NCBI GenBank assembly: GCA_020630555.1
Contig: JAHDBE010000001.1
Location: forward strand, 1 to 40,749
Direction of reading: 5' to 3'
Length of the DNA stretch: 40,749 bases
DNA from: Saprospiraceae bacterium
GTDB taxonomy: Bacteria > Bacteroidota > Bacteroidia > Chitinophagales > Saprospiraceae
Shown: one piece after another, positions 1 to 40,749 of the stretch
How the letters are laid out: each line of letters begins with the position of its first letter
How positions within the stretch are numbered: position 1 is the stretch's first letter
Notes under the pieces: model-generated
Told to the model about the DNA's origin: nothing
Database searches by the model: none
What the model saw: the letters and a program-made list of their open reading frames with translations, nothing else
Translations under genes and position numbers: made by a program

Positions 1-1
1 C

Positions 2-331
2 GCTTTTTCATACGATGTGCAGCTATTTGATTTAGGTGGAGGTTTAGAAAAATACCTTTATACTTTCACAGTGATCAATTGGTTTACACTAGAAGTTACA
101 GAGGGAACGTGCTTATTCCAAAATGATGGAACGGATATGACTTATAACTTCCCCTTTGAAACTGATGGTTTTGAAATTGGTGGAGAGGGAGTCGTAACTA
201 CAGTTACATCTGGAATCGAGTATTATCATTTTAGTGCCGTAGCAGGTCCTAATGAAATTACAGTTACTGATGGTAATATCTTTAATCCAGACATTACCGA
301 AGTCATTTTAGATATCGTCATAGAAAAATAG
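2..331 (+). CDS. 3' end of an unknown, probably secreted protein (5' end outside window)
   Basis: The reading frame is open from base 2, so the GTG start in the ORF track at 17 is probably not the real start and the gene begins upstream of the window. The visible 109 residues are rich in Thr, Val, Gly and aromatic residues with alternating hydrophobic positions, which suggests a beta-sandwich or Ig-like extracellular domain. I recognise no family and see no C-terminal sorting signal. Only three bases separate its stop from the TTG start of the sigma factor gene, so the two may be cotranscribed. Confidence 0.6.
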   Translation, partial: AFSYDVQLFDLGGGLEKYLYTFTVINWFTLEVTEGTCLFQNDGTDMTYNFPFETDGFEIGGEGVVTTVTSGIEYYHFSAVAGPNEITVTDGNIFNPDITEVILDIVIEK

Positions 332-334
332 GCT

Positions 335-877
335 TTGAATTTTGCAACGATCATAAGCGGCCTAAGACGAAAAGATCATGCATCTTTTAAGGAATTGGTG
401 TACTGCTATAGCAGTAGGCTTATGACCGTTGCACAAATTTATGCTCGTACTGCAGAAGATTCTAAAGATATCTTGCAAGATGCCTTCATCATAATTTTCA
501 GGAAAACTGAAAATTTTGTGGGAGATGAAGAATCAGCCTACCTCGCCTGGATGAAATCTATTGTCCGAAATACAGCAATTAGTCGGTATCAAAGAATGAA
601 GTTTTCAAACGAATTATACGGCGTCGATTATGTTGATCCATATTCTGATCCCGAGGCATATACCCAATTGGGTGAAAAAGAAATTATGAAAATGGTTTTA
701 TCTCTTCCTGATGGCTATCGTCAAGTTTTCGCATTGTATGCCATTGAGGGATTTTCTCACAAAGAAATTGCTGACCAACTAGATATTAAAGAGGGTACAT
801 CTCGCTCCCAATATGTGCGAGCGCGTAAAATGTTACAACACAGAATTGCAGAATATTCTAAAATCGCAACATCATGA
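335..877 (+). CDS. RNA polymerase ECF-type sigma factor (sigma-70 family, RpoE-like)
   Basis: This 180-residue protein has the two-domain layout of extracytoplasmic-function sigma factors. Region 2 is near residues 12-80, with the AEDSKDILQDAFIIIF stretch typical of the -10 recognition and core-binding helices. Region 4 is near residues 118-170, with a helix-turn-helix around GFSHKEIADQLDIKEGTSRS. The TTG start at 335 is used because the next ATG, at residue 30, would cut off the first region 2 helix. The stop overlaps the ATG of the next gene by four bases (ATGA), a sign of translational coupling. It probably directs core polymerase to an envelope-related regulon and is held by the downstream membrane protein; that partnership is inferred from gene order. 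Confidence 0.88.
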   Translation: MNFATIISGLRRKDHASFKELVYCYSSRLMTVAQIYARTAEDSKDILQDAFIIIFRKTENFVGDEESAYLAWMKSIVRNTAISRYQRMKFSNELYGVDYVDPYSDPEAYTQLGEKEIMKMVLSLPDGYRQVFALYAIEGFSHKEIADQLDIKEGTSRSQYVRARKMLQHRIAEYSKIATS

Positions 878-2271
878 ATGATTCACTTAATGATAAAATT
901 CGAAAAGCTTCTGAATCCTTTTCGACGCCAGTGGACGCCGGAGAAATATGGGGCGGTATTGAAGAAAAAATGACCTCTGAAAAAGACAATAGAAGATTCC
1001 TCTGGCTTTTTCTTTTTGGTCTAATTATCCTAAGCTTTGGAGGTATTTCTTATTCTGTTATATATAATGATCACGATAATTTAAGCGAAAACTACAACCA
1101 AACGATTACTACTAACTCCAATCGGTCACCGCAATCAAACACTGAATATGAATCCTCGAGTAGTATGAATTCGATTGAGGGAAATGCCTTAGATCAAGAA
1201 AAAATAGCTTCTGAATTCAATAGCGAAAACGTAGAAAAAAACTTTGACCAAGATTTTAAAACCTCGACTAAAGAATCCGTAAAAATACCTGAGGTTTCGA
1301 GTGGTAATGGATTTATAAAAAACCAAGTAAACCAACATCCTATTGCCCAGAACGGAAACGCAAATTATACATCGCAAGAAGAAAGGAAAGTTGATCACAG
1401 AATTCACTTAATCTCTAAGACAAACCCTGTTCTATTGACGAAAGTCAAAGAAAATAATAATAGAAAAACAACAACAGTTGAGCTAATCCCTTTATCACTA
1501 GCTTCAATAAATAAAACTCCACGAGCGATTAGCCTAGAGACTAATGTGGTAGAGCTGAAAAATAACAGAAGGGATAGAAAGTGGCACATCGGGACTTGGG
1601 CGGTAAACTCCTCCTTTGGGATATGGCATAAAAATTATTCTACAGATTTTATGTCCGATCATATCGACTCAAGAAGCTCTACGGAGTCTTCATTAGAATA
1701 TTATAGTTTAGGCATTGAAAAACCAGTTTGGGATTACTCTAACTTTAATTTCTATTTCGGAATAAATTATCGACGATTAAATGAAGAATTCACATGGTCC
1801 GGCTCCTATAAAATATTAGAGGAAGGGACATATATCGATACGATTTTAATAAATGCACCCGGAGACACGAGTGTATCTTATGTAAATGGACTCTATGAAA
1901 CTAGAGTTGATCGGGACATGAAGGTATATAATCATTATAATCAGTTTGAAATACCCTTTGGGGTAAGGTACCGTATTAAACTTAGTTCTGGAGATGTGTC
2001 CTTTGGCATCAATTCAGCGGTGCAACTACATCAAAAAGTTTCTGGGTATTTCTTAAATTTCGAAGGCATACCAAATCAATATTCACAGGGATTTTCTTTC
2101 ACAAGTTTTCGAACTATGGGTCTTCAAATGCTATATCATCATCAATTCTCCGAAAGAACAAAATTTAGAATAGGAGGAGAATTTATTCGTATGGCGTCAC
2201 AAGATGAAAAAGATAGAACAGCACACTTTAATTTAATTGGAATTAATACCGCTTTCCTTCATCGCTTCTAA
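874..2271 (+). CDS. Membrane-anchored anti-sigma-like protein with C-terminal outer-membrane barrel-like domain
   Basis: The 465-residue product reads as four parts. Residues 1-41 are a charged cytoplasmic stretch with an EIWGGIEEKM motif resembling the N-termini of Bacteroidota anti-sigma proteins. Residues 42-63 are a single hydrophobic helix preceded by Arg-Arg, giving an N-in orientation. Residues 65-235 are an Asn/Ser/Lys-rich low-complexity linker. Residues 237-465 show alternating polar and hydrophobic strands with many aromatics and end in Phe (FLHRF), as in PorT-like outer-membrane barrels. The gene overlaps the ECF sigma gene by four bases, so a role in controlling it is likely. The C-terminal part could instead be a soluble periplasmic beta domain. 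The domain reading is by eye. Confidence 0.65.
   Translation: MNDSLNDKIRKASESFSTPVDAGEIWGGIEEKMTSEKDNRRFLWLFLFGLIILSFGGISYSVIYNDHDNLSENYNQTITTNSNRSPQSNTEYESSSSMNSIEGNALDQEKIASEFNSENVEKNFDQDFKTSTKESVKIPEVSSGNGFIKNQVNQHPIAQNGNANYTSQEERKVDHRIHLISKTNPVLLTKVKENNNRKTTTVELIPLSLASINKTPRAISLETNVVELKNNRRDRKWHIGTWAVNSSFGIWHKNYSTDFMSDHIDSRSSTESSLEYYSLGIEKPVWDYSNFNFYFGINYRRLNEEFTWSGSYKILEEGTYIDTILINAPGDTSVSYVNGLYETRVDRDMKVYNHYNQFEIPFGVRYRIKLSSGDVSFGINSAVQLHQKVSGYFLNFEGIPNQYSQGFSFTSFRTMGLQMLYHHQFSERTKFRIGGEFIRMASQDEKDRTAHFNLIGINTAFLHRF
1435..1448. repeat. Palindrome copy TTGACGAAAGTCAA (perfect, AC/GT variant)
   Basis: A five-base perfect stem around a GAAA loop, inside the anti-sigma-like gene, read in frame as Leu-Thr-Lys-Val-Lys. 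It has the same loop and codon phase as the TTGGCGAAAGCCAA copies, with one compensated base change in each arm. Confidence 0.6.
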
Positions 2272-2380
2272 TCAGGTTACTTTATGCCATAGTTTTTCGT
2301 CAAAAGGACATATGTTAAATTGATCATATCGAGATCGTAATATTTGATCTCATATTATGGATTGAATAACTTACCCGTAA

Positions 2381-2399
2381 ATTGAGAATAAGTCTCAAT
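2381..2399. promoter_or_regulatory. Inverted repeat ATTGAGA-N5-TCTCAAT before the lipoprotein gene
   Basis: A seven-base perfect inverted repeat with a five-base spacer ends 17 bases before the ATG of the small lipoprotein gene. A second six-base repeat, GAGATC...GATCTC, lies at 2331-2351. Neither is followed by a T-run, so they look more like an operator or a 5' leader hairpin than a terminator. The rest of the 145-base gap shows nothing clear. Confidence 0.35.
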
Positions 2400-2416
2400 G
2401 GAATAAATTTTGACGA

Positions 2417-2863
2417 ATGAAATATCTATTTGTTGTGCTGTTGATTTCAGCATTTTTATGGACCTCTTGTAAGTCCAAAGAAATTATACACTATACGCCC
2501 GAAACCTTTGAAGGTGAAATTATATCCTTTGGAAACAGGGGTGGTTTCGCGGGTTCTGAAACAAGATATACCATCCTTTCAAATGGTCAAATTTTTAAAT
2601 CCCATAGACGGGATAGTCGTGAAATTGAAAGATTAGACGAAAAAACCGTTAAGCAGCTTTTTCAGAATCTAAACAACCTAGGTTTAATGGATGAAGAAAT
2701 CGATAATCCAGGAAATCTTTCCATGTTTATGGATTACTCAAATGGAGATAAAACTAAAAAGTGGCTCTGGGGTGGACAATCAAAGAATCCATCTGAGAAT
2801 CTAAAAATGTATGCAAGAATGTTATGGCGCCTCGCCAAAGAACAAGAAAAAGCCCTTCAATAA
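2417..2863 (+). CDS. Small hypothetical lipoprotein
   Basis: This 148-residue protein begins with a lipoprotein signal peptide: a Lys, a hydrophobic core, and a lipobox ending at Cys18 in LWTSC. The mature part has an FEGEIISFGNRGGFAG segment and then a strand-rich region describing a response to a threshold (YTILSNGQIFKS), which recalls small Bacteroidota lipoproteins of unknown function. I do not recognise a named family with confidence. It sits 15 bases before the M4 peptidase gene on the same strand, so the two may be transcribed together. Confidence 0.7.
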   Translation: MKYLFVVLLISAFLWTSCKSKEIIHYTPETFEGEIISFGNRGGFAGSETRYTILSNGQIFKSHRRDSREIERLDEKTVKQLFQNLNNLGLMDEEIDNPGNLSMFMDYSNGDKTKKWLWGGQSKNPSENLKMYARMLWRLAKEQEKALQ

Positions 2864-2878
2864 ATCGAAATCACAATT

Positions 2879-5800
2879 ATGAAAATCAAGTTCACTTTAC
2901 TCTTTTCTCTAATATTTGTATTAACATCTAATGCGCAGTTTAAATCAAAGCAGCTTAAAGAAGTTCAGAATCTAGAACCGTCACAAGCTGTTTCTAAGCC
3001 TTCTAATCTTGAATTTCAAGAACCAAAATTTAATGAAGATCTGTTTGAGCTTCTTCATGATGCACGAACATTTAGTCATCCTCAAAAAGACTTTAAGGTC
3101 GTATCATATGATGAAAATGGTCAGCCTAGATTCCTAAAATCTAAAACAGAGTTTCCTTATGAAGGAAGAGAAAACGCCCTACAAGAATTACGAGATTTTA
3201 TTACATCGGCAGAGCCTTCTTTAGGGTTTAAAGATGAAGAAAATGAATTTGTATTACTCAAATCGTGGACCGATGAGCTAGGTATGGATCACTTTAAATG
3301 CCAACAGGTTTTTAAAGACATTCCCGTGTATGGTGCTGAATTTATCGTTCATGGTAACCAATCCATATTTAACTCCTTATTAGGTAAAACTTATCCAACA
3401 CCTAAATTGGTTTCGACTGTTCCGACTTTGGATCGCGCACAATTATTAAACACTGTGGAGGAAGAATTTGGTCCAATTACTACCCTAAATCCTGATCAAG
3501 AAAAATTAGTCGGAGAGCGTTATAATGCCACACTTGTTATTTATCATTTAGACCAAAATAAGAATAACGAACACCTGGCATATCACGTGAGCTTTTATCC
3601 AGATGTAATTCACAGATATGAATTAATAATTGATGCACATTCAGGAGAAATTCTAAAAAAGTATACGGGCACATGTAAATTGCATTGTACCCATACTGGA
3701 CATGTACATGCTGCAGAATCGGCTTATCCTAAAAAAGACGAATTGAAAACAAGTCTTATGGACGGTCCGGCTACAGCCAATGCGCTCGATTTAAATAATG
3801 TGAACCGCTTAATAAATACATGGGAGGTAGGTTTGGATTATGTTCTTGTAGATGCGTCTAGAACAATGTTTAACGGTGCCCAATCCGTCATGCCGAATGA
3901 GCCTGTAGGTGTCATTTGGACGGTGGATGGCGGAAATGATTCTCCTCAAAACTCAAATTTTCAGATTGCTCATAATGTATCCAGTAATAATACTTGGAAC
4001 AACCAGCAGATAGCCGTTTCTGCTCACTTTAACGCGGGTGAAGCTTACGAATATTTTAAATCTGAATTCGGACGAGAATCCATTAACGGCATGGGAGGAA
4101 ACATTGTCTCTATAATCAATGTCACTGAGCCTAATGGTCAAGGTATGGATAATGCCTTTTGGAATGGATATGCTATGTTCTATGGTAATGGAGATTTTGC
4201 TTTTACAAGTCCGCTTGCCAAAAGTCTTGACGTCGCCGCTCACGAAATGAGCCACGGTGTGATTCAAGCCACTGCAAACTTAGAATACTATGGTGAGTCT
4301 GGTGCTATTAACGAATCCTATGCCGATATTTTTGGAGCCATGGTGGACGGCGATGGATCGGATTGGTTAATTGGAGAAGATGTAGTAAACACTGGTATTT
4401 TTACTGGAGGTGCTCTTCGGAATATGCAGGATCCACATAACGGACAGTCTACCAATAATTTTAATGATGGATGGCAACCTAAAAAGGTTTCCGAAATGTA
4501 CAATGGTCAGGAAGATAATGCCGGGGTACATTGGAATAGTGGTATTCCTAATCACGCGTACTACTTATTCGCGACTGAGGTTGGGACACACAAAGCGGAG
4601 CGTGTATTTTATCGCGCTTTGGAAAATTATCTGACCATGTCTTCACAGTTTGTAGACCTAAGGATCGCTACAGAACAGGCAGTCCAAGATTTATATGGTC
4701 AAGCCGAATTAAACGCACTTCAAAATGCGTTTGATCAAGTAGAAATTTTTGGAGGAGAAGGTGGAAATTACCAAAATGATCTCGAAGAAAATCCCGGAAA
4801 TGATTATATCGTTTTTACCGGCCAAGACAAAGATAGATTGGGACTGATAACTGATGAAGCCACTGTAGCCGCCGATCCTTTAACCCAAAACAATCCCATT
4901 AGTCGACCTAGCGTCACAGATGATGGGTCGGTCATCCTTTATGTTGCTGATGATAAAATGATTCATGCCATCGTTATCGATTGGGATAATGCCATGTTCG
5001 AACAACAAGTCGTTAGTTCTGATCCGATCTGGCGAAATGTCGTGATCTCACGCGATGGAAGGAGATTTGCAGCGCTAACAGAAGATTTTGATAATAAAGT
5101 ATGGGTGTACGATTTCGTCGTAGAAGGCTGGAATGAGTTCGAATTATTTAATCCGACGACGAGTAGTTCTGGAGCGACAACTGGCGATGTTCTATACGCG
5201 GATGCGATGGAGTTTGACCACTCTGGGGAGTCCCTTATTTATGATGCACTAAACGAAATATCTGGACAGTCTGGCCAGACCATCGAGTATTGGGATGTCG
5301 GGTTTTTAAAGGTATGGAACTCTGAAGCGGATATTTTTTCTTTAGGTCAGATCAATAAACTGTTTTCTCAGTTACCCGAAAATGTAAGCGTTGGGAATCC
5401 GACTTTCAGTCATAATTCACCTTATATCGTCGCATTTGATGTGCTAGATAATGGTGAGTATGGTCTCATAGGGTATAATATCGAAACAGGAGATGCTGGG
5501 CTGATTTACGAAAATTCAGGCTTGAGTTATCCAAGTTATTCAAGGCTCGATGACCGCGTTATTTTTAATGCACCCTGGGCACAAGGTATCGACCTCGGAA
5601 TAGTCTCTCTTCAAGGGGACAAAATTACTGCCGTACCAAATAGTGAAGCCTTGTTTTTCGAGGAGGGCCAAATTGCCGTGTGGTTTGCTAATGGAGATCG
5701 TTCTCTTGTAAATACTAATGAGATCCAGATTGATGATTTATCCATAAAAGTGGCACCTAATCCAGTAACGGATGTTCTACAAATAGATTTTGACGCCTTG

Positions 5801-5986
5801 GCTTTCGCCAATGTTAAAGTACAATTACTTAATAGTCAGGGTCAGATAATTTCTTCTGAACGATTTGACTTACGTCAAAGTCAAAAAACAAGAACCATAG
5901 ATATGCAATCTCTACCTAGCGGAATGTATTATCTTCATATTTGGAATGGCAATACTAATAAAGCCATTCCATTAGTGAAGATTTAA
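2879..5986 (+). CDS. Secreted M4 (thermolysin-family) metallopeptidase with propeller-like region and T9SS sorting domain
   Basis: The 1035-residue protein is a secreted zinc endopeptidase. It has a signal peptide (about 1-19) and an FTP/PepSY-type propeptide (about 75-265). The M4 catalytic domain spans about 305-625, with zinc ligands His455 and His459 and general base Glu456 in AAHEMSHG, the third ligand Glu479 in AINESYAD, and the transition-state His551 in GVHWNSG. The part from about 640 to 940 shows repeated strand units such as SRPSVTDDGSVILYVAD and FSHNSPYIVAFD, like a TolB/PD40-type beta-propeller. Residues 950-1035 (KVAPNPVTDVLQ to GMYYLHIW) are a type A T9SS C-terminal domain, implying export across the outer membrane and removal of that domain. 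The propeptide is expected to inhibit and help fold the enzyme. The propeller assignment is by eye. Confidence 0.93.
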   Translation: MKIKFTLLFSLIFVLTSNAQFKSKQLKEVQNLEPSQAVSKPSNLEFQEPKFNEDLFELLHDARTFSHPQKDFKVVSYDENGQPRFLKSKTEFPYEGRENALQELRDFITSAEPSLGFKDEENEFVLLKSWTDELGMDHFKCQQVFKDIPVYGAEFIVHGNQSIFNSLLGKTYPTPKLVSTVPTLDRAQLLNTVEEEFGPITTLNPDQEKLVGERYNATLVIYHLDQNKNNEHLAYHVSFYPDVIHRYELIIDAHSGEILKKYTGTCKLHCTHTGHVHAAESAYPKKDELKTSLMDGPATANALDLNNVNRLINTWEVGLDYVLVDASRTMFNGAQSVMPNEPVGVIWTVDGGNDSPQNSNFQIAHNVSSNNTWNNQQIAVSAHFNAGEAYEYFKSEFGRESINGMGGNIVSIINVTEPNGQGMDNAFWNGYAMFYGNGDFAFTSPLAKSLDVAAHEMSHGVIQATANLEYYGESGAINESYADIFGAMVDGDGSDWLIGEDVVNTGIFTGGALRNMQDPHNGQSTNNFNDGWQPKKVSEMYNGQEDNAGVHWNSGIPNHAYYLFATEVGTHKAERVFYRALENYLTMSSQFVDLRIATEQAVQDLYGQAELNALQNAFDQVEIFGGEGGNYQNDLEENPGNDYIVFTGQDKDRLGLITDEATVAADPLTQNNPISRPSVTDDGSVILYVADDKMIHAIVIDWDNAMFEQQVVSSDPIWRNVVISRDGRRFAALTEDFDNKVWVYDFVVEGWNEFELFNPTTSSSGATTGDVLYADAMEFDHSGESLIYDALNEISGQSGQTIEYWDVGFLKVWNSEADIFSLGQINKLFSQLPENVSVGNPTFSHNSPYIVAFDVLDNGEYGLIGYNIETGDAGLIYENSGLSYPSYSRLDDRVIFNAPWAQGIDLGIVSLQGDKITAVPNSEALFFEEGQIAVWFANGDRSLVNTNEIQIDDLSIKVAPNPVTDVLQIDFDALAFANVKVQLLNSQGQIISSERFDLRQSQKTRTIDMQSLPSGMYYLHIWNGNTNKAIPLVKI
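5798..5811. repeat. Palindrome copy TTGGCTTTCGCCAA (perfect)
   Basis: A perfect five-base stem around TTTC, near the 3' end of the peptidase gene, read as Leu-Ala-Phe-Ala-Asn. It falls within the T9SS sorting domain coding region. Confidence 0.7.
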
Positions 5987-5988
5987 TC

Positions 5989-6987
5989 TTGTTAGACAGA
6001 ATAAAGCAAAAAATATTAATCATTCGATTCAGTTCAATAGGAGATGTTATCTTAACTTCTCCTATTGTTCGTTGTGTCAAGGAGCAATTAGATCCTGAAC
6101 TGCATTTCTTGACAAAATCTTCTATGAGATCATTATTGGAATCCAATCCACATCTGGATAAGATTCATTTATTTAAGGATAATTTTCCAGAATGTATCGA
6201 AGAATTAAAAAGAGAGCGTTTTGATTTTGTGATAGATCTGCATAATAATTTGAGAAGTAAGCGATTTATACGTGCGTTAAATGTTAAGTCCTACAGTTTT
6301 TATAAAGCGAATCTGGAAAAGTGGTTGAAAGTCAATTTAAAATGGGATCGACTACCGAAGAAACATTTAGTAGATCGTTATTTTGAAGGGTTAAAAGAAC
6401 TTGGAGTTGATAATGACGGATTAGGACTCGAATACCATCTTACAAACGAGGATATAACATTGGCGAAAGCCGAAGTAAATCAAGAGAAATTTATTACCGC
6501 CTGTCTCGGGGCCTCCTTTGGAACTAAACGCATTCCTAAAGAAAAATGGATAAAGTGGCTGGAAGCGTCCCCTCTACCCGTAGTGCTACTCGGAGGAAAG
6601 GATGTAACCGAATTATCTAACATTATTGAAAAGATAATAGGCAAATCTATCATTAACCTCGTTGGAAAAGTAAAACTTGGGACGACCGCGGCACTGATAG
6701 AAATGTCTTCTTTGTGTATTTCAGGGGATACGGCGACAATGCATATGGCTGCTGCGTTTAAAACTCCGTTGTTCAGTGTTTGGGGGAATACTATTCCTGA
6801 ATTTGGGATGTTTCCTTATTACGGTAATTCCTCAGCTCACAATATAGATTTTGAAGTTAAAGATTTGCCATGTAGGCCCTGTTCTAAATTAGGACATGAT
6901 ACCTGTCCTAAATCACACTTCAAATGCATGATGGAAATTGATGATTCTAGATTAATTACCGAACTGCATCGACGAATTAATTCTTAG
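5989..6987 (+). CDS. Glycosyltransferase family 9 (heptosyltransferase-like)
   Basis: This 332-residue protein is a GT-B fold family 9 glycosyltransferase, the group of ADP-heptose:LPS heptosyltransferases. The N-terminal ILIIRFSSIGDVILTSPIV is the diagnostic first strand and loop. The C-terminal domain has GKVKLGTTAALIEMSSLCISGDT followed by HMAAAFKTPLFSVWGNT, the family's nucleotide-sugar binding region. A Cys-rich end (CRPCSKLGHDTCPKSHFKC) is common in Bacteroidota members. The start is TTG, two bases after the peptidase stop, which keeps the family's N-terminus; no nearby in-frame ATG would. It probably acts at the cytoplasmic face in lipopolysaccharide or other surface glycan assembly; the exact sugar cannot be told. 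Confidence 0.88.
   Translation: MLDRIKQKILIIRFSSIGDVILTSPIVRCVKEQLDPELHFLTKSSMRSLLESNPHLDKIHLFKDNFPECIEELKRERFDFVIDLHNNLRSKRFIRALNVKSYSFYKANLEKWLKVNLKWDRLPKKHLVDRYFEGLKELGVDNDGLGLEYHLTNEDITLAKAEVNQEKFITACLGASFGTKRIPKEKWIKWLEASPLPVVLLGGKDVTELSNIIEKIIGKSIINLVGKVKLGTTAALIEMSSLCISGDTATMHMAAAFKTPLFSVWGNTIPEFGMFPYYGNSSAHNIDFEVKDLPCRPCSKLGHDTCPKSHFKCMMEIDDSRLITELHRRINS
6460..6473. repeat. Palindrome copy TTGGCGAAAGCCGA (near-perfect)
   Basis: A copy with one mismatch in the right arm, inside the glycosyltransferase gene, read in frame as Leu-Ala-Lys-Ala-Glu. Confidence 0.5.
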
Positions 6988-7020
6988 TTTAAAACTTTTG
7001 ATCTGATCATATGTGTTATA

Positions 7021-7034
7021 TTGGCGAAAGCCTA
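7021..7034. repeat. Intergenic palindrome copy TTGGCGAAAGCCTA
   Basis: This is the only clearly non-coding copy of the palindrome, 30 bases before the SPFH gene. It overlaps a weak promoter-like TATATTGG (7017-7024) that has TTTG 16 bases upstream, so it could lie at the transcription start. Confidence 0.45.
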
Positions 7035-7063
7035 TTAACTGTTTTTTCATAAAAAGATAGATT

Positions 7064-7915
7064 ATGTCATTTAAGCAGGGAAACAACCCAACATTTGTCA
7101 ATCAAGGCAAACTCATTAAATATGCGATTTTTGCATTTTTATTTTTATTCATATTCGCTATTCTCACCAATACGACCTTCCTCACTATAGATCCCGGGAA
7201 GAAAGGCGTCATTTTTAAACGTTTCGCGGGGGGATTGGACAAAGAACAAGTGTATGATCAAGGCTTCCATGTTATTATGCCATGGAACAAAATGTATATC
7301 TACGATGTACGTACAAATGAAGGCCAAGAGAAAATGCAAGTTCTCTCAAAAAATGGATTGAATATCGAAGTGGAATTATCCTATAGATTTATGCCCAAAC
7401 CGGATAAAATTGGATATCTACACGATGAAATTGGATCAGATTATTTACGACGAATAATTGTTCCCGAAATTCGCTCGGCAACCAGAGAGGTTATAGGTAA
7501 ATATCTTCCTGAAGAACTTTATTCGACAAAAAGAGAAGCGATACAAGACGAAATTTTTAATCGTACCTCTGAGGCTGTAGGATCAAAGTATATTACCATT
7601 GATGCTATTTTGATCAGAGAAGTTACATTGCCTCCTAAATTAAGAGCGGCTATAGAACAAAAGTTAGAAGAAGAGCAGATGGCCTTTCAATACGAATTTA
7701 AATTAGATAGAGAACGTAAAGAGGCGGAAAGAAAAATTATCGAGGCTCAAGCAAAAGCGGACGCCAACAAAATTCTAAACGCATCATTAACTAGTAAAAT
7801 ATTACAGGATAAAGGAATTGAAGCCACTCTCGAATTAGCTAATTCACAAAATTCCAAAGTTATAATTGTTGGAAGTGGGGAAGGAGGCTTACCTTTGATC
7901 CTCGGAAACCAATAA
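7064..7915 (+). CDS. SPFH/band 7 domain protein (prohibitin family)
   Basis: This 283-residue membrane protein has a short cytoplasmic N-terminus and one hydrophobic anchor (about 19-40). An SPFH domain follows, starting at TTFLTIDPGKKGVIFKRFAGG and running to about residue 205, with PEIRSATREVIGKY and ITIDAILIREVTLPP being typical of prohibitins. Residues 205-255 form a Glu/Lys/Arg-rich coiled coil ending in the SPFH tail (NSKVIIVGSGEGGLPLIL). Such proteins oligomerise into membrane cages and often modulate FtsH-type proteases. There is no protease gene beside it here. It stands alone and is followed by a terminator. Confidence 0.9.
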   Translation: MSFKQGNNPTFVNQGKLIKYAIFAFLFLFIFAILTNTTFLTIDPGKKGVIFKRFAGGLDKEQVYDQGFHVIMPWNKMYIYDVRTNEGQEKMQVLSKNGLNIEVELSYRFMPKPDKIGYLHDEIGSDYLRRIIVPEIRSATREVIGKYLPEELYSTKREAIQDEIFNRTSEAVGSKYITIDAILIREVTLPPKLRAAIEQKLEEEQMAFQYEFKLDRERKEAERKIIEAQAKADANKILNASLTSKILQDKGIEATLELANSQNSKVIIVGSGEGGLPLILGNQ

Positions 7916-7943
7916 GTTTCTAAGAATTATTAATAGGGTGTCT

Positions 7944-7984
7944 AGGTCGGATTCAATGTATTGAATTCGGCCTTTTCTTTTTTA
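7944..7984 (+). terminator. Rho-independent terminator after the SPFH gene
   Basis: A 14-base arm AGGTCGGATTCAAT pairs with ATTGAATTCGGCCT (two G:U pairs) and is followed by TTTTCTTTTTT on the plus strand. It lies between two convergent genes, and its T-run overlaps the stop codon of the DUF3303-like gene. Confidence 0.85.
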
Positions 7985-8257
7985 ATGAGAATTTAGAATT
8001 TCGTCCCGCGCTTGTATTGAGGATATGACAGGAATGACTTCAAAATCAGTTAAGTCACTCCACTTATTTATCCATTCATCAATATACTCCCTTTTAGGTC
8101 TTTGCATGATTTGATAACAAACAGACTTGTCTAATGTCACCCAACTATTGATATACTGAACCCCCTCTGGAAGTAATCTACCCTGTGTATTAAATCTGTG
8201 ATATACCTCGTCCGTTTTACCTTTTTTAAAACGCTCTATTTTCATATACGTTTTCAT
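7982..8257 (-). CDS. DUF3303-like small protein
   Basis: The 91-residue protein opens with MKIERFKKGKTDEVYHRF, continues with GRLLPEGVQYINSWV, and ends with EWINKWSDLTDFEVIPVIS. This is the pattern I associate with the DUF3303 family, small ferredoxin-like alpha/beta proteins of unknown function. The start could be ATG at 8257 or the second Met at residue 5. It lies 73 bases downstream of the hydrolase gene on the same strand and may be cotranscribed with it. No catalytic residues can be assigned. Confidence 0.75.
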   Translation of the reverse strand: MKTYMKIERFKKGKTDEVYHRFNTQGRLLPEGVQYINSWVTLDKSVCYQIMQRPKREYIDEWINKWSDLTDFEVIPVISSIQARDEILNSH

Positions 8258-8330
8258 ATCACTCGAATTGATTAAGTAGTCACTGAAATCAATAAAACCC
8301 CAAGTTTTTATGCACTAGGATACCCTAATT

Positions 8331-9350
8331 TTAATCATCAGAGAATAAAAGTTTAAACGCTTTATGTTGTGGCATATACTTCCGATTAGAAATCTCATCA
8401 GCAGATATTTGATTTAAAATTGAAAGCATATCCTTTCGAATAGTTTCACTGGAATAAAAATATCGATGCTTAGAAAACCGACTTACCCTATCTTCATCGT
8501 CATTTAATAAAGAGACATTGATCTGAGTAATGTTTTTAGGCTTTTCGGTGTCTTTATCTAAGCCATCTAAACCCATTCGAGATCCTTCATGAGCTAATTT
8601 GCTTAGCATTAGTGTACGGTCATTATTATGCAGATACACATGGACATGGTTTACCAGATCTTCAATCTCATAAAGGATTTCACCTTTGTTATACACATTT
8701 CCACTTTGGTCAGAGGCTGCGTGTATTAAGTTGTCAATAACCGGTTTTTCATACTCCACGGTATGTAATACACCGTATATCGATTCGAAAACAGTATTCC
8801 CCATGGAGTGACATAAAAAGTTCAAATTCGAATTCTTCTTATTTGTCTTTTTAGAATATTCGATCTCAGTTATAACTCCTTTAGTAATATCACCAAACAG
8901 CTCACCTTTCGTTCGAGCAATCCTGACATTTGTATCATAGGTCTGTTTGGAATCCCATATATATGAAATGGCAATTCGGCAAGGATTGGAATCGCGGAGA
9001 TACAAAGTGTTTCTCATCACTTTCGTATTCATCTCAAAATAATCTTCCAGATGCCCCCACATTCCATGGACATAAATGAGAATATCATTTTTATCATCAG
9101 GAAAATGCGCCAAACTATTACGAAGCTTTAGATAAAACTTATCCTCGGGATTTAAAGAATCAGGAAAAGCAATTCGAGAGGGTTCACCTTCAAGGTCATA
9201 ATGGATTACACCATATTCCGTTTGGAGGTCTTCTTCAGACTCACCATAAATCTTTACATAGAGATGCTTAAAGTAATCACTGTCTTGGGAAGAAAGAGAA
9301 ACATTGGCCGAAAGGCAAAACAATAAAAGTAGAAGAATACGGTTCAACAT
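8331..9350 (-). CDS. Secreted alpha/beta hydrolase-like protein (DUF900-type)
   Basis: The 339-residue product has a signal peptide (about 1-21) and then an alpha/beta hydrolase core. NDILIYVHGMWGH (about 88-100) gives the first strand and the HG oxyanion loop. LNFLCHSMGNTVF has the nucleophile elbow with Ser182 in the G-x-S-x-G-like form CHSMG, where Cys replaces the first Gly. A later Asp and His needed for a triad are plausible (HVYLHNNDR, about 241-249, and a downstream His) but not certain. DUF900-like hydrolases act on unknown substrates. The protein is probably periplasmic or exported. The gene is divergent from the DUF4407 gene. Confidence 0.75.
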   Translation of the reverse strand: MLNRILLLLLFCLSANVSLSSQDSDYFKHLYVKIYGESEEDLQTEYGVIHYDLEGEPSRIAFPDSLNPEDKFYLKLRNSLAHFPDDKNDILIYVHGMWGHLEDYFEMNTKVMRNTLYLRDSNPCRIAISYIWDSKQTYDTNVRIARTKGELFGDITKGVITEIEYSKKTNKKNSNLNFLCHSMGNTVFESIYGVLHTVEYEKPVIDNLIHAASDQSGNVYNKGEILYEIEDLVNHVHVYLHNNDRTLMLSKLAHEGSRMGLDGLDKDTEKPKNITQINVSLLNDDEDRVSRFSKHRYFYSSETIRKDMLSILNQISADEISNRKYMPQHKAFKLLFSDD

Positions 9351-9511
9351 AGTATGTGAGGTTCATTGATACAACGAGTTTGAGACCCTAGTGTTACGCC
9401 TTAAGCCTTATTTTTAGTCAAGTTTGTCGAAATATCTTTTACTATATATCGAACACAACTACTTTAAGAGTCAATTCCACATCCTATTCCACTTATTAAA
9501 CTCAGATTGCT

Positions 9512-10636
9512 ATGCAAACTCTTAAATCCTTTTTCCTTTTTTGCTCAGGGGCAGATTCTCTTTTATTGAAAAGAAGTCCTTCCGATGTCAATAAATATGT
9601 CAGCATTGGCGCGACCGTTTTTTTTACGGGTGTTTTTGCCATGATGGCCGGAACCTATGCCTGCTATACTGTTTTTAATTCGATGATTGGAGCCTTGATT
9701 TTTGGTGCGCTCTGGGGTGTTATGATTTTTAATTTGGATCGGTACTTAGTATCGAGTATAAAGAAAAAAGGGGTATGGTATTCGGATCTAACTATGAGTA
9801 TTCCTAGGATCGCACTGGCCGTGTTGATTGCCGTAGTGATTGCTAAACCACTTGAACTGAAAATATTTGACTCGGAAATACAGTCTGAGTTATTAGTCAT
9901 GGAACAAGAAGCAAAACTGAGAAAAGAAAGTCTCGTCGATTCTAGTCACTCGATTAATCTGTTAGCCCTAGAATCTGAAGTCGCCAGACTGGAGGAAGAA
10001 AATCAAGCTAAAAAACAGCAAAGAGATATTTTAGTTAATTCAGCCATTCAAGAAGCCGATGGTACGGGAGGGTCCATGCAGAGAAACCTCGGTCCCATTT
10101 ATCGAACAAAGAAATTAGCCGCAGATCAAGCAGATGAGGAGCTCTTGGCTTCCGCCAATTTACTTCTGGAAAAACAAAACCAATTAGATGAACTTAGGTC
10201 AGAAATTAAAACAGAGAAACAGGAATTAAATTCAGTAGCATTAACAGGATTCGCAGCTCGACTAGAGGCGCTAGAGCGAGTGGCTGCCAGAAGCCCAATA
10301 ATTCATATTGCTAGTATATTTATTATGCTTCTGTTTATTGCCATTGAATGCGCCCCAATATTAGTGAAATTAATGTCTACGAGGAGTCCATATGATTTTG
10401 TATTAGATAAACACGAGCATATGTTCGTCATGAATCATAAATGGCAAACAGGTAGTCTAACTGCAGATACCATTGCTAAGTTGCGTCAATACGAAGAGCT
10501 GACAAAACATAAGAGACTTCTAATGACGGATCTGGAAAAAAGATTGTCCAAAGAGATGGCAGAGAAAGAATACGAAAGACTAAAGGAAGAATTAACTTGG
10601 GATCAAATTTTTGGAGAAAAACCAGTCTTTGGTTAA
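9512..10636 (+). CDS. DUF4407-like membrane protein with coiled coil
   Basis: This 374-residue protein fits the DUF4407 family. The conserved start FFLFCSGADSLLLKRSPSD is followed by three hydrophobic segments (about 28-50, 55-75, 96-113), with NLDRYLVSSI between the second and third. A long Glu/Lys/Gln-rich helical region, probably a coiled coil, spans about 125-255. A fourth membrane segment (about 265-287) leads to a charged C-terminus (300-374). The coiled coil would lie in the periplasm or extend as a hairpin, depending on topology. The function is unknown. It appears monocistronic, with a hairpin just after the stop. Confidence 0.82.
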   Translation: MQTLKSFFLFCSGADSLLLKRSPSDVNKYVSIGATVFFTGVFAMMAGTYACYTVFNSMIGALIFGALWGVMIFNLDRYLVSSIKKKGVWYSDLTMSIPRIALAVLIAVVIAKPLELKIFDSEIQSELLVMEQEAKLRKESLVDSSHSINLLALESEVARLEEENQAKKQQRDILVNSAIQEADGTGGSMQRNLGPIYRTKKLAADQADEELLASANLLLEKQNQLDELRSEIKTEKQELNSVALTGFAARLEALERVAARSPIIHIASIFIMLLFIAIECAPILVKLMSTRSPYDFVLDKHEHMFVMNHKWQTGSLTADTIAKLRQYEELTKHKRLLMTDLEKRLSKEMAEKEYERLKEELTWDQIFGEKPVFG

Positions 10637-10646
10637 AAGATAATGA

Positions 10647-10676
10647 AAGGAGGATTCCATGAATCCTCCTTAAAAC
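10647..10676. terminator. Bidirectional hairpin between convergent genes
   Basis: AAGGAGGATTC and GAATCCTCCTT form a perfect 11-base stem with a CAT loop, placed between the DUF4407 stop and the barrel protein's stop. The T-run is weak on both strands, but position and stem strength favour a shared terminator. Confidence 0.7.
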
Positions 10677-10677
10677 G

Positions 10678-11334
10678 TCAAAATCGAATATTCAAATACA
10701 GATTGGCCGCTTCGAATAAATTCGAAACTACCCCTGATTGGCTAGTTAGCTGATCCTCAAAATTGGTATTTGATGATCGCGTTAAATTTTCTTGTTCAAA
10801 TCTTGAAAAGTACATAGCAGATTCCGTGGAAAGCATAATCCTATCGTTTAGATGGTATTGGACAACAAGCACAGGACCGAATCCATAACTCTTATAATCA
10901 GATTCGTTAAAGGTAGCTTGCCCCTGTCCGGATGGCTTCCATTCGTTTTTACTGTAGTTAAGGTTTGTGACAAAATCGCCTCCTGCTCGCGCTTCAAATT
11001 TTCCATATTTAAAAATCGCGAAGTCTAAACCGAGTCGAATATCCGTTAGACGTCGGGTATAATCACTCGTACTTCCATTAGAGTCAGACTCAGAATCAGT
11101 GGATGAATAACTACCACCGTATCCCAATCGAAATCCTACCTTGTTCGTATCAAAGCGGTATTGAAAAGAGTATGGTGAGCTAGGTGATGCAAAAAAACCA
11201 AAATCAGAAATTCCAATAATCGATTTGATGTTAACACCAACACTATGTCTGTAAGTTTTTTCCTCTTCTTCTACTTGTGCGATAAGAAAAGTGGAAAAGC
11301 TCAAACAGATAATTAGGGCAAATAGATTTTTCAT
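10678..11334 (-). CDS. Small outer-membrane beta-barrel protein
   Basis: The 218-residue protein has a signal peptide cleaved near residue 19 (FLIAQ). The rest is built of alternating polar and hydrophobic strands: HSVGVNIKSIIG, FRLGYGGSYSS, LTDIRLGLDFAIF, YGFGPVLVVQYHL, LYLNIRF. It ends in Phe, the usual outer-membrane signal recognised by the BAM machinery. The size suits an eight-stranded barrel of the OmpW/PorT kind. Its ligand or role is unknown. A terminator separates it from the gene upstream on the same strand, so it should have its own promoter. Confidence 0.78.
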   Translation of the reverse strand: MKNLFALIICLSFSTFLIAQVEEEEKTYRHSVGVNIKSIIGISDFGFFASPSSPYSFQYRFDTNKVGFRLGYGGSYSSTDSESDSNGSTSDYTRRLTDIRLGLDFAIFKYGKFEARAGGDFVTNLNYSKNEWKPSGQGQATFNESDYKSYGFGPVLVVQYHLNDRIMLSTESAMYFSRFEQENLTRSSNTNFEDQLTSQSGVVSNLFEAANLYLNIRF

Positions 11335-11349
11335 ATGTACGTGTTTAAA

Positions 11350-11379
11350 TAAAAAAGGCAGAGTAAAACTACTCTGCCT
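11350..11379 (-). terminator. Rho-independent terminator after the secreted helical protein gene
   Basis: On the minus strand GGCAGAGTA-GTTT-TACTCTGCC is a perfect nine-base stem followed directly by TTTTTT. It ends the 11413-11823 gene and isolates it from the barrel gene. Confidence 0.88.
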
Positions 11380-11412
11380 CTAAAGACTATAAATTTTTAA
11401 TTAGGGTTGGGT

Positions 11413-11823
11413 CTATTCAGAAATCATTCTAATTATATCCTTCGCTAATTGTATGCGTTTCTTTTGTGCTTTTTGTGTAGCACTATTCATGTGTTTCTCT
11501 TCAGTGAGTTTATCCACCAAATTCTGTGCATTTTTTAATCGATCTTTTAATTGATCTATGCTCAACTCAGAAATTTCTTCTTTACGCATTTCGTCTCCAG
11601 ACGAATTTGCATTTCCTGCATATCTTCTATCAATTCGCTCATCTACCTCTTTTTGGTTTTGCTCTTGCATAGCCGGATCATAGTAAGAACTTATTCTTTC
11701 AATATCCAAGATGGTTTTCTCTAAAGTTGGACGATCGTACTTGACCGTAAATTGAGCGTGTAAAGAATTTTGGCTAAATCCAATACCCATAAACAAGACG
11801 AGCATCAACACTAATTTTTTCAT
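11413..11823 (-). CDS. Hypothetical secreted helical protein
   Basis: This 136-residue protein has a signal peptide cleaved near residue 24 (SLHAQ). The mature part is strongly helical and charged, with an ISELSIDQLKDRLKNAQNLVDKL segment of heptad character and a basic stretch KAQKKRIQLAKDI. I recognise no family. It is probably periplasmic and may form a coiled coil. It is a single-gene unit, with its own terminator downstream and the terminator of the zinc-ribbon gene upstream. Confidence 0.65.
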   Translation of the reverse strand: MKKLVLMLVLFMGIGFSQNSLHAQFTVKYDRPTLEKTILDIERISSYYDPAMQEQNQKEVDERIDRRYAGNANSSGDEMRKEEISELSIDQLKDRLKNAQNLVDKLTEEKHMNSATQKAQKKRIQLAKDIIRMISE

Positions 11824-11852
11824 ATCTAAAAATTAAGTTTCATTTGAAAAGT

Positions 11853-11880
11853 CAACAACTCGCCTCATTTCGAGTTGTCG
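11853..11880 (-). terminator. Probable terminator after the zinc-ribbon gene
   Basis: ACAACTCG and CGAGTTGT make an eight-base stem with an eight-base loop. On the minus strand it is followed by TGACTTTTC, a weak T-run, so this is a likely but not certain terminator. Confidence 0.5.
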
Positions 11881-11920
11881 TTGTAAATGATGAGCACTTA
11901 AAAATAAAACAGAAAATCAT

Positions 11921-12307
11921 TTATCGCAATCTTTTAGGTATTAATCCACTTTCCTCTTCACACAATTCGACAATCCGAAACAGCTCCTTGCCCACAATTT
12001 CAAGCCCCAAATTATAACATAAAAGCCGTTTAGAATCTTTGTCCTCTGATAAGCTCGTAAAATAGTCGAATTGAAAACCTGCGACGTTTAATTCTCTTTC
12101 GGATAATTCCACATAACCTTTGGTTTTTAGCTCGCGTAATATTTTATAATTTTTTATGAGAGAAGCGTTTATACGTCTTATTAGTCTCTGATTATCTCCA
12201 GCCTTTAATTGGTTAAATGATTTGACACGACAATAGTCCGAGCAATATATTTTGTCGGACCTCCCGTAAATAACTTCGTGGCATGTTTTACAAGTGCGTG
12301 TGCTCAT
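11921..12307 (-). CDS. Hypothetical zinc-ribbon protein
   Basis: The 128-residue protein starts with a treble-clef-like cysteine set, CKTCHE near residue 6 and KIYCSDYC near residue 20, which probably binds one zinc. The remainder is helical, with LIRRINASLIKNYKILREL and an ELNVAGFQFDYFTS segment. Similar small cytoplasmic proteins are common in Bacteroidota and have no known role. It begins 35 bases after the amidohydrolase stop on the same strand, so it may be the second gene of that unit. Confidence 0.65.
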   Translation of the reverse strand: MSTRTCKTCHEVIYGRSDKIYCSDYCRVKSFNQLKAGDNQRLIRRINASLIKNYKILRELKTKGYVELSERELNVAGFQFDYFTSLSEDKDSKRLLCYNLGLEIVGKELFRIVELCEEESGLIPKRLR

Positions 12308-12342
12308 ACACTCGTTAATACCCTAAATGTCCGAAACGTAAA

Positions 12343-14046
12343 TTATTTGGATGAAAATTTTATTTCTCCATTGACGATGGTATACAAAATTTTTGCGCTA
12401 AGAATATCTTCTTCTCGGCATGTAAGTAAGTTGGTGTCTAAAATCGTCACGTCTGCTAATTTTCCCTTTTCTAGGCTTCCTTTATTTTTTTCTTCGAAGG
12501 CCGCAAAAGCATTTGAGATCGTATAGGATCTTAATGCTTCTAATCGTGTCATGCACTGCTCTGGAAAAAACGCTTCCTCGCTCCCAACTCTTTTTCTGGT
12601 CACCGTGGCATATATACTTTCCAGTGGATCGACATCCTCTACAGGGGCATCCGTACCATTTGTCACGACGGCTCCTGAGTCCAATAAGCTTCTCCATGGA
12701 TAAGCCCCTTCGCGAGCTCTTTTTTCACCCAATCGTTTTTCTACGAAAGGGGAGTCACTGGTACAATGCACACCTTGCATGCTTGGGATAACGCCCATTT
12801 TCCCGAACCTAGAAATGTCACTAGTGGCTAGGTGTTGAGAATGCTCGATGCGCCATCTCCATTCAGGTTCATGACCCAGATCTTCCATCATATTTAGAAT
12901 TTCTTGATTTCCCCTATCTCCAATGGCATGCACACAAAGTTGCATTTTATTGGCTTTCGCCAATTCAGCAAAGGCTTTTACAGTGTCTAGATCGGTGGTA
13001 TTTTGCCCATAAAAATCTGCTTTATCCGCATAAGGCTCTAAAAGCCAAGCCCCATAAGATCCTAAAGCTCCATCAATCTCCGTTTTAACCGCATTGCACG
13101 TATAAAAGCCATCTCCATGATTTACTTTTCTCAAATCGTTCATAATAGGACGAATCTTCTCTAAAGAATCTCGAACCATAACCCATAGCCTCAGATCGAA
13201 ATCACCATTCGTGGCCATCTCTTCATACTTTCTGAGTTCTTCTACACTTGATCCGGCGTCTTGAAATGAGGTAATACCCTTTTTTAAACATTCCTCTTGT
13301 GCTTTTTCTATCGCTTCTTTCCAGTAATTATCCCTTTCTTCTTGTGTCAAACTTGCCTCATAAGCCTGAAAGGTTTCTCTTATAATACTCATCGCCCTCT
13401 CTTCAAAAACACCAATAGCGTGACCATCAAAATCGCGCACAATTTCTCCACCCATAGGTGAATTCGTTTCAGAAGTCACCCCTGATAATTCCATAGCTTT
13501 TTTATTAGCAAATAAAGAATGTCCACTCGCATGATAAAGTAATACTGGATTGTCTGGGCTTATGGCACTTAATTCATAATGGAAAGGGTAGCCGTGCAAA
13601 TGTTCGTGCGGGGCCTCGAGCCATTTTTCTTGATGCCACCCGCGTCCTTCTATCCATTCTCCTGGCTTACTTTCTTTGACCTTTTCCTCGACCATTTTAA
13701 TAATTTCATCCCAACTCTTTGTTTTTAAAAGGTTTAGTTTAATCAAGCTTTTACCAAGTCCGGAAAAATGCCCATGTCCCTCAATAATACCAGGCATGAC
13801 AAAAGCATTGTTCAACTCAACTATCTGCGATTGTTCATTGGCTTTCGCCAATACTTCATCAGAGCCAATCTCTAAAATCTTTCCTTCTTTTATTAAAATA
13901 TGTCTGGAATAAGCTTGGTCTTCAACACCCGTCCAAACAGTGGCGTTTTTTAAAATTAAATCAGGCGCTATTTCTTCAGAACAAGAAATTACACACATTA
14001 AACAAGAACCAAACAGTAATTTTTTGACGAAAGTCAGATCAAACAT
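12343..14046 (-). CDS. Amidohydrolase family lipoprotein (YtcJ-like)
   Basis: This 567-residue protein has a signal peptide with lipobox VISC near Cys22. An N-terminal beta part (ILKNATVWTG) is followed by an amidohydrolase-3 type TIM barrel: FVMPGIIEGHGHFSGLG carries the first metal-binding His pair, CVHAIGDRGN and WRIEHSQHL the later His residues, and VVTNGTDAPVEDVDPL the catalytic Asp. The C-terminal GSLEKGKLADVTILD closes the composite beta domain. YtcJ-like enzymes hydrolyse amide or ester-type bonds in unknown substrates, here probably in the periplasm. It holds two perfect and one near-perfect copy of the palindrome. The gene is divergent from the polyprenyl synthetase gene. Confidence 0.9.
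   Translation of the reverse strand: MFDLTFVKKLLFGSCLMCVISCSEEIAPDLILKNATVWTGVEDQAYSRHILIKEGKILEIGSDEVLAKANEQSQIVELNNAFVMPGIIEGHGHFSGLGKSLIKLNLLKTKSWDEIIKMVEEKVKESKPGEWIEGRGWHQEKWLEAPHEHLHGYPFHYELSAISPDNPVLLYHASGHSLFANKKAMELSGVTSETNSPMGGEIVRDFDGHAIGVFEERAMSIIRETFQAYEASLTQEERDNYWKEAIEKAQEECLKKGITSFQDAGSSVEELRKYEEMATNGDFDLRLWVMVRDSLEKIRPIMNDLRKVNHGDGFYTCNAVKTEIDGALGSYGAWLLEPYADKADFYGQNTTDLDTVKAFAELAKANKMQLCVHAIGDRGNQEILNMMEDLGHEPEWRWRIEHSQHLATSDISRFGKMGVIPSMQGVHCTSDSPFVEKRLGEKRAREGAYPWRSLLDSGAVVTNGTDAPVEDVDPLESIYATVTRKRVGSEEAFFPEQCMTRLEALRSYTISNAFAAFEEKNKGSLEKGKLADVTILDTNLLTCREEDILSAKILYTIVNGEIKFSSK
12950..12963. repeat. Palindrome copy TTGGCTTTCGCCAA (perfect)
   Basis: Inside the amidohydrolase gene. 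On the coding strand it reads TTG GCG AAA GCC AA, Leu-Ala-Lys-Ala-Asn. Confidence 0.7.
13838..13851. repeat. Palindrome copy TTGGCTTTCGCCAA (perfect)
   Basis: A second perfect copy in the amidohydrolase gene, in the same frame (Leu-Ala-Lys-Ala-Asn), 888 bases from the first. Confidence 0.7.
14024..14037. repeat. Palindrome copy TTGACGAAAGTCAG (near-perfect)
   Basis: In the signal peptide region of the amidohydrolase gene. On the coding strand it reads CTG ACT TTC GTC AA, Leu-Thr-Phe-Val-Lys. Confidence 0.5.
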
Positions 14047-14104
14047 AACAAGGAAGATTTTGTTTTAATGCCTCTTAAGATACAACAGAGCAGCAACTAT
14101 CATT

Positions 14105-14112
14105 TATCTTTG
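14105..14112 (+). promoter_or_regulatory. Probable -7 promoter element TATCTTTG of the polyprenyl synthetase gene
   Basis: An exact match to the Bacteroidota TAnnTTTG element, ending 17 bases before the ATG. No clear TTG -33 element is seen. It implies a very short leader. Confidence 0.6.
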
Positions 14113-14129
14113 ACTAAGATTCACTATCC

Positions 14130-15113
14130 ATGGAGTTACTACATACCCTTCGAGAAGCATATCTCGCTTATGAGAAAGCACAAACTTTTAATCCAGATTT
14201 TAAAAGTTTATACGATCCCGCAACCTACATGCTCAATTTGGGAGGAAAAAAAATGCGTCCTGTTATGCTATTGCTTGCAAACCATATTATGGGAGGAAAA
14301 ATGGAAAACGCCTTACCTGCAGCCTTTGCGGTCGAGATTTTTCACAATTTCACCTTGGTTCATGATGATATTATGGATGACGCCGATTTAAGACGAGGGA
14401 GCGAAACGGTTCACGTTAAATACAACTCCAACCAAGCAATTCTTAGCGGAGACATTATGGCCATAAAAGCTTATCAGTATATTCTCGATCATTACGATGA
14501 TGAGTTAGCGTATCAATTGCTGCATATTTTTAACAAAATGGCGGCGGAAGTATGTGAAGGGCAGCAAATGGATATGGATTTTGAGAATATGGATTTGGTA
14601 GAAATTCCCTCGTATTTTAAAATGATTGAATTAAAGACCTCTGTTCTGATTGGCGCAGCGATGCAGATGGGTTCATTGGTAGGAGGTGCCACAAAATTAC
14701 AGAGCGAGCATTTTTATAATTACTGCAAGAATGCAGGAATTGCTTTTCAGATACAGGATGACATCTTAGATACTTTCGGAGAAAAGGCTAAAACAGGAAA
14801 GATTATAGGTGGAGATATTCTTAATAATAAAAAGACCTACCTATTTCTTAAAAGTTTTGAATTAGGTTCTGCTTCACAAAAAGACCGCTTGAGTCAATTG
14901 TTTAAGACGAAGACCGCAAATGGAGAGTCACAGTCTAAAATAGATGAGGTAGTCGGTATTTATAAGGATACGCATGTTTTGGCTTTCGCCAAAGAGGTTA
15001 TGGCTGCGTACATGGATTTGTCCGATTCGCACGCAACTTCTTTAAATCTAGATGAAATCAAAACCCAGACTTTGAAAGATTTTTCAGGGATGCTGGTTGC
15101 TCGAGAGAGTTAG
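14130..15113 (+). CDS. Polyprenyl (isoprenyl) diphosphate synthase
   Basis: The 327-residue protein is a trans-isoprenyl diphosphate synthase. The first Asp-rich motif is HDDIMDDADLRRG, the second is QIQDDILDTFG, and LGGKKMRPVMLLL gives the Gly-Lys-x-x-Arg region that binds isopentenyl diphosphate. It builds prenyl chains, for quinone side chains or shorter precursors. The residues before the first Asp motif (AAFAVEIFHNFTLVHDD) do not let me fix the product length. It acts in the cytoplasm. Its stop codon overlaps that of the convergent GNAT gene (TTAG). Confidence 0.93.
   Translation: MELLHTLREAYLAYEKAQTFNPDFKSLYDPATYMLNLGGKKMRPVMLLLANHIMGGKMENALPAAFAVEIFHNFTLVHDDIMDDADLRRGSETVHVKYNSNQAILSGDIMAIKAYQYILDHYDDELAYQLLHIFNKMAAEVCEGQQMDMDFENMDLVEIPSYFKMIELKTSVLIGAAMQMGSLVGGATKLQSEHFYNYCKNAGIAFQIQDDILDTFGEKAKTGKIIGGDILNNKKTYLFLKSFELGSASQKDRLSQLFKTKTANGESQSKIDEVVGIYKDTHVLAFAKEVMAAYMDLSDSHATSLNLDEIKTQTLKDFSGMLVARES
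14979..14992. repeat. Palindrome copy TTGGCTTTCGCCAA (perfect)
   Basis: In the polyprenyl synthetase gene, read as Leu-Ala-Phe-Ala-Lys. Confidence 0.7.
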
Positions 15114-15559
15114 AATATAATTTTTCCGTTATACCACTGTTTGTCGATTATCGCGTGATTTTTTTCATAAAATCGAATGGCTTCCTTATTCCAATCTAGC
15201 ACTTGCCATTTAACAAGCTTGCATTCTCTGGTTTTGGCTTCATTTAATAAAGAATCAAAGAGTATTTGGCCCACGCCCAAAGACCTGAGCTCTGGCATGA
15301 CATAAAAGTCCTCCAAATAAAACATTTTACCCTTCCAAGTAGAAAACGTCTCATAGGCCAAGACAAAACCAATTATACGATCTTCTTGTCTTGCTGTATT
15401 TACCCAAATTAAATTGTCCTCAAAGGCTTTTTCATAGTCTGAAATTTGAGCTGTTACCGCTGTCGGTTCCTTCTCGAATTCCGCCAAACCTTGGACAAGT
15501 TCTAATATTCGAGGAAGCTCAGTTTTTACTGCCGTTTTAATTGAGATGGAAGCTTTCAT
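15110..15559 (-). CDS. GNAT family N-acetyltransferase
   Basis: This 149-residue protein has the GNAT fold: MFYLEDFYVMPELRSLGVGQILFDSLL covers strand 4 and the acetyl-CoA loop (R-x-x-G-x-G form), and DWNKEAIRFYEKNHA is the C-terminal motif B helix. The overall form resembles the spermidine/diamine acetyltransferase-like subgroup, but the substrate is not established. The gene converges with the polyprenyl synthetase gene and shares overlapping stop codons with it. It diverges from the str operon. Confidence 0.88.
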   Translation of the reverse strand: MKASISIKTAVKTELPRILELVQGLAEFEKEPTAVTAQISDYEKAFEDNLIWVNTARQEDRIIGFVLAYETFSTWKGKMFYLEDFYVMPELRSLGVGQILFDSLLNEAKTRECKLVKWQVLDWNKEAIRFYEKNHAIIDKQWYNGKIIF

Positions 15560-15587
15560 TTTAGAATTAAATTTATTTAAAAAGGGG

Positions 15588-15618
15588 TTTGCAAAACGGG
15601 AAAATAGTCATACCTTTG
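15588..15618 (+). promoter_or_regulatory. Promoter of the str operon (rpsL)
   Basis: TTTG at 15588-15591 and TACCTTTG at 15611-15618 are 19 bases apart, an excellent match to the Bacteroidota -33/-7 consensus. The leader to the rpsL ATG is about 65 bases and contains a small hairpin GACCT-ACTCG-AGGTC at 15634-15648. Confidence 0.85.
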
Positions 15619-15688
15619 CAGTCTCTTTTTTCGGACCTACTCGAGGTCGATGAAAAATGAAGATAATTATTAACAATAAAAAGCGATT

Positions 15689-16063
15689 ATGCCTACTATT
15701 AATCAGCTTGTAAGAAAGGGACGAAAGAAAATAATTCAAAAGAGTAAATCAAGAGCTTTGGACTCTTGTCCTCAAAAACGTGGTGTATGTACAAGAGTAT
15801 ACACGACGACACCGAAGAAACCAAATTCAGCGTTACGTAAAGTGGCGAAGGTTAGGTTGACCAATGGTCTTGAGGTAATCTCTTACATACCTGGTGAGGG
15901 CCATAATCTTCAAGAACACTCTATTGTATTGATTAGAGGTGGAAGGGTAAAGGATTTACCTGGTGTTCGATATACTGTGGTTAGAGGTGCATTAGATACT
16001 GCTGGTGTGACGGATAGATTGCAGTCTAGATCAAAATACGGGACTAAGGCTCCTAAGAAATAA
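15689..16063 (+). CDS. rpsL: 30S ribosomal protein S12
   Basis: The 124-residue protein shows the S12 signature [20 protein letters not shown] and the [17 protein letters not shown] loop at the decoding centre. The lysines at the positions where streptomycin-resistance changes occur are the usual ones. It is the first gene of the str operon, preceded by a strong promoter and starting at ATTATG with no Shine-Dalgarno. rpsG follows after a 19-base gap. Confidence 0.98.
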
Positions 16064-16082
16064 TCTTTTCAAAGAATAAGTT

Positions 16083-16550
16083 ATGCGGAAAAGAAAACCG
16101 AAAAAGCGAATCATTCAGCCTGATCCAAGATTTGGAGATCAGTTAGTTACTCAGTTTGTTAACAACATGATGTTGCAAGGAAAAAAGAGTACTGCCTTCA
16201 CCATTTTTTATGATGCCATGGATATCGTAAAAGAGAAAACTGGGGAAGATCCTCATGAAACATGGAAAAAAGCATTAGGAAATATAATGCCGAATGTCGA
16301 GGTGCGATCAAAAAGAATTGGTGGTGCGACTTTTCAGATTCCTGTTGAAATTAGAGCTGAGAGAAGGGTTTCTGTGGGGATGAAGTGGATGATTAAATAT
16401 GCACGTATGAGAAGTGGACGAGGGATGGCTGATAAATTAAGTGCTGAAGTTATTGCTGCTTCAAAAGGAGAAGGTGCTGCAGTTAAGAAAAGAGAGGATA
16501 CGCACAAAATGGCAGAATCAAACAGAGCATTTGCACACTTTAGAGTATAA
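16083..16550 (+). CDS. rpsG: 30S ribosomal protein S7
   Basis: The 155-residue protein matches S7 across its length, from RKRKPKKRIIQPDPRFGDQL to ANRAFAHFRV, with the conserved VEVRSKRIGGATFQIPVEI segment. S7 starts assembly of the 30S head by binding the 3' domain of 16S rRNA. In enterobacteria it also represses the str operon. The 19-base gap before it is too short for a large S7-binding structure like that of E. coli, so that control is not evident here. Confidence 0.98.
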   Translation: MRKRKPKKRIIQPDPRFGDQLVTQFVNNMMLQGKKSTAFTIFYDAMDIVKEKTGEDPHETWKKALGNIMPNVEVRSKRIGGATFQIPVEIRAERRVSVGMKWMIKYARMRSGRGMADKLSAEVIAASKGEGAAVKKREDTHKMAESNRAFAHFRV

Positions 16551-16587
16551 TTCAAATTTCCAGAAATAATAACACGTAAAACTTAAA

Positions 16588-18720
16588 ATGGCAAACTTAA
16601 AGTACACTAGAAACATTGGAATCGCGGCTCACATTGATGCGGGTAAAACCACAACAACGGAGCGTATTCTATATTATACTGGTATTAGTCATAAGATTGG
16701 TGAAGTTCACGATGGTGCTGCTACCATGGACTGGATGGAGCAAGAGCAGGAAAGAGGTATTACAATTACTTCTGCTGCGACTAAAACAGAGTGGAACTGG
16801 AAAGATGATAAGTATGCTGTAAACATCATCGATACTCCTGGGCACGTGGACTTTACTGTTGAAGTTGAGCGTTCTTTACGGGTATTGGATGGAACTGTTG
16901 CTTTATTCTGCGCGGTTTCTGGTGTTGAGCCACAATCGGAGACGGTTTGGAGACAGGCTGATAGATATAAAGTACCAAGAATTGGGTTTGTAAATAAAAT
17001 GGACCGTTCAGGAGCTGATTTTCTGAACGTTGTGAATGACGTAAAGGAAAAATTAGGTGCTAATGCAGTGCCATTACAGATTCCAATTGGTGCTGAAGAG
17101 ACATTCAAAGGAGTGGTTGACTTAATTACAAACGAAGCTATCGTTTGGAATGAAGAAGATAGAGGAATGACTTACGAGGTCATTGATATACCTGCTGATT
17201 TAGTAGACACTGTAGCAGAGTATAGAGAAAAGTTATTAGAGTCTGTGGCAGAGTATGATGAAAACATCATGGAAAAGTACTTTGACGATCCAGATTCTAT
17301 AACTGTAGAGGAAATTCGAAATGCAATTCGCGCCGCTGTAATTGATATGAGTATCACACCTATGATGTGTGGGTCGGCGTTTAAAAATAAAGGTGTCCAG
17401 GCACTTCTTGATGCTGTTTGTGCATTCTTGCCATCGCCATTAGATATTGATGCTGTTGAAGGAATTAATCCTAAGACAGATGAGCCGGCTATTCGTAAAC
17501 CTAGTGTAGACGAGCCATTTGCTGCCTTAGCATTTAAGATAGCGACGGATCCATTTGTGGGTCGTTTGGCATTCTTCCGTGTCTATTCAGGTAGATTAGA
17601 TGCAGGTTCTTATGTGTTAAATACACGCTCAGGTAAGAAAGAACGTATATCAAGAATTTTCCAAATGCACTCTAATAAGCAGAATCCAATTCCTCATGTA
17701 GAGGCAGGAGATATTGCTGCGGGTGTTGGGTTTAAAGATCTAAGGACGGGTGATACGATTTGTGAAGAAGGGTCGCCAATAGTATTAGAAAGTATGACTT
17801 TCCCAGATCCTGTAATTGGCGTGGCAGTTGAGCCAAAGAGCCAGAAGGATATGGATAAATTAGGTATGGCTTTAGCAAAATTGGCTGAAGAGGATCCTAC
17901 ATTCCGTGTACGATACGACGAAGACACGAACCAAACGGTTATTAGTGGAATGGGTGAGCTTCACCTTGAAATAATCGTAGATCGTTTACGAAGAGAATTT
18001 AAAGTAGAGTGTAATCAAGGTGCTCCTCAAGTAAATTATAAAGAGGCATTGACTTCTACTGTTGATCATACTGAAAGATTGAAAAAACAATCGGGTGGAT
18101 CTGGTTTATTTGCACAAATGTCATTTGAGCTAGGGCCAGCGGATGAGGAGTTCTTAGAAAGTGATGACTTCAAGGATGGAAAAGTTAGACTACAGTTTAA
18201 GAATGACATCTTCGGGGGATCAATTCCAAAGGAATATTTTCCGGCTATTCTCAAAGGATTTAATTCTATGATGGATAATGGAGTCTTAGCGGGTTATGGG
18301 ATTGACAGTATGAAAGTAAGGCTTTATGATGGTCAAACTCACAATGTGGATTCAAAGCCGATCGCTTTTGAATTATGTGCGAAAGAAGGATTTAAAGCAG
18401 CGGCTAATTCTTGTGGACCTACGTTGTTAGAGCCTATTATGAAGTTGGAAGTTGTAACTCCAGATGAGTTTGTTGGATCAGTTATTGGAGATTTGAATAG
18501 AAGAAGAGGATTGCCAAAAGGACAAGATCAAAGGTCTGGTGGAGCTGTTTCTATTCAAGCAGAAGTTCCTTTATCGGAAATGTTTGGTTATGTGACAGAT
18601 TTAAGAACCATTACATCTGGTAGAGCAAGTAGTACCATGGAATTTTCGCATTATGCGGCGGCTCCAAAGGGTATTGCTAAAGAAGTTATAGAAAAAGCGA
18701 AGGGCGAAGTAAACGTCTAA
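16588..18720 (+). CDS. fusA: Elongation factor G
   Basis: The 710-residue GTPase drives ribosomal translocation. The G domain has the P-loop [20 protein letters not shown]3 [16 protein letters not shown] and G4 [10 protein letters not shown]. Domain II starts near residue 305, and domains III-V follow, with [14 protein letters not shown] and the C-terminal [18 protein letters not shown]. It is the last gene of the str operon. There is no tuf gene after it; the S10 promoter lies in the 79-base gap instead. Confidence 0.98.
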
Positions 18721-18730
18721 GCGTAATTAG

Positions 18731-18760
18731 TTTGAAATAATGTAAAAGTTGCTATCTTTG
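18731..18760 (+). promoter_or_regulatory. Promoter of the S10 operon (rpsJ)
   Basis: TTTG at 18731-18734 and TATCTTTG at 18753-18760, 18 bases apart, match the Bacteroidota consensus. The leader to the rpsJ start is only about 35 bases, too short for an E. coli-like L4-responsive leader. Confidence 0.82.
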
Positions 18761-18799
18761 CGGCACTTTTATAGGAAATAATATTATTAACAAGAGGTT

Positions 18800-19108
18800 A
18801 TGAATCAAAAAATCAGGATTAAGCTTCGTTCGTACGACCACAACTTAGTGGATAAGTCTACGGAGAAAATCGTGAAAACGGTGAGAAATAGTGGTGCTGT
18901 GATTTCCGGACCGATTCCGCTGCCAACTGAGAAAGAAGTATTTACCGTATTGCGTTCCCCGCACGTAAATAAGAAATCTCGCGAGCAGTTTCAGTTACGG
19001 ACTCACAAACGTTTGATCGAGATTTACACGCCTACACAGAAAACGGTAGATGCTTTATCTAAATTGGAGCTTCCTTCCGGTGTAGACATCCAAGTCAAAT
19101 TGACCTAG
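18800..19108 (+). CDS. rpsJ: 30S ribosomal protein S10
   Basis: The 102-residue protein matches S10, with [20 protein letters not shown] at the start, [10 protein letters not shown], and the loop segment [20 protein letters not shown]10 sits in the 30S head; its free form is also the NusE antitermination factor. It is the first gene of the S10 operon with its own promoter. A 94-base gap follows, unusually long for this operon. Confidence 0.98.
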
Positions 19109-19157
19109 TTTTTCCTAGCAATAGGATTTGAACATATTTCTCTCTTTTTTATAGACT

Positions 19158-19173
19158 ATCGGCTTTTGTCGAT
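19158..19173 (+). promoter_or_regulatory. Small hairpin in the rpsJ-rplC gap
   Basis: ATCGGC-TTTT-GTCGAT forms a six-base stem (one G:U) 30 bases before the rplC start, in the longest gap of the S10 operon. It could be a leader element for feedback control or mRNA processing. No promoter consensus is seen in the gap. Confidence 0.3.
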
Positions 19174-19202
19174 TGACTATGGAGAATCCAAAACATTATA
19201 AA

Positions 19203-19823
19203 ATGAACGGATTAATAGGTAAAAAAATAGGTATGACCAGTGTGTATAACGAATCTGGTCAATATGTAGCCTGCACAGTAGTTGAGGCTCTACCTAATGT
19301 TGTGACTCAAGTTAAGAACGAGGAGACAGATGGGTATTACGCCTTACAGTTGGGATATGAGGAGCGTAAAGAAAAAAATGTATCCAATCAAATGATTGGT
19401 CACTTTAAAAAGGCAGGATCTGCACCATTGACGAAAGTCAGTGAATTCAGAAATTTCGAAATTGAAAAAGGTCTAGGAGACTCAGTATCCATTGAAGAAG
19501 TTTTTGCAGAAGGTGATGTTGTGAATGCTGTTGGTACCTCTAAAGGAAAGGGTTTCCAAGGTGTTGTTAAAAGACATGGATTCCGCGGTGTGAATGACGC
19601 CACTCACGGTCAGCATAACCGAATGAGAGCGCCTGGTTCTATTGGTGCCGCGTCTTATCCTGCAAAGGTTATCAAAGGAATGCGAATGGCTGGTAGAACA
19701 GGTGGTGACCGAGTAAAGGTTAGAAACTTGAAAGTGGTTAAAATTTTATCAGAAAAGAATCTTATGTTGATTAAAGGTGCTATTCCTGGTCACAAAGGTT
19801 CTTATGTAATCATTGAAAAATAA
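19203..19823 (+). CDS. rplC: 50S ribosomal protein L3
   Basis: I use the ATG at 19203 (206 residues, [16 protein letters not shown]) rather than the TTG at 19173 in the ORF track, because bacterial L3 starts just before the IGKKIGMT motif. The protein contains the conserved loop [22 protein letters not shown] reaching towards the peptidyl transferase centre, and the [18 protein letters not shown] end. The residue methylated by PrmB in E. coli (Gln in GQNQTP) is not present in the GAASYP segment. It holds one near-perfect palindrome copy. Confidence 0.95.
19428..19441. repeat. Palindrome copy TTGACGAAAGTCAG (near-perfect)
   Basis: In rplC, read as Leu-Thr-Lys-Val-Ser. It is one of only two copies in the 18-kb ribosomal cluster. 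Confidence 0.5.
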
Positions 19824-19828
19824 GAGTG

Positions 19829-20455
19829 ATGAAATTAGACGTATTAAGCACAACTGGTAAGTCAACGGGTCGCTCTGTAGATCTTCCTGCTAACATATTT
19901 GAAGTAGAGGGAAATGATCATTTGTTATATCTCGCTGTAAAGCAATATTTAGCAAATCAAAGACAAGCAACTCACAAGTCTAAAGAAAAAGGAGAAGTAA
20001 AGGCTTCAACTCGTAAGATTAAAAAACAAAAAGGAACAGGTACAGCACGTGCAGGTTCTTTAAAGAGCCCTTTGTTTAGAGGTGGTGGACGTGTTTTTGG
20101 ACCAAGAGCTGACAGAAATTATGGGATCAAGCTCAATAAAAAAGTAAAATCTCTAGCTAGGGCTACTGCGTTATCGCAAAAGGCGTCTGAAGGGAACATT
20201 AAACTTGTTGAGGATTTTACATTCGACGCGCCTAAAACAAAAGAGTTTATCAATGTGATGAACAATTTAGAAGCTGGTAAAAAGTCTTTGTTAGTTGTTG
20301 GAGAAGGGGATAAAAATGTAATGTTATCTGGACGTAATGTACCTAAGGCGAAAGTAATGAGAGCTGGTGATGTAAGTACATACGATGTGCTAAACGCAAA
20401 CACAGTGATATTCTGTGAGAGTGCTATTGATAAATTAAAAGAATCATTTGCCTAA
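19829..20455 (+). CDS. rplD: 50S ribosomal protein L4
   Basis: The 208-residue protein is L4, with the central extended loop KQKGTGTARAGSLKSPLFRGGGRVFGP that lines the nascent peptide exit tunnel. I place the start at the ATG at 19829, just after the GTG chosen in the ORF track. The gene starts five bases after the rplC stop. In E. coli L4 represses this operon, but no matching leader is visible here. Confidence 0.96.
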   Translation: MKLDVLSTTGKSTGRSVDLPANIFEVEGNDHLLYLAVKQYLANQRQATHKSKEKGEVKASTRKIKKQKGTGTARAGSLKSPLFRGGGRVFGPRADRNYGIKLNKKVKSLARATALSQKASEGNIKLVEDFTFDAPKTKEFINVMNNLEAGKKSLLVVGEGDKNVMLSGRNVPKAKVMRAGDVSTYDVLNANTVIFCESAIDKLKESFA

Positions 20456-20473
20456 GGGCACAAATAATAAGTT

Positions 20474-20770
20474 ATGGCTAAGCAAATTTTAATCAAACCT
20501 ATTATTTCTGAGAAAAGTGAACTGCTTTCTGAGAGCCTAAATCAGTATTCTTTTATTGTGAATACGAAGGCAAATAAGGTAGAAATTAGAAAGGCTATTG
20601 AGGATATGTATAATGTGAGTGTTGATTCCGTGAATACAGCAATAATGCCTTCAAAGTCTAAAAATAGAAATACGAGATCAGGACTTCTAAGAGGTCGCAA
20701 AAGTGCCTACAAAAAAGCCATGGTGACATTGGCTGAAGGAGACACAATTGATTTCTTTGGAGAATTATAA
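20474..20770 (+). CDS. rplW: 50S ribosomal protein L23
   Basis: The 98-residue protein matches L23: ILIKPIISEKSELLSE at the start and YSFIVNTKANKVEIRKAIEDMYNV in the middle. L23 lies at the tunnel exit and docks trigger factor and the signal recognition particle. It is in the standard position between rplD and rplB, with an 18-base gap upstream and the GTTATG start context. Confidence 0.97.
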   Translation: MAKQILIKPIISEKSELLSESLNQYSFIVNTKANKVEIRKAIEDMYNVSVDSVNTAIMPSKSKNRNTRSGLLRGRKSAYKKAMVTLAEGDTIDFFGEL

Positions 20771-20794
20771 GATACTTTTTAAAAGTACAAGATC

Positions 20795-21631
20795 ATGGCA
20801 GTAAGAAAATTAAAACCTACATCACCTGGTACAAGACACAGAGTTGCGCTTGACTACAGTGCGATTACTACCAACAAACCAGAAAAAAGTTTACTTGCGA
20901 AACTTCACAAGTCTGGTGGTCGTAACCACGATGGGAAAATGACCGTTAGAAATATCGGTGGAGGTCATAAGAGACGCTATAGAATTGTTGATTTTAAGCG
21001 TAATAAAGAGGGCATGGTGGCCACAGTTAAGACCATAGAGTACGATCCGAATAGATCTGCATTCATAGCCTTAGTTGAGTATACGGATGGGGAAAAAAGA
21101 TATATCATCGCTCCAAACGGACTCAATGTAGGAGATACGGTACAATCTGGAAAAGGATCTGAGCCGACTGTTGGAAACTCACTCTATCTTTCTGATATAC
21201 CTACTGGTACGGCGATTCATGCGATTGAGATGACTCCAGGAAGAGGTGCTGCATTGGCTAGAAGTGCTGGAACTAATGGTATTCTTGTAGGAACAGAGGG
21301 AAAGTATTCTATTGTCAAACTCCCTTCAGGTGAAGTGAGAAGAATATTGAGTTCATGTAAAGCGACAATTGGGGCTACTTCTAATCCGGATCATCAGTTA
21401 GAGGTTATCGGTAAAGCTGGTAGAAATAGATGGAAAGGGAAGAGACCTAGAGTTAGAGGTGTAGCGATGAACCCTGTGGATCACCCAATGGGTGGTGGTG
21501 AAGGTAGAGCATCAGGAGGTCATCCAAGATCTAGAACTGGTGTCATGGCCAAAGGACAGAAGACAAGAAATAACAAGAAATATTCAACTCAATTGATTAT
21601 TTCTAAGAGAAAGAAAAAATCTAGAAAGTAA
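20795..21631 (+). CDS. rplB: 50S ribosomal protein L2
   Basis: The 278-residue protein is L2, required for subunit joining and near the peptidyl transferase centre. [18 protein letters not shown] and the C-terminal block [18 protein letters not shown] are clear. At Met232 the usual HPHGGGEG reads HPMGGGEG, so the His that is highly conserved in E. coli L2 (His229) is replaced by Met. The C-terminal [18 protein letters not shown] is basic. The length is near the E. coli value (273). Confidence 0.98.
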
Positions 21632-21643
21632 TAAATAAAAGAC

Positions 21644-21910
21644 ATGGCTAGATCATTAAAAAAAGGACCTTACGTGTATCACAAACTGCTTAAGAAGATT
21701 CAAAAAGCAGATGAGACAGGTAAAAAAACGGTGATTAAAACTTGGTCAAGATCTTCTATGATCTTTCCAGGCATGGTGGGAAAAACAATAGCTGTGCATA
21801 ATGGAAAAAGTTTTATTCCAGTATTTGTGACAGAGAATATGGTGGGGCACAAGTTAGGAGAATTTGCTCCTACACGTACCTTCAAAGGACACTCTGGAAA
21901 TAGAAAGTAA
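21644..21910 (+). CDS. rpsS: 30S ribosomal protein S19
   Basis: The 88-residue protein starts [19 protein letters not shown] and contains [22 protein letters not shown] and [13 protein letters not shown], all typical of S19 in the head of the small subunit, where it contacts S13. It lies 12 bases after rplB and 29 before rplV. Confidence 0.98.
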
Positions 21911-21939
21911 AAAGAAAAGAACTATTAAATTCTTATAAA

Positions 21940-22335
21940 ATGGAAGCTGTAGCGAAACTGAGAAATTGTGGGTTATCCGCCAGAAAAATGCGGTTCGTTA
22001 TTGGAAATATTAAGGGTAAGCCAGTTGAAGAGGCATTAAATATCCTAAGATTTACAAAAAATGAAGCGGCTATTTGGGCTGAGAAAGCACTTTTATCTGC
22101 CATTTCAAATTGGGAAAACAAATCGGACTTAGCCTTCAGTGCTGATGATCATGATTTGATTGTTAAAAGAATTTTCTCAGATGAAGGCACAATGTTGAAA
22201 AGATTTCGACCAGCGCCACATGGACGTGCCCATAGAATAAGAAAGCACACAAGTCATTTAACTGTAGTAGTGGAAAACAGGGTTCCAATAGATGAGCCAG
22301 AAACTACGGAAGTTGAAACTGAAACTGAAGAATAA
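21940..22335 (+). CDS. rplV: 50S ribosomal protein L22
   Basis: The 131-residue protein is L22, with GLSARKMRFVIGNIKGKPVEEAL at the start and the tunnel loop around RFRPAPHGRAHRIRKHTSHLTVVV. After the core it carries an acidic tail of about 15 residues (EPETTEVETETEE), absent in E. coli L22 (110 residues). The tail should stick out at the subunit surface; its role is unknown. Confidence 0.97.
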   Translation: MEAVAKLRNCGLSARKMRFVIGNIKGKPVEEALNILRFTKNEAAIWAEKALLSAISNWENKSDLAFSADDHDLIVKRIFSDEGTMLKRFRPAPHGRAHRIRKHTSHLTVVVENRVPIDEPETTEVETETEE

Positions 22336-22354
22336 TAGCATAAACAATTGATAA

Positions 22355-23053
22355 ATGGGTCAAAAGACAAATCCAATTGGCAATAGATTAGGAATCATCA
22401 AAGGATGGGATTCTAACTGGTATGGAGGCAAAGACTTTGCTTCAAAAGTTGTAGGAGATGAGAAGATCAGAAACTACTTACATGCCAGGATTCACAAAGG
22501 CGGGATAGCCAGAATTGTGATTGAACGAACTTTGAAAAGAATTACTGTAACAGTTCATACATCTCGTCCTGGTATTATTATAGGAAAAGGTGGTTCTGAA
22601 GTAGATAGAATTAGAGAAGAGTTAAAGAAGGTGAGTGGTACAGATGTTCAAATTAACATCATCGAGATTCGTAAGCCAGAGTTAGATGCAAATATTGTGG
22701 CTGAGTCTATTGCTAAGCAATTGGAAGCGAGAATAAATTTCCGTCGTGCTATTAAAATGGCTATTTCAAGTACAATGAGAGCTGGAGCAGAAGGGATCAA
22801 GGTTAGAGTTTCTGGTAGATTGAATGGTGCTGAGATGGCTCGATCTGAAGAATTCAAAGATGGACGAACGCCACTTCATACCTTCCGTGCAGATATCGAT
22901 TACTCTTTAAAAGAAGCTTTAACGGTATATGGTAAAATAGGTGTGAAAGTCTGGATTTGTAAAGGAGAGGTATTAGGAAAAAGAGATCTTTCGCCAAATG
23001 TAGGGGTGGAGAAAAAACGATCTGGTAGACGCCAAAGAGATCGACGTAAATAA
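22355..23053 (+). CDS. rpsC: 30S ribosomal protein S3
   Basis: The 232-residue protein is S3, starting [20 protein letters not shown]. It has the type 2 KH domain ([21 protein letters not shown]) and a C-terminal domain ([30 protein letters not shown]), ending in a basic tail. It forms part of the mRNA entry channel. A 60-base gap with a promoter follows it. Confidence 0.98.
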
Positions 23054-23066
23054 GAAAAGAAATGTG

Positions 23067-23074
23067 TACCTTTG
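23067..23074 (+). promoter_or_regulatory. Internal promoter element TACCTTTG before rplP
   Basis: An exact -7 consensus identical to the rpsL element, placed in the largest gap of the downstream half of the S10 operon, 39 bases before rplP. No clear TTG is present at the -33 position, so it may be weaker than the two upstream promoters. Confidence 0.55.
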
Positions 23075-23113
23075 CCCCACTTTTTGAGGGAGGTATGCCT
23101 TAAATAAAAAGAT

Positions 23114-23533
23114 ATGTTACAGCCGAAAAGAACGAAGTATAGAAAAATGCAAAAGGGAAGAGTTAATGGACTTGCCCATAGAGGAAGTACCATTTCCTTC
23201 GGTTCTTTTGGATTGAAAACGATGGAATCTGGTAGAATTACAAACCGACAGATTGAGGCAGCTCGTATTGCGATGACGCGATACATGAAGAGGGAAGGAA
23301 AGGTTTGGATCCGAATTTTCCCAGATAAACCAATTACATCTAAGCCTTTAGAGGTAAGGATGGGTAAGGGTAAAGGAGCGTTAGATCACTATGTAGCTGT
23401 CGTGAAGCCAGGAAGAATCTTGTTTGAAATGGATGGTGTTCCATTTGAAACGGCAAAAGAAGCCTTGAGATTAGCGGCTCAAAAATTACCAGTGTTAACA
23501 AAAACCGTCGTAAGACGAGATTACGTAGAATAA
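23114..23533 (+). CDS. rplP: 50S ribosomal protein L16
   Basis: The 139-residue protein is L16: [20 protein letters not shown] at the start, [34 protein letters not shown] in the core, and [21 protein letters not shown] near the A-site tRNA elbow. It lies downstream of the predicted internal promoter. Confidence 0.98.
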
Positions 23534-23553
23534 TCACGAATTAGTTAAGGATT

Positions 23554-23814
23554 ATGGCAACTGAAAAATATTTAAAGTTACAAGAGTTCTCTACAGAGGA
23601 TTTAGCTAATGAATTGGCTGAAACACAAAGTCAGTATAAGAAGCTAAAATTTGATCATGCGATCAAGGGATTAGAAAACCCTTTAATGTTGCGTGAGATG
23701 AGAAGAGACATTGCTCGATTAAAAACTGAATCGCGAAGAAGAGAAATAAGTGAAATGAATGCAGAGCAGTTGTCTAAAAGAACTAAAATTCGTTCAAGAA
23801 GAAAGAATAAATAA
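23554..23814 (+). CDS. rpmC: 50S ribosomal protein L29 (C-terminally extended)
   Basis: The 86-residue protein has the two-helix L29 core ([20 protein letters not shown] ... [24 protein letters not shown]) near the tunnel exit. A further 20 residues or so, [22 protein letters not shown], make it longer than E. coli L29 (63 residues). The extension is basic and probably binds rRNA. It ends five bases before rpsQ. Confidence 0.96.
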
Positions 23815-23819
23815 TAGGA

Positions 23820-24083
23820 ATGACAGAAAATAAAGTAGTACTTAAAAAGCAACGAATTGGAATCGTTGTAAGCAACAAAATGGATAAGTCTATTACCGTT
23901 TCTGTTGAACGAAAGATAAAGCACCCGATTTACGGAAAATTCGTAAAGAAGTCAAAGAAGTTTATGGCTCATGACGAAAATAACGAATGTAATACCGGAG
24001 ATACTGTTAGAATAATCGAATCTCGACCATTAAGTGCTAAGAAAAGATGGAGATTAGTCGAGATTATTGAAAAAGCCAAGTAA
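23820..24083 (+). CDS. rpsQ: 30S ribosomal protein S17
   Basis: The 87-residue OB-fold protein matches S17: [29 protein letters not shown] and the end [10 protein letters not shown]-like segment [16 protein letters not shown]. It binds the 5' domain of 16S rRNA. Spacing to its neighbours is tight (5 and 21 bases). Confidence 0.97.
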
Positions 24084-24104
24084 GCATTACAAAAAAAGCG
24101 TAAG

Positions 24105-24470
24105 ATGATTCAGCAAGAAAGTAGATTACAGGTAGCGGATAATAGTGGAGCCAAGGAGGTCCTATGTATTCGCGTATTAGGTGGGTCGAAGAGAAGGTAT
24201 GCGCATGTTGGAGATGAGATTGTTGTGACTGTTAAAGATGCTTCTCCAGGTGGTCTCAAAAAAGGAACAGTATCCAAAGCGGTTATTGTAAGAACTAAAA
24301 AAGAGATCAAAAGGAAGGATGGATCGTATATCCGTTTTGACGATAACGCTGTAGTTCTTTTGAATGCGGCTGGTGAGCCTAGAGGGACAAGGATATTTGG
24401 ACCTGTCGCGAGAGAATTACGTGATAGAGATTATATGAGAATTGTTTCATTGGCCCCAGAGGTTCTTTAA
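24105..24470 (+). CDS. rplN: 50S ribosomal protein L14
   Basis: The 121-residue protein starts [27 protein letters not shown] and ends [24 protein letters not shown], both diagnostic of L14. It forms an intersubunit bridge and is the docking site of silencing factor RsfS. It is the first spc-operon gene in the E. coli scheme; no separate promoter is visible before it here. Confidence 0.98.
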
Positions 24471-24491
24471 TAATTATAAATACGAATTGCT

Positions 24492-24824
24492 ATGGCAAAT
24501 AATCGATATACACCAAAATTAAAGATCAAAAAAGGCGATAAAGTAAAAGTTATTGCAGGGTCTTATAAAGGTACTGAAGGAGACGTTTTAGAAATTTTTC
24601 CTCACAAAAATAGAGCTGTTGTTGAAGGCGTGAATGTGATGAAAAAACATCAAAAACCAACGAATGAAAATCCAGGAGGTATCAGTGAGATTAGTACATC
24701 GATTCACATCTCCAACTTAATGTTAGTTGATCCTAAAAGTGGGAATGCTACTAGAGTTGGAAGAAAAGAAGTTGATGGTAAATTAGAAAGATACTCTGTT
24801 AAATCAGGAGAAATCATTAAGTAA
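24492..24824 (+). CDS. rplX: 50S ribosomal protein L24
   Basis: The 110-residue protein has the KOW motif [38 protein letters not shown] and the [12 protein letters not shown] loop, typical of L24, an early assembly protein. Its stop overlaps the rplE start by one base (TAATG), a sign of translational coupling. Confidence 0.98.
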
Positions 24825-25381
24825 TGAGTTATACACCAAGATTACAAAAGACCTATAAAGAGGAGATTGTTCCTTCGTTAAAAGAGCAATTTGAATATAA
24901 GTCGAGCATGGAAGTGCCGAAGTTGGTTAAAATTTGTATTAACCAAGGTGTCGGTGGTGCCACTCAAGACAAGAAACTTGTAGAGCATGCACTTGGACAA
25001 ATGACAGTGATCGCAGGTCAAAAAGCTGTCCCTACAAAGGCATCCAAATCAGTTTCGAACTTTAAGTTAAGAGAAGGGATGACGATTGGGTCAAGAGTGA
25101 CTTTAAGAAGAACAAAAATGTACGAATTTCTTGACCGTCTGGTGTCCGTGGCTTTACCAAGGGTCCGTGACTTTAGAGGAATAAATGACAAAAGTTTCGA
25201 CGGTCGTGGTAACTACACTATGGGAATAAAAGAGCAGATTATCTTCCCAGAAATTAATATTGATAAAATTCCAAAGATTACTGGTTTAGATATCACGTTT
25301 GTTACTACAGCTAAAACAGATGCAGAAGCTTTGGCTTTATTAAAGGGATTTGGAATGCCATTCAAAAATCAAAGAAACTAA
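24824..25381 (+). CDS. rplE: 50S ribosomal protein L5
   Basis: The 185-residue protein is L5, with [13 protein letters not shown] at the start, the ITGQ-like loop [24 protein letters not shown], and the [14 protein letters not shown] end. L5 binds 5S rRNA in the central protuberance. It is coupled to rplX by a one-base overlap and ends five bases before rpsN. Confidence 0.98.
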
Positions 25382-25386
25382 GTGTT

Positions 25387-25656
25387 ATGGCTAGAAAAGC
25401 AATCATAGCAAGAGAAATAAAAAGAGCCAAAATGGTGGCTAAATATGCAGACTTGCGAAAAAAGTTAAAAGAAGCAGGTGATTGGGAAGCTTTAGATAAG
25501 TTACCTAAAAACTCTTCTTCAGTAAGAATGCACAATAGATGTAAATTAACCGGTAGACCGAAAGGGTACATGCGTAAATTTGGAATCAATCGTGTAACGT
25601 TTAGAAAAATGGCTTTGGAAGGTAAGATTCCTGGTGTAACTAAAGCAAGTTGGTAA
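25387..25656 (+). CDS. rpsN: 30S ribosomal protein S14 (zinc-free form)
   Basis: The 89-residue protein matches the long, zinc-independent S14: [21 protein letters not shown] at the start and [45 protein letters not shown] at the end. The four-cysteine set of the short zinc-binding form is absent. It assembles late into the 30S head. Confidence 0.97.
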
Positions 25657-25675
25657 AATAGATTAAAAAGTAATT

Positions 25676-26080
25676 ATGGCTACTACAGATCCGATAGCTG
25701 ATTATTTGACGAGAATTAGAAATGCGATGCAAGCGAGGCATCGAGTTGTTGAGATTCCGTCTTCTAAAATGAAAAAGAGTATCACTGAGATTTTATACGA
25801 TCAAGGTTTTATTCATAAATATAGATTCGATGATAGTGCTGGTAAGCAAGGTGTAATCAGCATTGCATTGAAATATGATAAGGCAACGAAAGAGCCGATT
25901 ATTCGGAAAATGGGAAGAGTAAGTCGTCCAGGTTTGAGAAAGTACTCATCTGTTGACGAGCTTCCAAGAGTAATCAACGGACTCGGTGTGGCGATTGTTT
26001 CTACATCTAAAGGTGTAATGACAGACAAGCAGGCCAGAAAAGAGAACGTTGGTGGAGAGGTAATTTGTTACGTCTATTAA
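25676..26080 (+). CDS. rpsH: 30S ribosomal protein S8
   Basis: The 134-residue protein begins [19 protein letters not shown] and ends GGEVICYVY after [18 protein letters not shown], as S8 does. S8 binds helix 21 of 16S rRNA. In E. coli it also represses the spc operon by binding mRNA near rplE; I see no such structure here. Confidence 0.98.
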
Positions 26081-26099
26081 TTATTAAAGAACTATTGTT

Positions 26100-26654
26100 A
26101 TGTCTAGAATTGGCAAAGCTCCTATTGATTTACCTTCTGGTGTGACTGTTGATGTTGCAGAAGGAAATGTCGTTAAGGTTAAAGGACCTAAAGGAGAGTT
26201 AACTCAACAAATTGACGGAGATTTATCTGTTGGAATAGAAGATGGCGTATTGACTGTTTCTCGTCCATCTGAAAGCAAGAGACATAAATCTATGCACGGT
26301 TTATATCGTTCGCTTATCGCGAATATGATAACAGGCGTATCAGAAGGGTATAAAAAAGAATTAGAACTCGTTGGGGTGGGATACAGATGTAGCAATACTG
26401 GTAATCTGCTTGAACTAAGTGTTGGATATTCACATCCTATTATGTTTTATATTCCAGACGAGATTAGTGTGACTACCGCAATGGAAAAAGGTAATCCGCC
26501 TAAGATTACATTGGAATGTATAGACAAACAGTTAATTGGTCAGGTTGCTGCCAAAATCAGATCTTTCAGAAAACCTGAGCCTTACAAAGGTAAAGGGATT
26601 AAATATTCTGATGAGATATTAAGAAGAAAAGCTGGTAAAACTGCTGCTAAATAA
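26100..26654 (+). CDS. rplF: 50S ribosomal protein L6
   Basis: The 184-residue protein has the duplicated L6 fold: [19 protein letters not shown] at the start and the C-terminal [22 protein letters not shown] signature. It lies near the factor-binding site of the 50S subunit. The GTTATG start context recurs here. Confidence 0.98.
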
Positions 26655-26661
26655 TCGTGTC

Positions 26662-27003
26662 ATGGCAAGTAAAGTTTCAAGAAGAAAAAGAATTCATTAC
26701 CGAATCAGAAAGAAAATATCTGGAACAGCTAGTGTTCCGAGATTATCGGTTTTCAGAAGTAATAAAGCAATCTATTGTCAACTTATAAATGACGTAGATG
26801 GTGTTACTATTGCGAGCGCTTCTTCAGTCGGAGTGAATGGCGAAAACAAGCAATCTGTAGCTACAGAAGTAGGTAAAATGATTGCAGAAAAAGCAAAAGG
26901 ACACAACATCGAATCTGTCAAGTTTGACAGAGGTGGATACCTATATCATGGACGAGTAAAAGCTTTGGCTGAAGGTGCCAGAGAAGGAGGTTTACAACTC
27001 TAA
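26662..27003 (+). CDS. rplR: 50S ribosomal protein L18
   Basis: The 113-residue protein matches L18: [36 protein letters not shown], ending [26 protein letters not shown]. It binds 5S rRNA with L5. Gaps of seven and eight bases separate it from its neighbours. Confidence 0.98.
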
Positions 27004-27011
27004 AAAATTAA

Positions 27012-27533
27012 ATGATGGCTAAAAATCAAGACAGAATCAAGCCTACAGAGGCTTCTGAATTAAAAGAAAAAATGGTTTCACTTAACCGTGTTGCCAAAGT
27101 AACAAAAGGTGGTCGTACGTTTAGTTTTTCTGCACTAGTTGTTGTAGGAGATGGGAAAGGTATGGTTGGTTATGGTATGGGCAAAGCAAGAGACGTGCAA
27201 CAATGCATTGCAAAAGCAGTGGATGATGCCAAAAAGAATCTTGTTAAGTTTCCAATATTAAATGGCACTATTCCACACGAGCAAAAAGGTAAGTACGGAG
27301 CAGGAAAGGTTTTAATCAAGCCAGCTTCTGATGGTACAGGTGTAATTGCCGGTGGGGCCATGAGAGCTGTTTTGGAAATTGGTGGTGTTCAGAATGTTCT
27401 TGCTAAGTCGCAAGGTTCTTCGAATCCGCATAATGTGGTTAAAGCGACTGTGGATGCACTAAAGAGACTTAGAAGCCCTCATGATGTGGCAAGACAAAGA
27501 GGAATAACACTCGAAAAATTATTCGAGGGATAA
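27012..27533 (+). CDS. rpsE: 30S ribosomal protein S5
   Basis: The 173-residue protein is S5, with the double-stranded-RNA-binding-like N-terminal domain ([36 protein letters not shown]) and the C-terminal [25 protein letters not shown]. Two adjacent ATG codons offer a start at 27012 or 27015. S5 is part of the mRNA entry helicase and affects fidelity. Confidence 0.98.
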
Positions 27534-27544
27534 AATAAATCACA

Positions 27545-27724
27545 ATGGCAAAGATCAAAGTAACACAGGTTAAGAGCAGCATAGATCGACCAAAGCGTCA
27601 AAAAGACACTTTAAAGGCTCTCGGTCTGCGTAAAATAAATCATACCGTTGAAAAAGAGGTTTCGCCTCAGGTTATGGGGATGATTAGAAAGGTCAATCAT
27701 TTGGTAAAAGTAGAAGAGGGATAA
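27545..27724 (+). CDS. rpmD: 50S ribosomal protein L30
   Basis: This gene is too short for the ORF track. It encodes 59 residues, [20 protein letters not shown] onward, with the L30 features [35 protein letters not shown]. It lies 11 bases after rpsE and 22 before rplO, its standard place in the spc operon. Confidence 0.97.
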
Positions 27725-27746
27725 ACTCTTTTTAAAGAAAGTAATT

Positions 27747-28193
27747 ATGGGATTACATAATTTAACTCCTGCTAAAGGATCAACGAAGTCAAAAAGAAGG
27801 ATCGCACGAGGACAAGGTTCTGGTTATGGTGGTACTTCTACAAGAGGACATAAAGGTGCAAAATCTCGTTCGGGATGGAGCAAAAAGAGAAATTTTGAAG
27901 GTGGTCAAATGCCACTTCAAATGCGTTTACCTAAACGTGGATTCAAGAATATTAACAGAGTGGAGTACGTGGCTATCAATGTAGCAAGACTACAAGAAAT
28001 CCATGAAAAATTCGGTTTGTCTACAATTGATCATGCTTCTTTATACTCTAACGGTATTATAAAGAAAGGAGATAAGATTAAGGTTCTAGGAAATGGCGAT
28101 ATTAGTGCCAAAGTAACAGTTTCGGCTCATGCATGTTCGGAAAGCGCAAAGTCGAAAATTGAAGGTGTTGGTGGTTCTATTAATCTTGTATAA
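27747..28193 (+). CDS. rplO: 50S ribosomal protein L15
   Basis: The 148-residue protein starts MGLHNLTPAKGSTKSKRRIARGQGSGYGGTSTRGHKGAKSRSG, the Gly-rich extended N-terminus of L15, with the C-terminal domain at KVTVSAHACSESAKSKIEGVGGSI. It lies eight bases before secY, as in most bacteria. Confidence 0.98.
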   Translation: MGLHNLTPAKGSTKSKRRIARGQGSGYGGTSTRGHKGAKSRSGWSKKRNFEGGQMPLQMRLPKRGFKNINRVEYVAINVARLQEIHEKFGLSTIDHASLYSNGIIKKGDKIKVLGNGDISAKVTVSAHACSESAKSKIEGVGGSINLV

Positions 28194-28201
28194 TAATTGC
28201 G

Positions 28202-29557
28202 ATGAATAAGTTTATCGAGACTTTAAAGAATATTTGGAAAATAGAGGAACTGAGAAATCGGATCCTCTTTACACTTTTTATTTTAGCTGTATTTAGAGTG
28301 GGCTCTTGGATTGTTTTACCAGGTGTCAATTCTTCAGCTTTGGAAATATCAAATGCGGGTGATAACTCATTGATGGGTTTGATCAACATGTTTACGGGTG
28401 GTGCGTTCGGTCAAGCGGCGATTTTTGCTCTTGGTATCATGCCTTACATTACAGCGTCGATCATCATTCAGTTATTGGGTTTTGCTGTTCCTTATTTTCA
28501 AAAACTTCAGCAGAAAGAAGGGGAATCTGGTCGAAAGAAGATTACTCAGATTACTAGATTTTTAACGGTACTCATAACACTTGTTCAAGGAGGTGGTTAC
28601 TTAACTTATATTTCGCAACAGCCAGGAGCGATTGATCCTTCTGTTAGCCCAACTATTTTCTGGTTAAGTAACATGATCATTTTATCTTCAGGAACCATTG
28701 TTTGTATGTGGTTAGGTGAAAAGATTACGGATCGAGGAATTGGAAATGGTATTTCTTTGCTTATTATGGCAGGAATTATTGCCACTCTACCGAGAGCATT
28801 TGCGGCAGAAGTCCAGACTCAGTTAAATGATAATGGTTTGTTTGTTTTGATCCTTGAGATTGCTATGTTCTTCTTGGTTATAATGGTTTCAGTATTGGTT
28901 GTGCAAGGTGTAAGAAAAATTCCTATTCAATTCGCTAAAAGAATGGTTGGTAGAACGGCAGGTAACATTCCTGTTGCAGGGGCTAGAGATTATATACCTT
29001 TAAAAGTTAATGCGTCTGGAGTTATGCCTATTATTTTTGCGCAAGCTATTATGTTCTTACCTGGTCAGATAGCGACATGGACTAGTAATGGACAACCGAG
29101 TGATTTCATGATGGCTTTTACAGATTGGGGCTCATTACCGTACAATATTGTGTTTTTCATTCTGGTAGTTATATTTACTTATGTGTATACGGCACTTCTT
29201 GTAAATCCTAAACAATACGCAGAGTATTTAAAAAGGCAAAATGCTTTCATTCCAGGTGTTAAACCAGGCGCTCCGACACAAGAGTTTATTGATTCTTTGA
29301 CTACGCGAGTTACATTACCGGGATCTATTTTCCTTGGGTTGATTTCAATATTCCCAGCGATAGTATATGCATTTGGGGTAAACCAAGCATTCGCAATATT
29401 CTTTGGAGGTACCTCATTGCTCATTCTTGTTGCAGTGGTATTAGATACTCTTCAAATGGTTGAAGGATATCTTTTGGCTAGAAAGTACGACGGTTTGGTG
29501 AAGTCAGGGAGATTGAAAGGGCGTAGTGGTATGCAAACTATTGGTGCAGGCATGTAG
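28202..29557 (+). CDS. secY: Protein translocase subunit SecY
   Basis: The 451-residue membrane protein is the pore of the general secretion translocon. It has about ten hydrophobic segments. The plug and TM2 region is NMFTGGAFGQAAIFALGIMPYITASIIIQLL, the TM4-5 cytoplasmic region includes GEKITDRGIGNGISLLIMAGI, and MVGRTAGNIPVAG and KYDGLVKSGRLKGRSG mark the cytoplasmic loops that bind SecA and the ribosome. It is followed 13 bases later by map. Confidence 0.98.
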   Translation: MNKFIETLKNIWKIEELRNRILFTLFILAVFRVGSWIVLPGVNSSALEISNAGDNSLMGLINMFTGGAFGQAAIFALGIMPYITASIIIQLLGFAVPYFQKLQQKEGESGRKKITQITRFLTVLITLVQGGGYLTYISQQPGAIDPSVSPTIFWLSNMIILSSGTIVCMWLGEKITDRGIGNGISLLIMAGIIATLPRAFAAEVQTQLNDNGLFVLILEIAMFFLVIMVSVLVVQGVRKIPIQFAKRMVGRTAGNIPVAGARDYIPLKVNASGVMPIIFAQAIMFLPGQIATWTSNGQPSDFMMAFTDWGSLPYNIVFFILVVIFTYVYTALLVNPKQYAEYLKRQNAFIPGVKPGAPTQEFIDSLTTRVTLPGSIFLGLISIFPAIVYAFGVNQAFAIFFGGTSLLILVAVVLDTLQMVEGYLLARKYDGLVKSGRLKGRSGMQTIGAGM

Positions 29558-29570
29558 GCCTGTTCATTCC

Positions 29571-30380
29571 ATGATTTTTTATAAGACACCAGAAGAAATC
29601 GAGTACATTCGAGAGAGCTGTTTACTCGTGTCTAAATCATTGGCTTTAGCCGGAAGTTTATTAAAACCAGGTGCTAAAGGAAAAGATATTGATGCTAAGT
29701 GTGAAGAATTAATTCGTGATAACGATGCAATTCCTGGCTTTAAGGGATACAATGGTTTTCCGGCCACCTTGTGTGTATCACCTAACGAAGGGGTAGTTCA
29801 TGGGATTCCTACAGAAAGAGAGTTCCAGGATGGAGATATTGTTAGTATTGACTGTGGTGTTTTCAAAAATGGGTTTTATGGAGATGCGGCGTATACTTTT
29901 GCTATTGGAGAGATAGAAGCAGAAACATTAGAACTTTTATCTGTTACAAAAACGTCTTTATACAAAGGTATCGAGGCAGCTAGAGTAGGAAATAGAATTG
30001 GTGATATAGGGTATGCCGTTCAGCAATATGCGGAAAAAGTACACGGTTATGGTGTTGTTAGAGAACTGGTTGGTCACGGAATAGGTCAAAACCTTCATGA
30101 AGAGCCGCAAGTTCCTAATTACGGTAGGAGAGGAAGAGGACCCGTACTTAAATCTGGATTGGTAATCGCGATTGAACCGATGGTGAACTTAGGCACTAAA
30201 GATGTAAGGCAATCAGATGATGGTTGGACAATCATATCAAAGGACCGAAAACCTTCTGCTCATTACGAGCATACTGTAGCACTATTGGATGATAAAACGG
30301 AAATATTATCCAATCACAGTTATTTAGAAGAAGCAATTAAAAATAACGTGGAATTGATGGAAATTCCGCTAAAAAGTTAG
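29571..30380 (+). CDS. map: Methionine aminopeptidase, type I
   Basis: I place the start at ATG 29571 (269 residues, MIFYKTPEEIEYIRESCLLV), since the ORF-track start at 29526 lies inside secY. The pita-bread fold metal ligands are visible: the first Asp in IVSIDCGVFKNGFYGDAAYTF and the second in the same segment, His in LVGHGIGQNLHEEPQ, Glu in AIEPMVN, and Glu in HYEHTVAL. It removes the initiator Met from new proteins. Placement after secY is common. Confidence 0.97.
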   Translation: MIFYKTPEEIEYIRESCLLVSKSLALAGSLLKPGAKGKDIDAKCEELIRDNDAIPGFKGYNGFPATLCVSPNEGVVHGIPTEREFQDGDIVSIDCGVFKNGFYGDAAYTFAIGEIEAETLELLSVTKTSLYKGIEAARVGNRIGDIGYAVQQYAEKVHGYGVVRELVGHGIGQNLHEEPQVPNYGRRGRGPVLKSGLVIAIEPMVNLGTKDVRQSDDGWTIISKDRKPSAHYEHTVALLDDKTEILSNHSYLEEAIKNNVELMEIPLKS

Positions 30381-30387
30381 ATATTTG
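30380..30387 (+). promoter_or_regulatory. Possible weak promoter element GATATTTG before infA
   Basis: A seven-of-eight match to TAnnTTTG, ending 17 bases before the infA ATG. This is the same spacing as for the polyprenyl synthetase element. It is an internal promoter candidate only. Confidence 0.3.
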
Positions 30388-30404
30388 CACTCCGATTTTT
30401 CGAT

Positions 30405-30623
30405 ATGGCGAAACAAGACTTAATAAAACAGGATGGAATCATTGAAGAGGCGTTATCAAATGCGATGTTTAGGGTTCGTCTTGAAAACGATCATTTGATC
30501 GTAGCTACGATTTCAGGAAAGATGCGTATGAATTACATCCGCATACTTCCAGGAGACAAAGTTGCGGTTGAAATGTCACCATACGATTTATCAAGAGGTA
30601 GAATAACATATAGATATAAATAG
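30405..30623 (+). CDS. infA: Translation initiation factor IF-1
   Basis: The 72-residue OB-fold protein matches IF-1: [58 protein letters not shown]. It binds the ribosomal A site during initiation. It lies between map and rpmJ, two bases before the latter, as in many bacteria. Confidence 0.98.
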
Positions 30624-30625
30624 TT

Positions 30626-30742
30626 ATGAAAGTTCGGGCATCTATAAAAAAGAGATCAGCGGATTGCAAGATTGTGAGACGTAAAGGGAAGCTATATATT
30701 ATTAATAAGAAGAATCCCAAATTCAAACAAAGACAAGGATAA
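30626..30742 (+). CDS. rpmJ: 50S ribosomal protein L36 (zinc-free form)
   Basis: Too short for the ORF track. It encodes 38 residues, [20 protein letters not shown] then [18 protein letters not shown]. Of the usual three Cys and one His zinc ligands only one Cys remains, so this is the C-minus type. It fits together with the zinc-free S14 nearby. It starts two bases after the infA stop. Confidence 0.97.
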
Positions 30743-30751
30743 TTTACACGT

Positions 30752-31129
30752 ATGGCTAGGATAGCAGGGGTAGATTTACCCAGAAATAAAAGAGGAGTTG
30801 TCAGTTTGACCTACATTTTCGGTATCGGTGATAGTCGTGCTGCTGAAATGTTAGACAAAGCTGGAATTGATCACAACACCAAAGTACAAGATTGGACAGA
30901 TGAGAATGTGAAAGTTCTTTCTGGAATGGTTCAAAATGAGTACAAAGTGGAAGGTGAATTGAGATCTGAAGTACAAACCAACATCAAGAGATTGATGGAT
31001 ATTGGTTGTTATAGAGGATTACGTCACAGAAAAGGATTACCTCTAAGAGGACAAAGAACTCAAACGAACGCCAGAACGCGTAAAGGAAAGAGAAAAACTG
31101 TTGCTAACAAGAAAAAAGCGACTAAATAA
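30752..31129 (+). CDS. rpsM: 30S ribosomal protein S13
   Basis: The 125-residue protein begins [30 protein letters not shown] and ends with the basic [29 protein letters not shown] tail, as S13 does. It contacts tRNAs and forms an intersubunit bridge. It is the first gene of the alpha group, nine bases after rpmJ. Confidence 0.98.
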
Positions 31130-31137
31130 TAATTAGT

Positions 31138-31524
31138 ATGGCAAAGGCAAGAAAAGCGAAGAAAAGTAAAATTGTCGTCGAAGCGGAAGGCTACGCATAT
31201 ATTAAAGCCAGCTTTAACAACATTATTGTTTCTATTACTAATAAGCAAGGGCAAGTAATCTCTTGGGGTACAGCTGGTAAAGCGGGATTCAGAGGTTCTA
31301 AAAAGAATACGCCATACGCTGCTCAAATAGCTGCTTCGGATGCGGCTGTAAAAGCACATGAAGCTGGAATGAAGTATTGTGAGGTTTTTGTCAAAGGACC
31401 TGGCGCTGGTAGAGAAGCCGCAATACGAGCTATCGATGCTTCAGGTATTAAGGTGACTAGAATTAAGGATGTGACACCAATTCCTCATAATGGTTGTCGT
31501 CCACCTAAAAAACGTAGAGTATAA
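31138..31524 (+). CDS. rpsK: 30S ribosomal protein S11
   Basis: The 128-residue protein shows the S11 signatures [39 protein letters not shown] and [17 protein letters not shown]. It lies in the platform of the 30S subunit, close to the Shine-Dalgarno helix region. Gaps to neighbours are eight and six bases. Confidence 0.98.
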
Positions 31525-31530
31525 TATACT

Positions 31531-32142
31531 ATGGCAAGATACATTGGACCAAAAACGAAAAAAGCAAGAGCATTCGGAGAAGCAATCTTCGGTGTAGATA
31601 AAGCCTTTGAGAAAAGAAAATATCCTCCTGGCCAACATGGAACAGGTAAAAGAAGAAAACAAAAGTCGGATTATGCTCTTCAACTTATGGAGAAGCAAAA
31701 GGCAAAATATACTTATGGTGTATTAGAACGTCAGTTTAGAAATACTTTTAAGAAAGCAACAAGTAAAAAAGGTGTTACTGGTGAAGTTCTATTGCAGCTT
31801 TTGGAGTCTAGATTGGATAATACAGTATATAGACTGGGTATTGCTCCAACAAGACGCGGTGCAAGACAATTGGTTTCTCATAAGCATATCTTGGTGAATG
31901 GTGTGGTGACTAATGTTCCATCATCATCTTTGAAGCCAGGTGACGTGATTTCTGTAAGAGGAAAATCTCAGGCTAACGAGGTGATTGTAAATAGTATTGC
32001 CAATAAAAGTGATGTTCGTAAATGGGCATGGTTAGAATGGAATCCTGACAGAATGGAAGGAACATTTCTTAACTTTCCTGAACGCGAAACAATACCAGAG
32101 AATATCAATGAACAATTAATTGTTGAATTGTATTCTAAGTAA
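31531..32142 (+). CDS. rpsD: 30S ribosomal protein S4
   Basis: The 203-residue protein is S4, with the S4 RNA-binding domain [31 protein letters not shown] (about 93-125) and the end [21 protein letters not shown]. It nucleates 30S assembly. In E. coli it represses the alpha operon from a pseudoknot near rpsM, which I do not see here. A hairpin terminator lies directly after it. Confidence 0.97.
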
Positions 32143-32149
32143 GAAATAC

Positions 32150-32182
32150 AGGCTGTCTGATGAGACAGCCTTTCCTTGTTTT
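32150..32182 (+). terminator. Terminator or attenuator between rpsD and rpoA
   Basis: AGGCTGTCT-GATG-AGACAGCCT is a perfect nine-base stem followed by TTCCTTGTTTT. It ends seven bases after the start of the 74-base rpsD-rpoA gap and has 34 bases before rpoA. The T-run is interrupted, so partial read-through is likely. Confidence 0.72.
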
Positions 32183-32216
32183 ATAACTCTTTTATAAACT
32201 TCTAATTTCTACGCTA

Positions 32217-33215
32217 ATGAGCATTTTAAATTTTCAAAAGCCGGATAAAATTGTTTTACAGAAAGCAAACGACTTTCACGGTACTTTTGAATTCAGACCA
32301 TTAGAACCCGGCTTTGGACAGACTATTGGTAACTCTTTACGAAGAGTTTTACTTTCCTCACTAGAAGGATATGCTGTAAGTGCGGTCAGAATAGCGGGAG
32401 TAGATCATGAATTTGCCACAATTAAAGGTGTTGTAGAGGATGTTGTAGACATTATCCTAAACTTCAAGCAGGTAAGGATTAAACCTATGAATGCGGATGA
32501 AGAGTCGACTTCAGAAAAAGTATACTTAACAATTTCTGGTAAGGAGGAATTCACAGCAGGTGATATCGAAGCACATACCAATGTCTTTAAGATTATGAAT
32601 CCTGATCTTTTAATCTGTCGTATGGATACTACGGTAAATTTGGAGATAGAGTTGACGATTACTAAAGGTAGAGGGTATGTTCCAGCAGATGAGAACCTTC
32701 CTAAAGATGCACCTATTGGTGTAATTCCTGTAGATGCTATATATACACCAATAAAGAAGGTGGCCTATAAAATAGATAGTACGCGTGTTGGTCAAAGAAC
32801 GGATTATGAGAAATTGAATTTAGAAGTAGAAACGGATGGTACTATTCACCCAGAGGAGGCAGTTAAAGAAGCGTCTAGAATTTTAATTCAGCACTTGATG
32901 CTAATCACGGATGAAAAGATAACATTTGATGATGCATCTAGTAGAGAAGACAATATCGTAGATGAGCACATCTTGCATATGCGTAAGTTATTAAAGACCT
33001 CTTTAGAAGATTTAGATCTATCAGTTCGAGCCTATAATTGTCTGAAAGCAGCCAAGATTAACTCCTTAGGAGAAATGGTTAAGTATGACATGCACGAATT
33101 ATTGAAGTTTAGAAACTTTGGTAAGAAGTCGTTAGTGGAAATCGAAGAATTACTCCAAAACAAAGGTTTGACCTTTGGAATGGACTTGTCTAAATACAAG
33201 TTGGACGAAGAATAA
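32217..33215 (+). CDS. rpoA: RNA polymerase alpha subunit
   Basis: The 332-residue protein has the N-terminal assembly domain (about 1-235; [30 protein letters not shown]) and the C-terminal DNA-binding domain (about 255-325; [48 protein letters not shown]). It dimerises to start core polymerase assembly and contacts promoters and activators. It lies after the hairpin that follows rpsD and before rplQ across a 117-base gap. Confidence 0.98.
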
Positions 33216-33300
33216 AAATCGTTATGGCTCGACCAATGGTCGGATAATTTTAAAACTGTATTAACAATGTCAGTCAAAAGCTAAAGCCATAAATGCTACT

Positions 33301-33308
33301 GATATTTG
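33301..33308 (+). promoter_or_regulatory. Possible weak promoter element GATATTTG before rplQ
   Basis: In the 117-base rpoA-rplQ gap, 24 bases before the rplQ ATG, there is the same imperfect octamer as before infA. The gap also holds an inverted repeat CGACC-AAT-GGTCG at 33228-33240. Both are tentative. Confidence 0.25.
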
Positions 33309-33332
33309 TGATGCCACGTAAAACTTTTACTC

Positions 33333-33809
33333 ATGAGACACGGTAAAAAAGTAAACCATTTAGGTCGTAAAAAAGGGCATAGAAAAGCCTTATTAAAAAA
33401 CCTAGCTATAGCATTAATTACTCATAAGAGAATTAATACAACATTGGCGAAAGCCAAATCACTTAGGGTTTATTTAGAGCCTCTTGTAACTAAATCAAAA
33501 GATAACACGACTCATTCTAGGAGAGTTGTCTTTAGTTATTTACAGAATAAAGATGCGACCAAAGAACTATTTGGAACTATTGCGGACAAAGTAGGAGATA
33601 GACCCGGAGGATACTTGAGAATTATCAAAACTGGTTTTAGGCTAGGTGATGGTGCACAAACAGCAATGATTGAGTTTGTAGACTTTAATGAGACTATGAC
33701 AAAGACTGCTAAGCCAAGTTCAAGTAGACGACGTAGAAGAAAAGGAGCTGGAAAATCAAGTACGGCAGCTGCTGCGGCATCTACGGTTGCAAATAACGAA
33801 GAAGAATAG
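33333..33809 (+). CDS. rplQ: 50S ribosomal protein L17 (C-terminally extended)
   Basis: The 158-residue protein has the L17 core ([45 protein letters not shown] to ... [14 protein letters not shown]). It carries a low-complexity tail of about 40 residues: a run of Arg/Lys, then [17 protein letters not shown]. The tail is longer than in E. coli (127 residues). It contains a perfect palindrome copy. A strong terminator follows. Confidence 0.97.
33444..33457. repeat. Palindrome copy TTGGCGAAAGCCAA (perfect)
   Basis: In rplQ at a conserved part of the protein, read as Leu-Ala-Lys-Ala-Lys. It is the only perfect copy in the ribosomal cluster. Confidence 0.7.
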
Positions 33810-33831
33810 ATTACATTCAAATGATACAAAG

Positions 33832-33866
33832 AGGCGAGTTTCATGTAAGAAGCTCGCCTTTTTTTG
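33832..33866 (+). terminator. Strong Rho-independent terminator of the alpha operon
   Basis: AGGCGAGTTTC and GAAGCTCGCCT form an 11-base stem (one G:U) with loop ATGTAA, followed by TTTTTTT. It lies 22 bases after rplQ and ends the ribosomal supercluster. Confidence 0.92.
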
Positions 33867-33878
33867 TCTATACCGTAT

Positions 33879-33901
33879 TATATTTGCAAAAATTATATTT
33901 G
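33879..33901 (+). promoter_or_regulatory. Double promoter element TATATTTG before carA
   Basis: Two exact TAnnTTTG octamers occur 15 bases apart, at 33879-33886 and 33894-33901. The second ends 16 bases before the chosen carA ATG, the same spacing as at other short-leader genes here. No properly spaced TTG -33 element is evident. Confidence 0.55.
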
Positions 33902-33917
33902 TCTAACTCCAATCTGT

Positions 33918-36298
<2,381 letters not shown>

Positions 36299-36306
36299 AA
36301 TATTCG

Positions 36307-36314
36307 TATTTTTG
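36307..36314 (+). promoter_or_regulatory. Probable -7 promoter element TATTTTTG before the DivIC/FtsB-like gene
   Basis: An exact TAnnTTTG match, ending 16 bases before the ATG. TTGG at 36287-36290 may be the -33 element, with a slightly short spacing. Confidence 0.5.
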
Positions 36315-36330
36315 TACAAACTACGACGAC

Positions 36331-36636
36331 ATGGGTTCAAAAAATAAGAATAAGAAATCTACCCGTTCGATTGTCTCGACTCAATGGATAAACAAATACA
36401 GTTTATCGCTTTTGGGCTTTTTATTATGGATGTGTTTCTTTTCAAGACATAACTTGATGGCACAGTACAAATTGTCACAAACTGTGGCAAGTTTGGAAGA
36501 ACGAAAAGAAGATCTAAAAGAACAATTAGTCGAGGTAAAAAAAGAACGTGAATCACTTGAAAATAATATTGAAAAATTTGCGAGGGAGAACTACTTCATG
36601 CACAAAGACAATGAAGAGGTTTTCATAATAAAATAA
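36331..36636 (+). CDS. DivIC/FtsB-like septum formation initiator
   Basis: The 101-residue protein has a short basic cytoplasmic end, one membrane helix (about 25-40, LSLLGFLLWMCFF), a coiled coil (about 45-85, TVASLEERKEDLKEQLVEVKKERESLENNI) and the family's end motif FARENYFMHKDNEEVFIIK. DivIC/FtsB proteins bind FtsL and FtsQ at the division site to activate septal cell wall synthesis. It sits just after eno, its usual place in Bacteroidota. Confidence 0.88.
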   Translation: MGSKNKNKKSTRSIVSTQWINKYSLSLLGFLLWMCFFSRHNLMAQYKLSQTVASLEERKEDLKEQLVEVKKERESLENNIEKFARENYFMHKDNEEVFIIK

Positions 36637-36643
36637 ATAGGTT

Positions 36644-37516
36644 ATGAGCGTATTGGTGAATAAGAATTCCAAAATTATCGTGCAAGGATTTACGGGTAAA
36701 GAAGGAACATTCCATGCAGGACAAATGATTGAGTACGGAACGAACATTGTGGGCGGGGTTACTCCAGGAAAAGGAGGACAAGAACATTTAGGAAAACCTG
36801 TATTTAATTCAGTTTCGGAGGCTGTCGCCAAAGTTCAAGCGGATACATCTATTATTTTTGTGCCACCAAAATTTGCTGGTGACGCTATAATGGAGTCGGC
36901 AGAGGCAGGAATCAAAGTTATTATTTGTATCACTGAAGGAATTCCGGTTCAGGATATGGTAAAAGTTAAGGCTTATATTGAAAATTTTGACTGCCGTTTA
37001 GTAGGACCTAATTGCCCGGGTGTCATGACTCCAGGAGAGGCTAAAGTTGGTATTATGCCTGGATTTATTCATAATCCTGGACGTATTGGTATAGTCTCGA
37101 GATCGGGTACTTTAACTTATGAAGCAGTAGATCAAGTAACAAAGGCAGGAATGGGTCAATCAACCTGTATTGGTATTGGGGGAGATCCGATTGTAGGAAC
37201 TACCACAAAGGATGCTGTTCAGTTATTAATGAATGATCCTGATACGGATGGTATAATTATGATAGGTGAAATAGGTGGTTCTATGGAGGCGGATGCAGCC
37301 CACTGGGTAAAGGAAAATGGGACTAAACCAGTTGTTGGGTTTATTGCAGGCCAGACTGCACCAAAAGGTAGAACAATGGGACATGCCGGAGCGATCATCG
37401 GCGGTGCTGATGACACAGCTGAAGCCAAAATGAGAATAATGGCGGATTGTGGAATACACGTTGTAGAATCACCAGCCCAGATTGGAGAGACGATGCGTAA
37501 AGCCCTAATGTCTTAA
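36644..37516 (+). CDS. sucD: Succinyl-CoA synthetase, alpha subunit
   Basis: The 290-residue protein has the CoA-binding N-terminal domain ([31 protein letters not shown]) and the ligase domain, with the phosphorylated active-site His in [29 protein letters not shown] is typical. With SucC it makes ATP or GTP from succinyl-CoA in the TCA cycle. sucC is not adjacent. It starts seven bases after the DivIC-like gene, and its stop overlaps that of the convergent kinase gene. Confidence 0.97.
36818..36831. repeat. Degenerate palindrome variant GAGGCTGTCGCCAA
   Basis: A weak copy in sucD with two changes in the left arm, in the same codon phase (Glu-Ala-Val-Ala-Lys). It may be chance. Confidence 0.25.
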
Positions 37517-40500
37517 TCTAAACTTACTCTATTATTGTCGTCCCCTTTATTGGCTTCAAGCCGCATTAAAGGAAGTTCAATTGTAAAGATCGTACCTTCA
37601 TTGATGGTACTCACAAAACTAATTTGTCCATCTAAGGATTCAATAATGTTGCTTGAGATGGCTAAACCTAATCCTGTACCAGAATTTTTAGTGGTGAAAT
37701 TTGGTCTAAATACTTTATCTCGCATCTGAATAGGGATGCCTTGTCCATTATCTTTAACTGAGATAAACGCGCGCTGATTTTCCTTTTTTAAATCTACTTC
37801 GATTAGCCCCCGACGATCTTCGGGAATGGCTTGAATGGCATTTTTGATTAAGTTGGTCAATACTCGAATGAGTTGGCCACGATCTGCAAATACATATATG
37901 TCATCGATAGGTTCAGTCATCCGAATATCCATATCCTCACGTTTTCTGAAAAGGTCATGAACATTTTCAACAATTTCATTAAGAATGACTTTTTCATTAG
38001 TAGCAATTGGCATTTTAGCGAAATGCGAAAACTCACTGGCAATTTTCGAGAGATTGTCTATTTGTTCGATAAGAGTATGACTCACACGTCCAATCATTGC
38101 TTGAGCTCTGTCCGGGTCCGCCTCTAGTGCTCTTTGTAGATATTGGACATTCAGCTTCATGGGAGTTAGAGGGTTTTTTATTTCGTGGGCTACTTGCTTA
38201 GCCATTTCTCTCCAAGCCGTGTCTCTTTCTGTACGAGCCAGAACAGTAGCGCTTTCTTCGAGTTTCAAAATCATGCGATTATATTCCTCGATCAAGGCAC
38301 CAATTTCATCGTTTCTTTGCCACTCTAATTTTTCGTTTTTACGACCGAGTGTCAGAGTTTTTATTTTTTCAGCGAGTCGTTGAAGGGGTCTCGTAATGGA
38401 ATCTGCTATACTCAGAGCGATAGCACCGGCTAAGAGAAATAGAAAAACATATACATTGAGAATTGTACTAATAAAATCTATAATTCTTGATTGAACAACG
38501 TTTGAGGTCTGATGATCCACTTTTAAAAATGCATATGGCTTTAGATTTGGACTTAACAATGGAATGAAACTTGTCGAATGTCGATCCGAATGTTGATCGA
38601 TATATACGCGTTGAGGATTTTGTTTAAGTCTCTGAAACACCTCAAATTCCATTAAAGGATTAGCATTGGAATTTAAACTTCGCTCGAGAACGCCGTGCTG
38701 ATTAAATAGTGAAAATTCGGCATTGTGAACCTCGCTTAGTGTTCGTAATGAATTATTGACGATTACACGAGAATCAATATTACCTATGGCCTCGGAGATT
38801 CGATCTTCAATGTCGTTTTTAATGGCTTCGATTTGGATTTCGACTCGTCTTTCTTCGCTTTGAGTTAATACATTACTGAAATAAAAAACTGTTATGAATC
38901 CTATTAAAAGAAATGAGAATATAATCAGTAGTATAAATGCAAGTTGAATTCTCCCTTTTAAAGTATTGGCTGATTTTAACTTGAGCCTTAAATCTTCATG
39001 AAGAAAACCAAATTTGTTGTTTAGCAGAGTCATTAAAAACATACTGGCCCCGAAAAGGCAAAAAATGAACGAAAACAAAGAAATAGGCTTTAATAGATTA
39101 TCCAGTTTTTCGGATGAAATGATCTTCGTTCCCGGTACCGGTTCTTTGACTAAGATTGAAATTCCATCTATAACATAATTTCCTTCATCTAGTGATTTAA
39201 ACGGATCAGCATCTTGGTAATATTGACTTTCTTTATGACTACTTAATTCGATATCATTTTTAAATATTGAATAACTAAGTGATGTCGAATTCGAGTTTGA
39301 TGCCTCCTTGCTTAGTATGTAATAAAAATCTAGTCTGTTTTGAGGGAAATTATCATTGACGACGGTATAATGTCTCAAATACATCCCTTCAAAGGGGTTA
39401 TAGTATAAATCTTCTTGAAGTAGGTCGGATTGGCTTAAACTTTTATCCAATAAACCTCTGGGAAGAAAGTTTTTTCTGAATATCGAATTACCAAGGCCAT
39501 CATATATTTCTAGCCCTAGATTAAATTCATTTAAATCGAATTGATTAATTGTTGTTTTTAAGTAGTCCAGGACATCATTTTTATCCAAACCCGCACGTAA
39601 TTCTCCCGAACCGATTTGTCTCGTTGTAGGCAAGGAATCAAGTTGGTCAAAAAAACCTGAAACGACAGTATTTTGATTTTGATCTAAAGGGTAGTACAAA
39701 GTATTAAGAAAACGTGCTCTGTCAATGTTTCTCTTTTTTAAACTATAACTGAAAAGAAGACTGCTTAATAGGGCAGAGAACAGCATTATCCACCATATTG
39801 CCCAAATTAAACCTGGCTGTTTTTTTTCTCTGAAAAGATCAAATAATAGGTAATAAGCGCTGAGAAATGTAAGTATGAGAATTGAATTCAAATTCAATTC
39901 GACTATACTTAATAAGAAAATACTAATTAATAAACTTATTCCTAGTGACCATATTTTTGTTTTTAAATCTAAATTTTGGCTATAGCCCAGTAAACTATGA
40001 CTCGCTAAGAAGATCCCAAAACCAAAAAGAAATAAAGAGACAATAGCTAGGATACTGTATTTGTCGAAAGTAAGAATTAGATCAATGTCCAAATTTACAC
40101 CTGTATTAAAGACGAGACCTTGGCATATGCTGACAAACTCTAAAAACATTAGATTTATAAAAATTAGAGTAAGACTTGTACCGATTATACCTGTCGGTTT
40201 TTTCTTAAAACTAAATCTGGATAGTCCAATAGTGAAAATTAAAAAGAACAGACTGTTTAACACAAAATCACCTAAAGTAGGATTGATTAAGTTTAAATAA
40301 TTGGAATCAGAAAAAAAGGTGGTGTCTTTAAGTACGCTGTTTTGCGAAAATAATGCTGTCGCTAATCTAACAGCAATAAAACCTATAAATAGCGCGATCC
40401 AACCATTAGTTTGTTTAGCACACCAATCCGAAAAGAGGAAAAGAAAACTAATTAATAGTAATGCACACAGGAAAGAGAATATGGTCGATTTCCAAGGATC

Positions 40501-40749
40501 TGGAATATATTGTTTTATGGATATGGAGAGCTTTCTATTGTCATAATTTAAATGAAACGGACCGTCTTGGTGACGCTTAAATGTAAATTCTGAATGACCA
40601 ATAATTTCATCAGACAAGATTTCTTCAGAATCATTATCGTAAACAGGAAGAAATCTCTCAATAAATCCATTAGAACTCTTTGTATTGCAATAAATTCCAG
40701 ACACCTGAGAATTTGGATAGTCTACTGGATTGGATGTGTTCCAGGCCGC
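37513..40749 (-). CDS. Large NtrY-like sensor histidine kinase (N-terminus outside window)
   Basis: The frame stays open to the right edge, so the GTG start in the ORF track at 40704 is probably not the real start; at least 1078 residues are present. The first half has about eight hydrophobic segments, then an extracytoplasmic part with two further membrane helices and a sensor region (about 605-715, numbered from 40704). It continues with a HAMP domain ([18 protein letters not shown], about 760-815), the phosphoacceptor His840 in [13 protein letters not shown], and an ATPase domain with [11 protein letters not shown] (about 950), DNGQGIP and [16 protein letters not shown]. It phosphorylates an unknown response regulator; none is in the window. 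Confidence 0.92.

Follow-up and report, generated by a model that had tools for sequence, protein, structure and literature searches.

Genes at the 5′ end of the window

The window, by which we mean the whole stretch of 40,749 nucleotides that was analysed, opens inside a lipoprotein gene, and this is followed on the same strand by two open reading frames, one of 180 aa with a TTG start and one of 465 aa with an ATG start (Table 1). Only 3 bp separate the end of the lipoprotein gene from the first frame, and the 4-bp sequence ATGA is common to the stop of the first frame and the start of the second. The product of the first frame is an ECF sigma factor: it matched Sigma70_r4_2 (E = 3.9e-16) and Sigma70_r2 (E = 8.3e-8) in Pfam, exceeded the cut-off of TIGR02937 in NCBIfam, and shares 61% identity with its counterpart in the corresponding operon of a relative (L005). 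The models compared were general ECF models. An ECF sigma gene overlapping the longer gene by four bases was what the first-pass annotation of this DNA had described, and the reading frames and sigma domains bear it out.

Table 1. Positions of features at the 5′ end of the window
Feature	Positions	Strand	Basis
3′ end (109 codons) of the upstream lipoprotein gene; remainder beyond the contig start	2..331	+	Alignment and profile match
ECF sigma factor gene, TTG start; presumed cognate sigma factor (Das-like)	335..877	+	Pfam, TIGR02937, sigma factor of a relative
Gene of the predicted two-membrane Dma-type chain, 465 codons	874..2271	+	Model, Foldseek, profile-profile comparison
ATGA overlap of sigma stop and anti-sigma start	874..877	+	Sequence; identical 4-bp overlap in many relatives
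Predicted cytoplasmic anti-sigma segment, residues 1-43	874..1002	+	Two model helices, invariant Trp26, profile-profile comparison
Single inner-membrane helix, about residues 44-66, N-in (predicted)	1003..1071	+	Hydropathy peak, model helix 37-68
Predicted disordered periplasmic tether, residues 68-236, Asn/Ser-rich	1075..1581	+	pLDDT, composition, no conservation in alignment
Predicted C-terminal outer-membrane beta-barrel domain, residues 237-465	1582..2268	+	Model, Foldseek, homologues' PF13568/PF13505 matches, profile-profile comparison

The neighbours of the pair are the lipoprotein gene upstream and, downstream, a small lipoprotein-like ORF, an M4 peptidase gene and a glycosyltransferase gene. 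The small ORF (2417-2863; 148 aa, ...WTSCKSK) begins 145 bp past the second gene of the pair and has no family match. The M4-type metallopeptidase (2879-5986) carries a propeptide and a sorting tail for type IX secretion, and a glycosyltransferase of the heptosyltransferase family, then a Band_7/SPFH protein, occupy 5989-7915.

The 465-residue chain and its relatives

The chain on its own matched nothing in Pfam, NCBIfam or the sequences of the PDB, and because these single-sequence searches were empty, its relationships are seen only through homologues and profiles. An AlphaFold2 model of the full chain, a check proposed in the first-pass annotation, was built from 40 divergent sequences (12-19% identity) taken from proteins of related loci, with the close relatives from the genome search left out; its overall pTM is 0.49, a value lowered mainly by the linker. 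Helices are predicted at residues 3-15, 22-35 and 37-68, the last of these including the membrane helix, and hydropathy peaks at residue 45 (score 2.15), in keeping with the cytoplasmic N-terminus and single N-in helix that had been read by eye. The N-terminal segment carries a basic patch just ahead of the membrane helix, and its Trp26 (IWxxIE) is invariant in both the near set and the Bacteroidales set, so this would be the obvious residue for a test of sigma binding. In some related loci (L033, L043, L053, L089, L104), the anti-sigma chains have at least two copies of the short W-containing N-terminal segment, and these chains possibly bind more than one sigma molecule.

Beyond the helix, residues 68-234 are disordered in the model (pLDDT 35-46). 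The linker as we delimit it (169 aa) contains 25 Asn and 20 Ser, matching the Asn/Ser-rich linker of about 170 residues first described, and has no conservation in alignment A3. Residues ∼240-464 are modelled as an all-beta domain, mostly with high confidence. Amphipathic-strand character, scored as alternating hydrophobicity, exceeds that of shuffled sequences in the C-terminal region (P = 0.004) and does not exceed it in the linker (P = 0.16), and the last residue of the chain is Phe, so the reading of the C-terminus as amphipathic strands ending in Phe also holds. Compared with solved structures using Foldseek, the model superposed, with moderate quality, on OmpA (9fzc; TMt 0.62, rmsd 5.6), NspA (0.58), Legionella porin III (0.57), OmpT/Pla and OpcA. 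Judged from these matches and from its size, the domain is probably a barrel of OmpA-like dimensions with 8-10 strands.

A direct search found a homologue of the chain in 15 of 61 related genomes, and a profile search found Dma-type proteins in 73 of 80 sampled genomes of the family, often as several paralogues. The source genome has about eight Dma loci (ten profile matches), nearly all of which adjoin a sigma gene; about seven are elsewhere than in the window, on contigs C12, C30, C162, C194, C226, C237 and C309 (L111-L123), the locus on C309 being cut by the contig start. The NCBIfam model named "antisigma" (NF052375) matched other proteins of this genome and none at the window locus. When the phylum was scanned with the sigma alignment, 80 named loci were recovered, nearly all labelled Bacteroidota or its lineages, and because the best match (47% identity) came from an uncultured Saprospiraceae bacterium, we refer to the window as Saprospiraceae-like. 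A complete downstream neighbour of 380-580 aa was present at 52 of the 80 sigma loci, and in most of these proteins a single helix lies near residue 45 and the C-terminus is outer-membrane-like. Dozens of other Bacteroidota genomes have the sigma-Dma pair as well, often with the 4-bp overlap. Such repetition argues that the arrangement is not due to chance, and the functional pairing originally proposed from the overlap is supported by the many relatives in which pair and overlap recur together.

The two ends of the chain were also compared separately, another of the checks proposed at the outset. When the profiles of the window's clade were compared with those of Bacteroidales sigma-linked proteins, the N-terminus matched at 97.4% (E = 1.3e-11), and the barrel matched that of the Dma-like proteins among them at 99.5% (E = 2.2e-23). 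Among the 40 aligned sequences, the window's included, 26 matched OMP_b-brl_2 and 26 matched OMP_b-brl, while the window protein has no family-model match of its own. This last result would fit an inner-membrane anti-sigma factor of the usual kind, with a C-terminal beta domain that is soluble in the periplasm and does not enter the outer membrane, as would the existence of shorter neighbours beside some related sigma genes (200-320 aa, one helix), which are too small for a barrel and seemingly lack one; because of these, the barrel is not universal beside such sigma factors. However, the solved structures that the model resembles are outer-membrane barrels, barrel families are matched by most of its aligned homologues, its profile matches relatives that bear barrels, and its terminal Phe points the same way. 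We therefore consider a soluble domain quite improbable, and the outer-membrane-like barrel of the first reading is supported, as a prediction, by the model, the structural matches, the families of the homologues and the profile comparison.

The upstream lipoprotein and a promoter-like motif

The partial gene at the very start of the window has a product 40% identical, over the aligned part, to the C-terminus of the lipoprotein of locus L124, and the lipoprotein profile matched the window's 5′ end (G000:C56:23-328) with E = 3.5e-11. Two other genes cut at contig ends, L137 (G000:C140) and L138 (G000:C65), are paralogues and not its missing 5′ part, because neither contig overlaps the window start in sequence. 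Thirteen loci of the clade have their upstream sequence complete (L124-L136), and in every one of them a gene for a lipoprotein of ∼590 aa precedes the sigma gene. Across 80 genomes of the family, 99 strong lipoprotein genes were counted, of which at least 63 are followed within 4 kb by a Dma gene of the same orientation. This is a lower bound, since a Dma gene was taken to be missing at contig ends and where a weaker Dma match went unlisted; with few Dma genes in each genome of several megabases, chance would account for well under one. For about a third of the lipoprotein homologues, no Dma gene was listed in the vicinity. In other lineages (L061, L096, L104), different, shorter lipoproteins are found at the corresponding position. 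No report of a lipoprotein-sigma-Dma association was found in the open-licence literature, and as far as that literature was searched, the conserved upstream gene is the one unreported feature of the system.

Most relatives of the lipoprotein (the window gene's own 5′ end is missing) have a lipobox followed by C-R-[KDE]-[DE]-x-[DE], which as a sequence is close to C-X-K-(D/E)2-X, the export signal that moves lipoproteins of Capnocytophaga to the surface (PMC5080379), and the upstream lipoprotein is probably surface-exposed. CarboxypepD_reg domains occur in these proteins. The structure model, made from four input sequences only and poor over the last 130 residues, is a string of beta sandwiches, and its Foldseek partners, adhesins and pilins, resemble it in fold type only.

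The lipoprotein could be either a sensor or an output of the system, and its tight linkage is compatible with both. As an extension of the best explanation given below, and not an alternative to it, the lipoprotein may sense at the cell surface and either dock on the Dma barrel or gate it, the chain then relaying its state to the sigma factor. The conserved order of the three genes, the export-like signal and the multi-domain, adhesin- or pilin-like model would all suit such a role. However, operon partners, and also lipoproteins of which NigD is an example, are sigma-induced outputs in B. thetaiotaomicron and P. vulgatus (PMC13088901; PMC13114119), so the lipoprotein may be a mere product of the regulon, and the homologues that have no listed Dma gene also speak against a sensor; we regard the three-part arrangement as possible but somewhat doubtful. 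Only as a tentative suggestion, then, would Saprospiraceae-like bacteria combine Dma with a dedicated outside-sensing lipoprotein in a surface-to-sigma route, with several paralogues of it in each genome.

The regions upstream of the lipoprotein gene share a promoter-like motif. The 7-mer TGCAGCG is present in 17 of 56 such regions and TGCA[AG]C in 32 of them, where shuffles predict 0.7 and 7.4, respectively. Aligning the regions (L124-L176) by the word TGCARCG, which occurs at 0.07 per kb in all sequence of those loci, reveals an ATTWWA element 17-18 bases after it, with a preferred T-purine ten bases from the start of ATTWWA; the columns of these two elements played no part in picking the sites. 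A plain k-mer search performed better here than a search for five-mer dyads. Elsewhere in Bacteroidota, the sequence preceding 63 sigma-Dma loci is enriched in the related words TGCAACC, TCCAACC and TGCAGCG. The full pattern, TGCARCG-N17-ATTWWA, has only two matches in the source genome and is absent from the window, the promoter of the window operon itself lying beyond the contig. Because the motif stands before many of the operons, and related motifs before sigma-Dma pairs across the phylum, it suggests autoregulation of the operon and would fit an ECF promoter. Such putative autoregulation parallels the induction of the sigma gene that follows deletion of dma2 (Pardue 2026, PMC13088901) and that occurs in P. 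vulgatus under stress (PMC9308784).

Relation to Dma, Reo and Fec systems

We are confident, though short of certainty, that the locus as a whole is best explained by a Dma-type two-membrane anti-sigma factor controlling the sigma factor encoded at 335-877. From homology we infer that the window protein binds sigma and inserts into the outer membrane. Its N-terminal segment would retain the sigma factor beside the inner membrane, in which the one helix would serve as anchor; the flexible tether of ∼170 residues would cross the periplasm, so that barrel and anti-sigma end belong to a single molecule, and the small barrel would be seated in the outer membrane. There, stress, a ligand or a partner protein would bring about a change that passes down the same chain and frees the sigma factor, through either tether proteolysis or a conformational change or pull. 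Once freed, the sigma factor would transcribe its targets, very likely including its own lipoprotein-sigma-dma operon.

The window pair mainly widens the range of the known Dma class, and we find the conserved lipoprotein partner of higher interest than the fusion itself. The published accounts that were read leave open what Dma proteins sense, and the lipoprotein offers Dma systems a concrete candidate for either their missing input or their missing output. With the shared promoter-like motif, regulons could be predicted.

As in the Fec system (FecI-FecR-FecA), an outer-membrane state would be carried to an ECF sigma factor, but Fec uses a separate TonB-dependent receptor and FecR, whereas the window places barrel and anti-sigma on one chain. 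An ECF sigma gene followed by a one-helix anti-sigma gene is also what Fec-type signalling with a diverged FecR would present. However, no FecR domain was found in the pair with Pfam or NCBIfam, no TonB-dependent receptor lies among the pair's neighbours in the window or in the conserved neighbourhood (further upstream is beyond the contig), and the barrel is on the same chain as the anti-sigma segment, making a Fec origin extremely improbable. The first-pass annotation had proposed one chain in place of the three Fec proteins and had asked whether such fusions were already described. They are, and the proposal matches the published Dma/Reo model (PMC13088901; PMC9308784; PMC13114119), in which mutants have sigma-dependent phenotypes and the sigma gene is up on loss of the anti-sigma factor or on envelope attack.

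The gene pair is best read as a new, divergent, Saprospiraceae-like member of the Dma class, a fusion type already described; the assignment was made from the tested features and from homology to Bacteroidales sigma-linked proteins, Dma1, Dma2 and Reo having been compared by description. The Dma proteins of B. thetaiotaomicron begin with an anti-sigma domain, continue through a transmembrane helix and a long disordered tether, and end in a barrel; their genes adjoin an ECF21 sigma gene and are confined to Bacteroidota (PMC13088901). The window pair resembles Dma1/Das1 (Pardue 2024, as cited by Pardue 2026, PMC13088901) and Dma2/Das2 in the predicted layout of its chain, from anti-sigma segment through helix and tether to barrel, in the adjacent ECF sigma gene, and in lying in an operon with further genes. 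It differs from Dma1 and Dma2 in belonging to another Bacteroidota family, and its operon opens with the ∼590-aa lipoprotein gene, whereas none is mentioned for the dma2 operon, in which BT_1555-1557 encode an enoyl-ACP-reductase-like protein and DUF4858/DUF4943 proteins (PMC13088901).

Reo/EcfO of B. fragilis (Ndamukong 2013, cited in later papers, PMC9308784; PMC13114119) and of Phocaeicola vulgatus likewise has an anti-sigma factor, encoded 3′ of its ECF sigma gene, for which a periplasm-spanning region and an outer-membrane barrel are predicted. The P. vulgatus protein, with its periplasm-spanning region and outer-membrane barrel, has been likened to the B. fragilis pair (PMC9308784), and Reo has been described as spanning "all five" compartments (PMC13114119). 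When the EcfO/Reo system is active, the sigma gene is induced (PMC9308784; PMC13114119). EcfO controls NigD surface lipoproteins, whereas the window operon itself holds a different and much larger lipoprotein.
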